This document shows positions 1-64,000 of a stretch of 64,000 nucleotides of DNA, in pieces. A program made the translations under genes and the position numbers. The notes under the pieces are model-generated. The model searched no databases. It was not told where the DNA came from and worked only from the letters and a program-made list of their open reading frames with translations. The stretch covers positions 62,001 to 126,000 of the forward strand of contig JAPOQN010000042.1 of NCBI GenBank assembly GCA_026710655.1, in the 5' to 3' direction. The stretch's first letter is position 1. Every line of letters begins with the position of its first letter. This stretch comes from Chloroflexota bacterium. Its GTDB lineage: Bacteria > Chloroflexota > Dehalococcoidia > Tepidiformales > Tepidiformaceae.

Positions 1-2
1 AC

Positions 3-2174
3 AGCTTTCTCTCCCTGCTGGAGGAACGCACCTCCACCGACGGCAGCGATACCGGACCGCGCCTCTCACAGCTCTTCCAGGTGCTCGACACGCCGGAGAG
101 CCAGCGGATGGCCACCCTCGACGAGGACTTGGCCCGCTTCCCTTACGTCAACGGCGAACTCTTCCACGACCCGCTGCGCATTCCCCAATTCGACGCATCC
201 ATGCGGGAAGCACTGATCGAGGCTTGCCACTTCGACTGGTCAAAGGTCTCGCCCGCCATATTCGGCTCGCTCTTTCAGTCGGTGATGGAGCCGGAGGAGC
301 GACGGGCGCAGGGCGCCCACTACACGACCGAGCGCAACATCCTCAAGGTCATCGAACCGCTCTTTCTCGACGACCTGCGAGCTGAATTCGAGCACATCCG
401 GGGACTGAGGCGCGGTCGGCACTCGAGGCTGGATGCCTTCCACCGGCGGCTCGGGGAGATGACGTTCTTCGACCCCGCCTGCGGGTGCGGCAACTTCCTC
501 ATCATCGCGTATCGGGAGCTGCGCACGCTTGAGATCGAGGTGATCCGCGAGCTCATAGCGGGGCAGCAGGCCTTCAATGTGGCCGACCTGACACGCATCG
601 ATGTCGACCAGTTCTACGGAATCGAGCTCAACGAGTTTCCGGCGCGCATCGCCGAGACGGCCCTCTGGATGATGGACCACATCATGAACAACCGGCTCAG
701 CCTGGAGTTTGGTGAGTCGTATGCCCGCATCCCGCTGGAGGCCTCGCCACACATCCTGCAGGCGGACGCGCTTGAAATGGACTGGGCCGAGCACCTACCG
801 CGAGACCAATGCTCCTACGTCTTCGGCAATCCTCCTTTTGTCGGAGCCAAGCAGCAGAGCACCGAGCAACGGGAACAGGTGCGCCGCATCGCGAACCTGG
901 GCAAGACCGGGGGCACGCTCGACTACGTGACAGCGTGGTTCATCAAGGCGGGCGAGTACGTGCAGGAAAGCGACGCCCCCTTTGCCTTCGTGGCCACAAA
1001 CTCGATCACGCAGGGTGAGCAGGTCGGACAGCTCTGGCCCCCGCTATTTGAGCGCCTGGGACTCGAAATCACCTTTGCGCACCGCACGTTCGCATGGGGG
1101 TCTGATGCACGGGGCAAGGCACATGTGCACGTCGTCATCATCGGCCTGGCGAAGGCGGCGGACGCGACCCGCGAGCGACGGCTCTACTCGTATGACGCCC
1201 TCACCGGCGAACCACTCGAGAGTCGCCACGCAGCGCTGTCTCCGTACCTGTTCGACACGGGCGGGCTGGCCGATCCGCACCTAGTGGTGCGGGAAACGTC
1301 CAGTCCAATCAACGGTTTTCCCGCCCTGGTAACCGGGACGCAGATCATCGACGGTGGCCATTATGTCTTCGCTGGTGAGGAGCGAGCCGTATTCCTCAGC
1401 GAGGAACCTGAAGCGGAGCGTTGGCTGAGGCCCTATCTGGGTGCGCGGGAGTTCCTGCAGGGCGGCGAGCGCTGGCTGCTGCACCTAACGGACACTCCTC
1501 CCAACGTTCTCAAAGCGCTCCCCAAGGCGCGGGAGAGGGTCGCCCTCGTGCGGGAGTTCCGCCTCGCGAGCAAGCGCAAGTCCACACAGGAACTCGCTAG
1601 GACGCCAACGCTCTATCAGATCAATACCATCCCTACGGAGCCGTTCTTGGTCGTACCTGAGGTCAGCTCGGAACGACGAGACTACATCCCTATTGCTTGG
1701 CTCGAGCCACCAGTAGTCCCTGCTCACACCGTACGAGTCATCCCCAACGCATCACTTGAGCTGTTTGGACTGCTTGCTTCGGCAATGCACATGGCTTGGC
1801 TCAGCCATGTTGGCGGGCGGCTAGAAAGCCGGTTTCGCTACTCCATCGGCCTTGTCTACAACACGTTCCCACGGCCGCCAGTTGGCGAAGAGAGGCTTGA
1901 GAAGATCGAACCTCTGACACAGGCGGTGCTTGACGCGCGCGCCGAGCATCCCGAGGCCACCCTTGCTGACCTGTATGACCCCGACCTGATGCCACCCAAC
2001 CTGCGGAAGGCGCACCAGGCATTGGACCGTGCAGTAGACCGCCTGTACCGGTCAGGCGGCTTCGATTCCGAACGTGAGCGCGTCGAGCACCTGCTTGGGC
2101 TCTACGAGAAGCTGGTCGCCCCGCTGACAGCGGAGGCAAAGCCGAAGCGGCGACGGCGGAGGCGGCGCACTTAG
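3..2174 (+). CDS. MmeI-like class I SAM-dependent DNA methyltransferase (5' end outside window)
   Basis: The reading frame is open from the left edge, so this is the C-terminal part of a larger protein. Counting from the GTG at 81, a helical region with FPYVNG (expected FPYVNGGLF type) precedes the methyltransferase core. SAM motif I (DPACGCGNF) begins near residue 131, and the catalytic motif IV NPPF begins at residue 250, typical of adenine-N6 methyltransferases. A target-recognition-like region follows, and the protein ends in a run of arginines. In the MmeI family a PD-(D/E)XK nuclease, a helical linker, the methyltransferase and a recognition domain form one chain; the nuclease part would lie upstream of the window. 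No partner subunit is visible, so a single-chain type IIL/IIG restriction-modification enzyme is likely but not proven. Base composition looks somewhat less GC-rich than the neighbours. Confidence 0.85.
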   Translation, partial: SFLSLLEERTSTDGSDTGPRLSQLFQVLDTPESQRMATLDEDLARFPYVNGELFHDPLRIPQFDASMREALIEACHFDWSKVSPAIFGSLFQSVMEPEERRAQGAHYTTERNILKVIEPLFLDDLRAEFEHIRGLRRGRHSRLDAFHRRLGEMTFFDPACGCGNFLIIAYRELRTLEIEVIRELIAGQQAFNVADLTRIDVDQFYGIELNEFPARIAETALWMMDHIMNNRLSLEFGESYARIPLEASPHILQADALEMDWAEHLPRDQCSYVFGNPPFVGAKQQSTEQREQVRRIANLGKTGGTLDYVTAWFIKAGEYVQESDAPFAFVATNSITQGEQVGQLWPPLFERLGLEITFAHRTFAWGSDARGKAHVHVVIIGLAKAADATRERRLYSYDALTGEPLESRHAALSPYLFDTGGLADPHLVVRETSSPINGFPALVTGTQIIDGGHYVFAGEERAVFLSEEPEAERWLRPYLGAREFLQGGERWLLHLTDTPPNVLKALPKARERVALVREFRLASKRKSTQELARTPTLYQINTIPTEPFLVVPEVSSERRDYIPIAWLEPPVVPAHTVRVIPNASLELFGLLASAMHMAWLSHVGGRLESRFRYSIGLVYNTFPRPPVGEERLEKIEPLTQAVLDARAEHPEATLADLYDPDLMPPNLRKAHQALDRAVDRLYRSGGFDSERERVEHLLGLYEKLVAPLTAEAKPKRRRRRRRT

Positions 2175-2264
2175 ACAGCCTCGCACAGTGGCAAGCCCTC
2201 GCGGGGAATGCGATCATGCGCGCAACCCGTCCGACGCCCCGCGGGGCGCGGAGAGGAGTGTGTG

Positions 2265-3617
2265 ATGTCGATGACGTACCACGGGACCACCGAGGTTCCG
2301 ACGGCGCCGGGGCAGTGCCCCATGAACGCTGAGGAGATCGATCTCTTCGCCGATGGTTCCCAGGAGTGGTGGTTCGAGGCCTACCGCAAGCTCCAGGAGG
2401 AGTGCCCGGTCATCCGGCTGCCGGGAGAGGGGCGCGAGCCGGGAACGGACGCGTTCATCCTGACGCGGTACGAGGACATCGCGCGCGTGGCTCGCGACCG
2501 CAACCTCGTGCTCGGTCGCGAGGACCAGGCGATGCAGGGGAACGGCAACAGCCCCCTGCAGGAGGAGATATTCGAGGAAGCCGGGTTCGGAGACGCGTTC
2601 AACGCACAGCAGGACCTGCGCTCGAGCGACGAGCAGGCGATGCGCTACAAGCGCGCCGTCACCGACCCGTGGGTGGGGCCGGAGGGAGCGCAGCGCCACC
2701 AGAAGATGGCGGAGGCGGCGGCCCACCGGCTGATCGATAACTGGATCGAGGAGGGCGAGGTCGACTTCGTGAAGGGCTTCGCGGCGCCCCTGCCGCAGGT
2801 GGTGATCACGACCATCCTCGGGCTTCCGCTGGAGGACATGCCGATGCTGCGGGGGATGGAGGAGGCGCAGGTGCGCCGCTTCGTCTACGGCAGGGGCGTG
2901 AACAGCACCATGAGCGACGAGGACGAGGTCGAGAACGCGCGCGAGCTCGTGGCCTTCAACGAGTTCCTCGCGGAGCAGATCCAGGAGAAGCGGCGGAACC
3001 CCAAGGACGACATGATCTCGTACCTCACCCAGCTGGAGTTCGAGGGGAAGCGGTTCAGCGATGGCGACATCACGAGCGTCGCGCTGCTGATGCACATCGG
3101 GGGGAACGAGACGACGCAGTACGCGCTCACCGCGGAGGCGATGCTGCTGGCCCAGCACCCCGAGATCGTCGCGGAGTTGCGGGCCGACCGGACGAAGGTG
3201 CGCTTCTTCGTCGAGGAGGCGCTGCGGCTGTACGCACCGACGCAGGGGCTGACGGCGCGGACGGCGCGCATCGACTTCGAGATGGGCGGGGTGACCATCC
3301 CGGCCAGGTCGACGCTCCACCTGCGCTTCGGGGCGGGGAACCGCGACCCGGAGCACTACCCAAACGCGGACCAGCTCGACCTGACGCGTCCGCACGCGGG
3401 GCGGCACCTGACGTTCTCGCAGGGGCCGCGCTCCTGTCCGGGGGCAGGGCTCTCGCGCATGGAGCAGAACGTGGCGGTGAACGCGCTGCTGGATCGCCTG
3501 GAGACGATCGAGCTGAAGGACACCAACGACTTCCAGCACCAGCCGGGGATCATGCTGGGGCTCTACCACCTCGACCTGTCGTTCACGAAGCGGCAGGCCG
3601 CGGTCGCGACGGCGTAG
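2265..3617 (+). CDS. Cytochrome P450
   Basis: A 450-residue soluble bacterial P450, heme-dependent monooxygenase. The start is ATG at 2265 because GAGAGGAG lies 6 nt before it; upstream in-frame codons lack such a site. The oxygen-activation I-helix shows GGNETTQ near residue 280, the K-helix shows EEALRL (ExxR), and the heme-binding loop FSQGPRSCPG places the thiolate ligand at Cys391. No membrane segment is seen, so it should use soluble ferredoxin-type donors, none of which is encoded here. A second P450 follows after 5 nt, so the two are probably co-transcribed. The substrate cannot be inferred. Confidence 0.93.
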   Translation: MSMTYHGTTEVPTAPGQCPMNAEEIDLFADGSQEWWFEAYRKLQEECPVIRLPGEGREPGTDAFILTRYEDIARVARDRNLVLGREDQAMQGNGNSPLQEEIFEEAGFGDAFNAQQDLRSSDEQAMRYKRAVTDPWVGPEGAQRHQKMAEAAAHRLIDNWIEEGEVDFVKGFAAPLPQVVITTILGLPLEDMPMLRGMEEAQVRRFVYGRGVNSTMSDEDEVENARELVAFNEFLAEQIQEKRRNPKDDMISYLTQLEFEGKRFSDGDITSVALLMHIGGNETTQYALTAEAMLLAQHPEIVAELRADRTKVRFFVEEALRLYAPTQGLTARTARIDFEMGGVTIPARSTLHLRFGAGNRDPEHYPNADQLDLTRPHAGRHLTFSQGPRSCPGAGLSRMEQNVAVNALLDRLETIELKDTNDFQHQPGIMLGLYHLDLSFTKRQAAVATA

Positions 3618-3622
3618 CCGGC

Positions 3623-4771
3623 GTGGTCGACGGATACAACCCGCTCTCCGAAGAGGTCCGGGCCGAGCCGAGCACGGGCTACCAGCACCTGCTCGAGGAA
3701 GCGCCGGTGCACTTCTTCGAGCAGTTCGAGCCGCCCTTCTACACGCTCTCGCGCTTCGCAGATGTGCAGTCGGCGCTGCTCGATATCGAGACGTATTCGA
3801 GCGAATGGGGCCAGGGGCCGCGCTTCAGTCCGCCGGGAGGGATGCTCTCCAACCCGCCCCAGCACACGTTCTACCGGAGCCTGGTTCAGCAGGCGTTCAC
3901 GCCGCGGGCGATCGCCGAGTGGGGCGACCGCATCACGGCGCTCTCGGAGGAGCTCCTCGACGAGCGCGTCGACGTGAACAACTGGGACCTGCACGACGAC
4001 TACGCCTTCCCACTGCCCGTGGTCGTGATCGTGGAGATGCTGGGCGTGCCCGGCGACGACCTGCAGAAGTTCAAGCACTGGTCCGACATCACCGTCGAAG
4101 CGATGGGCGCGGAAGACCCGACGCCGTACGCAGCGGAGATGGGCGAGCTCGCCGCCTATCTCCTGGAGGCCATCCGTCAGCGGCGGGCGGAGCCGCGGGA
4201 CGACCTGATCAGCGAGCTCGTGACCGCCGAGCAGGACGGCAAGGGGCTCACGGACGAGGAGCTCCTGGGCGTCGTCAACCAGCTCTTCGTGGGGGGCAAC
4301 GAGACGACCACGTCGCTGATCACGAACATGGTCTGGCGCCTGCTGCAGGACCGACCGCTGTGGGAACGGCTGGTCGAGGACCCGAGCCTGATCGATGCGG
4401 CGGTCGAGGAGAGCCTGCGCTTCGACCCGCCGGTGCTGGGCCTCTACCGCACAACCACCCAGGACGTGGAACTCGAGGGCGGGACGATCCCGAAGGACGC
4501 GAAGGTGATGATGCACTACGCGGCCGCGAACCGTGACCCACGGGCCTATGAGTCGCCGGACGCGTTCTCGCTGGACCGCGAGCGGAACCGGCACCTTGGC
4601 TTTGGGCTGGGGGTGCACTTCTGCCTGGGGGCGCCGCTGGCGCGGCTAGAGGCGCGGGTCGCGCTGCGGACGCTGCTGCAGCGCTGCCCCGACCTGCAGC
4701 TCCTGGGGGACGGCGACCGCATCGCGCCGTTCTTCCTGTGGGGCCGGCGGCGGCTGCCGGTCGCGGGGTAG
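3623..4771 (+). CDS. Cytochrome P450
   Basis: A 382-residue soluble P450, shorter than its neighbour. It starts at GTG 3623, five bases after the preceding P450 stop and without a strong ribosome site, which suggests translational coupling. I-helix GGNETTTS, K-helix EESLRF and heme loop FGLGVHFCLG are all present, with Cys334 as the iron ligand. The APLARLE after the cysteine is characteristic of class I bacterial P450s (CYP107/CYP124-like). Together with the preceding gene and the downstream exporters it looks like part of a unit that oxidises and exports small hydrophobic molecules, but the substrate is unknown. Confidence 0.93.
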   Translation: MVDGYNPLSEEVRAEPSTGYQHLLEEAPVHFFEQFEPPFYTLSRFADVQSALLDIETYSSEWGQGPRFSPPGGMLSNPPQHTFYRSLVQQAFTPRAIAEWGDRITALSEELLDERVDVNNWDLHDDYAFPLPVVVIVEMLGVPGDDLQKFKHWSDITVEAMGAEDPTPYAAEMGELAAYLLEAIRQRRAEPRDDLISELVTAEQDGKGLTDEELLGVVNQLFVGGNETTTSLITNMVWRLLQDRPLWERLVEDPSLIDAAVEESLRFDPPVLGLYRTTTQDVELEGGTIPKDAKVMMHYAAANRDPRAYESPDAFSLDRERNRHLGFGLGVHFCLGAPLARLEARVALRTLLQRCPDLQLLGDGDRIAPFFLWGRRRLPVAG

Positions 4772-4788
4772 GGACGCCCGGCGCCCTG

Positions 4789-4794
4789 TAGCAT
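4789..4794 (+). promoter_or_regulatory. -10-like hexamer before MFS gene
   Basis: TAGCAT ends nine bases before the GTG start at 4804. The same hexamer at the same distance precedes the duplicated MFS gene (6197-6202). No Shine-Dalgarno sequence intervenes, so a leaderless transcript is possible. No convincing -35 is seen. Confidence 0.35.
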
Positions 4795-4803
4795 CGCCCG
4801 AAC

Positions 4804-6144
4804 GTGGCATCCCTCCTGGACGCACCGGTGGAGACAGGCGGAGGCGGCCCAAGAGGGCCCTCGACGTTCGACGCCTTTCGTTCGAAGCCGTTCAGGCTCC
4901 TGTGGGCGAACACGATCGTGTTCGCGCTCTCGCAGGCGATCCAGCAGTTCACGCTGGTGTGGCTGGCGCTCGAGATCGGCAAGGACGGGATAGAGCTGTG
5001 GTCCGGGCTCACGGTGGGGTCGGGGGCGGTAATCGGGCTGATCGTCTTCGCGCTGGGGGCGCCCGTCCTCGTCTTCGGGCTGTACGCGGGCATCCTGGCC
5101 GACCGCCTCGACCGGCGCCTGCTGCTCTTCAGCACCCAGATCGCGGGCATCGCCATCACGGCAGGGGCATCGTTGCTGGTGGCGATGGGCTCGTTGAACT
5201 TCTGGGGCGTCTTCGGGCTCGCTTCGGCGCTTGGCCTGATCGTGGCCTTCGGGATGCCGGTGCGGCAGGCGATCGTGCCATCGCTGGTGCCCCCCGAACG
5301 GGTGCTCAACGCCGTCACGCTCATGAACGTTGGTCAGCAGGTGGCGATGGGCGGGGCGGCCGTCAGCGGGGCCATCATCAGCCTGGGCGGGATTGAAGGA
5401 GCGTTCGCGGCCCAGGCGGGTCTGCTCGCGCTGGGACTGTTCGCCCTCTTCCCGCTGCGAGTACCGGTGGTGCGGGCGAACGTCCAGCGGAGCGTGCGGG
5501 AGGACCTGCGGGAGGGACTCACGTTCGTGATGCATCACCCCGGCATCCGCTCGCTGATGTTCGTGCTCCTGGCAATCGCGCTCGTGATGGCGGGAGCCTT
5601 CCAGGCGCTGCTGCCGAAGATCGCAGTGGACCACCTGGGAGCGGGACCGTTCCAGGCTTCAGCGCTGTTCTCGGTGATGCTGGGCGGCAACCTGATCGCG
5701 TCGCTGGTGCTTGCTTCGTTCCAGCGGGTGGACCGGGCGGGGCTCTTCTTCCTGATTACGCTGGTGATCGGTGGGATCCTGAACGTCAGCGTCGGGCTGG
5801 CCCCCTGGTACACGATCGCGCTCGTGATCATGTTCATCAACGGACTCGATGCGGGCGTGTTCGTGAACCTCAACATGGCGCTGATCCAGGCGCACACGCC
5901 GAACGCGATCATGGGTCGGGTGATGAGCATCTACCAGATGTGCCTGGCGGGGGGCATGCCGCTGGGCGCGCTTATCGCAGGGCTCATGGCGGACGCGGTG
6001 GGGACGCGCGAGTGGTTCGCCATCTGTGGCGCGATGCTGATCCTGCTCGGCCTGGGGATGATCGCGACGCAGCCGGCGCTGCGGCGGATGAGCTCGGCGC
6101 CCGACCCCGTACCGGAAGCCGCAGCCGCGCCGGCGGGGGGTTAG
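4804..6144 (+). CDS. MFS transporter, EntS/MFS_3-type exporter
   Basis: A 446-residue polytopic membrane protein with about twelve hydrophobic segments. The conserved loop GLYAGILADRLDRR between TM2 and TM3 is the MFS signature. The overall pattern (RPFRLLWANT-like start, PVRQAIVPSLV in TM4, GASLLVAMG) fits the MFS_3/enterobactin-exporter group, which mainly exports small molecules by proton antiport. It starts at GTG 4804, nine bases after the -10-like TAGCAT, so the message may be leaderless. A close paralogue follows directly and shares the upstream sequence, so the pair arose by tandem duplication. It probably serves the adjacent P450 genes. Confidence 0.9.
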   Translation: MASLLDAPVETGGGGPRGPSTFDAFRSKPFRLLWANTIVFALSQAIQQFTLVWLALEIGKDGIELWSGLTVGSGAVIGLIVFALGAPVLVFGLYAGILADRLDRRLLLFSTQIAGIAITAGASLLVAMGSLNFWGVFGLASALGLIVAFGMPVRQAIVPSLVPPERVLNAVTLMNVGQQVAMGGAAVSGAIISLGGIEGAFAAQAGLLALGLFALFPLRVPVVRANVQRSVREDLREGLTFVMHHPGIRSLMFVLLAIALVMAGAFQALLPKIAVDHLGAGPFQASALFSVMLGGNLIASLVLASFQRVDRAGLFFLITLVIGGILNVSVGLAPWYTIALVIMFINGLDAGVFVNLNMALIQAHTPNAIMGRVMSIYQMCLAGGMPLGALIAGLMADAVGTREWFAICGAMLILLGLGMIATQPALRRMSSAPDPVPEAAAAPAGG

Positions 6145-6166
6145 GCCAGTGGGGGAGGCGGTCGCC

Positions 6167-6220
6167 GGTCGCGGGGTGGGGACACCCGCCACCCTGTAGC
6201 ATCGCCGGCACGTGGCATCC
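6167..6220 (+). repeat. Duplicated upstream segment of the tandem MFS genes
   Basis: This stretch closely matches 4759-4812. Both contain GGTCGCGGGG, a CCCTGTAGCATCGCC core and a GTGGCATCC start. The duplication therefore included the promoter region as well as the coding sequence. It shows how the second MFS copy arose. Confidence 0.8.
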
Positions 6221-6492
6221 GTTTCGGAAACCGTCGCTGAACCCATTGAGGTCGAGCACGAAGGGCGCGGACTCTCGCGCTCGACCTTTGCCGTGTTCGG
6301 GCACAGGCCGTTCGCCCTCCTGTGGGCCAACACGATCACCTTCGCGCTCTCGCAGGCGATCCAGCAGTTCACATTCGCGTGGCTGGCGCTGGACATCGCC
6401 AGTGACGGTGGGGTGGAGCTCTGGGCCGGCTTTACGGCGGGGTCGGGGACGGTGGTCGGCCTCGTCATCGCCGCGCTGGGCCTGCCCGTGCT

Positions 6493-6525
6493 TTTGTTTG
6501 GGGAATTATATACTTGACTCCCGGT
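6493..6525. repeat. Left end: 8-bp target duplication plus 25-bp terminal inverted repeat
   Basis: TTTGTTTG (6493-6500) is the host target duplicate. GGGAATTATATACTTG and the following CTCCCGGT region (6501-6525) is the element end and is perfectly inverted at 9266-9290. Confidence 0.95.
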
Positions 6526-6558
6526 AGATCAATGGGGATAGACACCGGTAGGGCGTGG

Positions 6559-7299
6559 CTAGTTGGCGCGCGTCAGCGAACTCAGGTCCTCTGCGGGCCA
6601 GAGGCGATAGTAGACCACGCCGTCAATGCTGGAGACGTAGAACGGCCTGTAGTACTCGTACCAGGGTGCGTCCTCATGGCTCAGTACGGCGATGCCTGTC
6701 GCTATGAACCCGGCCCTGTGAGCGTGCCGCCACCCGCCGTGCCCGGAGCAGGTTCTAAAGGTCGCGTCCCACTCATCGCCCCAGATTTCATCAGTAAGCC
6801 ACTCCAGCGCCTCGAAGCAAGCGAGTGCCCCGTCTGATTCCTGTGTGACCTTGCCCCCATCGGTGTAGGCGAGGATCGGCTTTCCGTCTTCTTCGTATTC
6901 CAGCTCGTCAACAATGACGGGAACGGCAAGCGTGATGTCGCTGTAACGGAATCTCTCGTTGTCGGTTTCTTGATCCATCAAAAGTTCGATGGTCCCGAGC
7001 GCCCGCCACGAGCCCCCCTCGGGACGGGCGCTAACGTAGAGGTCTTTGGCGTTCTCAGTGCTTTGCCAGACTCGTATCTCGACGTTCGAGGTTGTGTCCT
7101 GAGATGCGACGGTGAGGGTAGAGAGCGCTATGAAACTAAGAGCGAGTAGGCAAGGCGTCAGGACGCGAGCGACTAATGAGACGGGAGCCCCCTTACGGCA
7201 CCGGAAGTGGTGTCTCGGACAGGAGCAACCACGGTCAGCGTGAACCCGCAAGGGGGCGGGAACCCACCTCCGGGTTTGGTCCAACACCAACCGGAACAC
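6559..7299 (-). CDS. Predicted exported protein of unknown function (element passenger)
   Basis: I do not recognise a family. The C-terminal two-thirds follow a signal-peptide-like stretch (LTPCLLALSFIALSTLTVASQ, roughly residues 48-68 from GTG 7299). The mature part is acidic and aromatic-rich, with Trp/Tyr clusters near the end (WYEYYRPFY) and two Cys. The start is uncertain: no ATG, GTG or TTG lies close to the hydrophobic segment. GTG 7299 and TTG 7251 would put 16-47 residues ahead of the signal and inside a region of strong inverted repeats; a CTG at codon 48 is another option. It is co-directional with the P63C and transposase genes and lies inside the insertion element, so it is cargo. 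Confidence 0.55.
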   Translation of the reverse strand: MFRLVLDQTRRWVPAPLRVHADRGCSCPRHHFRCRKGAPVSLVARVLTPCLLALSFIALSTLTVASQDTTSNVEIRVWQSTENAKDLYVSARPEGGSWRALGTIELLMDQETDNERFRYSDITLAVPVIVDELEYEEDGKPILAYTDGGKVTQESDGALACFEALEWLTDEIWGDEWDATFRTCSGHGGWRHAHRAGFIATGIAVLSHEDAPWYEYYRPFYVSSIDGVVYYRLWPAEDLSSLTRAN

Positions 7300-7310
7300 T
7301 CCTGTCCGAG
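7214..7310 (-). ncRNA. Candidate structured RNA or DNA fold inside the element
   Basis: A perfect 12-bp inverted repeat (CTCGGACAGGAG at 7214-7225, complement at 7299-7310) encloses 73 bases that form further small hairpins. These are CACG/CGTG (7230-7242), CCCGC/GCGGG (7245-7260), AACCC/GGGTT (7261-7276) and the overlapping GGTTTGGT/ACCAACC (7273-7292). Such dense nested pairing between two cargo genes suggests a multibranched RNA or a DNA recognition structure. No known class was recognised. Confidence 0.45.
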
Positions 7311-7357
7311 CGAGCGGGATACTAACAGGTCACAAAGGAATCCGTGCTAGATAGGGG

Positions 7358-8308
7358 CTAAAGCCGATCTTCATCTTCCATGTGCATCAGCATCTGGGTA
7401 TTTACCTTGGGGAATACCCGGTTGAGGCTGCGCATGAACGACGGCCAATTAGGGGCGGCCTTCATCAGTGCAGTCACCGCAGCCAGGTGCTCTTTCAGTT
7501 TCGGGTGGCCAAGGTCGGGGGTGAACCACTGGTGATGCTTAGTCTGTCGCCCGCCGCTCGGAAGGATCGGGTTCTTGCTTCGCAGTTCGTCCAGAACCCC
7601 AGGGGCGATGCGCTCGTAGACGAAATCGTTTGTGTACCTGCCGATGATGGGCGGGCGCTTGACTCCATGCGGCCCATCCCAGCCCTTGAGCCTGTAAATC
7701 TCCTCGTAGAACGAGTACGGGAACGTTTTTGTCCACGGCTGAAGTTCCTTGACAATGAACGCTTCGAGAATCTTCGCGAGGGCGCGTTCTTCCTTGACTC
7801 GCTCATATCCCGTGGTCTCATCGACCAGTGCGACAATGCCGACTGTGGAGAATCCGTCCAAGAGAATCTCACAGCGCTCTGCCATCGGCTCCTGACGGGG
7901 CTGAAGGGCTCCCGCCCGATGCGCCGCGCGGATCGCCCGGCACAATGCACTGAAGTGCTCAGCCGAGTAGCCGTAGGCGGTTCTCCCACCCTTCGGGTGT
8001 TGAAACCTGATGGGCGACTTTAGCGCCATCAGTAAATCCCCGTCGATAAAGGGTTTAAGGGCCTTTGTGGACGCAAATCTGGGCAGTTTGGCACCGCCGT
8101 TTTCACGACCACCGCGACTTGTTCCGAGCCCCGCGAATACCCCGCGCTGGCTGAGGACGCGAGTGCCATCCTCAAGGACGTAGCATGGCAGTTCGATGCC
8201 GTTGATCATCAACGGCTTGTCCTCGCTGCCGGCGATCACCTTTAGCGTGGGGCGATAGTTGAGCACCTTGTCCGCGATGCGGTCTAGTTCAGGTGGGGTG
8301 GTCGTCAC
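7358..8308 (-). CDS. P63C-domain protein (phage/transposon-associated)
   Basis: A 316-residue protein. The C-terminal half carries the P63C-domain pattern: EILLDGFSTVGIVALVDETT, then KELQPWTKTFPYSFYEEIY, and NDFVYERIAPGVLDEL. These appear between roughly residues 145 and 245. P63C proteins are found in prophages and mobile elements, and their biochemical role is not established. The GTG start overlaps the transposase stop by 4 bp (GTGA), so translation is coupled and the two proteins are probably made together. This suggests a function tied to the element, such as regulation of transposition, but that is inference. Confidence 0.8.
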   Translation of the reverse strand: MTTTPPELDRIADKVLNYRPTLKVIAGSEDKPLMINGIELPCYVLEDGTRVLSQRGVFAGLGTSRGGRENGGAKLPRFASTKALKPFIDGDLLMALKSPIRFQHPKGGRTAYGYSAEHFSALCRAIRAAHRAGALQPRQEPMAERCEILLDGFSTVGIVALVDETTGYERVKEERALAKILEAFIVKELQPWTKTFPYSFYEEIYRLKGWDGPHGVKRPPIIGRYTNDFVYERIAPGVLDELRSKNPILPSGGRQTKHHQWFTPDLGHPKLKEHLAAVTALMKAAPNWPSFMRSLNRVFPKVNTQMLMHMEDEDRL

Positions 8309-9228
8309 GATGTCAACTCCTGGTAGGTGATGCGAGCCGTGAAAGCCTTGGCCACGAACGCATCAAGGCGGCTCAGAGTGTGAACCCTCACGTTGCCCTC
8401 GTTCAGCCGGAAGGTGGCTTCATTCAGATAGCGCTCCAGGTGCTTCACCTGTACGTGATGCCACGTCCCGTTGATGCTGCGCTTGAACACGGCCCATAGG
8501 GACTCGGTGCTGTTCGTGTGGACATTGCCTGCGCCCACGTACTCGCCCTTGCCGTGAGAAACATGCTTGCGGATGTAGCCGGGCAGGTTGGCGTAGCCAG
8601 CATGCTCATCCGTGTAGATCGTGGAGCCATGCTCAACATGCTCCTCAATCTCAAAGTGTAGGGTCTCGCGATCCGTCCCATCGATGGGATGGGCGATGGT
8701 GCGCCCGCCACGCTCCCGCATGCCGATCACGGGCTGCTTGCCAACGGTGCCACGGCCAGCGCGAAGCTTCTTGTTTGAGTGCTTGTTCTTCTCCTTGCCC
8801 CCGATGAATGCCTCGTCAATCTCTACGATGCCTCGGAGGATGTCAGGATCGTCGCCACAAGCTTCCCGCAGGCGCTGGAGCATGAACCACGCCGTTTTCT
8901 GAGTAACGCCGATCTCCTTCGAGAGCTGGAGCGAGGAGATGCCCTTGCGAGCCGTGACGACCAGGTACATGGCGTAGACCCACTTGTGGAGCGGGACGTG
9001 TGAACGCTCGAAGATGGTATCCGTGCGGACGGTGAATTCCTCTCCGCAGTCACGGCAGCGGTAGTAGCCAACACGCTTCCCCTTGCGAGGGGTGATACGC
9101 TCGTTGTTGTCGCAGAGCGGGCACACCGGCCCATCCGGCCAGCGCTGCGCCTCAAGGTAGTGGCGCGCAGCGTCGGCGTCGGGGAACCTCTCGAAGAGCT
9201 GGAAGGTGCTGATGGTGCTGGCGCTCAT
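8305..9228 (-). CDS. IS1595-family transposase
   Basis: A 307-residue ISXO2-type transposase. ATG 9228 is chosen because AAGGAGAT lies just upstream; in-frame extension to 9267 would run into the terminal repeat. An N-terminal zinc ribbon (Cys36, Cys39, Cys58, Cys61) is followed by a helix-turn-helix-like region (SSLQLSKEIGVTQKTAW) and a DDE catalytic domain. Likely catalytic residues are Asp138 (VEIDEAFIGG), Asp207 (IYTDEHAGY) and Glu242 (NSTESLW). Length and domain order match intact IS1595 transposases, so the element is probably still active. The stop codon is shared with the start of the P63C gene. Confidence 0.95.
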   Translation of the reverse strand: MSASTISTFQLFERFPDADAARHYLEAQRWPDGPVCPLCDNNERITPRKGKRVGYYRCRDCGEEFTVRTDTIFERSHVPLHKWVYAMYLVVTARKGISSLQLSKEIGVTQKTAWFMLQRLREACGDDPDILRGIVEIDEAFIGGKEKNKHSNKKLRAGRGTVGKQPVIGMRERGGRTIAHPIDGTDRETLHFEIEEHVEHGSTIYTDEHAGYANLPGYIRKHVSHGKGEYVGAGNVHTNSTESLWAVFKRSINGTWHHVQVKHLERYLNEATFRLNEGNVRVHTLSRLDAFVAKAFTARITYQELTS

Positions 9229-9265
9229 GCCGTATCTCCTTATGGGAGATGTTACCACGATCATC

Positions 9266-9298
9266 ACCGGGAGTCAAGTATATAATTCCCTTTGTTTG
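9266..9298. repeat. Right end: 25-bp terminal inverted repeat plus 8-bp target duplication
   Basis: 9266-9290 is the exact inverse of 6501-6525. TTTGTTTG at 9291-9298 repeats the target site at 6493-6500. Confidence 0.95.
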
Positions 9299-10458
9299 GC
9301 CTCTACGCGGGAATCCTCACCGATCGCATGGACCGACGTCTGCTCCTCTTCGGCACACAGTTCGGCGGGATCGCCCTTGCGGCCGGGGCAGCGACACTCG
9401 TGGCCATGGGATCCCTGAATATCTGGGGGATCTTTGGCCTTGCGTTCGTACTGGGGTGCACGACGGCCTTCGGGATGCCGGTGCGGCAGGCGATCGTGCC
9501 CTCGCTGGTCACCCCCGAACGCGTGCTCAACGCCGTCACCCTGATGAACGTGAGCGCACAAGTTGCGCAGGCAGGGGCGGTGGTCAGCGGAGCCTTCATC
9601 GCCCTGGGCGGGATCGAAGCGGCCTTCGTGGCGCAGGCGGCCCTGCTGACGCTGGGGCTGCTCGCCCTCATCCCCATCCGTGTCCCCAATGTGCGGCAGG
9701 CGGCCCCACGGCGGATGCGGGAAGACCTGCGGGAAGGCCTGTCTTTCGTGATACACCACCCGGGTATCCGCACGCTCATGATCGTGCTGGTGGCAACCGC
9801 CCTCGCGATGGCGGGCACATTCCAGGCGCTCCTTCCCAAGATCGCTCTCGACGAATTGGGCGCGGGACCGTTCAGGGCCTCCATGCTGTTCACGATCATG
9901 CTGGCCGGCACCCTGATCACGTCCGTCGTGCTGGCCTCGTTCCGGAGGGTCGACCGGGCGGGGTTCTACTTCCTCTGCACGCTGGTGGCCGGGGGTGTGC
10001 TGAACGTCGCCCTGGGGCTGGCGCCCTGGTACTTCATGGCCCTGGTGATCATGTTCATCACGGGCTTCAACGCCGGCATCTTCATCAACCTGAACATGGC
10101 TCTTGTCCAGGCTCACACCCCCAACGCCGTCATGGGACGGGTCATGAGCATCTACCAGATGTGCATGATGGGAGCCATGCCGATCGGCGCCCTGATCGCG
10201 GGACCGATGGCGGATGTGGTAGGCGCACGGTACTGGTTCGCCATCGGCGGCGCGCTGCTATTCCTGCTGGGCGTCGTTGTTATCGCGACCCAGCCAGCGC
10301 TCCGGCGGATGAGCTCGGCGCCCGACCCGGCGGGCACGGCAGCAGCAATGGCTGGACGCTAGCCCCCGACGGCCCGCGCTCCCTTTCGCAGAGCTCGACC
10401 GTGAGGAATTGCGGCCCCAACACGTGTGCAATGTCGGGAAACGTTTGGCCGAAATCGC

Positions 10459-10713
10459 CTAGGAAACGACGAAGTAGACCGACCCGTCTCGTACCCAGGT
10501 GTCGGCGGTCTTACCGACGCGCTTGGCGGCGCGGGAGATGCGCAGCGCGAGTCCGCGAGCCGTTTCGCCTTCTTCGGGCGTCAGCTTGCCCGCCTCATCG
10601 GACTTCACCGAATTGACGTAGTCCTCGTACTGCCGCATTCGTGCAGTTAATCGACCGGTCTGACGCATGGGACCGGGAGCGGCAGATGCCTTAATCGTGC
10701 TGAACTTCACCAT
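10459..10713 (-). CDS. Small hypothetical protein, 84 aa
   Basis: The start is ATG 10713 with AGGAG about ten bases upstream. The protein is basic, with a low-complexity N terminus (KASAAPGPMRQ) and a helical middle (TPEEGETARGLALRISRAAKRVGK). It ends in a short beta-like tail (TWVRDGSVYFVVS). No domain was recognised; the helix followed by a strand could be a small DNA-binding fold. It stands alone between the disrupted MFS gene and the divergent DUF3500 gene. A 7-bp inverted repeat lies 37 bases upstream of the start. Confidence 0.6.
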   Translation of the reverse strand: MVKFSTIKASAAPGPMRQTGRLTARMRQYEDYVNSVKSDEAGKLTPEEGETARGLALRISRAAKRVGKTADTWVRDGSVYFVVS

Positions 10714-10749
10714 TTTTGAGTCTCCTGCTACATGTGCAGGGATAGCGTA

Positions 10750-10777
10750 GCAGTATCCGGGAGAGCCGCAATACTGC
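10750..10777. promoter_or_regulatory. Inverted repeat upstream of the 84-aa gene
   Basis: GCAGTAT and ATACTGC are separated by 14 bases. They sit in the 276-bp intergenic region between two divergent genes (84-aa gene and DUF3500 gene), a normal place for an operator. The rest of that gap shows no other feature that I can support. Confidence 0.35.
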
Positions 10778-10989
10778 AGGCCGCTAAAGCGAGGGCTATC
10801 CGATGGCGAGAGTCGGAGCGAGTCAAGAACGCAGATTCTGCGGCGACAATTCCGCGAAGAACGTTCATCGGTGTGGGCGGGGAGTATTGCAACCAAAGGG
10901 GGCGCTAATCGGAAGGGCGAGGGGCCCATGGCGGGGCGCTTCACGCCGGGCGAGCGGAGCCGTAGGCTGCGCGGCGACTGGAGGACACG

Positions 10990-12120
10990 ATGAGCGTCGC
11001 CGCGAAGGATGTGGTCGCACGAATGGCGGAGGCAGCCAGCGATTGGCTTGCCTCGCTGCCAGAGGATCTGCGGGCGAAGGCGAATCCGCCCTTCGCCGAC
11101 CCACGCCGGGAAATCTGGTACTACACGCCGACCGACCACGAGGGCGTGCCCATGGCCGACCTGACGATGCGGCAGGTGCAGCTGGCGCATCGCCTGCTGG
11201 CCTCGGGCCTGAGCCTGCCGGCCTACCGGCGGGCGACGGTCATCATGAACCTGGAGGCGTGGCAGGACGCGCTGGGCGGCTGGCGCATCCCGCGCGGCTC
11301 GATGCGGGGCGTGATGCACGGCTCGGACCCGGCGATGTACTTCGCGATGGTGTTCGGCGAGCCGGGGAGCGATGCCTGGGGCTGGCGCTTCGGAGGGCAC
11401 CACGTGTCCGCCCACAACACGATTATCAATGGCGAGATCGTGTCGGTGACGCCCACCTTCTTCGGGGCGAATCCACACGAGGCTGCCCTGAGCGACTACC
11501 AGACCCTGCGCCCAGTGGCGGGAGAGGAAGACCTCGCTCGCGAGCTCGTCCACAGCCTCGACACCGCGCAGCGCTCCGTGGCCATCATCTCGAAGGCGGC
11601 GCCGTTCGACATCGTGCAATCGAACCGGTCGCGTATCGAGGACGAGGCGGAGCCGGAGTGGATCTCACGCGTGTTCAACGGCCTCCCCGACGACGGCACG
11701 GCCGACCGTCTGAGCATCATGCAGAACGACCTCGACACGCGGCAGGCGATGACGGACGCGGATCGCGCGGCGGCGCGCTACTCGCTCACGCCCAAGGGGC
11801 TGGCGGCGGGCGGCATGTCGCAGGCGCAGCTCGCGATCCTTGAGGCCCTCCTGCGCGAATACACGAACCGCCTGCCGGAGCCGCTCGCGACAACGGAGCA
11901 CGAACGGCTGATGGGCATCCTGCCCGACCTGCACTTCGCCTGGGCGGGCGGCCTCGAGCGGAAGCAGCCGCACTACTACCGGCTGCAGGGACCGCGCGTA
12001 CTCATCGAGTACGACTGCGTGCAGAATGACGCAAACCACAGCCACACGGTCTGGCGCGATCCGGAAGGCGACTTCGGGCGCGACCTGCTGGCGGAGCACT
12101 ACGCGACGGCACACTCGTAG
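10990..12120 (+). CDS. DUF3500 family protein
   Basis: A 376-residue cytoplasmic protein starting at ATG 10990, eight bases after GGAG. It has the DUF3500 signature: an N-terminal helical region (MRQVQLAHRLLASGLS), then GWRFGGHHVSAHNTIING and TPTFFGANP in the middle. It ends with FAWAGGLERKQPHYYRLQGPR and EYDCVQNDANHSHTVWRD. Conserved His, Asp and Trp residues suggest metal or ligand binding, but no reaction is established for this family. The gene precedes a P450, a solute-binding protein and an LLM oxidoreductase, so a role in catabolism of the same substrates is plausible. Confidence 0.85.
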   Translation: MSVAAKDVVARMAEAASDWLASLPEDLRAKANPPFADPRREIWYYTPTDHEGVPMADLTMRQVQLAHRLLASGLSLPAYRRATVIMNLEAWQDALGGWRIPRGSMRGVMHGSDPAMYFAMVFGEPGSDAWGWRFGGHHVSAHNTIINGEIVSVTPTFFGANPHEAALSDYQTLRPVAGEEDLARELVHSLDTAQRSVAIISKAAPFDIVQSNRSRIEDEAEPEWISRVFNGLPDDGTADRLSIMQNDLDTRQAMTDADRAAARYSLTPKGLAAGGMSQAQLAILEALLREYTNRLPEPLATTEHERLMGILPDLHFAWAGGLERKQPHYYRLQGPRVLIEYDCVQNDANHSHTVWRDPEGDFGRDLLAEHYATAHS

Positions 12121-12185
12121 TGGTTGGTGACTGGTGGCTGGTCCCCACCCAACCACCCACGACCGGCCACTGAACACCGACCACT
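12119..12185. repeat. REP-like imperfect palindrome
   Basis: The left arm AGTGGTTGGTGACTGGTGGC and the right arm around GACCGGCCACTGAACACCGA form a long imperfect hairpin. It fills the space between the DUF3500 stop and the ribosome site of the P450 gene. The GGTGACTGGTGGC-type wording is typical of interspersed intergenic repeats. Confidence 0.55.
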
Positions 12186-12197
12186 AAGGAGAGCGAG

Positions 12198-13478
12198 ATG
12201 AGCGAAGCGACGCAGAAGACTCCGGACGACTTCAACTTCCTCGACGCGGATGTGCAGGACTGCCCCTACGAGGCGTACCAGGTGCTGCGCGACCAGGCAC
12301 CGGTCTACCAGGACCCGCACACGGGCCAGTACGTGATCACGCGCTTCGAGGATTTACGTGAGGTGCTGCTGGACACGGAGAACTTCGGGAACGGGGGCAA
12401 CCGCGCGGCCCAGGAGGAAGCGCGTCCCCAGCTGACCGACCGGCAGAAGCGCATGCTCGCGGTGTACGAAGAGAAGCAGGGCTGGCTCCCCGAGCCCACG
12501 CTAGCCGCCCGCGACGACCCCAATCACCGCCAGATGCGGAACATGTTCGACAAGGCCTTCCGGCCGGGGAAGATCAAGCAGCTCGACCCGTTCGTCGAGA
12601 GCGTCGCCAACCGGCTCTTCGACGCCTTCGCCGAGGACGGGCACTGCGACTGGGTGCAGCAGTTCTCGGTACCGCTGCCGCTCATCGTGATCGGCCACCA
12701 GATGGGGGTGAAGGAAGAGGACATCTGGTTCATCAAGCGCGCCACCGACGCGTGGGTGCGCCGCTTCGGCCAGATGGTCAGCGAGGAGGAGGAGCGGGAG
12801 GCGCTCGAGGCGGAGATCGCCGCGCAGCACTACTTCAAGAAGGTGTTCGACCGGCTGCGGGAAGAGCCCGACGACACCCTGCTCTCCGACCTCGTGAACT
12901 CGGAGATCCCGGAGTGGGGGCGGAAGCTCACCGACGGCGAGCTGCAGGCGGAGATGATGTCGGACACGTTCGTGGGCGGCTCGGAGACGAGCACGAACGC
13001 AATCGGCGAGGGCGTCAAGATCCTCATCGAGCAACCGGCCGTCTGGGAGCAGCTCAAGTCAGACCCGGACAAGTACCTGCGGACCTTCGTGGAGGAGGTG
13101 CTGCGGCTGGAGTCGCCGGTGCAGATGCTGGGGCGGGTCGCGATGAACGACGTCGAGATGCACGGCGTAACGATTCCGGCGGGCTCCTCCATCGGGACGC
13201 GCTACGCAGCCGCCAACCGCGACGAGCGCCGCTTCGAGTGCCCCGCGGACGTAGACCTCGACCGCAAGAACCCGATGGCGCACCTCACGTTCGGCGCGGG
13301 CATCCACTACTGCCTCGGCGCCCCGCTGGCCCGTCGCGAGCTGTACTACAGCTTCAAGACGCTGGTGGAACGCGTGGACGAGATGTGGTTCGCACCGGGC
13401 AAGAACGACTTCAAGCACCACCCGCACATGTTCCTGCGGGCGCTGAAGGAGCTCCACATCGAGTTCCGGCTGAAGTAG
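12198..13478 (+). CDS. Cytochrome P450
   Basis: A 426-residue soluble P450 starting at ATG 12198 behind AAGGAG. It has I-helix GGSETSTN, K-helix EEVLRL and heme loop FGAGIHYCLG with Cys372 as ligand, followed by APLARRE. It is the third P450 in 11 kb and is more distant from the first two by eye. A lipoprotein solute-binding protein follows after 9 bases, then an LLM flavin oxidoreductase and a VOC protein, all in the same direction. They probably act on a common imported compound, but no substrate can be named. Redox partners are not encoded nearby. Confidence 0.93.
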   Translation: MSEATQKTPDDFNFLDADVQDCPYEAYQVLRDQAPVYQDPHTGQYVITRFEDLREVLLDTENFGNGGNRAAQEEARPQLTDRQKRMLAVYEEKQGWLPEPTLAARDDPNHRQMRNMFDKAFRPGKIKQLDPFVESVANRLFDAFAEDGHCDWVQQFSVPLPLIVIGHQMGVKEEDIWFIKRATDAWVRRFGQMVSEEEEREALEAEIAAQHYFKKVFDRLREEPDDTLLSDLVNSEIPEWGRKLTDGELQAEMMSDTFVGGSETSTNAIGEGVKILIEQPAVWEQLKSDPDKYLRTFVEEVLRLESPVQMLGRVAMNDVEMHGVTIPAGSSIGTRYAAANRDERRFECPADVDLDRKNPMAHLTFGAGIHYCLGAPLARRELYYSFKTLVERVDEMWFAPGKNDFKHHPHMFLRALKELHIEFRLK

Positions 13479-13487
13479 GGGCCGACG

Positions 13488-14717
13488 ATGTATCCGGGAC
13501 GACGGAGGATAGGCCTCCTGCTGGCCGTGCTCGCCGCCTTCGCCTTCGTCGCCGGGACGCTGGCCGCTTGCGGCGACGAAGAGCGCACGCCCCTCAAGAT
13601 CGGCGTGCTGCTGGTCAACAGTGAGACGCAAACGGACACGGCCCTCGACCGGCTTCGCTCCTTCAAGCTGGCCATCAAGCACGTCAACGAGGCGGGCGGA
13701 GTCTTCGGCCAGCCGGTGGAAGTCGCGGAAGGCGACACCCTCAACCCCGCAGAGGAGGCGCGGCGCCTCATTGAGGAGGAGGGCGTGCACGCCATCGTCG
13801 GCCCTAACTCCAGTGCTGACTCGCTCCTGGTGATCGAGGTGGCGGCGCCGGCGGGGGTGCTGGTGATCAGCCCGTCGGCCTCTTCTCCGCTGCTCACCGC
13901 CAACGACGACGGCGACCTCTTCTTCCGCACGGTCCTCTCCGACATAGCCCAGGGGCCGGCGCTGGCACAGCTCACGCGCGAACGGGGCTTCGAGAACGTG
14001 GGCGTGATCTACCGGGACGACGCCTGGGGCCAGGGTCTGGTGGAGGCATTCCGGCAGGCGTGGACAGGCGGCATCGTGGCCGTGAGCTCCCCGGCCGAGC
14101 TCCGTGAGAGCTACCTCGACCTCATCGAGGAGAGCGCGCGCGACGGAGCCCAGGCCCTCGTCCTGCTCACCTTTTGGCCCGAGGCCGAAATCATCCTGCG
14201 GGAGGCGCTCGACAGCGGCCTCTACGATCAGTTCCTCTTCGGCGACGCGCTCAGGCGGGCCGACCTCGCGGAGGCCGTGGGCGGGGGAAGGCTGGCCGGC
14301 ATGTACGGCACGGTCAGCGGCCCCTCCCATGAGAACGCACCCACCCTCATCTGGGACGAGGCGTTCCACGACGAGTACGGGAGGGGCACGGAGGCCACCT
14401 ACGTGAAGGAGACCTACGACGCCGCCATCGCCATCGCTCTCGCGGCCGAGGCCGCGGGCAACGCCGAGGGGTCGGCCATTCGCGACGCGCTGCGAGGCAT
14501 CGGCTCGGCGCCGGGCGAACGGGTTCTGCCCGGCGTGGAGGGGGTCGCCCACGCCCTGAGCATCATCCGGGACGGCGGAGAGGTGGACTACGAAGGAGGC
14601 TCCGTCTCCATGGACTGGGACGAGTACGGCGACCTTCGGCGAGGCTACATCGGCATCTGGCGGTTCACCGCCGACGGCGACATCGAGGACGTAAACGTCA
14701 TCGCCTACGAGCAGTGA
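13488..14717 (+). CDS. ABC-type branched-chain amino acid/urea-like solute-binding lipoprotein
   Basis: A 409-residue periplasmic-binding-protein-like lipoprotein. The N terminus has a basic start (MYPGRRRIG), a hydrophobic segment and the lipobox TLAAC with Cys27, so it should be anchored outside the cytoplasmic membrane. The rest is a type I fold of the Peripla_BP_6/LivK group: KIGVLLVNSETQT, VHAIVGPNSSADSLLV, GVLVISPSASSPLLT. No permease or ATPase gene is adjacent. It either works with a transporter encoded elsewhere or acts as a sensor subunit. Its place between a P450 and an LLM oxidoreductase suggests a link to the same catabolic unit. Confidence 0.88.
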   Translation: MYPGRRRIGLLLAVLAAFAFVAGTLAACGDEERTPLKIGVLLVNSETQTDTALDRLRSFKLAIKHVNEAGGVFGQPVEVAEGDTLNPAEEARRLIEEEGVHAIVGPNSSADSLLVIEVAAPAGVLVISPSASSPLLTANDDGDLFFRTVLSDIAQGPALAQLTRERGFENVGVIYRDDAWGQGLVEAFRQAWTGGIVAVSSPAELRESYLDLIEESARDGAQALVLLTFWPEAEIILREALDSGLYDQFLFGDALRRADLAEAVGGGRLAGMYGTVSGPSHENAPTLIWDEAFHDEYGRGTEATYVKETYDAAIAIALAAEAAGNAEGSAIRDALRGIGSAPGERVLPGVEGVAHALSIIRDGGEVDYEGGSVSMDWDEYGDLRRGYIGIWRFTADGDIEDVNVIAYEQ

Positions 14718-14733
14718 CGGAGGGAGTTAGACA

Positions 14734-15645
14734 ATGCGTATCGGGATATCGATGGCGACGGCGCTGCGGGCACCGGACGCGCGAACGGGCGGGCGCTGGC
14801 TCGTCGAGCGGGCGGCGGCGGCACGGGAGGCCGGGCTCGACAGCCTATTCGTAGGGGACCACCACAGCACCAGCCCGATGACCTACTACCAGAACGTGCC
14901 CGTGCTCGGTCGCGTGCTGGCGGAGTGGGGTGACAAGCCCGCGGGCGCGCTCTTCCTGTTGCCGCTCTGGCACCCGGTGCTGCTGGCCGAGCAGATCGGG
15001 ACACTCGCGTCGCTGCACGAGGGACCGTTCGTGATGCAGTGCGCCATCGGACCGGACGACAACCAGTTTCCGGCGTTCGGCGTTGACGTGAAGCACCGGC
15101 CCTCCCGCTTCGAGGAGTCGCTGGACATCATGCGGCGGCTGTGGGCGGGCGAGAGCGTCAGCTCGGAAGGCCGCTGGCAGATCGAGGACGCACGCATCTC
15201 GCCCCTGCCGCCGGACGGGGTGGAGGCCTGGATCGGGGCGGTGGCGCGCAAGGCCATGGACCGCGCCGCACGGCTAGGCGACGGCTGGCTGGCCGCGCCC
15301 GGGCTCACACCGCAGCAGGCGGCGGCACGGTCGGCCGAGTGGCACGAACGCCGCCAGATTCACGGGTACGAAGAGCCGGGCGTCGTCGCCATCCGGCGGG
15401 ACATCTACGTGGGCGAGAGCGACGCGGAGGCGGAGGAGACGACGCGGGCGGTGGTGGAGGGCGGCTACCGCGGCCTCGACCCCTCCGCCCTGGCGATCGG
15501 CAGCCCGGAGACGGTGGCGGCAGAGTTCCGGGAGCTCGGGGAGGCGGGCTACACGGATGTGATCGTGCGCAACCTGATGCCCACGCAGGAGCACGCAGTG
15601 GCCTGCATCGGGCGGCTGGCGGAGGTTCGCGCCAGCCTGGCGTAG
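14734..15645 (+). CDS. LLM-class flavin/F420-dependent oxidoreductase
   Basis: A 303-residue luciferase-like TIM-barrel protein starting at ATG 14734. GGAGG about ten bases upstream is the likely ribosome site. Typical features are AREAGLDSLFVGDHH, HPVLLAEQIGTLASL, RPSRFEESLDIMRRLW and the C-terminal GSPETVAAEFREL. Members use FMN or coenzyme F420; the sequence alone does not settle which. It follows the solute-binding lipoprotein by 16 bases and precedes a VOC gene, so it is probably the reductase or monooxygenase step of the local pathway. Confidence 0.88.
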   Translation: MRIGISMATALRAPDARTGGRWLVERAAAAREAGLDSLFVGDHHSTSPMTYYQNVPVLGRVLAEWGDKPAGALFLLPLWHPVLLAEQIGTLASLHEGPFVMQCAIGPDDNQFPAFGVDVKHRPSRFEESLDIMRRLWAGESVSSEGRWQIEDARISPLPPDGVEAWIGAVARKAMDRAARLGDGWLAAPGLTPQQAAARSAEWHERRQIHGYEEPGVVAIRRDIYVGESDAEAEETTRAVVEGGYRGLDPSALAIGSPETVAAEFRELGEAGYTDVIVRNLMPTQEHAVACIGRLAEVRASLA

Positions 15646-15735
15646 GGGCAGTACCCACCGAGGCTTCGCGCTGGCCCGCGGGGGCGGGATCGCGTAGCGT
15701 GCGCGGGCACTCTGAACCCACGGAAGTGAGAGTCC

Positions 15736-16308
15736 ATGACCATCCACACCGGAAAGCCCGTGATGCACCACCTCGGCTTCGTCGTGAAGGACGCGGACGA
15801 GATGGCGAACACGTACACGAACCTGCTTGGCGCCGAGTTCCGCCTGATGCCCCCCTACATGGTTCACTCGATGTCGGGCGAGGAAGCCGAACTGCGCGTC
15901 TACTACGGCGCGATTGCCGGCAGCATCGCCGAGATCATCCAGCCGGTGCGGGGCGATACGCCCCACCAGCAGTGGCTCGACGAGCGGGGCGAGGGCGTCC
16001 AGCACCTCGGCCTGTACGTACCGGACGTGGTCGCGGCAACGAAGGATATGCTCGAGAAGGGCGGCGAGATTCGCTGGGTCTACCCGAACGCGGGCGTGGT
16101 CCAGCTGAACTTCGACAGCTCGATCGACGAGATCATGGGCGAAGCGCTGCCGGGGAGCCTGACCTACCTGCACGCGTCCGGCGGCGGGCCCGTCCTCGAG
16201 TTGCTCGGACCTCCGATTCACACGGGCGTGGTCGGCGGCGCGGTCGCCGGTCTCGACGAGCTTTGGGAGACCACCTTCCCACCCGTGGAGCCGATCCAGC
16301 AGGGGTAG
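15736..16308 (+). CDS. VOC-family (glyoxalase/extradiol-type) metalloprotein
   Basis: A 190-residue protein starting at ATG 15736, behind GGAAGTGAGAG. It starts MHHLGFVVKDADEMANTY, the first half of a vicinal-oxygen-chelate fold. The middle motif VQHLGLYVPDVVAA is the second metal-ligand strand, and PVLELLG near the end is a further ligand position. The His and Glu spacing resembles methylmalonyl-CoA epimerase or glyoxalase-like lyases. The exact reaction is open. It closes the P450/LLM block. Confidence 0.82.
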   Translation: MTIHTGKPVMHHLGFVVKDADEMANTYTNLLGAEFRLMPPYMVHSMSGEEAELRVYYGAIAGSIAEIIQPVRGDTPHQQWLDERGEGVQHLGLYVPDVVAATKDMLEKGGEIRWVYPNAGVVQLNFDSSIDEIMGEALPGSLTYLHASGGGPVLELLGPPIHTGVVGGAVAGLDELWETTFPPVEPIQQG

Positions 16309-16323
16309 CCAACCCCCGACCGG

Positions 16324-16614
16324 TTAGTCCTGGTCCGCCGCCTCGCGCGGCTTGAACGTGTCTTGCGTGAGCGAAGCGATGTCCGCTTCGACAATGTCCG
16401 CGTGCTCGCGGAAGGCCTTCGCGGCATCGGTGAGGGCAGCGTTGTAGAGGTCGGGGCCGGCAAGGTCGAGCACGAAATCGAGGAGAAAACCCGCGGCGAG
16501 CTCGCCCAGATCCTCGTCGCGTTCCTCAAGCAGCCATGCCTGGAGTTCGCGCACCATGGCCCGCCGTCGCTGGAAATCGATGCGGTCGGACAGTCCGCGG
16601 GGTTCCGGCGCCAT
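16324..16614 (-). CDS. DUF2164 family protein
   Basis: A 96-residue protein; ATG 16614 is chosen because GGGAGG lies seven bases upstream. The pattern AWLLEERDEDLGELAAGFLLDFVLD followed by GPDLYNAALTDA is the DUF2164 signature. This family of small helical proteins has no assigned function. The gene converges with the VOC gene (15 bases apart) and diverges from the NfeD protease gene, whose promoter hexamer lies 56 bases upstream of this start. Confidence 0.82.
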   Translation of the reverse strand: MAPEPRGLSDRIDFQRRRAMVRELQAWLLEERDEDLGELAAGFLLDFVLDLAGPDLYNAALTDAAKAFREHADIVEADIASLTQDTFKPREAADQD

Positions 16615-16670
16615 AGCGACCTCCCGCGGCAAGGGTAACGCTCTTCCCACAAACCGCCGAAGCCGCTGGC

Positions 16671-16676
16671 TATACT
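16671..16676 (+). promoter_or_regulatory. -10-like hexamer before nfeD gene
   Basis: TATACT lies eight bases before ATG 16685. GGTGGAG in between is too close to that ATG to act as a good ribosome site, so either the message is leaderless or translation begins at ATG 16700. Confidence 0.4.
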
Positions 16677-16684
16677 CGGTGGAG

Positions 16685-18004
16685 ATGCTGAATCTCCGGA
16701 TGGTTCGTCGCGCTTTCTTGCTTGTCCTGATTGCCGTCGGGATCGGGGCGGCGTGCGGTGGGGAGGACCCCGAGCGGGGCGCGATCCACCTGCTGCGGCT
16801 CGACGGTGGCATCGGCCCGATCACCGAGCGTTACATCGACCGCGGCATCAGCAAGGCCGAGGACGAGGGCGCAAAGCTCGTCGTGATCGAGCTGGACACG
16901 CCCGGCGGCTTCAGCTCGTCGATGCGGGAGATGGTGCAGCGCATCGAGGCGTCGGATGTGCCGGTCGTCGTGTACGTGTCGCCTTTCGGTGCGCGGGCGG
17001 CGAGCGCGGGGACGTTCATCACAATGGCGGCGCACGTGGCGGTGATGGCGCCGAACACGTCGATCGGGGCGGCGGCGGCGATCAACTCCGACGGAAGCGA
17101 CATCGAGGGGACGCTGGGCAAGAAGATCGAGAACGACGCGGTCGCCTTCATCCGGGGGATCGCGGAGCTTCGGGGGCGGAACGCGGACTGGGCCGAGGAG
17201 GCCGTGCGCGAGGCGGTCGCGGCCACACAGACCGAGGCGGTGGAGCTGAATGTGGTGGACTTCGTGGCATCGGACGTGAACGAGATACTGGAGCGCATCG
17301 ACGGGACGACGATCGAGCTGAAGCCGGACCTGATGGTGACGCTGACGGGGCTCCCGGAGGCGGAACGGGTGCGGACGAGCATGACGGTGTGGGAGCGCAT
17401 GCTGGAGCACATCGCGAACCCAACGCTGGCGACGATCCTGATCTCGCTGGGCATGCTCGGCCTGTTCTTCGAGCTCTCGAACCCGGGAGTGATCTTCCCC
17501 GGCGTGGCGGGCGTGCTCGCAATCGCGATCGGGTTCCTGGCGCTGGGCGTGCTGCCGGTGGACACGATCGGGCTCGCGCTCATCGGGGTGGCGCTCCTCT
17601 TCCTGGCGCTGGAGTTATTCGTGCCCTCGGGCGGCATCCTCGCCGGTGGGGGGCTCGTGGCCCTTGTGCTGGGAGCGATCATCGCCTTCCGGGACACGCC
17701 CACGGAGTTCCAGCCAAACCGCATCCTCGTCGGCGTTCTGGGGTTCCTGCTGGTGGTCGTGTTCGTCTCGATGGCGGTAGGACTGGCGCGGATGCGAAAG
17801 ATGCGAACACACACCGGAGCGGAGGCGCTCGTCGGCAGAGTGGCCATTGCCCGCACACCGCTAACTCCAGACGGTATGGTGTTCATCCAGGGCGAACGCT
17901 GGCGGGCGGAGCTGGAGGACGGTTCCGCCTCGGAGGGCGAGCAGGTGCGCGTGGTTAGCGCGGACGGCCTGAGGCTCACGGTACGGAAGGAGAACCACCC
18001 ATGA
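16685..18004 (+). CDS. NfeD-type ClpP-class membrane serine protease
   Basis: A 439-residue protein. A hydrophobic N-terminal segment ending in GIGAACGG may be a signal peptide, perhaps with an atypical lipobox. The ClpP/crotonase-fold protease domain follows, with [13 protein letters not shown] and the nucleophile motif ASAGTF, then SIGAAAAI. Four to five membrane segments come after residue ~250, and the protein ends in an OB-fold NfeD domain ([17 protein letters not shown]). NfeD long forms cleave hydrophobic segments of stomatin-like partners. The next gene encodes just such a partner and overlaps by 4 bp (ATGA), so they form one unit. The start could also be ATG 16700. Confidence 0.9.
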
Positions 18005-18837
18005 CCGAACAGGTACCACAACCCGAAGAAATCCAGGCGGAACCGCCGAGCAGCTTGCTCGCGACCATCATCAAGGTCTTCCTGTTGGGGCTGAGCGCGG
18101 TCCTGCTGGTCCCCCTCCTGCCGTTTCAGATTCGCGTGGTCGCGGAGTACGAGCGCGGCGTGATCTTCCGGCTTGGGCGCCTGCAGGGAGCGAAGGGGCC
18201 GGGCCTGTTCGTGCTGCTCCCGTTCATCGACCGGATGGTCAAGGTGGACCTGCGCGTGATAACGCTCGACGTTCCCTCCCAGGAGGCGATCACGCGGGAC
18301 AACGTGACGATCAAGGTGAACGCCGTCGTCTACTTCCGCGTAGTGGAGCCGACCGCTGCGGTCGTTCGCATCCTCGACTTCGTCCGCGCGACCTCGCAGA
18401 TCTCGCAGACGACCCTCCGCTCGGTGATGGGCCAGACCGACCTTGACGGGCTGCTCTCACAGCGCGAGGAGGTCAACCAGGAGCTGCAGTCGATCATTGA
18501 TGAGGAGACGGAGCCGTGGGGCATTAAGGTCAGCACGGTCGAGGTCAAGGACGTCGAGTTGCCGCCGCAGATGCAGCGTGCAATGGCCGCGCAGGCGGAG
18601 GCGGAGCGCGACCGGCGGGCGAAGATCATCGCCGCGGACGGTGAGTTCCAGGCCAGCGAGCGGCTGCGCGAAGCAGCCACGGTCATGGCCTCGGAGCCGA
18701 TCACGCTCCAGCTGCGCTACCTGCAGACCCTCTCGGAGATCTCGGTCGAGAACAACTCGACTATCGTCTTCCCGCTGCCGATGGACATCATCCGCATGTT
18801 TATCGACGATGACGACGACGAGGATGACGAGGCCTAA
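18001..18837 (+). CDS. SPFH/Band 7 (slipin, stomatin-like) membrane protein
   Basis: A 278-residue protein overlapping nfeD by ATGA. One N-terminal hydrophobic hairpin ([24 protein letters not shown]) is followed by the Band 7 domain. Features include [59 protein letters not shown] and the coiled-coil [20 protein letters not shown]. This is the usual slipin layout. Slipins form membrane rings that organise microdomains and are substrates of the coupled NfeD protease. The C terminus is a short acidic tail. Function in envelope stress is known for the family and only inferred here. Confidence 0.93.
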
Positions 18838-18848
18838 AAGGGGCGCAC

Positions 18849-19628
18849 TCACTCCCGGGGACGAACGGACACATCGGCGGCGAGCACCGTGAGGCGCTCG
18901 CCGCCTTCGCGTTCAACGACGAGGGCGCCATCGGGTGCGATGTCGACGGCGCGCGCCTCATAGGCCCCGTCGGCGTCGTCGACCGTGATGCGGCGACCGA
19001 GCACGAGGCTCACCTCGCGATAGGCCTCGACGAGGTCGGGTTCGGTTGCCGAGAGCGCCGTTTCGAGCTCATCGCAGATACGGGCGAGAAGCGCCTCGCG
19101 GGCGACCTCCCGGCCGAGCTCGCGGGAGAGGCTGGTGGCGGTATCGCGCAGGGCGAGGTCGGCAGTGGGGTCGGCGTTCACGTTGATGCCGATGCCGGCG
19201 TAGGCGATAAGGCCGGCGGGGCCGGTCTCGCCGTCGATGAGCATGCCACAGAGCTTGCGTTCGCCCACCCAGATGTCGTTGGGCCACTTGATGCGGGCGT
19301 CGACGCCCTCTGCGGCGCAGGCGCGGCAGACGGCCAGGGGGACGGCGACGGGGAGGCGGGCGTACCCCTCGCGCGAAGGGCGCAGGATGAGAGTGAAGTA
19401 AAGGCTGCCTCCGGGCGGACTGAAAAAGCCCCGCCCGCGGCGCCCGCGCCCGGCGGTCTGCGTCTCGGCGAGGATGAGGGCGCCGTGCGGCGCGCCCTCG
19501 GCGGCAGCGGTGCGGGCCACGTCCATGGTCGAGGGCGTCTCGGCCACGTAGCGGAAGTCGCGTCCGAGGGCGATGGCGTGGAGGGAGGCGGCGAAGCGTT
19601 CGGAGTCGAAGGCTGGGGAATCGAGCAT
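18849..19628 (-). CDS. birA: Biotin--[acetyl-CoA carboxylase] ligase
   Basis: A 259-residue biotin protein ligase. It has the biotinyl-AMP loop GRGRRGRGF, then GGSLYFTLILRP, the catalytic KWPNDIWV and GIGINVN. The C-terminal small barrel is present (ARAVDIAPDGALVVEREGG). There is no N-terminal helix-turn-helix, so it should be a monofunctional enzyme rather than the E. coli-type repressor. It would biotinylate the carrier protein encoded at 49726-50262. Its start has only a weak ribosome site and lies 22 bases after an intrinsic terminator that follows a 19-codon leader ORF, so readthrough may control it. Confidence 0.93.
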   Translation of the reverse strand: MLDSPAFDSERFAASLHAIALGRDFRYVAETPSTMDVARTAAAEGAPHGALILAETQTAGRGRRGRGFFSPPGGSLYFTLILRPSREGYARLPVAVPLAVCRACAAEGVDARIKWPNDIWVGERKLCGMLIDGETGPAGLIAYAGIGINVNADPTADLALRDTATSLSRELGREVAREALLARICDELETALSATEPDLVEAYREVSLVLGRRITVDDADGAYEARAVDIAPDGALVVEREGGERLTVLAADVSVRPRE

Positions 19629-19650
19629 GGCTCAGGAAGTTCCGGGAATG

Positions 19651-19688
19651 AAAAAGGGGCCTGGCGGCAATCGCACCGCTCAGGCCCC
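19651..19688 (-). terminator. Rho-independent terminator between leader ORF and birA
   Basis: Read on the minus strand, GGGGCCTG (19688-19681) pairs with CAGGCCCC (19663-19656) and is followed directly by TTTTT. An inner GCGG/CCGC pairing extends the stem. On the plus strand there is no T-run, so direction is clear. Confidence 0.85.
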
Positions 19689-19709
19689 GTTCGTAGCTCA
19701 ACGCGTCTT

Positions 19710-19769
19710 CTAGGAGGAGGTCACCTCCTGCGCTAGATGGGGTTGGCTACAACTACTATGGTCGTCCAT
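19710..19769 (-). CDS. 19-residue leader peptide upstream of birA
   Basis: The ORF MDDHSSCSQPHLAQEVTSS is preceded by AAGGAGGTGAT, an 11-base perfect complement to the 3' end of 16S rRNA, four bases from ATG. Its last codons contain AGGAGGTGACCTCCT. The ACCTCCT could pair with the ORF's own ribosome site or with the adjacent AGGAGGT, a typical alternative-pairing arrangement. A terminator follows 21 bases after the stop and then birA begins. The order leader, terminator, gene suggests transcription attenuation, but the sensed signal is unknown; no run of one amino acid stands out except Ser-rich SSCS. Confidence 0.55.
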   Translation of the reverse strand: MDDHSSCSQPHLAQEVTSS

Positions 19770-19873
19770 GCGCATCACCTCCTTCCTTGCGGCTAACGAT
19801 ACCTGCCCGCCCGCGAGATGGCTAGAGGTGCAGGTTTGGGAGGGCGGCGCTTCCGCGAGGCGGGGAGCCCCGC

Positions 19874-19879
19874 TATTCT
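19874..19879 (+). promoter_or_regulatory. Possible -10 for rpsB
   Basis: TATTCT lies in the AT-poor leader 67 bases before the TTG start of rpsB. No good -35 is seen. The 317-bp gap between birA and rpsB otherwise contains the minus-strand terminator, the leader ORF and the hairpin at 19905-19934. Confidence 0.3.
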
Positions 19880-19904
19880 GAGCGGACGCGCGCAGCGCCT
19901 GGCG

Positions 19905-19934
19905 TTCTGCGTCAAATTTATGCGTCGCGCAGAA
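19905..19934 (+). promoter_or_regulatory. Hairpin in the rpsB leader
   Basis: TTCTGCG (19905-19911) pairs with CGCAGAA (19928-19934). The 3' arm touches the ribosome site AGAAAGGGG of rpsB. S2 binds its own leader in many bacteria, and this stem could take part, but the element does not match a recognised S2-leader class in my reading. Confidence 0.35.
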
Positions 19935-19945
19935 AGGGGCGGACT

Positions 19946-20806
19946 TTGGTCACGCCCGTCACGATGAAACAGCTCCTCGAAGCCGGAGTGCACTTCGGCC
20001 ACCAGACACGACGGTGGAACCCGAAGATGCAGCACTTCATCTTCACCGAGCGCAACGGCATCCACATTATCGACCTGCAACAGACGGTTACGCGGCTGGA
20101 CGAAGCCATCGACTTCGTGCGCGACGTGGTAGCCGGCGGCAACGACGTGCTCATCATCGGCACGAAGAAGCAGGCCCGCGAAACGGTCGAGCTGGAAGCG
20201 CAGCGCTCCGGCCTGCCCTACGTAAACAACCGTTGGCTGGGCGGCACGCTCACCAACTTCCGCACGATCCAGGCGCGCATCCGCCACATGCGCGACCTCG
20301 AGGACCGCACCGAGCGCGGCGAGTTCGCACGGCGCGCGAAGAAAGAACAGCTCGACATCGCCAACGAGATCGAGCGGCTGAACCGCTACTTCGGCGGCAT
20401 CAAGTACCTCGACCGGCTTCCGGGAGCCGTCTTCGTCATCGACACGATGAAGGAGGCGATCGCGGTGGCCGAGTGCGAGCGGCTGGGCATCCCCATCGTG
20501 TCGCTGGTCGATACGAACTGCGACCCGGACCCGATCGCCTACCCGATCCCCAGCAACGACGACGCCATCCGCGCGATCAAGCTGATTCTCGGCAAGATCG
20601 CGGACGGCGCGATCGAGGGCCGCGCTGCTCGCGAAGCGGGTGTGGGCGCGGAAGCGTACAGCGAGGAGATGGCGCAACTGGCGGCCGAGCAGGACGCCGC
20701 GGCTGCCGAGCAGGACACTGCGCCTGCCGAAGAGGCGCCCGCACCAGCAGAAGCGCCGGTCGCCGCGGCGACCGCGACGGCACCAGAGGAGCAGACCGCT
20801 GACTAG
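19946..20806 (+). CDS. rpsB: 30S ribosomal protein S2
   Basis: A 286-residue S2. TTG 19946 is chosen because AGAAAGGGG ends seven bases upstream and because the family starts [23 protein letters not shown]-binding motifs and the [13 protein letters not shown] and [18 protein letters not shown] blocks are intact. The C terminus has a 50-residue Ala/Glu/Pro-rich acidic extension beyond the normal end. It is the first gene of the rpsB-tsf-pyrH-frr-uppS-cdsA block, the common order. Confidence 0.97.
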
Positions 20807-21305
20807 TATTTCGACGGCGATGGTGAAGGAGCTGCGAGACGCGAGCGGCTCCGGCGTGATGGACGCCAAGCGGGCCCTGGAAGAAGCGAACGGCGATATG
20901 AATGAAGCCGCCGCCATCCTGCGCGAGCGGGGCCTGGCGGCGGCGGCCACGCGCGCCGAGCGGGAGACCGGCCAGGGCGTCATCGACACGTACATCCACG
21001 CGGGCGGCCGCATCGGCGCGCTCGTGGAGGTGAACTGCGAGACGGACTTCGTGGCAAACACGGACGAGTTCCGCATGCTGGTCCACGAGGTCGCGATGCA
21101 GGTCGCGGCGATGAATCCCGCGGTCATCTCGACAGAGGATCGCGAACCTGAGCTGGAGGGCGCCGACGAAGAGGTCGTGCTACTGAGCCAGCCGTGGGTG
21201 AAGGATTCATCGAAAACGATCTCGGACCTGGTCCAGGACTCGATCGCAAAGACAGGGGAGAACATCCGCGTGCGGCGTTTCGCACGCTTTGAGCTGGGAT
21301 CCTAG
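20799..21305 (+). CDS. tsf: Elongation factor Ts, short form with probable CTG start
   Basis: EF-Ts exchanges GDP on EF-Tu. The protein has the UBA-like start [26 protein letters not shown] and the core [16 protein letters not shown], then ends early at about 168 residues, as in thermophile-type short EF-Ts. The first in-frame ATG (20820) would remove the conserved ISTA residues. CTG 20799 aligns exactly with the family's Met and lies seven bases after AGAGGAG, overlapping the rpsB stop by 8 bp. No ATG, GTG or TTG fits this position. Confidence 0.9.
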
Positions 21306-21318
21306 CGAAGGGGGAGCC

Positions 21319-22065
21319 GTGACCGACGCGCACCGGCGCGCGCTCGTGAAGCTCAGCGGTGAGGCCCTGATGGGCGACCGCGAGTTTGGCATCGATCCCG
21401 AAACCATCTCCGATCTGGCCGGACAGCTGGCGCGCGCCTCGAAAGACGGCATCGAAGTCGCCATCGTGGTCGGCGGCGGCAACTTCTGGCGCGGCCAGAC
21501 GGCAGCCGAGAACGGCATGGATCGCGCGACCGCCGACTACGCGGGCATGCTCAGCACCATGATGAACGCGCTCGCGCTGCAGGACGCGCTCGAGCACGCG
21601 GGGGCGGAGGTACGCACGCAGACGGCGCTCACGATGGCGCAGATCGCGGAGCCGTACATCCGCCGGCGGGCGATCCGGCACCTGGAGAAGGGGCGCGTGG
21701 TCGTCTTCGCCTCGGGCACCGGCAACCCGTTCATGACGACCGACACGGCCGCCGCCCTGCGCGCCATCGAGGTCGACTGCGAGACGCTGCTGATGGCGAA
21801 GAACGGAGTCGACGGCGTGTACGACGCCGACCCGGCGACCTCGCCGGAGGCGACGCGCTTCGCACAGCTGAGCCACCTGGAAGCGATCCAGCGGCGCCTG
21901 CAGGTGATGGACAGCACCGCCCTGAGCCTCTGCATGGAGCACGAATTGCCCATCGTCGTCTTCGACGTGCGGGCGCCGGACAGCATCTATCGGGCGCTCC
22001 ACGGGGAGCGCATCGGAACGACCGTGAGCGCCGGGGCGCTCGCCGAACCCGCCCGCCAGGGCTAG
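21319..22065 (+). CDS. pyrH: Uridylate (UMP) kinase
   Basis: A 248-residue UMP kinase of the amino-acid-kinase fold that makes UDP. GTG 21319 is chosen because GAAGGGGGAG precedes it directly; an upstream in-frame ATG at 21289 lies inside tsf. Motifs are [40 protein letters not shown] and [12 protein letters not shown]. It lies between tsf and frr, the usual place. It is probably regulated allosterically by GTP and UTP as in other members; nothing in the sequence contradicts this. Confidence 0.96.
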
Positions 22066-22080
22066 AACGAGAGCAGACGC

Positions 22081-22644
22081 ATGGCCGACCCAGAAGAGAT
22101 CATGCTCGACGCCGAGTTGCGCATGGACGGCGCCGTGGAGGCGTTCCAGCGCGAGCTTGCGAGCGTGCGCACGGGCCGCGCCCACCCGAGCCTCATCGAG
22201 GGGCTGCAGGTGGAGCACTACGGCCAGACGCAGGCCCTGAACCAACTTGGCACAATCAATGCGCCCGAGGCCCGGCTGCTGGCCGTGCAGGTGTGGGACG
22301 CCGGAGCCGTGCAATCGGTGGTGAAGGCGATCCAGACCTCGGACCTGGGGCTGAACCCGAACATCGACGGGCAGCTCATCCGCCTGCCCATCCCCCAGCT
22401 CACGGAGGAGCGGCGGCGAGAATTCGTGCGGCTCGTCCACCAGAAGGCGGAGGACGCGCGCGTGGCCGTGCGCAACGTGCGACGGCACATTCACGATGAC
22501 CTGCGCAAGGGGGAGCGGGCAGGCGACATGACACAGGACGATCTGCGCGACTACGAGAGCGACCTGCAGAAACTGACCGACTCCCACACCGGACTGATCG
22601 ACGAGGCGATGAAGCGCAAGGAGGAGGATCTGCTTGAGCTATAG
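22081..22644 (+). CDS. frr: Ribosome recycling factor
   Basis: A 187-residue RRF that, with EF-G, splits post-termination ribosomes. The start at ATG 22081 is preceded by GAGAGCAG. It shows the expected FQRELASVRTGRAHPSLIEG near residue 20, the AVQVWDAGAVQSVVKAI segment and the helical tail (RREFVRLVHQKAEDARVAVRNVRR). Length is normal. It overlaps the start of uppS. Confidence 0.96.
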   Translation: MADPEEIMLDAELRMDGAVEAFQRELASVRTGRAHPSLIEGLQVEHYGQTQALNQLGTINAPEARLLAVQVWDAGAVQSVVKAIQTSDLGLNPNIDGQLIRLPIPQLTEERRREFVRLVHQKAEDARVAVRNVRRHIHDDLRKGERAGDMTQDDLRDYESDLQKLTDSHTGLIDEAMKRKEEDLLEL

Positions 22645-23434
22645 GCTGGCGCAGCGCGCGGGAACCGAATCCCGAACGGACCCCGGCGGCGACCGCATCT
22701 CGCCGCTGACGGGGTCGCGCGTGCCCGGCCACATCGCGATCATCATGGACGGCAACGGGCGCTGGGCGACGCAGCGCGGCCTGCCGCGCGCGGCCGGGCA
22801 TCGCGCCGGGGCGGAAAACATCCGGCGGGTGATCGAGCGCTTCGCCGAGCACGACGTACGCTACGTGACCCTGTTCGCCTTCTCGACGGAGAACTGGAAC
22901 CGGCCCGCGAGCGAGGTGTCCGTCATCTTCCAGCTCATCGACCGCTTCCTCCAGCGGGAGCTGGACAACATGCAGCGCGACAATGTGCGCGTGCGGCACT
23001 TCGGCCACATCGAGCAGCTTCCACGCCCACTGGCGGAGCGAATCGAGGACGCGGTGGAGGTCACCAGGACCAACGACGGCCTGATGCTGAACATCTGCCT
23101 GAGCTACGGCAGCCGTGACGAGATCGTGACGGCGGTGCAGCGCATCGCCGAGGCGGGCATCCCCGCCGGGGAGATCGACGAGGAGACCGTCTCGGCGCAC
23201 CTGCTGACGGGCGGGCTGCCAGACCCGGACCTCGTCATCCGCACGGCGGGGGAGCAGCGCATCTCGAACTTCCTGCTCTGGCAGAACGCCTACGCGGAGC
23301 TCTACTTCACCTCGGCGTACTGGCCCGACTTCGGGCGCGAGGACGTTGACCTGGCGCTGGCCGAATACGGCCACCGCAAGCGGAAGTTCGGCAAACTCCT
23401 TCCGGAGGACCTCGACGCGTTCGAGGACGCCTAG
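22634..23434 (+). CDS. uppS: Undecaprenyl diphosphate synthase (cis-prenyltransferase)
   Basis: A 266-residue enzyme making the C55 lipid carrier for cell-wall synthesis. The start is TTG 22634, overlapping frr by 11 bp, with GGAGGA six bases upstream. The catalytic Asp39 is in IIMDGNGRWA. FSTENWNRP and RTAGEQRISNFLLWQNAYAE near the end give the other conserved regions. A 30-residue N-terminal extension precedes the core. The next gene, cdsA, follows after 5 bases. Confidence 0.95.
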   Translation: MSYRLAQRAGTESRTDPGGDRISPLTGSRVPGHIAIIMDGNGRWATQRGLPRAAGHRAGAENIRRVIERFAEHDVRYVTLFAFSTENWNRPASEVSVIFQLIDRFLQRELDNMQRDNVRVRHFGHIEQLPRPLAERIEDAVEVTRTNDGLMLNICLSYGSRDEIVTAVQRIAEAGIPAGEIDEETVSAHLLTGGLPDPDLVIRTAGEQRISNFLLWQNAYAELYFTSAYWPDFGREDVDLALAEYGHRKRKFGKLLPEDLDAFEDA

Positions 23435-23439
23435 CGCGA

Positions 23440-24243
23440 GTGCCCCGCAACCTCGCTCTTCGTCTTGCCACCGCAGCGGTGGGCGTGCCCCTCCTGCTGC
23501 TTGTCATCTGGGCGGGAGGATGGCCCTTCGCCATCGTGGCGGGGCTGATCACGCTGGGGGCGACGGTGGAGTTCGGACGCGCGTGGCTCCTCCCGACACA
23601 GCCGTACCGGGCGGTTCTGCCCCTGGGACCGGGGCTGCTGGCGCCGGCGGTGGTGGTGATCGGGGTGCATGCGGACGAGCGCTTCCTTATCGCGGGGGCG
23701 CTGCTGGCAGCCCTCTTCCTGGCGGCGGGGTACACGCAGACGAACCTGTTCGGGCCGCGCAAGCCACTGCGCGTGGTGGGCTGGGCGATCATCTACCCGG
23801 GCATCATCTTCTCGACGATCGTGCTGGCGCGGGACCTGGACATGGGCCGGGACTGGGTGCTGCTGATCGTCCTGACGACCTTCACGATCGACACGGGCGC
23901 CTACGCCACCGGTTCGCTCATCGGGCGGCACAAGCTCTGGCCGGCGGTGAGCCCGCGCAAGACGTGGGAGGGCGCCGTCGGAGGACTCGGCGGCGGTCTG
24001 CTGGCGACCTGGGTGCTCTCGTCGTGGCTCGACCTGGGACTGAGCACAGCCGTGGTCGTGCCGCTGGGGTTGGGCCTGGGCGTGGCGGGACAGGCGGGCG
24101 ACCTGCTGGAGAGTTGGATGAAGCGCAAGGCCGACATCAAGGACTCTTCGGGGCTCCTGCCGGGGCACGGCGGGTTGCTCGACCGGCTCGACTCGATCGT
24201 GTTCGTGTCGCCGGTCGTGTACCTGGTTGCAAACTTCACCTGA
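23440..24243 (+). CDS. cdsA: Phosphatidate cytidylyltransferase (CDP-diglyceride synthase)
   Basis: A 267-residue multi-pass membrane protein with about seven hydrophobic segments. The CDS signature near the C terminus, KADIKDSSGLLPGHGGLLDR, contains the catalytic aspartates. GTG 23440 starts it, five bases after the uppS stop. It makes CDP-diacylglycerol for phospholipid synthesis, a natural partner for the plsY and gpsA genes near 58-59.5 kb. Confidence 0.95.
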   Translation: MPRNLALRLATAAVGVPLLLLVIWAGGWPFAIVAGLITLGATVEFGRAWLLPTQPYRAVLPLGPGLLAPAVVVIGVHADERFLIAGALLAALFLAAGYTQTNLFGPRKPLRVVGWAIIYPGIIFSTIVLARDLDMGRDWVLLIVLTTFTIDTGAYATGSLIGRHKLWPAVSPRKTWEGAVGGLGGGLLATWVLSSWLDLGLSTAVVVPLGLGLGVAGQAGDLLESWMKRKADIKDSSGLLPGHGGLLDRLDSIVFVSPVVYLVANFT

Positions 24244-24280
24244 CGCGAACCGGGGCGCCTGCCCGTTCGGGGGGCTCCCC

Positions 24281-24286
24281 TAAGAT
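24281..24286 (+). promoter_or_regulatory. -10-like hexamer directly before the hydrolase start
   Basis: TAAGAT ends six bases before ATG 24293 and there is no Shine-Dalgarno sequence. This is the expected arrangement for a leaderless mRNA. Confidence 0.45.
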
Positions 24287-24292
24287 AGGAAC

Positions 24293-25160
<868 letters not shown>

Positions 25161-25168
<8 letters not shown>

Positions 25169-25955
25169 GGACCGCTCGAACCGGAACCTGCGCCGCCCCA
25201 CGATCACCGACTTCGTGGCCGAGGGCGAGGAGACGCCGATCCTGCTGCGGCCTCGCGTACTGGCGGGGATCGCGGGGGGGGTCGCGGCGCTCGTAGCGAC
25301 CTATTTCATCCTGGCCGAGGTCTTCGACATCTCCCTGAGCTTCGACGCCGAGCCGCTGCAGGACTGGGTGGAGCAGTGGGGGGTCTGGGGGCCGATCGCG
25401 TTCATGGCCGTGATGGCGTTCTCGGTCCTGTTCGCGCCCGTCCCGAACGCGCCCATCTTCCTCGCCGCGGGGCTGGTGTGGGGGCCGGTTCTCGGGACCA
25501 TCTATTCGATGATCGGGATGATGTGGGGCTCGGCGATGGCGTTCTGGGTGGCGCGCTGGCTGGGGCGGCGGCACCTCTCGAAGCTGGTGGGGAGCAAGGC
25601 GGCGGCGCAGATGGACTCCCTCTCGATTCGCATGGGGGGACGCCTGATCTTCTGGGCGCGCATGCTGCCGGTTGTCAACTTCGACTGGATCAGCTTCCTT
25701 GCCGGGCTGACGGCGATGGGTTTCTGGCGGTTCTTCTTCTTCAGCTTCCTGGGCATGCTCACGCCGACGACCGTGGGCGTGGTCGCCGGCGACAGCCTTG
25801 GGCGCGACCTGCGCATCACGCTCGTCATCGTCGCGGTCTGGGTGGCGGCCATCATCCTGAGCGGGCTCTACCTCTGGTGGCGGCGGCGGCAGGCGCGCAT
25901 GAGCGAGCCGCCCCCGCCCGCGAAGCCGCTGGCGGAGGGGCAGTCGGGCCAGTAG
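25161..25955 (+). CDS. VTT/SNARE-associated (TVP38/DedA-like) membrane protein
   Basis: A 264-residue integral membrane protein. Several hydrophobic segments surround the characteristic FAPVPNAPIFLAAGLVWGP, then SAMAFWVARWLGRRHLSKL and RMLPVVNFDWISFLAGL. These match the VTT domain of the TVP38/DedA families. Such proteins are thought to move lipids between membrane leaflets. ATG 25161 is preferred; GTG 25152 is possible. It overlaps the hydrolase gene by 8 bp and converges with the SDR gene. Confidence 0.87.
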
Positions 25956-25964
25956 CCGTTTCCG

Positions 25965-26765
25965 CTACTGGAAGCGGTGGGGGAGCGGGTCGACGCGAGG
26001 CGGCAGGGCGACCTCGTGGTCGAGCCAGATACCGATGTTCTCGCCCGTACGGCCGTCGGGGCCCTCCTCCAGGAGGTCCACGAGAAGGCCCGCGATCTGC
26101 TCGGGGCGCATCCAGCGGTCGAGTAGCTCCTGCGGCGGCGTTATGCCGAGGGCGCCGCGAATCATCTTCGAGTCGGTGGCGTCCATGCAGAAGGCGTTCA
26201 CGCGGATGCCGTCGGAGGCAAGGACTCGGGACCAGGCCTGGGTGAATCCGTTAATGCCCCACTTGGAGGCGTCGTAGACGTCCATGCGGGTGCCACCGCC
26301 GGTGTTGTAGCCGGGAGGCGGGCAGATGTGGTCGGTGGCGATGTTGACGATGTTGCCCCCGCCCATCTCGGCCATGTGGGGGGCGATGGCGCGCCCGCAG
26401 AGGAAGACGCCCTTGAGGTTCGTCCCGACGAGGACATCGAAGTCGTCCACGGCCTGGTCCCAGGGGTCGGTGGGATAGGTGGCGCGCCAGGTGCCGGCGT
26501 TACTGACCATCGTGTGGATGCGCCCGAAACGCTCGATGGCGGCATCGACGAAGCGGCGCACGTCGGCGGGGTGGCTGACGTCGGCCTCGGCAGCCATGAC
26601 GCTGGCCCCGTCTGCTTCGAGCTCGGCAGCGAGATCGTGGAGGGGGGGGGCGATGTCGCAGAGGGCGAGGGAGACGCCCTCGCCCGCGAGAACGCGGGCC
26701 ATGCCAGCGCCGATGCCGTTGGCGGCGCCGGTGATGATGGCGGCCGTGCCTTCGAGCAACGTCAC
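25965..26765 (-). CDS. Short-chain dehydrogenase/reductase (SDR)
   Basis: A 266-residue Rossmann oxidoreductase. GTG 26765 overlaps the preceding selenoprotein stop by GTGA. TGAANGIG (residues 12-19) binds NAD(P), DVSHPADV and SNAGTW follow, and YDASK supplies the catalytic Tyr and Lys. The serine usually found before the Tyr appears as Thr/Asp in IATDHIC, so the active site is slightly unusual. An insert (PPPGYNTGGGTRMD) precedes the Tyr. The coupling to the selenoprotein genes suggests a shared role in redox or detoxification. Confidence 0.88.
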   Translation of the reverse strand: MTLLEGTAAIITGAANGIGAGMARVLAGEGVSLALCDIAPPLHDLAAELEADGASVMAAEADVSHPADVRRFVDAAIERFGRIHTMVSNAGTWRATYPTDPWDQAVDDFDVLVGTNLKGVFLCGRAIAPHMAEMGGGNIVNIATDHICPPPGYNTGGGTRMDVYDASKWGINGFTQAWSRVLASDGIRVNAFCMDATDSKMIRGALGITPPQELLDRWMRPEQIAGLLVDLLEEGPDGRTGENIGIWLDHEVALPPRVDPLPHRFQ

Positions 26766-27802
26766 GCGGGGGTCTCGATGGGGCGGTAGAAGGCGTTCCC
26801 GGCCTCCGACCACTCGGTCACGATCTTCATGAAATCGTCGCCCATCGGGTCGAGGCCGCGGATTGGCATCGAGCCGCGCCTGATGGTGAAGTCGTGCGGG
26901 GCGAGTTCGCCGGCGCGCACGTAATGGGGCTCGGCGTCTTCGGTGTGCCCCTGCTGGGAGAGCCACCAGGCGAGCGTGAACTCCGCGCGGGCCTCCTGCT
27001 CAGCGGCCGTCGGAAGCGTCTGGGCGGCCCGGGTCTCCGCAGGCGTCATGGCCGGCCCCTCGCCGCGCACCCAGGCGCGCAGGCGCTCCAGGTGCGCCTC
27101 GGAGTCGATGCCTGTCATCTCCTTGAAGTCGTTCGAGCCAAAGGCGACGTCGTTGGGGCGCGCGATGCGGCCCTCCTCGTCGATCCAGAGGATGGTCGGG
27201 ACGTTGATCATCCCGTAGAGGTCGGCCACGAGGTGCTCGGTGTCGATCAGGCTGGGGTGGGCGGGACTGGCCGCCTCGATCCACTCGCGCGCGTCCTCGG
27301 GCGAGCGCTCGATGGCGACGGTGATGACGGTGAAGCCCTCATCCTTGAGCTCCTCGTAAACCTTCTGCCAGACCGGCAGGTCGTAGCGGCAGCCTCACCA
27401 GGAGGCGTAGGCGACGAGCAGGACCTTCTTGCCACGCTGGTCTCCCAGGGAGTGCAGGTTGCCGTCGAGGTCGGGGAGGGTGAAGTCGGGAGCATCGAGG
27501 GAGGCAAGCGCGTCGCCGCGCTCGTGGTGGGAGGCGCCAAGCGAGGCGACGGTGTGCTTTTCGTCGGTCACGAGCGGACGCTGGAGGGCGCCGGCAAGAA
27601 CGCCCAGGTCGAGTCCGTCCTCGCGCACGAGGGCGGACTGGTCGACGGGGATGCACATGGGGCCCTGACACAGACCCTCGGGCTGCAGGTCCCAGCCGAG
27701 GGTCTCCTCGAGTGCGCCGGCAGGGATGGCAGGACGGGCGGGGTCGGCGACGGTTATCTCGTCGCTGCGACCGTCGTGGAGGAGGGTAAGGGTGGTGGCC
27801 AT
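26762..27802 (-). CDS. Thioredoxin-fold selenoprotein (copy 1), Sec136 encoded by UGA
   Basis: The frame runs from ATG 27802 through an in-frame TGA (27397-27395) to 26762, giving 346 residues with Sec136. The N-terminal domain (residues 1-95) has GWDLQPEGLC and a CxxxxC pair (Cys45, Cys50). A redoxin domain starts APDFTLPDLDGNLHSLG and reaches VAYASW-U-GCRYDLPVW, so UGA sits where the attacking cysteine of thioredoxin-like proteins lies, with Cys138 two residues on. A cis-Pro loop (INVPTILWIDEEGRIARP) and a TPR-like C-terminal helix pair follow. A SECIS hairpin lies right after UGA. Its paralogue, with the same length and the same UGA position, is directly upstream. Confidence 0.9.
27365..27397 (-). 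promoter_or_regulatory. UGA codon with downstream SECIS-like hairpin (copy 1)
   Basis: After TGA (27397-27395) come 15 bases, then a CTGCC/GGCAG stem (27379-27375, 27369-27365) with loop GGTCT. The GGUCU apical loop and the distance of about 20 bases from UGA match the bacterial fdhF-type SECIS bound by SelB. Confidence 0.85.
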
Positions 27803-27895
27803 GGGGGCACTCCCAGGTAAGCAGGTGGCTGGGATTCTACGGGGCGGGTACGGACGACGCGCGGAGGTGGGAGGGCGCCTCGACTCGATCGGCAA

Positions 27896-28936
27896 TCAGG
27901 GGCTGTCCTTGAGCGGGCGGTAGAGGGGGGTGCGGGTCAGCGCACTCTTGACTGCGATCTTCAGGAAGGCGAGACCCATGGGATTGAGGCCGCGGGTGCG
28001 CATGGAGCCGCGCCTGATGGTGATGTCGTGCGGGGCGAGTTCGGCGGCGCGCTCGTAGTGGCGCTCGGCGTCGTCGGCGTGGCCTTTCCGGGAGAGCCAC
28101 CAGGCGAGCGTGAACTCGGCGCGCGCTTCCTGATCGGCGGCAGTCGGGAGGTCCTGGTGGGCACGGACCTCGGCCGGGGTCAGGGCGGGGGCGGCGCCGC
28201 GCACCCAGGCGCGCAGGCGCTTGAGGTGCCGCCGCGAGTCGAGGCCCGTCAGCAGCTTGAACCTGTTGGAGGCGAAGGAGGCGTCGTTGGGGCGGGCGAT
28301 GCGGCCTTCCTCGTCGATCCAGACGACGGTGGGGACGTTGATCATCCCGTAGAGGTCGGGCACCAGGTGCTCGGTATCGATGAGGCTGGGGTGCTTCGGG
28401 CTGGCCGCCTCGATCCAGGGCCGGGCGTCCTCGAACGATCGCTCAATACCGACCGTGATGATGGTGAAGTCCTGATCCTTGAGCTCCTCGTAGACCTTCT
28501 GCCAGACCGGCAGGTCGTAGCGGCAACCTCACCAGGAGGCGTACGCCACGAGCAGCACCTTCTTGCCGCGGTGGTCGCTGAGGGAGTGGAGGTTGCCGTC
28601 GAGGTCGGGGAGGGTGAAGTCGGGAGCATCGAGGGAGGCAAGCGCCTCGCCGCGGTCGTGGTGAGAGGCGCCCAGGGAAGCGACGGCGTGCTTCCCGTCG
28701 CTGACGAGAGGACGCTGGAGGGCATCGGCCAGCACGCGAAGGTCGAGGCCGTCTTCTCCGACTAGCTCATCCTGGTCGACGGAGATGCACATGAAGTCCC
28801 GGCAGAGGCCTTCGGGCTTCAGCTCCCAGCCGAGCGTCTCCTTGAGGGCCTCGGCGGAGATGGCCGGGCGGGCAAGGTCGGCGACCTCGATCTGGTCCGC
28901 GCGGCCATCGTGTAGCAGGGTCAGCGTCGTATGCAT
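27896..28936 (-). CDS. Thioredoxin-fold selenoprotein (copy 2), Sec136 encoded by UGA
   Basis: This tandem paralogue of the gene at 26762-27802 has the same length (346 residues). ATG 28936 opens the frame, which reads through TGA 28531-28529 to 27896. Domain order is identical: N-terminal Cys pair in PEGLCRDFMC, redoxin domain APDFTLPDLDG, YASW-U-GCRYDLPVW with Sec136 and Cys138, cis-Pro loop INVPTVVWIDEEGRIARP, and a TPR-like end. The two copies differ throughout by scattered substitutions, yet both retain UGA and SECIS, which argues for selection on Sec and against a sequencing or assembly error. Predicted role: peroxide or disulfide reduction; substrate unknown. A tRNA-Ser gene lies 62 bases upstream. 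Confidence 0.9.
28499..28531 (-). promoter_or_regulatory. UGA codon with downstream SECIS-like hairpin (copy 2)
   Basis: TGA (28531-28529), 15-base spacer, stem CTGCC/GGCAG (28513-28509, 28503-28499) and loop GGTCT. It is the same as in copy 1 despite differences in surrounding codons. Confidence 0.85.
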
Positions 28937-28994
28937 AGGGCTCTCACCCGGGTTCGATTCTACGGGTCGGCGTGGCGCGCCGCGCGGGTGGGGG

Positions 28995-29083
<89 letters not shown>

Positions 29084-29120
29084 CGGATCGATTGTAGAAC
29101 GGGTTGGCGGGGGTCGGGGA

Positions 29121-29147
29121 TTAGCACTCGCCCCCTGAGAGTGCTAG
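29121..29147 (+). promoter_or_regulatory. CIRCE operator (HrcA site)
   Basis: TTAGCACTC-N9-GAGTGCTAG matches the CIRCE consensus except for the last base. It lies 40 bases before the GTG start of the fmdB gene. TTAGCA and TAGGCT could also serve as -35 and -10 with 18-base spacing, so the operator would overlap the promoter as usual. Confidence 0.85.
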
Positions 29148-29187
29148 GCTAGGGCCTCAGATTCCCGCTCAAACCGGGAGGGACCGC

Positions 29188-29496
29188 GTGCCCACCTACG
29201 AGTATCAGTGTGACTCCTGCAGGCGTCGCTACGACCTGCGCGAGGGCTTCGACGCGCCCTCCAGCCACACCTGCCAGCGCTGCGAGAAGGGCACGGCCAA
29301 CCGTGTGCTGCATGCGCCCACGGTCGTCTTCAAGGGCAGCGGCTTCTATGTGAACGACAGCCGGAAGTCGGAGAAGAGCACGAGCTCAAGCTCCAGCGAG
29401 AAGACGATGAGCCTGCCCAGCGGCGATTCCGGCAAGGGCGACGGCAAGAGCTCGGGCAAGAGCGCGAAGTCGAGCAGCAGCTCCTCCAAGGAATAG
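29188..29496 (+). CDS. FmdB-family zinc-ribbon protein
   Basis: A 102-residue protein starting at GTG 29188 behind GGGAGGGA. The start PTYEYQCDSCRRRYDLREGF is the FmdB putative regulatory domain, with CxxC at 8/11 and CxxC at 30/33 forming a zinc ribbon. The second half is a low-complexity Ser/Lys/Gly tail. The family is widespread and of unclear role. Here it opens an fmdB-dtd-proS unit behind a CIRCE operator, pointing to heat-shock control. Confidence 0.88.
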   Translation: MPTYEYQCDSCRRRYDLREGFDAPSSHTCQRCEKGTANRVLHAPTVVFKGSGFYVNDSRKSEKSTSSSSSEKTMSLPSGDSGKGDGKSSGKSAKSSSSSSKE

Positions 29497-29502
29497 AACC
29501 GG

Positions 29503-29967
29503 GTGCGGGCGCTCGTGCAGCGCGTCAGCCGCGCCAGCGTGCGCGTGGACGGCGAGGTCGCCGGCGCCATCGAGGGCGGGTTCCTCGTGCTGCTCGGCGT
29601 GACGCACGGTGACGATGAAGCGGTGGCGGAGGCGATCGCGCGCAAGGTCGTGGGGCTGCGCGTGTTCGAAGACGGCGAGGGACGGATGAACCTCGACCTG
29701 CAGGCGGTCGGGGGCGCGGTACTGTGCGTGAGCCAGTTCACCCTCTACGGGAGCGTCAGGAAGGGGAGGCGCCCCTCGTTCACGGAGGCGGCGGAGCCCG
29801 AGCGGGCGGAGGTCCTGTACGAGCGCTTCTGCGCGGCCGTGGAGGAGACGGGGGTTGCGTGCGAGCAGGGGCGGTTCGGGGCGCACATGGAGGTCGAGAG
29901 CGTGAACGACGGGCCCGTGACATTGCTCATCGACAGCGCGGAGCTGGAGCGTCCGCGCCGCGCTTGA
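29503..29967 (+). CDS. dtd: D-aminoacyl-tRNA deacylase
   Basis: A 154-residue DTD that removes D-amino acids from mischarged tRNAs. GTG 29503 starts it, six bases after fmdB. The active-site motif SQFTLYG is at about residue 79 and the C-terminal dimer motif NDGPVTLLID ends the protein. Length is normal. It is followed by proS in the same direction, so both concern tRNA quality. Confidence 0.95.
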   Translation: MRALVQRVSRASVRVDGEVAGAIEGGFLVLLGVTHGDDEAVAEAIARKVVGLRVFEDGEGRMNLDLQAVGGAVLCVSQFTLYGSVRKGRRPSFTEAAEPERAEVLYERFCAAVEETGVACEQGRFGAHMEVESVNDGPVTLLIDSAELERPRRA

Positions 29968-29997
29968 CCGGAGCGCGGGGGCGCGGAGAGTAGGCCC

Positions 29998-31704
29998 ATG
30001 ACCGTATCGACGCGGATGAGCCGGTTCTTCCTGAAGACGCTGCGGGAGGCGCCCGCCGAGGCGGAGCTGGCGAGCCACCAGCTGCTGCTTCGCGCGGGGC
30101 TCGTGATGCCGCTGGCGGCGGGGCTCTACTGCTTCACACCGCTCGGGTGGCGGGCCATGCGCAACGTCGAAGAGCTGGTGCGCGAGGAGATGAATCGCGC
30201 GGGCGCACAGGAGCTGCGCCTGCCGGCCCTGCAGCCGCTGGAACTCTGGGACACATCGGGGCGCTCGGAGATCTTCGGGGGAGCGCTCTACCGGCTCACC
30301 GACCGTCGCGACCGCAACTTCGTGCTGGCGCCGACGCACGAGGAGGCGGTAAGCGCGCTGGCCGCCTCGCAGGTGCAGAGCTACCGAGACCTGCCCGTAA
30401 CGCTCTACCAGTTCCAGCAGAAGTTCCGGGACGAGCCCCGGCCACGCGGCGGCCTGATCCGGCTACGCGAATTCTGCATGAAGGACGCCTACAGCTTCGA
30501 CCCCGACTGGGAGACGCTGGACGAGTCGTACCAGGCGATGTTCGACGCGTACGCGCGCATCTTCGCGCGGGCGGACGTGCCGGCGCTGCCGGTCGAGGCC
30601 GACTCAGGAGCAATCGGAGGCAAGGACAGCCAGGAGTTCATCTACCTGAACGACAACGGCGAGGACGAGGTGCTGATCTGCCCCGCCTGCGGATACGCCG
30701 CGAACGCAGAGAAGGCGACCTTCCGGGCGGAGCCGCCGGTCGACGCCGAGCCGGCGCCCGTCGAGCGGGTGGACACGCCAGGCGTGGCGACGATCGCGAG
30801 CCTGGCGGCCTTCCTCGGGGTGGAGGAGCGGCAGACCGTGAAGGCGGTGTTCTACTCCGTTGACGGCGAGCCCGTGTTCGTCGCCATCCGCGGGGACCTC
30901 GAGGTGAACGAGACGAAGCTGCGCAACCTGTTGAAGGCGGTCGAGCTTGAGCCGATGGACGACGGGGCGGTCGCGCGGGCCGGACTGGTGGCCGGATCGG
31001 CCTCACCGGTGGGGCTGGACGGGATGCGGGTGGTGGCGGACCCGAGCGCGACAGAGGCAGCGAACCTCGTGGGAGGCGCGAACGAGCGGGACGCGCACCT
31101 GCTCAACCTCAACCACGGTCGCGACTGGACCGCGGACATCGTCGACGACATCGCGCTGGCGGAGGGGGGGCACGGCTGCCCGAATTGCGAGGGACGGCTG
31201 GAAGTGCGCTCGGGGATGGAGCTGGGGCACGTGTTCAAGCTGGGCACGAGCTACGCCGAGGCGCTCGACGTGCGCTACCTCGACGGCGAAGGCGAGCGGC
31301 ACCACGCCGTCATGGGCTGCTACGGGATCGGCATCGACCGGCTGCTGGCGGCCGTGCTCGAGGCAAACCACGACGAGGACGGCATCGTCTGGCCGCGGAC
31401 GCTGGCACCGTTCGACGTACATGTGGTGGTGCTGGGCGGCGACAAACCGGAAGTCGCGCAGGCCCTTTCCGAGCTGGAGGCAACCCTGGAGGCGGCAGGC
31501 CTGGAGGCGCTCGTGGACGACCGCGACGAGTCACCGGGGGCGAAGTTCAAGGACGCGGACCTGCTGGGGATGCCGGTACGGCTGACCGTGAGCCCGCGGG
31601 CGCTTGGCCGGGGCGGCATCGAACTGCGGGAGCGCACCTCGGGCGAGAGCGATATTGTGCCGCTGGATGAGGTGGCGGGGCGGATCCGGGCGGGAGCGGT
31701 CTAG
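29998..31704 (+). CDS. proS: Prolyl-tRNA synthetase, bacterial type
   Basis: A 568-residue class II enzyme of the bacterial architecture with an editing (INS) insertion. Motif 1 lies in the EEMNRAGAQELRLPAL region, motif 2 in PRGGLIRLREFCMKDAYSFD, and motif 3 in CYGIGIDRLLAAVLEANHDEDG. The INS domain between motifs 2 and 3 carries the Ala-editing signature (GVEERQTVKAVFYSVDGEPVF... region), and the C terminus is the anticodon-binding domain. It starts at ATG 29998 with GGAG about ten bases upstream. Confidence 0.96.
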   Translation: MTVSTRMSRFFLKTLREAPAEAELASHQLLLRAGLVMPLAAGLYCFTPLGWRAMRNVEELVREEMNRAGAQELRLPALQPLELWDTSGRSEIFGGALYRLTDRRDRNFVLAPTHEEAVSALAASQVQSYRDLPVTLYQFQQKFRDEPRPRGGLIRLREFCMKDAYSFDPDWETLDESYQAMFDAYARIFARADVPALPVEADSGAIGGKDSQEFIYLNDNGEDEVLICPACGYAANAEKATFRAEPPVDAEPAPVERVDTPGVATIASLAAFLGVEERQTVKAVFYSVDGEPVFVAIRGDLEVNETKLRNLLKAVELEPMDDGAVARAGLVAGSASPVGLDGMRVVADPSATEAANLVGGANERDAHLLNLNHGRDWTADIVDDIALAEGGHGCPNCEGRLEVRSGMELGHVFKLGTSYAEALDVRYLDGEGERHHAVMGCYGIGIDRLLAAVLEANHDEDGIVWPRTLAPFDVHVVVLGGDKPEVAQALSELEATLEAAGLEALVDDRDESPGAKFKDADLLGMPVRLTVSPRALGRGGIELRERTSGESDIVPLDEVAGRIRAGAV

Positions 31705-31749
31705 GGCGCGCCTTGCCCCTGCCGAAGTCGCTTCCTACGATGGCCTGAC

Positions 31750-31825
31750 GCTGAGGTAGCTCAGTCGGTAGAGCACTGCGCTGAAAACGCAGGTGTCCCC
31801 AGTTCGATTCTGGGCCTCAGCACCA
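31750..31825 (+). tRNA. tRNA-Phe(GAA)
   Basis: A 76-nt tRNA with acceptor GCTGAGG/CCTCAGC, D-arm GCTCAGTCGGTAGAGC, anticodon loop CTGAAAA and T-loop TTCGATT. ACCA follows the acceptor, so CCA seems to be encoded. Confidence 0.96.
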
Positions 31826-31846
31826 CCCCCTCCCTCCCAGGCAGCG

Positions 31847-33187
31847 TTACTTCGCGGCAGGGGTGAGCTCGGGCTCGCGCCTGCCGCGGCGGTCCATCTC
31901 GCCGAACTCGATCTCCGCCTCGCGGGTACTCGTGTCGATGCGGCGCAGGGCCGGGCTGAGGGCGAAGAACAGGACGGCGAAGACCAACATCAAGGCGGAG
32001 GCGAGCGCGACGACGATATCGGCGCCGTACTGCTCGGCCAACCAGCTGATGGGGAGCGTGGCAAGAGGCGTGAGGCCGAAGGACATCATGAGCAGGCTCA
32101 TCACGCGGCCCCGCACGAAGTCGGGGATGAGCACCTGGATGGCGGTGTTGTTGAGCACCATGAAGATGGTCACGAATATGTCGGCAAGGAGGATGAGGGG
32201 AAGGGCCAGCAGGAACCACGGGCTGAGGGAGAAGAAGATCAGCGTGGACCCGAAGGCCAGGATGCTGGCCATCATGAGGCGCAGCCGTCTGTGTGAGTCC
32301 CCAACCCAGGCCACGTAGACGGACCCCAGCAGGCCCCCAACTCCCGCTGCCGCGTTGAGGATGCCGAGGCCAGACTCTCCCGCATCCCAGACGTCCAGGG
32401 CGAACACCACCAATAGCGTCTGGAACGGCATTGCCAACAGCGTTGGCACCAGGCCCAGGAAGAGCAGCACGCGCACGGCGGGGTGCTGCCAGACCCAACG
32501 GAAACCGTTGGCCATGTCGCCGAAGACAGTGCGGCGTTCCTCAGACTCGTCAGGGTAGGAGGGGCTGACGCGAAGCATCGAGACGAGTCCGATGCCGTAA
32601 AGGACAAGGCCGATGGCCCAGGTGTTCGCGATGCCGATCAAGGAGATGAGGACCCCCGCGGCAACGGGTCCGACGATGCGCGTGAAGTTCATGCCGCCCA
32701 TCTGGAGGGCCATCGCATTCCCCAGTCCCTGCCGGCCGACGACGTTTGCGACGATTGCCTGGCGAGCGGGCATCATGAAGGGGAAGAGAGCTCCGAGAAG
32801 GCCCGTGAGCACGAGCAGCAACGGGAACGTCAGTTGGTCTGTCATCAAGAGGACGAAGACGAGTGCCTCGTCGACGAGCACAGCGGTCTGCACGAAGAGG
32901 ATGAGCTTGCGGCGGTCGAGGCGGTCCGCAACGGCGCCGCCAAGCGGCGAGATGACCAGCATGGGGATGGCGACGACGAAATTGACGATGCCGAGGGCGA
33001 AGGCGTTGTCGTTGGTCAGGTCGTAGGCGAGAACGGAGCGCACCAGGAACTGCGCCATCATGGCGAACATGAAGGCGATGTTGCTGATGTAGAGCCAGCG
33101 GAATTGCTGGTAACGCAGGGAGGAGGTCAGCCGGTCCCAGGACGAGTCGTAGTGCGCCTCGACTACGTGGATGTTGGACCGGGTCAC
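31847..33187 (-). CDS. MFS transporter
   Basis: A 446-residue twelve-segment membrane protein. GTG 33187 is used because GGAGGG lies upstream and the frame before it has no membrane features. The A-motif GGAVADRLDRRKLI lies between TM2 and TM3, PARQAIVANVVGRQGLGNAM in TM4-TM5, and GRVMSLLMMSFGLTPL in the second half. It is an EntS/MFS_3-like exporter, related in type to the genes at 4804 and 6212 but clearly diverged. The gene stands alone between tRNA-Phe and the enoyl-CoA hydratase gene. Confidence 0.9.
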   Translation of the reverse strand: MTRSNIHVVEAHYDSSWDRLTSSLRYQQFRWLYISNIAFMFAMMAQFLVRSVLAYDLTNDNAFALGIVNFVVAIPMLVISPLGGAVADRLDRRKLILFVQTAVLVDEALVFVLLMTDQLTFPLLLVLTGLLGALFPFMMPARQAIVANVVGRQGLGNAMALQMGGMNFTRIVGPVAAGVLISLIGIANTWAIGLVLYGIGLVSMLRVSPSYPDESEERRTVFGDMANGFRWVWQHPAVRVLLFLGLVPTLLAMPFQTLLVVFALDVWDAGESGLGILNAAAGVGGLLGSVYVAWVGDSHRRLRLMMASILAFGSTLIFFSLSPWFLLALPLILLADIFVTIFMVLNNTAIQVLIPDFVRGRVMSLLMMSFGLTPLATLPISWLAEQYGADIVVALASALMLVFAVLFFALSPALRRIDTSTREAEIEFGEMDRRGRREPELTPAAK

Positions 33188-33245
33188 GCGAGTGCCCTCC
33201 GCCACGATTCTAGCGGCTCCGCCCGGGGGGGCCGGCGGGCAGGAT

Positions 33246-34043
33246 TTATGTCCAGGTGCCCTTCCAGTCGGGGTCGCGCTTCTCGGCGAAGGCGCGCGGG
33301 CCCTCGACGGCGTCGGGGGACTGGCGGCGGCGCTGCTCCCAGGGGGAGATGGTCTGGGCGGCGTCGGGCAGGGGCATGTGGAGCGCGCGCAAGGCCGTCT
33401 CCTTGGTGGAACGCACGGAGAGGGGCGCACAGCTGACGATGTCGGCGACCCAGCGATCGACGGCTTCGTCGAGCTCCTCGGCGGGGACAACTTCGTTCAC
33501 GAGGCCGAGCTCGTAGGCGCGCTGGGCGGTCATGTGGCGACCCGTGAGCATATGCCCCATCACGGCCTTGAGCGGTCCCTGGCGTGGGAGGCGGTGGACG
33601 CCCATGGCCCCGGCAATGAGCCCGACCTTGGGCTCGGTGAGGCCGAAACGGGCGTGCTCGGCGGCGACGATGATGTCGGAGGCGAGCGCCATCTCGAAGC
33701 CGCCGCCGAGGGCGTAGCCGTTCACCCTCGCGACGATCGGCTTGAACAGATCGAAGCGGCTGGTGATGCCGCCGAAGCCGGAACGGGGCCAGGCCGCGCG
33801 GGGCCGCTCGGAGGCGGGCAGGCGCGACATCTCGGCCGTGAACTTGAGGTCGTTGCCGGCGCTGAAGGCGCGTCCGCCCTCGCCCGTGAAGACGGCGACC
33901 CAGAGGTCGTCGTCGTCGGCAAAGTCGTCCCAGACCTCGTTGAGCTCGAGGTTGGCGTAGACGTGGAGCGAGTTCATGACCTCCGGGCGGGTGATAGTGA
34001 TGTAGGCGACAGGGCCCTTCTTCTCGTAGCTGCAGAATTCCAC
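33246..34043 (-). CDS. Enoyl-CoA hydratase/isomerase (crotonase) family protein
   Basis: A 265-residue crotonase. GTG 34043 has GGAGG eight bases upstream. The oxyanion-hole segments AFSAGNDLKFTAEM and NGYALGGGFEMALASDI are intact, followed by GLTEPKVGLIAGAMGVHRLPR. Of the two usual catalytic acids, Glu appears in LTEPKVG. The protein acts on acyl-CoA thioesters; the exact step is unknown. Confidence 0.9.
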   Translation of the reverse strand: MEFCSYEKKGPVAYITITRPEVMNSLHVYANLELNEVWDDFADDDDLWVAVFTGEGGRAFSAGNDLKFTAEMSRLPASERPRAAWPRSGFGGITSRFDLFKPIVARVNGYALGGGFEMALASDIIVAAEHARFGLTEPKVGLIAGAMGVHRLPRQGPLKAVMGHMLTGRHMTAQRAYELGLVNEVVPAEELDEAVDRWVADIVSCAPLSVRSTKETALRALHMPLPDAAQTISPWEQRRRQSPDAVEGPRAFAEKRDPDWKGTWT

Positions 34044-34125
34044 GGGTGCGACCTCCGGAGGTGTCCCCGGCACTCTACCGGGCAGTCGCCTACCGCGCCC
34101 CCAACGCCTCGCTAGACTGGAACGC

Positions 34126-34281
34126 ATGTCGGTCATCATCGGCCTCGTGTTGCTGCCCTTCTTCGTGTGGGCGTGGATCAAGAACGACGCCGATGAGGAC
34201 GCGGCCGCCGCGCTCTCGATCGCCGCCTGGATCGTGATCGGCGTGAGCGCGCTGGCAGCGGCCTGGTACGTGTTCGGCTAG
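34126..34281 (+). CDS. Small two-helix membrane protein, 51 aa
   Basis: The ORF MSVIIGLVLLPFFVWAW... has two hydrophobic segments, one before and one after a short acidic loop (KNDADEDAAAA). It begins after the -10-like TAGACT with seven bases between, so it is probably leaderless. No family is recognised. It lies between two larger genes, separated by about 50 bases from the methyltransferase gene. Confidence 0.55.
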   Translation: MSVIIGLVLLPFFVWAWIKNDADEDAAAALSIAAWIVIGVSALAAAWYVFG

Positions 34282-34331
34282 GGGCCAGCGCTGCTGGCCC
34301 GCTCTCTACACCCGCGAGAGAATGGGAGCCC

Positions 34332-35354
34332 ATGCCGGTCGTGAGTGACGATCTCGAAGCCGCGAGGCTGCGCATCTACGCGCTGCAGGATGGCGCGATG
34401 CGCGCCCAGGCGCTCGCCTTCTGCCTGCGCAGCGGGTTGTTCGAGCGGCTCGCGCAGGGGCCGGCAACCGCCGAGGAGCTGGGGCTGGAGCCGCGCGTGG
34501 CGCCCACGCTCCTCGCCTTCCTCACGAGCCAGGGACTGGCGGAGCGAGACGGCCTGGGTCGCTTCCGGGCAACGCCCGCGACCGAGCAGTTCCTGGTGCG
34601 GTCGAGTCCGCGTTTCGCGGGCGGACGGTCGCTGCTCTTACAGGGTTTCCACGAGCGGATCGGACAGCTGGGCGAGGCGCTCGCCAGCGGGAAGCCGCTG
34701 GCCGACGCGGGGCAGGCGGCGATGTTCGGGGATTTCGACGAGGAGGACCAGCGCTGGTTCGCTGAGGGGATGCTCGCGAACGCTATCGCCGGGGCGGAGC
34801 ACCTCATGCTCGAGGTCGACTTCGGGGCGTTCCGGCGGCTGCTCGACGTTGGCGGCAACAGCGGCGGCTACACGCTCGCCCTGCTGGAGGCTCACCCCTC
34901 GCTGGAGGCCACGATCTTCGACCTGCCGGAGGTACGCGCGCTGGCGGAGGAACGCGTTACGGAGCGGAGGCTCGAAGACCGGTGCCGCTTCGTGGCGGGG
35001 TCGTTCTTCGACGATCCGCTGCCGAAGTGGCACGACCTGCTGCTGCTGGCCAACATCCTCCACGACTGGGAGACGGCGGAGTGCCGGCGCATCCTGGCGG
35101 CCTGCCATGACGCTATCGAGCCAGGCGGTACGATCGTGGTCGTGGAACCGATGCTGGCAGAGGACCTGAGCGGACCCGACCACGCATCCGTCAGTGGCCT
35201 GACGATGGCGCTCCTGGGCGGGGAGAACCGCACGCAGTCGCGTATCGGCGAACTGCTGGAGGGGGCGGGGTTCGATGAGGTGTGGCAGTCGGCCGTGGGG
35301 GAGCAGAACAGCGTCGTGACGGCGCGCAAGCCGGGGGCAGGCACGCCGTGCTGA
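34332..35354 (+). CDS. SAM-dependent O-methyltransferase (Methyltransf_2 type)
   Basis: A 340-residue protein with an N-terminal winged-helix dimerisation region (EAARLRIYALQDG, then AEELGLEPRVAPTLLAFL) and a C-terminal Rossmann domain. Motif I is LDVGGNSGGYTLALL, and HDWETAECRRIL supplies the catalytic His-Asp region found in hydroxyneurosporene and small-molecule O-methyltransferases. It starts at ATG 34332 after GGGAG. The substrate is unknown; the next gene overlaps its stop. Confidence 0.9.
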   Translation: MPVVSDDLEAARLRIYALQDGAMRAQALAFCLRSGLFERLAQGPATAEELGLEPRVAPTLLAFLTSQGLAERDGLGRFRATPATEQFLVRSSPRFAGGRSLLLQGFHERIGQLGEALASGKPLADAGQAAMFGDFDEEDQRWFAEGMLANAIAGAEHLMLEVDFGAFRRLLDVGGNSGGYTLALLEAHPSLEATIFDLPEVRALAEERVTERRLEDRCRFVAGSFFDDPLPKWHDLLLLANILHDWETAECRRILAACHDAIEPGGTIVVVEPMLAEDLSGPDHASVSGLTMALLGGENRTQSRIGELLEGAGFDEVWQSAVGEQNSVVTARKPGAGTPC

Positions 35355-35584
35355 AGGCGCCGATCTCCCCCTACGTGGTGGCCGGGCGCATCCTCTCGAT
35401 CATCGGGATGTCGTTCTTCACAGCTGCGGGAATCCTGTTTTGCATCGGAGGGTTCTGGTTCTGGGGGCTGGGAGCGCTGATCGGCTTCGTCCCCTTCTTC
35501 GCGCTCATCGTGGCGGTGGAGCGCTACTCAACCAAACACGGATTGATCGGCCCTGACGCGGACCCGCCCTTCGACGAAGAGTAG
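35348..35584 (+). CDS. Small membrane protein, 78 aa
   Basis: GTG 35348 overlaps the methyltransferase stop by 7 bp. Two hydrophobic segments (VAGRILSIIGMSFFTAAGILFC and FWGLGALIGFVPFFALIVA) are followed by an acidic C terminus (DADPPFDEE). No family recognised. It overlaps the start of the lipoprotein gene, so the three probably share an mRNA. Confidence 0.65.
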   Translation: MLKAPISPYVVAGRILSIIGMSFFTAAGILFCIGGFWFWGLGALIGFVPFFALIVAVERYSTKHGLIGPDADPPFDEE

Positions 35585-36164
35585 GGCGGCGGCAGGCGTC
35601 CTCGCGGCGCTGGGGGCGCTCGCGCTGCTGGCGGGATGCTCGGGTGGCGGGCCCGAGTTGCTCGCGGACCGGGTCTGCCAGGAAGAGCACCTGCCCGAGG
35701 GCTTCGAGCGCCTGACGTTCGGGAACCTCTCCCCAAACGACCTGGGTCGCGAGGTGGGGGCAGAAACGCTGGCCGCGGCGGGCGTGGACGGGGGGTACTT
35801 CACCTTCTGGAAGGAGATCCTGGACGAGCTGCAGGACGACCCCGCGTTGGAGGTCGTATGCCAGGTGGTCGCCTTCGGCGACCAGGAAGAGGCGTCGCGG
35901 TTCGTGGCGGACCTGCCGGCCGAGGCCGACTGGCTGAGCGTCACGGTTGCGGGCATCGCCCTGGCGGAGGGCACGACCTTCGCCGAGGTGGAGGCGGAGG
36001 GACAGGGAACGCGGGCATTCCAGTTCGACGAGGGCGAGGGGCGGGTTCGCTACGCAGTCGTGGCGACGCGGGGCCGGTTCGTGCTGAGCGTGCACCTGGG
36101 CGGGGGAGAGGCCGGGGTCTCCGTGGAGGAGGCGCTGGACATCTTGGGGGCGATGGGGCGCTAG
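35553..36164 (+). CDS. Predicted lipoprotein, 203 aa, CTG start
   Basis: The in-frame signal segment (MTRTRPSTKSRAAAGVL... with lipobox LLAGC) has only CTG codons available as start after the stop at 35544-35546; CTG 35553 is the first. The mature part is acidic with a single repeated-looking beta pattern (EVVCQVVAFGDQEEASRFV) and no recognised domain. It should be anchored to the outer face of the cytoplasmic membrane. The first 32 bases overlap the preceding small membrane protein gene. Confidence 0.7.
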   Translation: MTRTRPSTKSRAAAGVLAALGALALLAGCSGGGPELLADRVCQEEHLPEGFERLTFGNLSPNDLGREVGAETLAAAGVDGGYFTFWKEILDELQDDPALEVVCQVVAFGDQEEASRFVADLPAEADWLSVTVAGIALAEGTTFAEVEAEGQGTRAFQFDEGEGRVRYAVVATRGRFVLSVHLGGGEAGVSVEEALDILGAMGR

Positions 36165-36178
36165 CGTGGTAGAATAAA

Positions 36179-36197
36179 CCGGTCATATTGACTGGTT
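36179..36197. promoter_or_regulatory. Operator-like palindrome of the toxin-antitoxin unit
   Basis: ACCGGTCA-TAT-TGACTGGT, an 8-bp inverted repeat with one mismatch, lies between TAGAAT (36171-36176, likely -10) and the antitoxin ATG. Phd/YefM antitoxins bind such sites to repress their own promoter. Confidence 0.6.
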
Positions 36198-36203
36198 GGT
36201 TTC

Positions 36204-36455
36204 ATGCGAGAAGTTCAGTCCACCGATGCCAAGGCGCGCTTCGCCGAGATCCTGCGGAACGTCGAGCAAGGCGAGACCATCGCCATCACCCGGCACGGGA
36301 AGACCGTCGCCCACCTGGTTCCCGCTCGCGACCAGGAACAGGCCGAGCGGGACGCAGCCGTTGACCGGTTTCTGGAGCTGCGAGCCTCCTGGAGACCCAC
36401 CGGAATGACGCGCGAGGAAATTCTGGCAGCTCGCCATGAAGGCCACCGTATTTGA
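36204..36455 (+). CDS. Phd/YefM-type antitoxin
   Basis: An 83-residue protein. The N-terminal half (REVQSTDAKARFAEILRNVEQGETIAITRHGKTVAHLVP) is the Phd/YefM DNA-binding fold. The C-terminal acidic helix (EQAERDAAVDRFLELRASW) should wrap and block the toxin. It overlaps the PIN-domain toxin by TTGA, the typical coupling, and probably represses the shared promoter through the palindrome upstream. Confidence 0.92.
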   Translation: MREVQSTDAKARFAEILRNVEQGETIAITRHGKTVAHLVPARDQEQAERDAAVDRFLELRASWRPTGMTREEILAARHEGHRI

Positions 36456-36856
36456 CCAACGTAGTGCTTGACGCGTCCGTCACCGCCTCGTGGCTCCTTG
36501 AGGACGAAGTGGACTCGGAGGCCAGCGGTTCTCTGACACTAGCAAGGCGGGACGGGGCTCTCGGGCCGCAGCTCTGGCACTACGAAGTGCGCAACGCTCT
36601 CCTCATAGCACAGCGGCGGGGACGACTGCGTGAGGATGAGGTGATCGAGCGACTTGAGAGCCTAGGGCACCTGCCCATCCTCACGGACCAAGAACCCGAC
36701 CTCCGGGCAGCAATGGAGCTGGCCAACGGGCACGGCCTGTCCTTCTACGACTCCATGTACCTGGAGCTGGCACTCAGGCGCCAGTTGCCCCTGGCGACGT
36801 TCGACAGGCGCCTGGCCCGCGCTGCCCGCGCCGAGGACCTCGACGTCGTTGACTAA
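36452..36856 (+). CDS. vapC: PIN-domain toxin (VapC family ribonuclease)
   Basis: A 134-residue PIN nuclease starting at TTG 36452, which overlaps the antitoxin stop. Metal-binding acids are Asp7 (VLDASV), Glu45 (HYEVRNAL), Asp100 (FYDSMYLELA) and Asp118 (TFDRRLA), so the active site is complete. VapC toxins cleave tRNA or rRNA. Its stop overlaps the stop of the convergent transporter gene. The partner antitoxin is Phd/YefM-like rather than VapB-like. Confidence 0.93.
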   Translation: MTNVVLDASVTASWLLEDEVDSEASGSLTLARRDGALGPQLWHYEVRNALLIAQRRGRLREDEVIERLESLGHLPILTDQEPDLRAAMELANGHGLSFYDSMYLELALRRQLPLATFDRRLARAARAEDLDVVD

Positions 36857-37956
36857 ACCAGTAGCAGGGCGACCGGCACGGCGACGATGACGCCGAGGAA
36901 GCCGGCGAGGCGGCGAGGGCGGGCGGCTATCCAGCGTTCGCTGCGAAGGATGGCGGTGCGGTAGGGCCCGTACAGCACAGTCAGGACGATGCCGGCAACG
37001 ACCGTTATCGAGGCTACCTGGGCGAGGACGACGGCGACGGCGGCATCGCCGCCCAGGAGGATGCTGGCCGCGAGCGTGTCGACGAAGGTCGCGATGTTGG
37101 CGCCGAGGACGTAGGGGATGATGTGCTCGCGGCGCACGTAGCCGCGCAGGGCGAGGGGTACGAGCACCGTCAGCGAGACAGCCACGCTGAGCGTGGTGAG
37201 CGTCATGATCACGCCCATCAGGAACATCAGGGGGCGACGGTTGAGCACGTCGAGGCGGCGGCGGATGCCCTCCGCTTCACCCTCGAGGCGGGGCAGGGCG
37301 CGTTCGAAGACTGCGAACGCGAGGAGGAGCACGGCCGCCCCGACGACAAACACGAGCAGGCCCGGGAAGACGGAATCGAGGGCATCGATCACAGGGCCGA
37401 AGGCGGCGTCGGTGCCCTGCAGGAGGGCGTCCGGCGCGGAAAGCTTGACGCCGTCGAGCCAGCCCTGGTGGAGGGCGAGGAAACCAAGCGCCACGGCCGG
37501 TCCCTGCGTCGTGAAGGTGACGAGCATGGCGACGATGCCAATGGCAAGGCCGTCGCCGCTGCGCCGCCCGAAACGGAAGGCGAGAAAGCCAACAGCGAGC
37601 ACGATGAAGGAGGCGCCGAGACGCGAGCCGGCTATGACGGCGAAGGCCTCGGTTTCGTGGAAGACGCCCTCGGAGAGGAGCGTCACGCCGATGGCCGCGA
37701 CGGGTGAACCGCTGAGGACGACGTAGGCGAACAGCCAGCCGAAGCCGAGGCCGTTGGGAACGCCCTGCACATTGATGTCGGAGAGCAGGGGCGCGAGCGA
37801 CCCCGCTCCGGCACGCGTGATCTCGAGGGCGAGGGCGAACAGTGCCAGCCCGGCGAGCGCGTACGCGACGCGGAGCAGGGCGCTCCACCGCAGCCAATCA
37901 GGAACAAAGCTCGCGGACGCGTCGTCACGCATGGTGGGACGCGCCCGCTGCTCCAC
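36853..37956 (-). CDS. Na/Pi-cotransporter-like membrane protein (possible sulfate carrier)
   Basis: A 367-residue polytopic protein with two repeats, each with a hydrophobic pore motif: SGSPVAAIGVTLLSEG and GANIATFVDTLAAS. These resemble the NptA/PF02690 repeat (GxNxGTT-type). GTG 37956 is one base after the sat stop, so it is co-transcribed with sat-cysC. Family members move phosphate with sodium. The position directly behind ATP sulfurylase suggests that sulfate is the substrate here, but this is inference. ATG 37932 is an alternative start. Confidence 0.8.
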   Translation of the reverse strand: MEQRARPTMRDDASASFVPDWLRWSALLRVAYALAGLALFALALEITRAGAGSLAPLLSDINVQGVPNGLGFGWLFAYVVLSGSPVAAIGVTLLSEGVFHETEAFAVIAGSRLGASFIVLAVGFLAFRFGRRSGDGLAIGIVAMLVTFTTQGPAVALGFLALHQGWLDGVKLSAPDALLQGTDAAFGPVIDALDSVFPGLLVFVVGAAVLLLAFAVFERALPRLEGEAEGIRRRLDVLNRRPLMFLMGVIMTLTTLSVAVSLTVLVPLALRGYVRREHIIPYVLGANIATFVDTLAASILLGGDAAVAVVLAQVASITVVAGIVLTVLYGPYRTAILRSERWIAARPRRLAGFLGVIVAVPVALLLV

Positions 37957-37957
37957 G

Positions 37958-39118
37958 TCAGCCGCTCCGGGCGCTCTCCATCAGCACGGCGGCGACCTCG
38001 GGACGGGTGAACTCGACGGGCAGATCCTCGCCGTTGGCGAGCATCTCGCGCACCTTCGTCCCGGAGAGGAAGAGGCGCTCCTCGGGCGTGGCCGGGCTCG
38101 TCTTCGTGGTCGCCATGGCCCCACTGCGGAGGCACCAGAAGGCGTGTTCGAAGAAGAGGGGCTGGATGCCGAGGGCGTCGAGGTCGATGTCGTCGAAGAT
38201 GCGCTGGGCATCGTAGGTGCCGTAGTAGTTGCCCACGCCCGCGTGGTCGCGCCCCACAATGAAGTGGGTGCAGCCGTAGTTCTTGCGCATGATGGCGTGG
38301 AAGATCGCCTCGCGCGGACCGGCGTAGCGCATCGCCGCCGGCAGCACCGAAAGCTGGACGCGGTCCTCGGGGAAGTAGCGGTCCAGCAGCACCTCGTAGC
38401 AGGCCATGCGTACGTCGGCGGGGATGTCGTCGTCCTTCGTGTCGCCCACGAGGGGGTGGATGAGGGCGCCATCGACGCCTTCGAGCGCGACCTTGATGAG
38501 GTACTCGTGGGCGCGGTGGATGGGGTTGCGGGTCTGGAAGCCGACGACGGTGCGCCAGCCGCGCTCGGCGAAGGCGGCGCGGGTCTGGGCGGGGGTGAGG
38601 CGGTGGTCGGGGAAGTTGCCGTGGTCGGGCAGGCGGAGCGCCTTCACGGGCCCCCCGACCACGAGGTCGCCGGAAGCGTAGACGGCGGCGACGCCGGGAT
38701 GGGCCTCGTCGGTGGTGCCGTAGACCTGTTCGGCGAGACGGGTCTTGTCGCGGCGGTAGGCCACCTCGATGTCGATGACGCCGAGGGGGAAGCCATCGGG
38801 ATCTCGCAGGACGGCGCGCATGCCCGGCGAAAACTCCGCAGCGCGCGACTCGGGCACGGAGAGCGTGACCGGCATCGACCAGGGGAGGCCGCTCGTGAGG
38901 GTCATGTTCTCGACGACGGAGTGGTAGTCGGCCTCACCCATGAAGCCCGTGAGGGGGCTGAAGCCGCCGTTCGCGAGGAGCTCGAAGTCGGCGAGGTGGC
39001 GCGAGTCGAGCTCGATGGAGGGCAGGTTCGCCACCTCGCGGCCCAGGTCCTCGCGCTCCTGGCCGCTGACGAGCAGGTCGACGAGTTCGCCGCCGTACGG
39101 TTCACCGAGGGCGCTCAT
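37958..39118 (-). CDS. sat: Sulfate adenylyltransferase (ATP sulfurylase)
   Basis: A 386-residue monofunctional enzyme that makes APS from sulfate and ATP. The catalytic motif [15 protein letters not shown] and [16 protein letters not shown] are intact; an N-terminal PUA-like domain comes first. ATG 39118 overlaps the cysC stop by ATGA. Together with cysC, cysH and the divergent sulfite reductase it gives the assimilatory pathway. Confidence 0.96.
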
Positions 39119-39669
39119 GACCGCGCCTCCCCGATGAGTCCGCGCGACTCAAGGTAGTCGATGATCTCCTGGAGGCTGGTCCCGGGGTCGTCGACACCGG
39201 TCTCGCAACGCACCTCGGGGGTGGGCGGCTCCTCGTAGGGGTCGTCGATGCCGGTGAAGCCCTTGATCTCGCCAGCGCGTGCCTTGGCATAGAGGCCCTT
39301 CACGTCGCGCGCCTCGCACTGCTCGACGGTGGCGGCGGCATGCACCTCGACGAAGACCGCGCCGTCGCCCTCGGTCATGGCCCGGTTCTCGTCGCGGATC
39401 TCCTGGTAGGGGGAGATGGCGGCGGTGATGACGCCGACGCCGTTTCGGGCGAGGAGGCTGGCGACGAAGCCGATGCGGCGGATGTTCGTGTCGCGATCCT
39501 CCTTGCTGAAGCCGAGGCCCTTCGAGAGGTTGGTGCGAACGATGTCGCCGTCGAGGATTTCGACCTTGCGGCCGCGCTCGCGCAGGGCGGGGGCGAGCGC
39601 CTCGGCGAGGGTGCTCTTGCCGGAACCCGAGAGTCCCGTGAACCAGATAACGAATCCCTGGTCGCTCAT
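39115..39669 (-). CDS. cysC: Adenylylsulfate (APS) kinase
   Basis: A 184-residue kinase that phosphorylates APS to PAPS. The P-loop GLSGSGKST lies near residue 12, then [24 protein letters not shown] and the lid region [21 protein letters not shown] 39669 has GGAGAA eight bases upstream and overlaps the stop of a short upstream ORF. It overlaps sat by 4 bp. Confidence 0.95.
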
Positions 39670-39689
39670 TGGCGGTTCTCCAGACGCAT
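39666..39689 (-). CDS. Seven-residue upstream ORF coupled to cysC
   Basis: MRLENRQ is preceded by AAAGGAGAGACATCA, a strong ribosome site. Its stop TGA overlaps the cysC ATG. It contains cysC's own ribosome site, so it may tune coupling between the leader and cysC. No Cys or Met codons beyond the start are present. Whether it is expressed is unknown. Confidence 0.4.
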
Positions 39690-39736
39690 TGATGTCTCTC
39701 CTTTGGCTATTGGCGGGTAGCGACGCTCGACGCGTC

Positions 39737-39759
39737 AAGAAGGCGGCCTCACGGCCGCC
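39737..39759 (-). terminator. Hairpin terminator after cysH
   Basis: On the minus strand GGCGGCC-GTGA-GGCCGCC is followed by TTCTT. It lies 28 bases after the cysH stop and before the short ORF and cysC, so it may partly separate cysH from cysC-sat. Confidence 0.6.
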
Positions 39760-39787
39760 GTGTTCGGATGATGGCCCCGGGGCCGGA

Positions 39788-40486
39788 TCAGGTGTGCAAT
39801 CCGCACTCGTCCTTGTCGAAGCCCTCCCAGCGGCCCTGGCGGCCCTGCTTGCCCGGCACGGTGCAGTTGTAGCAGCCGATGCTGACGAAACCGTGGTCGA
39901 GCAGCGGGTTGTAGGGAACGTCGTGCTTGATGAGGTAGTCCCAGGTGTCCTTCTCGGTCCAGCGGGCGAGGGGGTTGATCTTGATGAGCCCGAAGCGCGC
40001 ATTCCAGGCGACGATGGGGACATCGGAGCGCCCCTCGGACTGGTCGCGGCGGAGGCCGGCGATCCAGGCGGTCTTGCCGGCAAGGGCGCGGTGGTTGGGC
40101 TCGACCTTGCGCAGGTCGCAGCAGAGGTCGGGGTCGCGCATCCAGAGCGCGGCGCCGTGCTCGGCGGCCTGCTCCTCGTGGGTCAGCTTCGACTTGTAGA
40201 CCTGCACGTTGGTCAGGCCGAGGGCGACCGTGGCCTGCTCACGGGTCTGGTGCGTCTCGTCGAAGAGGTAGTCAGTATCGAGGACGAAAACGTGCACGTT
40301 CGGCTTGAGCTGGGCGGTCATGTGGAGGATGGCCATGCCGGTGGGGCCGCCGAAGCTGGCGCCGACGGAGAGGCCGTCGCCATGGGTCTCCACGGCCCAG
40401 CGCACGATCTCCTCGGGGCTCGCGCTCTCGAAGCGCTCGTTGAGCGCGGCGATGGCGGTATCGTCGAGGGTGGCGGCAAGGGACAC
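39788..40486 (-). CDS. cysH: Assimilatory APS reductase (CysH, Fe-S type)
   Basis: A 232-residue reductase from GTG 40486, which has GGAG eleven bases upstream (TTG 40552 is an alternative). The PP-loop-like segment [13 protein letters not shown] is followed by paired cysteines CC (122/123) and CYNC (205/208), which bind a [4Fe-4S] cluster, and the catalytic Cys of ECGLH at 228. Cluster-containing CysH proteins reduce APS, whereas PAPS reductases lack these cysteines. A PAPS-forming CysC is encoded next door, so both branches exist. Confidence 0.92.
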
Positions 40487-40607
40487 GGTAGGCGGCTCCG
40501 CGCAAACCTGAGTTCGTCGCTCAACTTTATCAACAATAGGGCTGAGCGGCAACGACTGGGCGCTGACTACATGCTACAGTCGCTTCACATACATGCGACC
40601 GGCGAGT

Positions 40608-40626
40608 GCGGCCCCGAAAGGGCCGC
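40608..40626 (+). promoter_or_regulatory. Hairpin in the leader of the sulfite reductase gene
   Basis: GCGGCCC-CGAAA-GGGCCGC lies 19 bases upstream of the ATG. The 159-bp divergent region between cysH and this gene also contains a small AT-richer patch (40520-40540). No known riboswitch is recognisable. Confidence 0.4.
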
Positions 40627-40645
40627 CCACGAAAGGACAGCGTAG

Positions 40646-42427
40646 ATGCGCGCAGTCGAGACAATCGTCCAGACGAACGCCCCCGGCCAGGTTCTGCCGA
40701 TCCTGACCGAGGAGCTCGACGACTTTGATACGGAAGCGACACGCTTCCTGGCGGGCGGGTACGAGGAGGAGGCGGTCTTCCAGGGGTACCGGCTGAAGCA
40801 GGGCGTCTACGGCCAGCGCCAGGCGAACGTGCAGATGACGCGGGTGAAGCTCCCCTTCGGCGGCGTCACCCCGGAGCAGATGGACGCCTTCGGCGAGCTG
40901 GCGGATCGTTTCGCCCCGCTGCGCAAGGGCCACATCACCACGCGCCAGAACTTCCAGTTCCACCACATCCCGCTGGCGCGCATGCCGGACGTGCTGCGCC
41001 TGCTGGCGAGTACAGGCCTCTCGACGCGCGAGGCCTGCGGCAACACCGTCCGCAACGTGACCGCCGACCCGTGGGCGGGCGTGACCGAGGGCGAGCTCTT
41101 CGACGTGACGCCGTACGCGGGCGCCTTCGCGCGCTTCTGGCTGCGCAACCCGCTGACCCAGCTGCTTCCGCGCAAGTTCAAGGTCGCCTTCAGCGCCGAC
41201 GACGCGGACGTGGCGATTACCGGCATCCACGACCTCGGCTTCATCCCGCGCATCGAGAACGGGGTGCAGGGCTTCAAGATGGTCTGCGGCGGCGGGCTCG
41301 CGATCATGCCGCGCGAGGCGATCGTCGTGCGCGAGTTCGTGTCGCTGGACGAGTACCTGAAGGTGAGCGAGGCGGTCATCCGCATCTTCAACGCGGCGGA
41401 CATGCTGCGGAAGAACCGGGCGATGGCGCGCATCAAGGTGCTGATCGACCGCATCGGCGCCGACCGCTTCCTCGAGATGGTCGACGACGAGCTGGCGCAG
41501 CCCTGGGCGCAGCGCGACTTCAGCCCCGAGCGGCTGCTGTTCCTCGACAACGAGGAGGAGCGGGCTCCGGCGCGGCGCGGTTCCTACGCGCAGCCGGGGG
41601 ACGACGCGGACGCGTTCACGCAGTTCGCGGCCTCCAATGTGAAGGCGCAGAAGCAGCAGGGCTTCAGCACCGTACAGATCAAGATCACGCGCGGCGACCT
41701 GACGCCCGACCAGTTCCACGGCATCGCCGACATCATGCGCGAGTACTGCGGCGGCAACGCGCGCACGACAGTGCAGCAGAACATGGTGCTGCGCTGGGTT
41801 CGCGATGAGAGCCTGTACGAGGTCTACGCGCGGCTGGTCGCGCTGGACCTGGCGGAGTCGGGCGCGGACACGGTGACGGACGTGGTGAGCTGCCCCGGCA
41901 CGGACAGCTGCAAGCTGGGCATCACCAGCTCGATGGGGCTGAACCGCGCCATCCAGGAGCGGGTGACGGAGATGGCGGTGGCGGACCCGCAGGTGGCGAA
42001 GCTGCACATCAAGATGAGCGGCTGCCCCAACAGCTGCGGCCAGCACCACCTCGGCAACATCGGCTTCCACGGCGCCGCGATGAAGGTCGAAGGCCACCAG
42101 CTTCCGGCGTACCACGCCTTCATCGGCGGCGGCTACGAGGAAGGCAACGGAAAGGTACGCGTGGGCACGCAGCTCAAGCTGCGGTTGCCGGCGAAGCGCA
42201 CGCCCGACGCCGTCCAGCGCTGGATCGGCCTCTACCAGGAGGGCCGCGAGAACGGCGAGGAGTTCAACGACTTCTTCGACCGGGTCGGCAAGGTGCCCTT
42301 CGAGCAGGCCGTCCAGGACCTGACCATCCCCGGCGAGTTCTCGGACGACAACCGCCAGATGTTCATCGACTGGACGAAGTTCGAGCTGTACGTGCTTGAG
42401 CGCGGCGAGGGCGAGTGCGCCGTCTGA
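40646..42427 (+). CDS. sir: Siroheme sulfite (nitrite/sulfite) reductase
   Basis: A 593-residue enzyme with ATG 40646 behind AAAGGA. It has two ferredoxin-like repeats and two siroheme domains. GHITTRQNFQFHHI and EACGNTVRNVTADP belong to the first half. The cluster and siroheme cysteines are in CPGTDSC (CX5C) and SGCPNSCGQ (CX3C). It should reduce sulfite to sulfide with six electrons, completing the pathway started by sat. Nitrite reductases are similar, but the sulfate operon next to it favours sulfite. Confidence 0.92.
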   Translation: MRAVETIVQTNAPGQVLPILTEELDDFDTEATRFLAGGYEEEAVFQGYRLKQGVYGQRQANVQMTRVKLPFGGVTPEQMDAFGELADRFAPLRKGHITTRQNFQFHHIPLARMPDVLRLLASTGLSTREACGNTVRNVTADPWAGVTEGELFDVTPYAGAFARFWLRNPLTQLLPRKFKVAFSADDADVAITGIHDLGFIPRIENGVQGFKMVCGGGLAIMPREAIVVREFVSLDEYLKVSEAVIRIFNAADMLRKNRAMARIKVLIDRIGADRFLEMVDDELAQPWAQRDFSPERLLFLDNEEERAPARRGSYAQPGDDADAFTQFAASNVKAQKQQGFSTVQIKITRGDLTPDQFHGIADIMREYCGGNARTTVQQNMVLRWVRDESLYEVYARLVALDLAESGADTVTDVVSCPGTDSCKLGITSSMGLNRAIQERVTEMAVADPQVAKLHIKMSGCPNSCGQHHLGNIGFHGAAMKVEGHQLPAYHAFIGGGYEEGNGKVRVGTQLKLRLPAKRTPDAVQRWIGLYQEGRENGEEFNDFFDRVGKVPFEQAVQDLTIPGEFSDDNRQMFIDWTKFELYVLERGEGECAV

Positions 42428-42452
42428 CGGCCTAGCTCCGGGGAGGCGCTTC

Positions 42453-43427
42453 ATGGAAGGGCTGGAGTTCCGGCGGCACCGGCGGCTGCGCGGCTCGCAG
42501 GCGATGCGGGGGCTGGTGCGCGAGACCGAGCTGACCCCGTCGCACCTGGTGGCTCCGTTATTCGTCGAGGAAGGGCTGGACGGCCGCGCCCCGATCGAGG
42601 CGATGCCGGGGCAGTCGCGCCTGGGGCTGGAGGCGCTGGTGGAGGAGGCCCGGGAGTTGCGGAGCGCGGGCGTACCGGCGGTGTTGCTGTTCGGCATCCC
42701 GGCGGCGAAGGACGAGCACGGCTCAGGGGCCTACGACGACGAGGGCGTCGTGCAGGAGGCGATCCGGCGGCTCAAGGATGCCGTCCCGGAGATGCTCGTG
42801 ATCGGGGACGTGTGCCTGTGCGAGTACACGGACCACGGTCACTGCGGCCTGCTGACGGACGACGGCGACATCGACAACGACGCGAGCCTGCCGCTGCTGG
42901 CGGACATGGCCGTGAGCCTGGCCGACGCGGGCTGCGACATCGTCGCGCCGAGCGACATGATGGACGGTCGCGTGGCCGCCATCCGCGAGGCGCTGGACGG
43001 TTCGGGGCAGGGCGACACCGCCATCCTCTCGTATGCGGCCAAGTTCGCGAGCGCGTTCTACGGGCCGTTCCGGGAGGCGGCGGACAGCGCGCCCGCCTTC
43101 GGCGACCGGCGGGGCTACCAGATGGACCCGGCGAACGGGCGCATGGCCCGCGACGAGGTGCTAACGGACATCGAGGAGGGGGCGGACATGGTGATGGTGA
43201 AGCCGGCGCTGCCCTACCTCGACGTGCTGCGCTCGGTGCGGGAGGCGGTGGACGTACCGGTGGCGGCCTACAACGTCAGCGGCGAGTACAGCATGTTGAA
43301 GGCGGCGGCGGCGCAGGGGTGGATCGAGGAGGAGCGCGCGATCGATGAGGCCCTGACGTCCATCCGGCGGGCGGGGGCGGACATCGTCATCACGTACCAC
43401 GCGAAGGAGTGGGCGCAGGGCCGCTAG
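42453..43427 (+). CDS. hemB: Delta-aminolevulinic acid dehydratase (porphobilinogen synthase)
   Basis: A 324-residue ALAD starting at ATG 42453 behind GGGGAGG. The Cys-rich DVCLCEYTDHGHCG suggests a zinc-dependent active site. The Schiff-base lysines lie in SYAAKFASAFYGPFREA and VMVKPALPYLD. It makes porphobilinogen for heme and also for siroheme, the cofactor of the reductase encoded just upstream. The gene converges with the CoA transferase gene. Confidence 0.96.
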   Translation: MEGLEFRRHRRLRGSQAMRGLVRETELTPSHLVAPLFVEEGLDGRAPIEAMPGQSRLGLEALVEEARELRSAGVPAVLLFGIPAAKDEHGSGAYDDEGVVQEAIRRLKDAVPEMLVIGDVCLCEYTDHGHCGLLTDDGDIDNDASLPLLADMAVSLADAGCDIVAPSDMMDGRVAAIREALDGSGQGDTAILSYAAKFASAFYGPFREAADSAPAFGDRRGYQMDPANGRMARDEVLTDIEEGADMVMVKPALPYLDVLRSVREAVDVPVAAYNVSGEYSMLKAAAAQGWIEEERAIDEALTSIRRAGADIVITYHAKEWAQGR

Positions 43428-43439
43428 CGGGGGCGGGGC

Positions 43440-44726
43440 TCAATCTGAGTCGGGCGGGGTGGCCGCGACGGCGCCGCTCGCGATGGCGTCCTCGACGGCC
43501 TCCTGCGAAAGGCCGGCCCAGGCGAGGATGTCGCGCGTCTCGGAGCGGAAGGGGGCGGGGAAGGGCGCGGGGGCGAAGCCTTCCTCGTCGAGTTTGAGCG
43601 CGCGGCCAAGGACGCTGAACGGCCCTGCCTCGGGGTGGTCGGCGTGGACGAAGAGGTCGTTGGCGGCGGCCTGCTCGTTATCGATGAGCTCCGTGGGGAA
43701 GCGCACGCGGGAAGCGGGGATGCCGGCCTCGCGCAGCAGGCCCTCCCAGTGGTCGGTGGTTTCCGAGGCGAACAGCGCTTCGAACTGCTCCTGCAACCCA
43801 CCGTCGTGGGCGTGGCGCTGCTCTTCCGAGAGGTTGGGGTCGAGGCTGGGATCCTCCAGGCCGAGGACACCAAGCAGCCGCTTGCGCAGGCCGGCGCTGG
43901 GGCAGGCGATGGCGATGGCGGAGTCCTTCGTGTTGAAGGTGCGGTAGTAGAGGCCGACGAGTCGGGCGGGGCGGCTGCTGGGCATGCGCGCGGCCTGCTC
44001 CGTGTAGGGCATGCCGGCGGCGCGCGCCTCGGCGAGCCACTCCAGGTAGTCCGCGTGGTTCTCGGCGTCGCCATCGTCGACGCGGATCATGAGGTTGCTC
44101 TGCAGGATCATCGCCGACATGAGCAGGGAGGTATCGACGCGGCCGCCACGGCCGGTGCGCTCACGCCGGTAGAGCGCCGAGGCGACGCCGTAGGCGAGCA
44201 GGGCGGCGCACATGAAGTCGGAGATGGGAGAGCCCTCGGCGATGGGGCGGCCGTCGCGCATGCCTCCGTTCATGGCCATGAGGCCGCTGAACGCCTGTAC
44301 GACCTGGTCCATGCCGGGGAGCCCCGCATCCGGCCCCTCCTCTCCGAACGCGCTGACGTTCCCGACGATGATGCGCGGATAGCGCTCGGAGAGGCTGTCG
44401 TAGTCGAGACCGAACTGGGCAGCGAGGCCGGGGCGGAGGTTGGTGAGGACGACATCGGTCCGTGCCAGGAGGGCATCGAGGATGGCGGGGGCCTGGTCGT
44501 GGCGGAGGGAGAGGGGAAGGGAGTGGGTGCCGCGGTTGCGGGAGAGGAAGTGGCGGGTGACATCGCCCCAGCGATAGCCGGTATTGCGGGCAGCCTCGCC
44601 CTCGTGGGGCTCGACCTTGATAACGTGGGCGCCGCCATCGGCGAGGAGCTGGGCGCCGTAGGGGACGGCCACAAACTGGCCGAATTCCAGCACGGTGATG
44701 CCGGAGAAGGGCTGCTCGTCGCTCAC
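43440..44726 (-). CDS. CoA transferase, family III (CaiB/BaiF)
   Basis: A 428-residue enzyme. GTG 44726 overlaps the upstream gene's stop by GTGA. The N terminus (FSGITVLEFGQFVAVPYGAQLLADGGAHVIKVEP) is typical, and TNLRPGLAAQFGLDY follows. The active-site Asp region lies in GLPGMDQVVQAFSGLMAM. It moves CoA between carboxylic acids; the substrates are not identifiable. It sits at the end of a run of small coupled genes, so it probably shares their mRNA. Confidence 0.9.
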   Translation of the reverse strand: MSDEQPFSGITVLEFGQFVAVPYGAQLLADGGAHVIKVEPHEGEAARNTGYRWGDVTRHFLSRNRGTHSLPLSLRHDQAPAILDALLARTDVVLTNLRPGLAAQFGLDYDSLSERYPRIIVGNVSAFGEEGPDAGLPGMDQVVQAFSGLMAMNGGMRDGRPIAEGSPISDFMCAALLAYGVASALYRRERTGRGGRVDTSLLMSAMILQSNLMIRVDDGDAENHADYLEWLAEARAAGMPYTEQAARMPSSRPARLVGLYYRTFNTKDSAIAIACPSAGLRKRLLGVLGLEDPSLDPNLSEEQRHAHDGGLQEQFEALFASETTDHWEGLLREAGIPASRVRFPTELIDNEQAAANDLFVHADHPEAGPFSVLGRALKLDEEGFAPAPFPAPFRSETRDILAWAGLSQEAVEDAIASGAVAATPPDSD

Positions 44727-44977
44727 GACTCGTCCTGCCGGGGACGCTTGAAATAGAGCATCTCGCGGAAGATGAGCTGCGTGCCAACCCAGTTCTCGAC
44801 GCGGGCGTCGGAGACCATCTCCCAGCCGGCGTCGCCGAGGTCGCGGAGGGCTTCGGCGAGGTCGTTCGTGCCGTATTCGCGGTCTTCCTCGGGGTGGTGG
44901 CTGAAGTTCGCGACGATGGGCTGCTCCATGCCGCTCACGACAACGCGGGCGTATTCCCAGCGAACGAGCTCGCTCAC
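44723..44977 (-). CDS. Small DUF4177-like protein, 84 aa
   Basis: GTG 44977 overlaps the PHP gene's stop and its own stop overlaps the CoA transferase start, both as GTGA. The pattern WEYARVVVSG near the start and LRDLGDAGWEMVSDARVEN in the middle resembles DUF4177-type small proteins. No function known. It probably supports the two flanking enzymes. Confidence 0.65.
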   Translation of the reverse strand: MSELVRWEYARVVVSGMEQPIVANFSHHPEEDREYGTNDLAEALRDLGDAGWEMVSDARVENWVGTQLIFREMLYFKRPRQDES

Positions 44978-45717
44978 GCGGGCACCTCCTCGGGCGGGGG
45001 CGCGTCCCAGAAGTTCTCGACCTCGCCCTGGGGGAGGCCGCTCACCGGCTGGAAGGCGCCGCGGTGGAGGAGGCGGAGGAAGTGCTCGGGGGTCTCGACG
45101 GTCTCATCGAACTGGGCGCTGAAGTAGCCGATGCCCTGGTTCGAGTGGGCATCGGAGCCACCCGTGCCGGGCTTGCCGAGCACCTTCGCGACCTGCAGGG
45201 CGAAGTAGTTCTCGCGGGGGGTGTTGCAACCGTTGAGCACCTCGACGGCATCGACGAGCTGGAAGACGGGGAGCCTGGCGGCTTCTTCGGGGGTGAGGGT
45301 GAAGGCGGGCTTGCCCTGGCGCTTGAAGTGAACGGGGTCGAAGAAATGGCGGAAGGGGTGGGCGACGATGAGGAAGGCGCCCTGCTCGTCGGCGACCTCG
45401 CGGAGGCGTTCGAGGCGGCGGATGCCGCCCTCGTAGCCACGCAGGCCCACGGCGAGGATGTGGCCCATGTCGGTCGAGACCTCCATGCCATTGGAGACGA
45501 AGGTCTCGGGGTGGGCCTTGCGGAAGGGGTTCAGGTCCCAGGCTTCCCACATGCGGTCGTGCTCGGTGATGTTGACGCCGGTGAGACCGATGCGATTGGC
45601 CTCGGCGATGAGGTCCTCGGGGTCCAGCATGGAGTCGGATGCACCGCGGGTGGTGTGCAGGTGCATATCGACGATGGTGCCTGGCACGTGCGCCTCCGCG
45701 CTCGTGAATCGGGGCAC
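44974..45717 (-). CDS. PHP-domain metal-dependent phosphoesterase
   Basis: A 247-residue PHP protein. The first motif DMHLHTTRGASDS supplies His ligands, then TEHDRMWE, AHPFRHFFDP and GGSDAH provide the rest of a trinuclear metal site. Related proteins are nucleases or phosphatases such as YciV. GTG 45717 is the upstream candidate; GTG 45687 would shorten the N terminus without losing motifs. The gene overlaps the next by 4 bp. Confidence 0.9.
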   Translation of the reverse strand: MPRFTSAEAHVPGTIVDMHLHTTRGASDSMLDPEDLIAEANRIGLTGVNITEHDRMWEAWDLNPFRKAHPETFVSNGMEVSTDMGHILAVGLRGYEGGIRRLERLREVADEQGAFLIVAHPFRHFFDPVHFKRQGKPAFTLTPEEAARLPVFQLVDAVEVLNGCNTPRENYFALQVAKVLGKPGTGGSDAHSNQGIGYFSAQFDETVETPEHFLRLLHRGAFQPVSGLPQGEVENFWDAPPPEEVPA

Positions 45718-45734
45718 AAGCGCCGCCAGCTATC

Positions 45735-46148
45735 TTATCGACCTGCCAGGTGAGGGAGAAACCAGCCAAAGAGGCCGACGCAGGGGATGGCGAGGGCGGT
45801 CCACATCCACCAGAGGCGGGGCCAGAGGATGCCGAGCAGCAGGGCCGGGGCGAGCGAGAAGACGACGGCGATGATGGTGAAGACGGCGCTGGGGCTGGCG
45901 AGGCCGTCGGCCTGGGCGCCGAGGTCGGCGACCTCGTAGATGATGGCGGAGACCAGGCCGACGAAGACCCAGGCCAGCACGGAGGCCGTGAGGATGGGGA
46001 CGAGCAGGAGCGGGCCGGGCACGTCACGGGCGACCCAATGCTCGACGAGCTCGGCATCGCGGGCGCGGAACACGAGGTACGTCACCGCGACGCTCGTGAG
46101 CATGGCCATCACGTAGCCGGCCATGGCCCCCGCGATCAGCGCCGCCAT
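45735..46148 (-). CDS. Four-helix membrane protein of unknown function
   Basis: A 137-residue protein with four hydrophobic segments (for example AGAMAGYVMAMLTSVAVTYLV and VLAWVFVGLVSAIIYEVADL). ATG 46148 overlaps the ispE stop by 13 bp, so it is coupled. No family recognised; the layout could be a small channel or a membrane-anchored accessory protein. Confidence 0.65.
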   Translation of the reverse strand: MAALIAGAMAGYVMAMLTSVAVTYLVFRARDAELVEHWVARDVPGPLLLVPILTASVLAWVFVGLVSAIIYEVADLGAQADGLASPSAVFTIIAVVFSLAPALLLGILWPRLWWMWTALAIPCVGLFGWFLPHLAGR

Positions 46149-47011
46149 AGCGAACCGGCCGTGGCCGTGGGGATGACGGTGCAATCGAGGCCAGCGGCGG
46201 AACGACTCACGCGCTCCGTCTCCTCGCCGGGTCCGATCCAGAAGAGGGTGGGGCCGGCGCCGGCGAGGCGGATAGCCTCGCCCGTGTGCGCTTCGAGTTG
46301 CTCCCACAGGGCTGCAAGACCGGGGAAGCAGTCGAAGGCGACGCGCTCGAAACTGTTGTAGAGGTCGGCGCCGGTGACGCGGGCGGGCAGGCGGCCGGTA
46401 AGCGAGCGGGTCACGGTTGGCTCGTCGACCCGGCCATCGCGGTCGAGGGCGCGGAAGAGGGTGGCCGTCTTGTTCGGGAGCGTATCGGGCGGGATGAAGA
46501 GCACGACGCCGTGCGGGGGGATGTCGGGGAGGGGGGTGACGCGCTCGCCGCGCCCCTCGACGAGGGCCGTGCCCCCGGCGAGAAAGAAGGGCTCGTCACT
46601 GCCGACAGAGGCGGCGGCGCTGGCCAGCGCTGCCTCACCGGCGTCGGGCCAGCGGCGGGCAAGCAGGCGGAGGACGGTGGCGGCGTCGGAGGCGCCGCCA
46701 CCGAGGCCACCGGCGGCGGGGATGCGTTTCGCGATGCGGATGCGGAGCGGCTCGGGCTCCCGCCCGAGCGCCTGCGCAAGGGCATCGAGGGCGCGCCAGG
46801 CGAGATTGCCAGCATCGGTGGGAGCGCCCTCGGCGAAGGGGCCGGTGTTCTCGATCGAGGTGGTGGCGGCGGGGGTCAACGTGACCTCGTCGGCGAGGGC
46901 GAGGGTCTGGAGGACGCTGGCGAGGTCGTGGTAGCCATCGGGTCGCGTACCGCCGACCTCGAGGGTGAGGTTGATCTTGGCGGGAGCAAGGCCGGTCAGC
47001 GTCTCAGGCAT
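46136..47011 (-). CDS. ispE: 4-diphosphocytidyl-2-C-methyl-D-erythritol kinase
   Basis: A 291-residue GHMP kinase of the MEP isoprenoid pathway. It starts PAKINLTLEV, with the P-loop-like PAAGGLGGGASDAATVL in the middle and the C-terminal GAGPTLFWIG. ATG 47011 overlaps the rsmA stop by 8 bp. It feeds isoprenoid synthesis along with uppS in the window. Confidence 0.95.
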   Translation of the reverse strand: MPETLTGLAPAKINLTLEVGGTRPDGYHDLASVLQTLALADEVTLTPAATTSIENTGPFAEGAPTDAGNLAWRALDALAQALGREPEPLRIRIAKRIPAAGGLGGGASDAATVLRLLARRWPDAGEAALASAAASVGSDEPFFLAGGTALVEGRGERVTPLPDIPPHGVVLFIPPDTLPNKTATLFRALDRDGRVDEPTVTRSLTGRLPARVTGADLYNSFERVAFDCFPGLAALWEQLEAHTGEAIRLAGAGPTLFWIGPGEETERVSRSAAGLDCTVIPTATAGSLWRR

Positions 47012-47828
47012 GGGCTGCGGCTTGCTCGAATGCGTCGAGGAGGGCAAGCCACTCCTCGATGGCGAGCGTCTCGGGGCGGCGGTGGGTGTCGATTCCCGCG
47101 GCATCGAGGGCGGGGCGAACGGACTCGGGGACATGGCCGCCGGGGGCACGGGAGAGGGAGTTGTGGATCTGCTTGCGGGGGTTGCGGAACGCCCCCGAGA
47201 CGAGCGCAAAGAAAGCCTCGGTGCGCTCCCGGGGCACGAGCGGCGTTTCTCGCAGGGTGAGCCGGACGACGGAGGAGTGGACGGCGGGAGGCGGGTCGAA
47301 GGCGTTGGGGGGCACGTCGAAGAGGGGTTCGGCCACGGCGTAGTTCTGGACGGAGATGCCGAGGAGGGAGAGCTTGCCCGGGTTCACGGTAATCTCGCGG
47401 GCGACCTCGCGCTGCACCATCACGACGAGCTCGGAGGGGAGCGGCGCGCCCTCGATCAGGTGGCGGATGATGGGCTTCGCGGCGAAATAGGGCAGGTTCC
47501 CGACGACGCTGAAGGGGCGCCCCGGGGGAATGACCTCGGACAGGTCGAGGAGACGGGCATCGCCATGGGCCAGGGTCAGGCGGGGGCGGTCGGGGAAACG
47601 GCGGCGGAGGTGCTCGAGGAGGCGGGGTTCGATTTCGAGGGCGACAACCTCGTGTCCGGCGTCGAGCAGGGTCCCGGTCAGCTGGCCCGTTCCAGCGCCG
47701 ATCTCGAAGAGGAGGCCCTCGGCCGGCACGCGTACGGCGGCGGCGATGTCGGCGAGCACGCCGGAGTCGGTCAGGAAGTGTTGGCCGAGCGCCTTGCGGG
47801 CGCGCGGTCCCCGGGACTTGCCACTCAT
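47004..47828 (-). CDS. rsmA: 16S rRNA dimethyladenosine transferase
   Basis: A 274-residue KsgA/RsmA that methylates two adenines near the 3' end of 16S rRNA. The SAM motif FEIGAGTGQLT is at about residue 42, and the catalytic motif NLPYFAAKPI follows, with FDPPPAVHSSVVRL in the C-terminal part. ATG 47828 has only a weak ribosome site. The order G5/3D protein, rsmA, ispE is a common one. Confidence 0.95.
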   Translation of the reverse strand: MSGKSRGPRARKALGQHFLTDSGVLADIAAAVRVPAEGLLFEIGAGTGQLTGTLLDAGHEVVALEIEPRLLEHLRRRFPDRPRLTLAHGDARLLDLSEVIPPGRPFSVVGNLPYFAAKPIIRHLIEGAPLPSELVVMVQREVAREITVNPGKLSLLGISVQNYAVAEPLFDVPPNAFDPPPAVHSSVVRLTLRETPLVPRERTEAFFALVSGAFRNPRKQIHNSLSRAPGGHVPESVRPALDAAGIDTHRRPETLAIEEWLALLDAFEQAAAHA

Positions 47829-47856
47829 ACCGCGATGGTAGGCCCGCCCACGAGGG

Positions 47857-49359
47857 TCAGTCGAGGATGTAGATGTTGACGTAGCCGGTATGCCAGGGAT
47901 CGGGGCCGTGGTCCATGGGGAAGCCGAGGTCGACATCCCAGCCATTGATGAGGCCACCGGTGTCGGCGGCGAGACACTCGCCGTAGCCCGGCACGTAGAA
48001 CCTGGTGCCGAGGGGGATGTAGTCCGGATCGACGGCGCAGATGCCGTATTCCAGGAGGATGCCGCTGTAGGTAATGCCGAAGGCGGGGTGGTCGGGAGCC
48101 TTGTCGCCGTGGGTGGCGTCGTACCAGGTAGACCAGACGCGGATCTTCTCCCGGTAAGGCCCGTCGTAGTCATCGACGACTACCGGCGAGACACCGTCCT
48201 CGGCCACGGGCCCGCGGAGGTATTCGCCAGCGACCGGCTTCGACTCGACGCGGGCGGAGTGCGGTACGCGCTTCAACTCAAGGCCGTTCTCGTAGGTGAC
48301 TTCCTCGAAGACGCGTACCTCGCCGGGGATGCCCTCGATGGTGCGTTGCTCACCGGGGGCGAGGGTGTGGTCGTCCCGCCAGTACATGCGGGCCGGGGTG
48401 TACTCGATGTAGTCCTCGAGCACTTTCTCCACCTCCACGACGACGATGACCATGCCCTCGGTCACCCGGTCGTCGAGGGGGTGGGAGACGCGGTCGTGCT
48501 CCCCAAGCTCGATTTCGAAGAGAGCGAGGACATCCTCCACGGTTGCGGCGTCGGTGCGCAGCAGTTCGACCTGACCGCCGAGGTTGAGGGCGATCGACCG
48601 TCGCTCGGGGAGCGCCGCGACGGCTCGGGCAAGCCTCTCCATGTCGGGAGGAAGTCCGCTTTCGCGGAGACGCCAGGCGCCGGGATGCGCGAGCACGCTA
48701 ATCGCAGCGGTCCCGGGAACGGCTTCAAGCGGAGGCAGCGAGGAGGTCTGCGCCAGCAATACGGCGGCGGAGGGATCGGCCTCGGGCGCGGCGGGGAGGG
48801 CGCGGACTACCTCGATGCGCAGGGGTTGGTCGGTGGAGGCGGCAGAGACCGTGCCAGCGGCGAGTTCGTCGTCGGGGGCGGTGCGGGAGCCGTCGACGTA
48901 GACGCGGTCGCCGTCGCGCACCTCGATGTTGGCGAGCGCGAGGGCGCCGGCGATCGTCTGGGCGCGGGTGCGCACCTCGATGCGAACGCCATCCACCAGC
49001 ACCACCAGGGGCGTTGCTCGCTGGACGGCCACGGCTGCCTGGTCGCCCGTGCGGGCCTCGAGGAGACGGTCGCCGGGGGCGAGCTCGAGGGAGGCGGCAT
49101 CGAGTGCTTCCTCACGGTCACCAAAAGTGGAGCGCACCTGGACGGTCGTGTCGCCAGACACGAGGGTGACGTCCTGCAGGGGGAAGACCTTGAAGGCAAG
49201 CACCATCAGCAGGGCGACCACCAGCATGGCAGCGGCGTGGCGCCGACCCCGCGAAGAGCGGGAGTATTCGAGGGGATCGAAACCCTTGAGTGGTCGCCCG
49301 ATCATCAACGGCGCGTCGATGGAGGGGCGAGGCCCAGAAATGCTACGTTCCAAGCGCAC
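47857..49359 (-). CDS. Cell-wall protein with DUF348/G5/3D domains (Rpf/YabE-like)
   Basis: A 500-residue protein with one N-terminal membrane segment (residues ~43-60). Two DUF348-like ubiquitin-fold repeats follow (VRSTFGDREEALDAAS and VRTRAQTIAGALALAN), then a third (LLRTDAATVEDVLALFEIEL). The G5 domain contains EYTPARMYWRDDHTLAPGEQ, and the C-terminal 3D domain carries Asp residues in DPDYIPLGTRFYV and AADTGGLINGWDVDL. The 3D domain is a lytic-transglycosylase-like fold, so it probably cuts peptidoglycan outside the cell. GTG 49359 is uncertain; ATG 49305 is possible. Confidence 0.88.
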   Translation of the reverse strand: MRLERSISGPRPSIDAPLMIGRPLKGFDPLEYSRSSRGRRHAAAMLVVALLMVLAFKVFPLQDVTLVSGDTTVQVRSTFGDREEALDAASLELAPGDRLLEARTGDQAAVAVQRATPLVVLVDGVRIEVRTRAQTIAGALALANIEVRDGDRVYVDGSRTAPDDELAAGTVSAASTDQPLRIEVVRALPAAPEADPSAAVLLAQTSSLPPLEAVPGTAAISVLAHPGAWRLRESGLPPDMERLARAVAALPERRSIALNLGGQVELLRTDAATVEDVLALFEIELGEHDRVSHPLDDRVTEGMVIVVVEVEKVLEDYIEYTPARMYWRDDHTLAPGEQRTIEGIPGEVRVFEEVTYENGLELKRVPHSARVESKPVAGEYLRGPVAEDGVSPVVVDDYDGPYREKIRVWSTWYDATHGDKAPDHPAFGITYSGILLEYGICAVDPDYIPLGTRFYVPGYGECLAADTGGLINGWDVDLGFPMDHGPDPWHTGYVNIYILD

Positions 49360-49407
49360 CCCCTCCCCTGCTGCCAGCCGCCCCGTGGCGACCTCTTAGA
49401 AATGATA

Positions 49408-49676
49408 GCGACCGTGCACCCGTCTTTGGAGTGAATACCAGGCTTGCACCGCGCGAGCCAACTCGGACCCGGTGAGTCTGCGGCGCCCGGAGCGTTCTAC
49501 TTATGGCTGCTTCCTTCCGGACCTGACCAGGTTCGTAGTGCTCCGCCGCGCAGGACCAGATCGTCAACGCCGCTTTGCGAAGGCAGTCCCCGGAGAGACA
49601 ACCCCTCGGACGGGAATTCAGCCCCGCTTGAGCGGATTGCGGGTACAGGGCACCGCTAGCTCCCCGCCTAGCACGG
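49408..49676 (-). ncRNA. ffs: Large bacterial SRP RNA (Alu plus S domain)
   Basis: Read on the minus strand, the 5' end has GGCGGGGAGCTAGCGGTGCC and CTGTACCCGCAATCCGCT, the Alu-domain words of the Bacillus scRNA. The S-domain hairpin has CCTGGTCAGGTCCGG followed by AAGGAAGCAGCC. The 3' end has GGTGCACGG. About 269 nt in total. The ends are estimated to within about ten bases. Confidence 0.92.
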
Positions 49677-49681
49677 CCGGG

Positions 49682-49710
49682 CGCGTACCGTACGCAATGT
49701 CACGGGTCAA
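49682..49710 (-). promoter_or_regulatory. Likely promoter of the SRP RNA gene
   Basis: On the minus strand TTGACC (49710-49705) is followed 17 bases later by TACGCG (49687-49682). Transcription would start near 49676, where the conserved SRP RNA 5' end begins. Confidence 0.6.
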
Positions 49711-49725
49711 CGGCAAGGGCCGGGA

Positions 49726-50262
49726 CTAGCTGGCGGGCGTTTCCGGCGGCCGGATGACGACAATCTCGTCACCTTCCTGCACCTGACCGTCGGCAACGAC
49801 GCCGACACGCTCGACGATGCCGCCGGCTGGAGCGCGCAGCTCGTTGTTCATCTTCATCGACTCGATGACAACAAGGACGTCGCCAGCTTCAACCTCGGCG
49901 CCCGGCTCCGTGCGCACCTCAAGGACCGCACCGGTCATGGGGGCGCGGATGCGCACAATGCCATCGCTGGCGGCGGCGGCCGCGGCCATGCTGGCGGCGC
50001 GGCGGCCGCGCCCGATCTGGATGTGGTAGGTCCGGCGACCAATGGTGACGTCGACGGCGCTGCCCCGCCGTTCGATGTAGAGCTCGACGGGGTGGTTGTC
50101 GAGCATGACGACGTGCAGGCCCGCGCGGACATGCTGCAGCTCGGCGAATTGCCACTCGCCATCGGCGTGCAGGCGCACGCGCGCCCCACCCCCGCCATTG
50201 AGGCGCTCGATCTCAGCCTCGAGCGGCTGGTCGTCGACCTGGATCAGATACTTCTCGGCCAT
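49726..50262 (-). CDS. Biotin carboxyl carrier-type protein
   Basis: A 178-residue protein. The C-terminal biotinyl domain has APMTGAVLEV and the biotinylation site ESMKMNNEL. The N-terminal region (YLIQVDDQPLEAEIERLNG) is of the kind found in acyl-CoA carboxylase alpha chains. It overlaps the biotin carboxylase gene by 19 bp. The two would form the carboxylase half of an acetyl/propionyl-CoA or pyruvate carboxylase. BirA (18849-19628) is the likely ligase. No carboxyltransferase is encoded nearby. Confidence 0.9.
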   Translation of the reverse strand: MAEKYLIQVDDQPLEAEIERLNGGGGARVRLHADGEWQFAELQHVRAGLHVVMLDNHPVELYIERRGSAVDVTIGRRTYHIQIGRGRRAASMAAAAAASDGIVRIRAPMTGAVLEVRTEPGAEVEAGDVLVVIESMKMNNELRAPAGGIVERVGVVADGQVQEGDEIVVIRPPETPAS

Positions 50263-51743
50263 CGTCCCATCGCTCGTTGTCGCCAGGCGGACGGTGCGGT
50301 GCGGCGCTCGCCGGCATCCGCAGCGGGCGCACGGCTCTCGCCAGAAAGTGTAAGCAGGGCCGCGATCGCGGCCGCCTCACGCAGGGGTTCCTCCGACTGC
50401 CGGGCCTCAACCTGGTGGCGGTCGAGGAAGTCCGTGTCGAGCCGCCCTTCCACAAACGCCGGCAACTCGAGGATCTCCAGGAGGTAGGGGATGTTGGTGG
50501 CAACGCCAACCACGCGGGACTCTCGCAAGGCGCGAATCAGGCGCGTGCGCGCGTCCTCGCGGTCGGTGCCCCAGGCGGTCACCTTGGCGAGGAGGGAGTC
50601 GTAGTAGGGGGTCACCTCCATGCCATCGTGCAGGCAGCTCTCCACGCGGACACCGGGCCCGGCCGGCTCGCGCGAGAACACGACCCTTCCGACGGAGGGA
50701 AGGAATCCGTTCTGCGGGTCCTCGGCGACGATGCGGGATTCGATCGCCCAGCCGCGGGTGAGCAGGTCGCCCTCGTCGTAGGCGAGCTCGGAGCCGCCCG
50801 CAACGAGGAGCTGGTCCTTCACGAGGTCGACGCCGGTGGTCATCTCCGTGACGGGATGCTCGACCTGGAGGCGGGCGTTGACCTCGAGGAAGTAGTAGCG
50901 CTCGTCCTCGGTGAGGAGGAACTCGACGGTGCCCGCGCTGCGGTAGCCGGCGGCTCGGGCGACGCGCACGGCGGCGCGATTGAGCGCGCGGCGCAGCTCC
51001 GGACCGACGACCACCGACGGCATCTCTTCGATGATTTTCTGGTGGCGGCGCTGGATAGAGCACTCGCGCTCGCCCAGCGGAATCACGTTGCCGTAGGTAT
51101 CGGCGATGATCTGCACCTCGATGTGGCGGACGCCCTGCATCTGCGCTTCCAGGTACAGGGTGCCGTCGCTGAAGGCGGCCTCGGCCTCGCGGCTGGCGAG
51201 CATGAGGGCGCGGGGCAGGTCCTCCTCGCGCTCGACGAAGCGGATGCCGCGCCCCCCGCCGCCGGCGACGGCCTTGATGGCGATGGGGTAGCCGATCTCC
51301 CGCGCGAGCGCCGGCGCTTCCTCCAGCGACTCGAGCGGGCCGCTGCCGGGCACAACCGGTACACCCACGCTGGCGGCCAGCGAGCGCGCCATATTCTTGT
51401 CGCCGAGCAGGCGGATGGCGGAGGGCGCGGGACCGATGAAGGTCAGCCCAGCATCCTCGCAGGCCTCGGCGAAGTCGGCGTTCTCGGCGAGGAAGCCGTA
51501 GCCGGGATGGATGGCGTCGGCGCCGCAGGCTGTGGCGACATCGAGGATGCGCTCGGCGTTGAGGTAGCTCTCGGACGCCTCTGGTGGGCCGATGAGGTAG
51601 GCCTCATCGGCGTAGCGCACATGCCGCGAGAGGCGGTCGACCTCGGAGTAGATTGCGACCGACGCGATGCCGAGGTCGTGCAGGGCGCGCACGATCCGCA
51701 ACGCAATCTCACCGCGGTTCGCGACCAGAACTTTCTTGAGCAT
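50244..51743 (-). CDS. accC: Biotin carboxylase
   Basis: A 499-residue ATP-grasp enzyme starting at ATG 51743 behind GGAAGGGG. It opens LKKVLVANRGEIALRI, with GDKNMARSLAAS, AVAGGGGRGIRFV (ATP loop), RECSIQRRHQKIIEE and the conserved FLEVNARLQVEHPVTE. It carboxylates biotin using bicarbonate and ATP. The last 40 residues form a low-complexity tail. It precedes the carrier protein, with a 19-bp overlap. Confidence 0.95.
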   Translation of the reverse strand: MLKKVLVANRGEIALRIVRALHDLGIASVAIYSEVDRLSRHVRYADEAYLIGPPEASESYLNAERILDVATACGADAIHPGYGFLAENADFAEACEDAGLTFIGPAPSAIRLLGDKNMARSLAASVGVPVVPGSGPLESLEEAPALAREIGYPIAIKAVAGGGGRGIRFVEREEDLPRALMLASREAEAAFSDGTLYLEAQMQGVRHIEVQIIADTYGNVIPLGERECSIQRRHQKIIEEMPSVVVGPELRRALNRAAVRVARAAGYRSAGTVEFLLTEDERYYFLEVNARLQVEHPVTEMTTGVDLVKDQLLVAGGSELAYDEGDLLTRGWAIESRIVAEDPQNGFLPSVGRVVFSREPAGPGVRVESCLHDGMEVTPYYDSLLAKVTAWGTDREDARTRLIRALRESRVVGVATNIPYLLEILELPAFVEGRLDTDFLDRHQVEARQSEEPLREAAAIAALLTLSGESRAPAADAGERRTAPSAWRQRAMGRWPRSI

Positions 51744-51809
51744 CGATCCCCTTCCGGACGACTGCCGTGGACGGATCAGCTTAGCGGGTTGGGATGAAGG
51801 TCGAAACGG

Positions 51810-51839
51810 GGCGGAAAGGTTCCCTTTTCTGGTTCCGCC
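51810..51839. promoter_or_regulatory. Inverted repeat between accC and mutS2
   Basis: GGCGGAA and TTCCGCC, 16 bases apart, sit in the 121-bp divergent region. A -10-like TACGCT (51853-51858) then lies six bases before the mutS2 GTG, so the repeat is a candidate operator rather than part of a leader. Confidence 0.3.
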
Positions 51840-51864
51840 GTGAAGCAGGTCGTACGCTGGGCCG

Positions 51865-54210
51865 GTGAACGAACACACGTTGCGCGTGCTGGAGTTCGAC
51901 AAGGTGCGGTCGATGCTTGCGGGCGAGACCGCGTTCAGCCTCGGTCGCGAGCTGGCGCTGGCCCTTGAGCCCGAGCGCGAACATGAGGCCGTTCTCGCAC
52001 TCCAGGCCGAGACGGCGGAGATGACGCACATCGACCAGATGGGCCTCGACGTGCCTCTGCGGGGTATGCGGGATCTGCGTTCGATGGTGCACTCCGCCAC
52101 GATCGGGCAGGCGATCGAACCCACCGATCTCCAGGACGCAGCGAACGCGCTGGACACGGCCTGGCGCGCGCGGCAGCTGGCCACTCGACTCGCGGAGCGC
52201 ACACCGCGCGTCGCCGCGATTGCGGAGGCGATCGCGGATTTCCGCCCGTTTGTCGCGGAGGTGAGCCGCGCGATCACGTCGCGGGGGGCGGTGGCGGATG
52301 ACGCCAGCCCCGAGCTGGCGGCGGTCCGTCGCGAGCTGCGGGGCGCGCAGGGACGACTGGAACAGCGCGCGCGCACCGCCCTCGCCGACGCCGTGCGCCG
52401 GGGAGTCGCACAGGAAGAGCTGCTGACGGAGCGGAACGGGCGCATGGTCATCCCCGTCAAAGCCGACTTCCGGGGGCAGCTCCCGGGGATCGTGCACGAC
52501 GTGTCATCGAGCGGGGCGACGGTGTTCCTGGAGCCGATGAGCGTGGTGGAAACGGGCAACGAGGTACGCGAGCTGCAACTGGCCGAAGAGCGCGAGGAGC
52601 GCCGCGTGCTGCTAAAGCTCTCGGCGATGGTAGGGGAGCGGGAGGAGGAGGCGCTGGAGACGCTGGCGGCGATGGCGCGGCTCGACTTGGTGCGGGCGAA
52701 GGTGCTGTTGGGGAAGCGGCTGGGGGCGGCCCTGCCACGGGCCGACGGCGATGACTCGTGGCTGGGGGAGCGGGGCGAGACGAGAGTCGTGCGGGCGCGC
52801 CATCCCCTTCTCTGGGGGGATGTGGTGCCAATCGAGCTGGACCTCAGCGAAGAGGAGCCGGGGCTATTGATCACGGGGCCGAACACGGGCGGCAAGACGG
52901 TTGCGCTGAAGACGGTGGGGTTGCTCACGCTGATGGCGCAGGCGGGCCTGCCCGTTCCCTGCGACGAGGGCAGCCGCTTCGTGACGTATCCGGCCATCCA
53001 CGCCGACATCGGGGATGAGCAGTCGATCGAGCAGTCGCTCTCCACGTTCTCTTCGCACATGCGGACGATGGGCGGGATCCTGGAGGAGGCGGCTCCGGGC
53101 ACGCTGGTGCTGCTCGACGAGCTGGGGGCGGGCACCGACCCGGAGGAGGGCGCTGCGCTCTCGCGGGCCATCCTCGAAGCGCTGCTCGACCGGGGCTGCA
53201 CCATCATCGCGACAACGCACCACGGCGAGCTGAAGACGTTCGCGCAGGAGGAGCCACGCCTGCGGAACGCCTCGGTGGAGTTCGACCTGGCGACGCTGAG
53301 CCCGACCTACCACCTCACGATCGGGCTGCCGGGCCAGTCGAATGCGATCGCGATCGCGCGGCGGCTGGGCATCGACGAGGGCGTGCTGGAGCGGGCGGAG
53401 GAGCGCATCGCACCGGAAACGCGCGAACTGGACGGGCTGCTGGACGAAGCGCGTCGGGAGCGGGCGGCGGCGGCCGCGGCGCGCGGGCGCGAGGAGGCGG
53501 CGAAACACGAGGCAGAGGAGCTGCGCCTGCAACTGGCCGAGCAGCACCGCACGATCGAGTCCGAGCGGGAGGCGATCCTGGGGCGGGCGCGGCGGGAGGG
53601 CGAGGCGCTGGTGGCGCGCGCCCAGCGGGAGCTGGAGCGCCTCGAGCGGCGCGAACGGGAGCGCACGGTCGACCGGGCAGCGGCGGAGCGGCTGCAGGCG
53701 CTGGACGCGGAGATCGAGGCGGCGGGGAAGGAAGCGACGGAGCGAGCGGGGGCCTGGCTGGACACCGTTTCCCCAGGCGACGTCGTGAGCGTGCGAGACA
53801 TCCCCCAGCAGGGGGAGGCGGTGACGGGGGTGGGGCCGGACGGGCGCGTAGAGGTGCGCTTCGGGTCGATGCGGATGAAGGTCTCGGTCGACCGCATCGA
53901 GCGGACCGAGCCGCAGCTGACGCCCAAGGCCCCGGCGCGGGTGAACCTGCCGCCGCCGACGGCGGTCCCGATGGAGCTGGATCTGCGGGGACAGCGGGCA
54001 GATGAGGCGGTCATGACCTTCGAGGGGCACCTGGACGAGGCGTTCCGGGCGGGGCTGCCCTCCATACGCATCATCCACGGGAAGGGCACGGGGGCGCTGC
54101 GGGCGGCCATCCGCGAGGCGCTCTCGCGGCACCCGCTCGTGCGACGCTACGAGACGGCGCCGCCGCAGGAAGGCGGCGACGGCGTGACCATCGCCGTGCT
54201 GGCGGGCTGA
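51865..54210 (+). CDS. mutS2: MutS2 endonuclease/ribosome-rescue ATPase
   Basis: A 781-residue protein. A MutS-like core and lever region is followed by the ATPase with Walker A GPNTGGKT (about 338-345), [15 protein letters not shown] and [12 protein letters not shown] long coiled coil follows (roughly 520-640, Glu/Arg/Ala-rich), and the C-terminal Smr nuclease domain begins [18 protein letters not shown] and has [11 protein letters not shown]. It suppresses recombination or rescues collided ribosomes, depending on species. GTG 51865 follows a -10-like TACGCT by six bases. Confidence 0.95.
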
Positions 54211-54212
54211 TC

Positions 54213-55580
54213 ATGCCGCGCCAACGGGACGCCCGAGGACTACAGGCATCGCTGGGCTTCTCCCAGGGAGAGCGGGCGGACGCGCCGCTGGCAGCGCGCA
54301 TGCGCCCGCGCACGCTCGACGAGTTCGTGGGGCAGCAGCCGGCCGTTGGTCCGGACGCACTGCTGGGGCGGGCCGCGACGGGCGGGGCGCTGCCATCGAT
54401 CATCCTCTGGGGGCCGCCGGGCTGCGGGAAGACGACGCTGGCGCGCATCCTCGCGGGCGAGGCGGAGGGCGAGTTCGTGGCGCTCTCCGCGGTTGCTTCG
54501 GGGGTGGCGGAGCTCCGCCGCGTGATCGGGGAGGCGCAGCAACGCCGGGAGGCAGGGGTTCGCACGGTCCTCTTCATCGACGAGATCCACCGGTTCAACA
54601 AGGCGCAGCAGGACGTCATCCTTCCTTATGTAGAGAACGGCACGGTGACGCTGATCGGGGCGACGACGGAGAACCCGTCGTTCGAGGTGGTCGCGCCGCT
54701 GCTGAGCCGCGTCCGGGTAGTACGGCTGGAGGCGCTGGAGGAAGACGACCTCGCCCGCATCGTCGAGCGGGCGCTGGGGGACGGGGAGCGGGGGCTGGGG
54801 TCGCTGGGACTGGCGATCGAGGAGGAGGCGCGGGGGGTGCTGGTGGAGGGGTCGCACGGTGACGCGCGAGCGGCGCTGAGCGCCCTCGAGATCGCGGCCG
54901 GCTCGGCGCGAAAGGACGGACGCGAGCGCATCGGGACGGCGGACGTGCGGCGAGCGCTGCAGGAGCGCCGGCCCTACTACGACAAGGAAGGCGACTACCA
55001 CTACGACGCGATCTCGGCGTTCATCAAGTCGGTGAGGGGATCGGACCCGGACGCGACGGTCTACTGGCTGGCGCGGATGGTGGAGGCGGGCGAGGACCCG
55101 CTGTTCATCGTGCGGCGGATGGTGATCCTGGCGGCGGAGGACATCGGGCTGGCCGATCCGCAGGCGCTCGGGGTGGCGACATCCTGCCAGCAGGCGGTGC
55201 ACTTCATCGGCATGCCGGAGGGCTTCCTGCCGATGGCGGAGTGCGCGCTCTACCTGGCGCTGGCGCCCAAGAGCAACACCGCGCTGACGGCCTACGCGCG
55301 GGCGAGCGAGGACGCACGGCGCACCTCGCACCTGCCCGTTCCCCTGCACCTTCGCAACGCCGCCACGGGCCTGATGCGGGAGATGGGATACGGGTCGGGC
55401 TACCGCTACGCGCACGACGAGCCCGAGCACTACGCCGAGGGCGAACGCTACCTGCCCGAAGAGTTGGGCGAGACGCGGTACTATCACGCGGGCTCACTGG
55501 GATCCGAGGCGGAGTTGGCCGAACGGCTCGCCCGGCAACGAGAGCCCCGGGAGGAACGCTCTGACAGCGATCAAGGTTGA
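54213..55580 (+). CDS. rarA: Replication-associated recombination protein A (MgsA/RarA AAA+ ATPase)
   Basis: A 455-residue AAA+ protein, two bases after mutS2. It opens with [18 protein letters not shown], then Walker [12 protein letters not shown] (about 67-77), Walker [15 protein letters not shown], sensor [12 protein letters not shown] and the clamp-loader-like C-terminal half ([19 protein letters not shown]). RarA acts at stalled replication forks. It overlaps the next gene's probable CTG start. Confidence 0.95.
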
Positions 55581-55899
55581 GGTGCTCCACGCCCGCGGAC
55601 AGTCGCCGGGCGAGGAGACGGAAGAGAATCTACGTCTCGCCATAGAGGCGACGGCAGTCGAGGTAGAAATCGCCTACACGGAAGTGCTGAGCCAGGAAGA
55701 CGCGACCGCGAAGCGCTTCCTGGGCACTCCGAGCATTCGCGTCGAGGGGATCGACGTCGAATACGGCAACCGGCCGCCGGAAGAGGTGCAGATCGGGACG
55801 CGCTACTACAACTCGCCCGAGGGGTGGAAGCCGTATCCGCATGCCCGGATGATCGCGAACGCGATCCTGGAGGCGCACAACTCGCAGGAGAGCGGCTAG
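55561..55899 (+). CDS. Thioredoxin-like small protein lacking the CxxC pair, probable CTG start
   Basis: A 112-residue protein. The family start beta strand ([14 protein letters not shown]) is reached only if translation begins at CTG 55561, six bases after GGGAGGA; GTG 55582 would remove it. It continues [16 protein letters not shown], the cis-Pro region of thioredoxin-like folds. The normal CxxC site is replaced by ARGQSPGEE, so it is probably not a disulfide reductase. Its stop shares CTAG with the convergent GNAT gene. Confidence 0.65.
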
Positions 55900-56504
55900 C
55901 CCTCGGTGGTCGCCTCGCGCTCGCGCGGGGCGCCTTCGGCATCCTCGGAGAAGCGCCCTTCGCTGTCCCAGAGCAGCCACCACTCGCGCTTGGCCTCCAT
56001 CCGGAGGAACCGTTCGTTGCGGCGCAGGACGACCTTGGTCTGGCGGAAGCCAGCGCGCTCGAAGGAGCGGCGGGCACGCTCGTTCCACTCGAGCGTGTGC
56101 AGGTAGATGCGCCGCAGCGGGAGTGACCTCCAGGCGAAGCGGAGGAAGGCGATGGTCGCCTCCGTGCCGAGTCCGGCGCCGCGGCTCTCGGCGGGACCGA
56201 TGGAGATGCCGTATTCGGCCGTGCCCGAGACGTGGTCGGCGTTGTAGTACATGAGGGCGCCGATGTGCTCACCCTCGACCGTCTCGATGGCGTAGGCGTG
56301 GCGGGCGGGATTGGCGAAGCGCAGGTCACGCTCGAACTGCTGGACGAACTCGCGGTAGGAGAGGATGAGGGGCGGGGTCGCGTCGTAGCGGGCGACCTCG
56401 GGGTCCTTGCGCCAGGCGTACTCGGCGGCGGCGTCCTCGATGCGCTTCTCGCGAATGCGGAGACGCGTCGTTTCGGCAACGACGCCGGGCTCGGGGTCCT
56501 TCAT
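55896..56504 (-). CDS. GNAT acetyltransferase (RimJ/RimL-like)
   Basis: A 202-residue acetyltransferase. It starts TTRLRIREKRIEDAAAEYAWRKDPEV, and the acetyl-CoA motif ESRGAGLGTEATIAFLRFAW, then LEWNERARRSFERAGF are present. It may acetylate a ribosomal protein or a small molecule. ATG 56504 overlaps the Nudix stop by ATGA. Confidence 0.88.
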   Translation of the reverse strand: MKDPEPGVVAETTRLRIREKRIEDAAAEYAWRKDPEVARYDATPPLILSYREFVQQFERDLRFANPARHAYAIETVEGEHIGALMYYNADHVSGTAEYGISIGPAESRGAGLGTEATIAFLRFAWRSLPLRRIYLHTLEWNERARRSFERAGFRQTKVVLRRNERFLRMEAKREWWLLWDSEGRFSEDAEGAPREREATTEG

Positions 56505-56953
56505 GCGTCCCCCTCCAGGGCGGCAAGCGCCTGCTCGAGGATGGAGCGCTCGGTCTGGAAGGTGATCTGGGCGAGGGCCTCGCCGGCAGAGGTCCAGATG
56601 ACCTCGTCGAACTCGTGGTCGCGAGCCTCGAAGTCGCCGCCGTGGGCGGTCATGAGCCAGTGGTGGACCCGCTTGCGGTAGCGCCGCCCCTCCCGGGTGA
56701 ACCAGTAGTCGATGACGCCCACCTTGTCGCCGAGGGCAACCTCCAGACCGGTCTCCTCGGCGACCTCGCGGAGGGCGGTGGCCTCGAGCGTCTCGCCGCG
56801 GTCGGGAGTGCCCTTGGGGAGTCCCCAGCGCCGCTCGTCCGCCTGGTAGCCGATAACGACCTCGATCCGGCCCTTAGGGTCCCTGCGCCAGACGACCCCG
56901 CCGGCGGAGACGGCGTCGATGACGGGCAGGCGACGGGCGGCGCGCGTGCTCAC
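56501..56953 (-). CDS. Nudix hydrolase
   Basis: A 150-residue hydrolase. The Nudix box GTPDRGETLEATALREVAEE (then TGLE) is complete. The N terminus (AVSAGGVVWRRDPKGRIEVVIGYQ) is typical for small diadenosine/nucleotide phosphatases. GTG 56953 overlaps the HEAT gene's stop by 4 bp. It is probably a house-cleaning phosphatase. Confidence 0.92.
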   Translation of the reverse strand: MSTRAARRLPVIDAVSAGGVVWRRDPKGRIEVVIGYQADERRWGLPKGTPDRGETLEATALREVAEETGLEVALGDKVGVIDYWFTREGRRYRKRVHHWLMTAHGGDFEARDHEFDEVIWTSAGEALAQITFQTERSILEQALAALEGDA

Positions 56954-57891
56954 TCGTCGAACTCCTCGTGGTCGCGGCGAACGCCGGCGGCGGCCTCGAT
57001 GGCCTCGCCGACGAGGTCGGCAAATTCTTCGGGGGCGTCCCCGGCGAAGTCGCGCAGGTACTCGAGGGCGACCTCGCCGCCGATCTCGCCGGCGGCTGCG
57101 ATGGCGGCTCTCGCCACTTCCTCCTCGGAGTCGACAAACAGGTCGGCGAGACGGTCGACGGCGTCCTCGGAGTCGATTTCGCCGGCGGCGATGACGGCTT
57201 CGCGGCGGAACTCGGGGTCGCCGGCGTCGAACTGCTCGAGGACGTATTCGAGCCAGTCCTCTCGGGCGGCGAGGCCCATGGCGCGCACGGCGGCGAGCCG
57301 CACGGTCTCGTCGTCCCCGTAGTAGGCCTCCAGCACGAGGCCGTCGATCCAGGGGAGGGAGCGGGGGGCGAGCGACTCAAGGGCGCTGGCGCGCACGGCG
57401 GGGGCGCGGGCGGGGTTGGCGGCGGCGGCGCGGAGGCCCTCGACGATAGCCTCGCCCTCGTGCTCGGGGAAGCGGCCCAGTTCCAGGCGTATCACGAACT
57501 CGCCGAGGATATCGGCGGCGGCGGCGGCCACCTCTTCGTCATCGTCGTCCCGGAGGACGGAGGTCAGGAGGCGGGCGGTGGTGCGGTGGGTGGACTCGCG
57601 CAGGGCCTCGACGGCGGCTCCCCGTACCTCGGCGAGGGGGTCGGCGAGGGCCACGGCTGCGAAGCGCGAGAACTCGACCTCGACGGTCTCGTCGGAGAGG
57701 CGCACCGCCTCGGTAATGACCTTAACGCGGGTTTCGTCGGGGATGCGGGGCCAGGTGGCTTCGAGCGCCTTGACCTGGTCCAGGTCGAGGTCGGAGAGGA
57801 CGGGGAGCTCGGTGGGGAGGAGGTCAGCGCCCCCGGCGAGCCGTTCGAGCGCCTCGGTGAGCTCGGCCAGCGGGGTGGAGGGGCCGGTCAT
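56950..57891 (-). CDS. HEAT-repeat protein
   Basis: A 313-residue protein made mostly of five to seven HEAT/PBS-lyase-like repeats, for example ADPLAEVRGAAVEALRES, GDDETVRLAAVRAMGLAA and GDPEFRREAVIAAGEI. It is very acidic. Such proteins act as scaffolds; no enzyme domain is present. It is followed without a gap by the Nudix gene, and gpsA lies 21 bases upstream. Confidence 0.88.
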   Translation of the reverse strand: MTGPSTPLAELTEALERLAGGADLLPTELPVLSDLDLDQVKALEATWPRIPDETRVKVITEAVRLSDETVEVEFSRFAAVALADPLAEVRGAAVEALRESTHRTTARLLTSVLRDDDDEEVAAAAADILGEFVIRLELGRFPEHEGEAIVEGLRAAAANPARAPAVRASALESLAPRSLPWIDGLVLEAYYGDDETVRLAAVRAMGLAAREDWLEYVLEQFDAGDPEFRREAVIAAGEIDSEDAVDRLADLFVDSEEEVARAAIAAAGEIGGEVALEYLRDFAGDAPEEFADLVGEAIEAAAGVRRDHEEFDE

Positions 57892-57912
57892 GCCACTGAT
57901 GGTACACAGGCG

Positions 57913-58896
57913 CTAGCCCTCGGCGCGAAGGTCCCGGGAAAGAAGCGCCTCGAGGGCGTCGGTCACGGAGCGTTCACCAGTGATGACAGCGTTGACCTGT
58001 TCGGCGATTGGCATGTCGATGCCGTGGCGCGCGGCCAGGGCGAGGGCCACGGGAGCCGTGGTCGCGCCCTCGACAACGCCCCCGGCAGCGGCCAGCGCCT
58101 GCTGGGGCGTGTCGCCAGCGGCGAGGCGCTCGCCGTAGCGGTGATTGCGGCTGAGGGGGGAGTAACAGGTGGCCATCAAGTCGCCGACGCCGGCGAGGCC
58201 GAGGAGGGTCGCGGCGGAGGCGCCCTCCGCGATGGCGAGGCGGGTGATCTCGGCGAGGCCGCGGGTGGTGAGGGAGGCGAGGGCGTTCGCGCCAAGCCCG
58301 AGTCCCGCGCCTACACCGGCGGCGATGGCCACGACGTTCTTGAGGGACCCACCGAGCTCGACGCCGACGACATCGGAAGAACGGTAGACGCGGAAACGGG
58401 AGGTGCTGAGGGCGCGCTGCCACATCTCCGCCTCGGACTCGGTGGCGGAGGCAACCGTGGAGGCGGCAGGCAGACCGGCGACGATCTCGCGGGCGAGATT
58501 CGGCCCGGAGAGAGCGGAGATACGCTCGGCGGGCCAGCCGCAAGCGGCGAGCACCTCGCTCATGCGCAGAAGGGAGCCGTGCTCGATGCCCTTGGCGGCG
58601 GTGAGCACGGGTACCTCGCGGGAGAGGGTGGGGTGCTCGGCCGTGGCGCGGAAGGACTGCGAGGGGACCGCGACGACGATGCCGTCGGGGGAGGCCGGGG
58701 TGGCGGCGGCGGGGAGCACGCGAACCGTGGCGGGGAGCTCGAAGCCGGGCAGGCGGTCGAGGCCGCGGTCACGATCGACGGTCGCGGCCTCGGCCGGGGT
58801 GCGGGTGAGCAGGGTGACCTCGTGGTCGCCCTGGGCGAGGAGATTCGCGATGGTCATTCCCCAGGAGGTCGCGCCAACGACGACGAAGGAGGGCAC
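57913..58896 (-). CDS. gpsA: Glycerol-3-phosphate dehydrogenase [NAD(P)+]
   Basis: A 327-residue enzyme making glycerol-3-phosphate. The NAD-binding start VVVGATSWGMTIANLLA has Thr where the usual motif has Gly (GAGSWG). The C-terminal domain has ELGGSLKNVVAIAAGVGAGL with the catalytic Lys, then GLAGVGDLMATCYSPLSRN. It supplies substrate to PlsY, encoded three bases upstream. GTG 58896 is the start. Confidence 0.95.
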   Translation of the reverse strand: MPSFVVVGATSWGMTIANLLAQGDHEVTLLTRTPAEAATVDRDRGLDRLPGFELPATVRVLPAAATPASPDGIVVAVPSQSFRATAEHPTLSREVPVLTAAKGIEHGSLLRMSEVLAACGWPAERISALSGPNLAREIVAGLPAASTVASATESEAEMWQRALSTSRFRVYRSSDVVGVELGGSLKNVVAIAAGVGAGLGLGANALASLTTRGLAEITRLAIAEGASAATLLGLAGVGDLMATCYSPLSRNHRYGERLAAGDTPQQALAAAGGVVEGATTAPVALALAARHGIDMPIAEQVNAVITGERSVTDALEALLSRDLRAEG

Positions 58897-58899
58897 GGC

Positions 58900-59526
58900 T
58901 CAACCGCTCGCGGGCTTGTCGCCGCCCTGGCCGAGCCTGGGCTCCGTGCCCGCAATCAGGCGGCGGATATTGGGGAGGTGCATGTAGTAGAGGAAGGCTA
59001 CGACCCCGAGGGCGTACCAGGCGATGACGGAGTCGAGCTCCCCGGCGATGGCCAGTCCACCGGTGACGCCGACTGCCGCGATTCCGCCGACGAGCGACAT
59101 GACCGACGCCATCCGTGTGATCGCGACGGCGATGACACCGGCGCCGAAGATCGCGAGACCAAGGAGCGGGACGATGCCGAGCAGCGTGCCAAGCGCCGTC
59201 GCCACGCCCCGGCCACCACGGAAGCCGGCGAAGACGGGCCACACATGTCCCGCCACGGCCGCTCCCGCGCCTGCCATTGCGACACCGACGTCGTCGAAGA
59301 GGAAGCGTCCGATGACGACGGGCGCGGCGCCCTTGCCCACATCGACAAGGAGGCCGAGGACCGCGGGAATGGGCCCGGCGGTGCGGAGGATGTTGGTCGT
59401 GCCGGTCTTGCCGCTGCCCAACTCGCGGATGTCCTTGCGCAGCCAGAGGTAGCCGAGGACAAGCCCAGTGGGGATCGAGCCGAGCAGGTAGCCGATGGCG
59501 ACGTTGCCGAGGTACTCGCCGATCAT
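58900..59526 (-). CDS. plsY: Glycerol-3-phosphate acyltransferase PlsY
   Basis: A 208-residue membrane acyltransferase. It starts GYLLGSIPTGLVLGYLW, has LGSGKTGTTNILRTAG and the loop FAGFRGGRGVATALG, all PlsY signatures. ATG 59526 overlaps the der stop by ATGA. It takes acyl-phosphate and glycerol-3-phosphate to start phospholipid synthesis. Confidence 0.95.
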   Translation of the reverse strand: MIGEYLGNVAIGYLLGSIPTGLVLGYLWLRKDIRELGSGKTGTTNILRTAGPIPAVLGLLVDVGKGAAPVVIGRFLFDDVGVAMAGAGAAVAGHVWPVFAGFRGGRGVATALGTLLGIVPLLGLAIFGAGVIAVAITRMASVMSLVGGIAAVGVTGGLAIAGELDSVIAWYALGVVAFLYYMHLPNIRRLIAGTEPRLGQGGDKPASG

Positions 59527-60866
59527 GCGGGCTCATCTTCCTCGTTCGCGCCACGGAAGGCGAACCGGATGGCCGTTCCCTCGAAGTCGTGCGCCTCGCG
59601 CAGGCAGCGCTCGAGATAGCGGCGGTAGCTGAAGTGGATCAGCTTGGGGTCGTTCACGAACAGCACGAACAACGGCGGGTCGACGGAGGGCTGGGTGACA
59701 AAGCGAATCTTGAGGCGCTTGCTGTGGACGACGGGCGGGGCATGGTCGCGGATGGCGCGGCGGAAAATGCCGTTCAGTTCGCCCGTGGGGATACGGCGAC
59801 GGCGGGCCTCCCGCGCCTCGGCGGCGAGACGGAGGAGGTCGGGAAGCCCTGCCGCCTCCTCGGCGGAAACGAACGTGAACAGGGCCCAGGGCAGGAAACG
59901 GAAGCGGTGCCGCAGGGCGCCAAGCAAACGCGCCCGGTCCTCCTCCGGGCTCTTCCAGAGGTCGGTCTTGTTGACGGCGATGACGATGCCGGTGGAGGCC
60001 TCCTGCGCGAGGCCGGCGATGTGCGTGTCCTGCGAAGTGACGCCCTGCGAGCCATCGACCAGGAGGACGGCGACATCGCAGCGCGCGAGCGCGGCGGTCG
60101 CGCGCAGCACGGAGTGGCGTTCGACGCCCTGCCCGCGCTTCCCCGGCCGCCGGATGCCCGCCGTATCGATAAGAGTGAAAGCGCCCTCGGGGGCGTCGAG
60201 GTCCGTATCGATGGCGTCGCGGGTGGTGCCGGCGACCTCGCTGACGATGACGCGATCCTCGCCGGTGAGCGCGTTCACGAGCGTGGACTTGCCCACGTTG
60301 GGGCGCCCCACGATGGCCACGCGAACGCGGTCCTGCTCGACGAGGGGCGGGGTCTCGGGGAGGCGGCCGACAACCTCGTCGAGGAGGAGGCCGACGTTCA
60401 GATCGTGGAGGGCGGAGACGGGGAGGGGCGGGCCGAAGCCGAGGGCTCCCGCCTCGGCGGCGGCCACCGCCTCGCGGGACTCGTTGTCGGCCTTGGTCGC
60501 GACGAGGATGGCGGGGGTCTGGCCGCGGCGGACGGCGTCGGCCACGTCGTAGTCGCTGGCCGTGAGGCCGTCGCGGGCATCGACGCAGAAGAGGACGAGC
60601 GTCGCCTCGGCAATGGCGGCATTGATCTGGCCGCGGATCAGGTCGGTGTAGTCGCCCTCATCCTCGACCTGGAAGCCACCGGTATCGAGCAGGAGGAAGG
60701 GCTGGTCGCGCCACTCGACCTCAGCCTCGATCCGGTCGCGGGTGGTGCCAGGCTCGTCCTCGATGATGGCAAGTCGTTCGCCCACGATGCGGTTGAAGAG
60801 CGACGACTTGCCGACGTTGGGGCGGCCCACGATGGCCACGCGGGGGAGGGGTCCGGAGGCAATCAC
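59523..60866 (-). CDS. der: Ribosome-assembly GTPase Der (EngA)
   Basis: A 447-residue protein with two GTPase domains. GRPNVGKSSLFN is near residue 15 and GRPNVGKSTLVN near 190; DTGGFQ and DTAGIRRPG are the G3 motifs, and NKTDLW gives G4 in domain 2. A C-terminal KH-like domain (RLKIRFVTQPSVDPPLFVLF) follows. It matures the 50S subunit. GTG 60866 overlaps the cdaR stop by GTGA. Confidence 0.95.
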   Translation of the reverse strand: MIASGPLPRVAIVGRPNVGKSSLFNRIVGERLAIIEDEPGTTRDRIEAEVEWRDQPFLLLDTGGFQVEDEGDYTDLIRGQINAAIAEATLVLFCVDARDGLTASDYDVADAVRRGQTPAILVATKADNESREAVAAAEAGALGFGPPLPVSALHDLNVGLLLDEVVGRLPETPPLVEQDRVRVAIVGRPNVGKSTLVNALTGEDRVIVSEVAGTTRDAIDTDLDAPEGAFTLIDTAGIRRPGKRGQGVERHSVLRATAALARCDVAVLLVDGSQGVTSQDTHIAGLAQEASTGIVIAVNKTDLWKSPEEDRARLLGALRHRFRFLPWALFTFVSAEEAAGLPDLLRLAAEAREARRRRIPTGELNGIFRRAIRDHAPPVVHSKRLKIRFVTQPSVDPPLFVLFVNDPKLIHFSYRRYLERCLREAHDFEGTAIRFAFRGANEEDEPA

Positions 60867-62230
60867 TGGCCGGCCTCGTTCCCTTCGGTGTCTTCCTCCG
60901 ACTCGCCGTTCTCCGCCGTCCCGGCCTCGTCATCCTCTTCTTCCTCATCCTCCTCGGATTCGACCTGGGAGGGGTCGATGAGCTCGACCCAGAGGGGGGC
61001 AACGGAGACAACCTCGATGCCATCGGGTACGGCCACTTCGGGGTTGTGGCGGGAGAAGCGGGGAGGGGCGCCGGCCAGGGAGACGGTCGCGGTCACATCG
61101 CCGATAACGAGGCGGGCGAGGTCGGGCTCGGGGCCGGCGAGCTGTACCTCGACGAAGTAGACGCCGGGGGCAACCGCCAGTCCGGCGGGAACGTCCAGGA
61201 AGCTGGGCACGACCCTCAGGGTGCGCCATCCCTCCTGGGCGTCGATCGTGACGGTGATGAAGACAGTGTCGATCGATGCCGACACCCCCTGGGGAAGTTC
61301 AAGCTCGCGGCTCTCGATGACCTGGGCGATTGCACCGTCGATGTCGGCGTCTTCAACAATGAAGACAGTGAGGGCCTCCACCAGCTCGCGCGGACCGGTG
61401 ACCTCGATGGGGGAAGGACTGACCGAAACATCGGTGATGGCGTACCCCCGCGCGGGGCGGCCCGCGGCGCCCCCGAGGACGGCAATCTGGCGCGTCAGCA
61501 CCGCTTCCTCGACCGGGACCGTGACGCGGGCGCGGTTGCGGTCGAGGGTCACAGTCACGCGCGAGCCGTCGCTGGTGCGGGGGACGAGTTCGGCGTTGAA
61601 GGTCTGGGTGTTCCGCAGGCCGGCAATGGACACGGTCACCTGGACCTGGTCGACGGACTCGACGAGCGCCTCGCGGCCGGTGATGGTGACGAACGGCGGG
61701 TCGACCTCCTCCAGCCCCTGACGGAAGCCCGCGGGCAGCTCCCCGGTGATCATGACCGTGACGGGAAGCTCCTTGCTGACGGTGGCCGCGACGGCAACCT
61801 CGACCGTGCTCGGCTCGGGGCGGATGACCAGCACATCGCGCCGCTCGGTGGTGACGGTCACGGATAGGCTGCGCACGTCACCGGCCCTGAGGTCGGATGC
61901 ATCGACGACGGCCTTGAAGTCAGCGGCGCGCAGATCGTCGAGGTCCTCCTCGCGCGCCTCAACGAAGACGCGGATGGGCATGACTTCACCAACGATGAAG
62001 CCGCTTGGCACGTTGACGACCTCGACGGCGATGGGGGCCTGGTCTTCGCCGGGCACCGTCGCCTCGATCCGAGGGTTCTCGACGTCTTCAACAAAGAACC
62101 AGATGGCGAAGGCGAGGACGAGGCTGAAGATGGCGAGCGGCCAGTGGCGGAAGATCGCCAGCACGGCCGTCGCCGCAAGGATGCGCGCCGTGAGCAGCAG
62201 GGGACGCAGGCGGACCCAGAGGTCACTCAT
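60863..62230 (-). CDS. cdaR: YbbR/CdaR-like regulator of diadenylate cyclase
   Basis: A 455-residue protein with a single N-terminal membrane anchor (FSLVLAFAIWFFVED) and about four extracytoplasmic YbbR domains, repeated beta folds with VTVSIAGLRNTQTFNAELVP-like strands. The C terminus is a very acidic low-complexity tail. CdaR controls CdaA from the outside of the membrane. It overlaps cdaA by 8 bp. Confidence 0.88.
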   Translation of the reverse strand: MSDLWVRLRPLLLTARILAATAVLAIFRHWPLAIFSLVLAFAIWFFVEDVENPRIEATVPGEDQAPIAVEVVNVPSGFIVGEVMPIRVFVEAREEDLDDLRAADFKAVVDASDLRAGDVRSLSVTVTTERRDVLVIRPEPSTVEVAVAATVSKELPVTVMITGELPAGFRQGLEEVDPPFVTITGREALVESVDQVQVTVSIAGLRNTQTFNAELVPRTSDGSRVTVTLDRNRARVTVPVEEAVLTRQIAVLGGAAGRPARGYAITDVSVSPSPIEVTGPRELVEALTVFIVEDADIDGAIAQVIESRELELPQGVSASIDTVFITVTIDAQEGWRTLRVVPSFLDVPAGLAVAPGVYFVEVQLAGPEPDLARLVIGDVTATVSLAGAPPRFSRHNPEVAVPDGIEVVSVAPLWVELIDPSQVESEEDEEEEDDEAGTAENGESEEDTEGNEAGQ

Positions 62231-63050
62231 TCGTCACGCGCTCAAGGCCACCCGACTCCTCACGGTCGTTGTCGGGGCGCCTCATCATGCGGCGGTGGAG
62301 TTCCTGGGCCAGGAGCGTGCCGCGAGCGACGCGTTCGAGCCGCCCGCTCTGGGCAATGCTGATCTCGCCCGTCTCCTCGGAGACGACAACGGTGACGGCA
62401 TCGGTCTGCTCGGTGATGCCGACGGCGGCGCGGTGGCGGGTCCCGACCCGGCGGGCGCCACCGTGCACCTCATCGGCGAGGGGGAGCTCACAGGAGGCGG
62501 CGACCACCCGAGCGCCGCGGATGACGGTGGCCATGTCGTGCAGCGGCGAATTGGGGAAGAAGATGCCCTCGACGAGCTCTCCGGAGACGCGCGCGTCGAC
62601 CGGTACGCCTGTATCGATCACGTCCTGCAGACCGGTCTCGCGCTCGAACACGAGGAGGGCGCCGTGGCGCTCACGGGCCATGCGGGTGGCCGACTCGGCA
62701 ACGATGTCGATGGTCTCCTCGGTAGGGTCGTGGGCAAGGAGATCCTGGATGCCGGTTCGGCCCAGCAAGTCGAGGCCGCGCCTGATCTCGGGTTGGAAGA
62801 TGACGGCCCCGCCCACGATGAGGGCGACGAGACCGTTCTGGAGGATCCAGTTGACCGCGGTGAGGTCGAACGCGAGCCCGAGGATGACGAGCACGAGGAT
62901 GAGGGCCACCGCCCCGCGCAGGAGCGTGATGGCGCGCGTGCGGCTGAGCAACCGGAAGGCGGCGAAGATGGCGAACGCGATGAGGAGGACATCGATCGCC
63001 GCCGACCAGTTGAACTGGTTGAGGACTTCACGGGCGTGCTGGAAGTCCAT
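62223..63050 (-). CDS. cdaA: Diadenylate cyclase CdaA
   Basis: A 275-residue membrane enzyme making c-di-AMP. Three N-terminal hydrophobic segments (DVLLIAFAIFAAFRLL and following) precede the DAC domain. The catalytic residues lie in FPNSPLHDMATVIRGARV and RRVGTRHRAAVG. The usual DGA motif is DMA here. ATG 63050 is chosen from the family start. It opens the cdaA-cdaR-der-plsY-gpsA unit, which links c-di-AMP to envelope and ribosome genes. Confidence 0.92.
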   Translation of the reverse strand: MDFQHAREVLNQFNWSAAIDVLLIAFAIFAAFRLLSRTRAITLLRGAVALILVLVILGLAFDLTAVNWILQNGLVALIVGGAVIFQPEIRRGLDLLGRTGIQDLLAHDPTEETIDIVAESATRMARERHGALLVFERETGLQDVIDTGVPVDARVSGELVEGIFFPNSPLHDMATVIRGARVVAASCELPLADEVHGGARRVGTRHRAAVGITEQTDAVTVVVSEETGEISIAQSGRLERVARGTLLAQELHRRMMRRPDNDREESGGLERVTNE

Positions 63051-63091
63051 GCTTATCGCTCGCGGCACGCAGGCGCCGCCCTCCCGGAGCA

Positions 63092-63097
63092 ATCATA
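63092..63097 (-). promoter_or_regulatory. Possible -10 of the cdaA operon
   Basis: TATGAT on the minus strand lies about 41 bases before the cdaA ATG, in the 71-bp gap after argF. No good -35 is seen. Confidence 0.35.
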
Positions 63098-63121
63098 GCG
63101 AACGCGCTGCGGGGCAGAGGT

Positions 63122-64000
63122 TCAGGCGGGGGGCGCCTCAACCAGGCCGAGGAGGAAGGCCACCACGGCCACCTGCGCCCAGACGCGGTTCTCGGCCTGG
63201 TCGAAGATGATCGAGTTGGGGGACTCCATGGCGGCATCAGTGATCTCCTCGCCGCGGTGGGCGGGCAGGTCGTGCATGATGAGCGCGTCGGGGGCGGTGC
63301 GCGCCACGAGGTCCGTGTCGACGCGGTAGCCGACGAAGTCGATACGGCGCTGCTCCGCTTCGCGCTCCTGGCCCATCGAGATCCAGGTGTCGGTGTAGAG
63401 CGCGTCGGCGCCGGCGGCCGCCTCCTCCGGGTCTGCGGTTAGCAGGAAGGAGCCGCCCGTCTCGCCGGCGCGCACCTGCGTCGCGGTTAGGACGGCCTCG
63501 GGCGGGCGGTAGCCATTGGGCGAGGCCAGGCGCACATCCATGCCGAGCGAGGCAGCCGTCACGATGAGGCTGGAGGAGACGTTGTTGCCATCACCGATGA
63601 AGGCGAGCGAGCGCCCGGCGAAGTCGCCGAAGCGCTCGCGCAGGGTGAGCAGGTCGGCGAGGGCCTGGCAGGGATGCTGCTCGTCGGTGAGAGCGTTCAC
63701 CACGGGAACATCGGAGAAGCGTGCGTACTCGTCGATGATGACCTGGCCGAAGGTGCGTACGGCGACGATGTCGACGTAGCGGGCGAGCACGCGGGCCACG
63801 TCCTTGATGGCTTCGCGCTCGCCAAGGCCCACTTCCTCGGGCGCAAGGTAGAGGGTCTCGCCGCCGAGGTGGTGCATCCCCACCTGGAAGCTGACGCGGG
63901 TTCGCAGGGAGGGCTTCTCGAAGAGGAGGGCGAGATGCCGCCCTTCCAGCAGCTTACGGGGACGGCGCTTGAACTCCAGGGCGGTCTCCAGGAGGAAACC
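63122..64000 (-). CDS. argF: Ornithine carbamoyltransferase (5' end outside window)
   Basis: The frame is open to the right edge, so the N-terminal residues are missing. It contains EKPSLRTRVSFQVGM (the STRTR-like carbamoyl phosphate site), HPCQALADLLTL and FIGDGNNVSSSLI. The C-terminal ornithine loop reads MHDLPAHRGEEI, where most members have HCLP; Cys is replaced by Asp. It makes citrulline for arginine synthesis. Alternatively it may act on a related substrate, given the changed loop. Confidence 0.9.
   Translation of the reverse strand, partial: GFLLETALEFKRRPRKLLEGRHLALLFEKPSLRTRVSFQVGMHHLGGETLYLAPEEVGLGEREAIKDVARVLARYVDIVAVRTFGQVIIDEYARFSDVPVVNALTDEQHPCQALADLLTLRERFGDFAGRSLAFIGDGNNVSSSLIVTAASLGMDVRLASPNGYRPPEAVLTATQVRAGETGGSFLLTADPEEAAAGADALYTDTWISMGQEREAEQRRIDFVGYRVDTDLVARTAPDALIMHDLPAHRGEEITDAAMESPNSIIFDQAENRVWAQVAVVAFLLGLVEAPPA

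Follow-up and report, generated by a model that had tools for sequence, protein, structure and literature searches.

Does an in-frame UGA end a gene, or is it read as selenocysteine? The question is raised by two adjacent genes of a Chloroflexota bacterium (Tepidiformaceae; GenBank assembly GCA_026710655.1). They lie in a stretch of 64,000 nucleotides (contig JAPOQN010000042.1, positions 62,001 to 126,000 of the forward strand) that was analysed as a whole and is called the window here. Under table 11 both genes appear interrupted, so that ordinary gene calling would cut them. A first-pass annotation, made from the letters, had described a tandem pair of 346-codon frames broken only by TGA at codon 136, and the coordinates, both ends included, and the translations bear this out. 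The features are the following, in window coordinates.

25965 to 26765, minus strand: SDR-like gene (short-chain dehydrogenase), an open reading frame whose family was named from the look of the sequence.
26762 to 27802, minus strand: coding sequence of copy A, predicted paralogous selenoprotein of 346 aa with Sec136.
27365 to 27379, minus strand: hairpin CTGCC-GGTCT-GGCAG of copy A, a putative bacterial SECIS separated from the UGA by a 15-nt spacer.
27395 to 27397, minus strand: codon 136 (UGA) of copy A, predicted to specify Sec and the sole in-frame break.
27896 to 28936, minus strand: coding sequence of copy B, predicted UGC-type thioredoxin-fold selenoprotein of 346 aa with Sec136, from the frame and profile matches.
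28499 to 28513, minus strand: hairpin CTGCC-GGTCT-GGCAG of copy B, a putative bacterial SECIS separated from the UGA by a 15-nt spacer.
28529 to 28531, minus strand: codon 136 (UGA) of copy B, predicted to specify Sec and the sole in-frame break.

Copy A begins 93 nt downstream of copy B on the same strand. Each frame has 346 sense codons, with its single in-frame TGA as codon 136, and the context YASW-TGA-GCRYDLPVWQ is common to both. The paralogues had also been said to have diverged elsewhere while keeping the TGA and the hairpin, and indeed the two proteins are 76% identical and the hairpin letters are the same. The window was scanned for TGA codons with coding-like codon composition on either side, over flanks of at least 40 and at least 50 codons (thresholds of our own choosing). 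Four sites were obtained: the two copies, a site at 29965 before a proS-like frame and one at 58902, the last two of which resemble ordinary gene junctions. Elsewhere in the window a bacterial large signal recognition particle RNA was found (49412-49676, minus strand, 188.2 bits). On the evidence set out below, the two paralogous genes appear to read UGA136 as selenocysteine, for which we put the probability at about 95%; the figure refers to the selenoprotein reading and not to the chemistry of the products.

The first-pass annotation had named selA, selB, selD and a tRNA-Sec with anticodon UCA as the genes to look for, and had regarded a genome devoid of Sec machinery, or homologues with a true stop or a residue other than cysteine at the TGA position, as evidence against selenocysteine. 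All four genes are present in the genome itself (3.14 Mb in 71 contigs, 93% complete): a single tRNA-Sec that exceeds the Rfam cut-off (71.1 bits, anticodon TCA), SelA (428.5 bits), SelB (300.2 bits against a cut-off of 242.25) and SelD (345 bits). The SelD match (G000:C8:56278-57213, L029) has one in-frame TGA within it, and SelD of this genome is probably a selenoprotein too. In the class sample SelA was matched at E 1e-20 in 256 of 393 genomes, namely in 41 of the 49 that carry the UGA form of the family and in 215 of the 344 others (Fisher one-sided p 0.002, a value that ignores relatedness). At this threshold nine of the 51 genomes with the family gave no SelA match, and eight of these nine are UGA-bearing. 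This was examined as a possible refutation and tRNA-Sec was looked for in them, so that the tRNA-Sec search covered the genome itself, these nine and G353, a genome with a Cys homologue. A tRNA-Sec of at least 70 bits was found in seven of the eight UGA-bearing genomes. The eighth, G212 (90% complete), gave neither a SelA match nor a convincing tRNA-Sec, its best match being 45.5 bits. The two genomes with Cys homologues differ from each other: in G043 (96% complete) SelA gave no match and the best tRNA hit just reaches the 47-bit cut-off, and in G353 (78% complete) SelA is present and no tRNA-Sec match exceeds the cut-off. Weak matches to the tRNA-Sec model were rejected as evidence, and three of them (L002, L003 and L005) are tRNA-Ser according to ARAGORN. 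The same caution follows from the window itself, where a tRNA-Ser with anticodon TGA (28998-29083, minus strand), just upstream of copy B, reaches 38.9 bits with the tRNA-Sec model. G158, which gave no SelA match at E 1e-20, has two strong tRNA-Sec matches (C81:821-913, 82.1 bits; C25:10-102, 80.4 bits).

A scan of contigs yielded six related loci, titled Dehalococcoidia or Chloroflexi MAGs, and all six have the tandem pair in the same order with a TGA in both genes. The class sample, in which homologues were accepted at E 1e-30 or better, contains 60 of them in 51 of the 393 genomes; the six assemblies of the contig scan are its six same-genus matches, and the two results are thus not independent. 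At the Sec/Cys column 58 of these 60 have TGA and two have TGC (Cys), the latter (L057 in G043 and L060 in G353) with continuous frames. In a phylum sample of 400 genomes 13 were matched, two of them already counted, which adds 11 homologues from other classes and brings the column to 69 TGA and 2 TGC among 71. Since the search profile has Cys at the Sec column and the threshold is strict, these counts may miss distant Cys homologues. Where a stop stands in the column it is TGA and no other stop codon, and the second stops in the rows from G132, G329 and G267 are the ends of their own genes. Hence the column holds UGA or cysteine in all the homologues found, and Cys homologues at the TGA position, which the first-pass annotation had suggested should be sought, do exist. 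Within the genus sample the pair was present in seven of nine genomes; the other two have neither copy, though both have SelA. In a tree of the 71 rows the A copies and the B copies from the seven genomes fall into a clade each, with support of 97/95 and 100/99, and the two clades are joined at 100/100. The separation implies that the duplication predates these seven genomes, and under midpoint rooting it would follow the split from the nearest single-copy relatives.

As to the signal for decoding, the claim that each TGA is followed by a 15-base spacer and a bacterial SECIS hairpin stood in part. The spacer and the letters were confirmed and comparison supports the element, whereas free folding prefers other helices. 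A published bSECIS model asks for a loop of 3-9 nt, a stem of 4-16 bp, G among the first two bases of the loop, a distance of 16-37 nt from the UGA and an energy at or below -7.5 kcal/mol (PMC13188914). The geometry is that of all 69 UGA homologues, which have a 5-bp stem of standard pairs, a 5-nt loop with a G in its first two bases and 20 nt between UGA and loop. On energy the results are mixed: the hairpin of the window has -6.7 kcal/mol alone and -8.2 in its own context, and the bare hairpins of the 69 homologues range from -4.0 to -6.7 kcal/mol, above the published -7.5. Free folds of 48-nt segments (-13.2 and -11.9 kcal/mol) and of 55-nt segments (-23.3 and -18.4) consist of overlapping helices in preference to the bare hairpin, and against shuffled sequences copy A folds better (z -2.02) and copy B no better (z -0.20). 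Folding was therefore rejected as proof of a SECIS element. The GACC/GGUC helix can form in only 27 of the 69 homologues, against all 69 for the five-pair stem.

Because free folding picks overlapping helices, the case for the SECIS element rests on comparison instead. Over codons +1 to +10 after the UGA, the 14 genus sequences show 39 synonymous differences out of 819 (4.8%). The share is 28.6% for the gene as a whole, 24.8% for the 13 codons that precede the UGA and 31.1% from codon +11 to codon +30. Broken down, the counts for codons +1 to +10 are 0 of 189 in copy A, 18 of 189 in copy B and 3 of 63 between the paralogues of one genome. Such near-frozen synonymous sites are as expected of an overlapping SECIS element. 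In all 69 homologues the third base of the stem's Leu codon is G, against 1022 of 2327 for the other Leu codons of these genes, and a two-sided change is seen in two rows only, where the outer stem pair goes from C-G to T-A. The stem is mostly fixed by the protein sequence L-P-x-W-Q, and the value of 1.3e-27 that the homologue stem comparison gives assumes independent sequences and is not taken as a probability. The SECIS hairpin is thus a predicted element supported by comparison, not by free folding.

These observations bear on what else the TGA could be. If it were a true stop, each gene would give an N-terminal protein of 135 residues, with reinitiation perhaps yielding a second protein from the C-terminal part; the table 11 reading does end at the UGA, and its list of open reading frames has a GTG-initiated frame of 155 aa downstream in both copies. 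Such a cut would, however, go through the active site of a thioredoxin fold. It is also hard to reconcile with the codon composition, which is coding-like both upstream and downstream of TGA136, with the continuous frames of the Cys homologues L057 and L060 and with an interrupting codon that is always TGA (69 of 71 homologues), and we hold it to be very improbable. Just as improbable is the insertion of a different amino acid, through near-cognate readthrough as Trp or Cys or through a change in the code. Against it stand the use of UGA as the terminal stop of copies A and B, from which it follows that the codon is not reassigned throughout, the full Sec set of the genome, and the synonymously frozen codons after the UGA, which plain readthrough would not obviously need; what speaks for it is that Trp and Cys codons share the UG- box and that two homologues have Cys at the column.

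An assembly artefact, in which both the second copy and the TGAs would be spurious, comes to mind since the window comes from a draft assembly of 71 contigs and the relatives are MAGs. But the same pair with the same order and the same TGAs recurs in six other assemblies, and the separate A and B clades place the duplication before the seven genomes, which makes this explanation scarcely credible. Selenocysteine at UGA136 is accordingly the reading that is followed below.

In the encoded proteins, with C written for U, residues 103-214 match AhpC-TSA (pfam00578) with 68.9 and 63.7 bits at a cut-off of 26. The best structure alignments are with DsbE and ResA over residues ~103-215 (profile E down to 1e-14), and a fold search with a structure model also gave ResA, TlpA and DsbE as best matches. 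The active site of this model is of low confidence: the mean pLDDT is 64.3 at full length and falls below 50 at residues 133-140. In the alignment with 3gl3, the CxxC of ResA/DsbE has its first Cys opposite U136 and its second opposite Cys138, and one of the two residues between has no counterpart here. The first-pass annotation had placed the TGA at the attacking redox cysteine, which agrees with this alignment and can be refined, in that the predicted redox site is UxC (here UGC), with one residue fewer than CxxC or UxxC. Its middle residue can apparently vary, as L058 (in G070) has U-S-C in place of U-G-C and the Cys homologue L057 has C-S-C.

The N-terminal 90 residues contain a CX4C formed by Cys45 and Cys50, and GxC-x4-C occurs upstream of the Sec/Cys site in 70 of the 71 rows, the exception being cut by a contig end. 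This part has no Pfam match. The N-terminal domain was also modelled by itself, with a weak result (mean pLDDT 64.6). A structure search with this domain had no match that reached E 0.001, and the names it returned, all weaker than that, were dismissed as noise. A presumed likeness to the N-terminal domains of copper amine oxidases was set aside, as no search supports it. The C-terminus is weakly TPR-like, below cut-offs. By eye, the N-terminal sequence contains neither a signal peptide nor a hydrophobic anchor, and for this reason the proteins of both copies are probably cytosolic.

Insertion would then proceed as follows. Ribosomes would reach UGA136, and the hairpin 15 nt downstream would recruit SelB with Sec-tRNA(Sec), so that selenocysteine is inserted and proteins of 346 residues are formed, probably in the cytosol. 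Sec136 would take the place of the first, attacking Cys of a ResA/TlpA-like thioredoxin fold and would pair with Cys138 in the shortened U-G-C site, which may cycle between selenol and selenenylsulfide. As to chemistry and substrate, we infer a role as thiol-disulfide reductase or thiol peroxidase. More speculatively, the conserved N-terminal CX4C pair might hand electrons to the selenenylsulfide; the conservation of this domain suggests a redox partner in a family that has a predicted function only.

The SDR-like gene follows copy A directly, its inferred GTG start overlapping the copy A stop in the letters GTGA. Six relatives (L012-L017) have GTGA or ATGA at this junction; in one of them, L016, the SDR motif pattern was missed, yet the GTGA junction and the sequence that follows are the same. 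The pair of copies presents itself as an operon-like duplicated example among UGC selenoproteins. It is conceivable, if rather unlikely, that the family is a three-part cytosolic selenoenzyme in which the N-terminal CX4C relays electrons to U-x-C, with A and B of this genus as specialised partners co-translated with an SDR oxidoreductase.

Compared with known systems, copies A and B have the thioredoxin-like domain in common with ResA/TlpA/DsbE (3gl3, 1st9, 1jfu). They differ in having UxC where these have CxxC, in showing no N-terminal hydrophobic signal or anchor, and in their extra N-terminal CX4C domain and weakly TPR-like C-terminus. Their best NCBIfam match is NF041054 (WAxxUGC_long, ResA-like WAxxUGC motif-containing protein, an equivalog of 354 positions), with 265.1 and 265.4 bits (E about 1e-78), the best stretch being residues 24-225 and a weaker match of about 28 bits covering the C-terminal part. 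They were not filed as this equivalog, since 265 bits lies below the curated cut-off of 300. The WAxxUGC motif of the family reads YASWUGC in the window, and both copies fall within a 23-row clade (100/100) that has Y, H or W at this place; 48 of the 71 rows begin with WA.

The UGC type itself has been catalogued before. A survey of 2008 (GOS) lists a 'Prx-like (UGC-containing)' selenoprotein with 46 selenoproteins and 855 Cys homologues (PMC2398784), a 'UGC-containing Prx-like protein' is listed in PMC9312934, and a 2026 review lists a 'UGC-containing TlpA disulfide reductase family protein', cd02966 (PMC13188914). Copies A and B share with these entries the pfam00578/TlpA-type domain, the UGC site and the status of predicted selenoprotein. 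Going by description, which is how they were compared, the available text of these sources mentions no tandem pair, SDR neighbour or N- and C-terminal domains. The survey does mention neighbouring selenoprotein genes, of other families (PMC2398784). In the available portions of the literature searched on UGC-type and Chloroflexota selenoproteins, no tandem UGC pair was found, nor a description of tandem duplication in one genus, of the overlap with an SDR-like gene or of a conserved CX4C domain at the N-terminus with no match in Pfam. The share of Cys forms is far lower here (2 of 71) than in the table of the survey (855 Cys against 46 Sec), perhaps as a result of the strict threshold. Copies A and B are almost certainly real selenoprotein genes of this already catalogued UGC family, to which they add natural comparisons of UGA with Cys and a clear RNA-level footprint of constraint.
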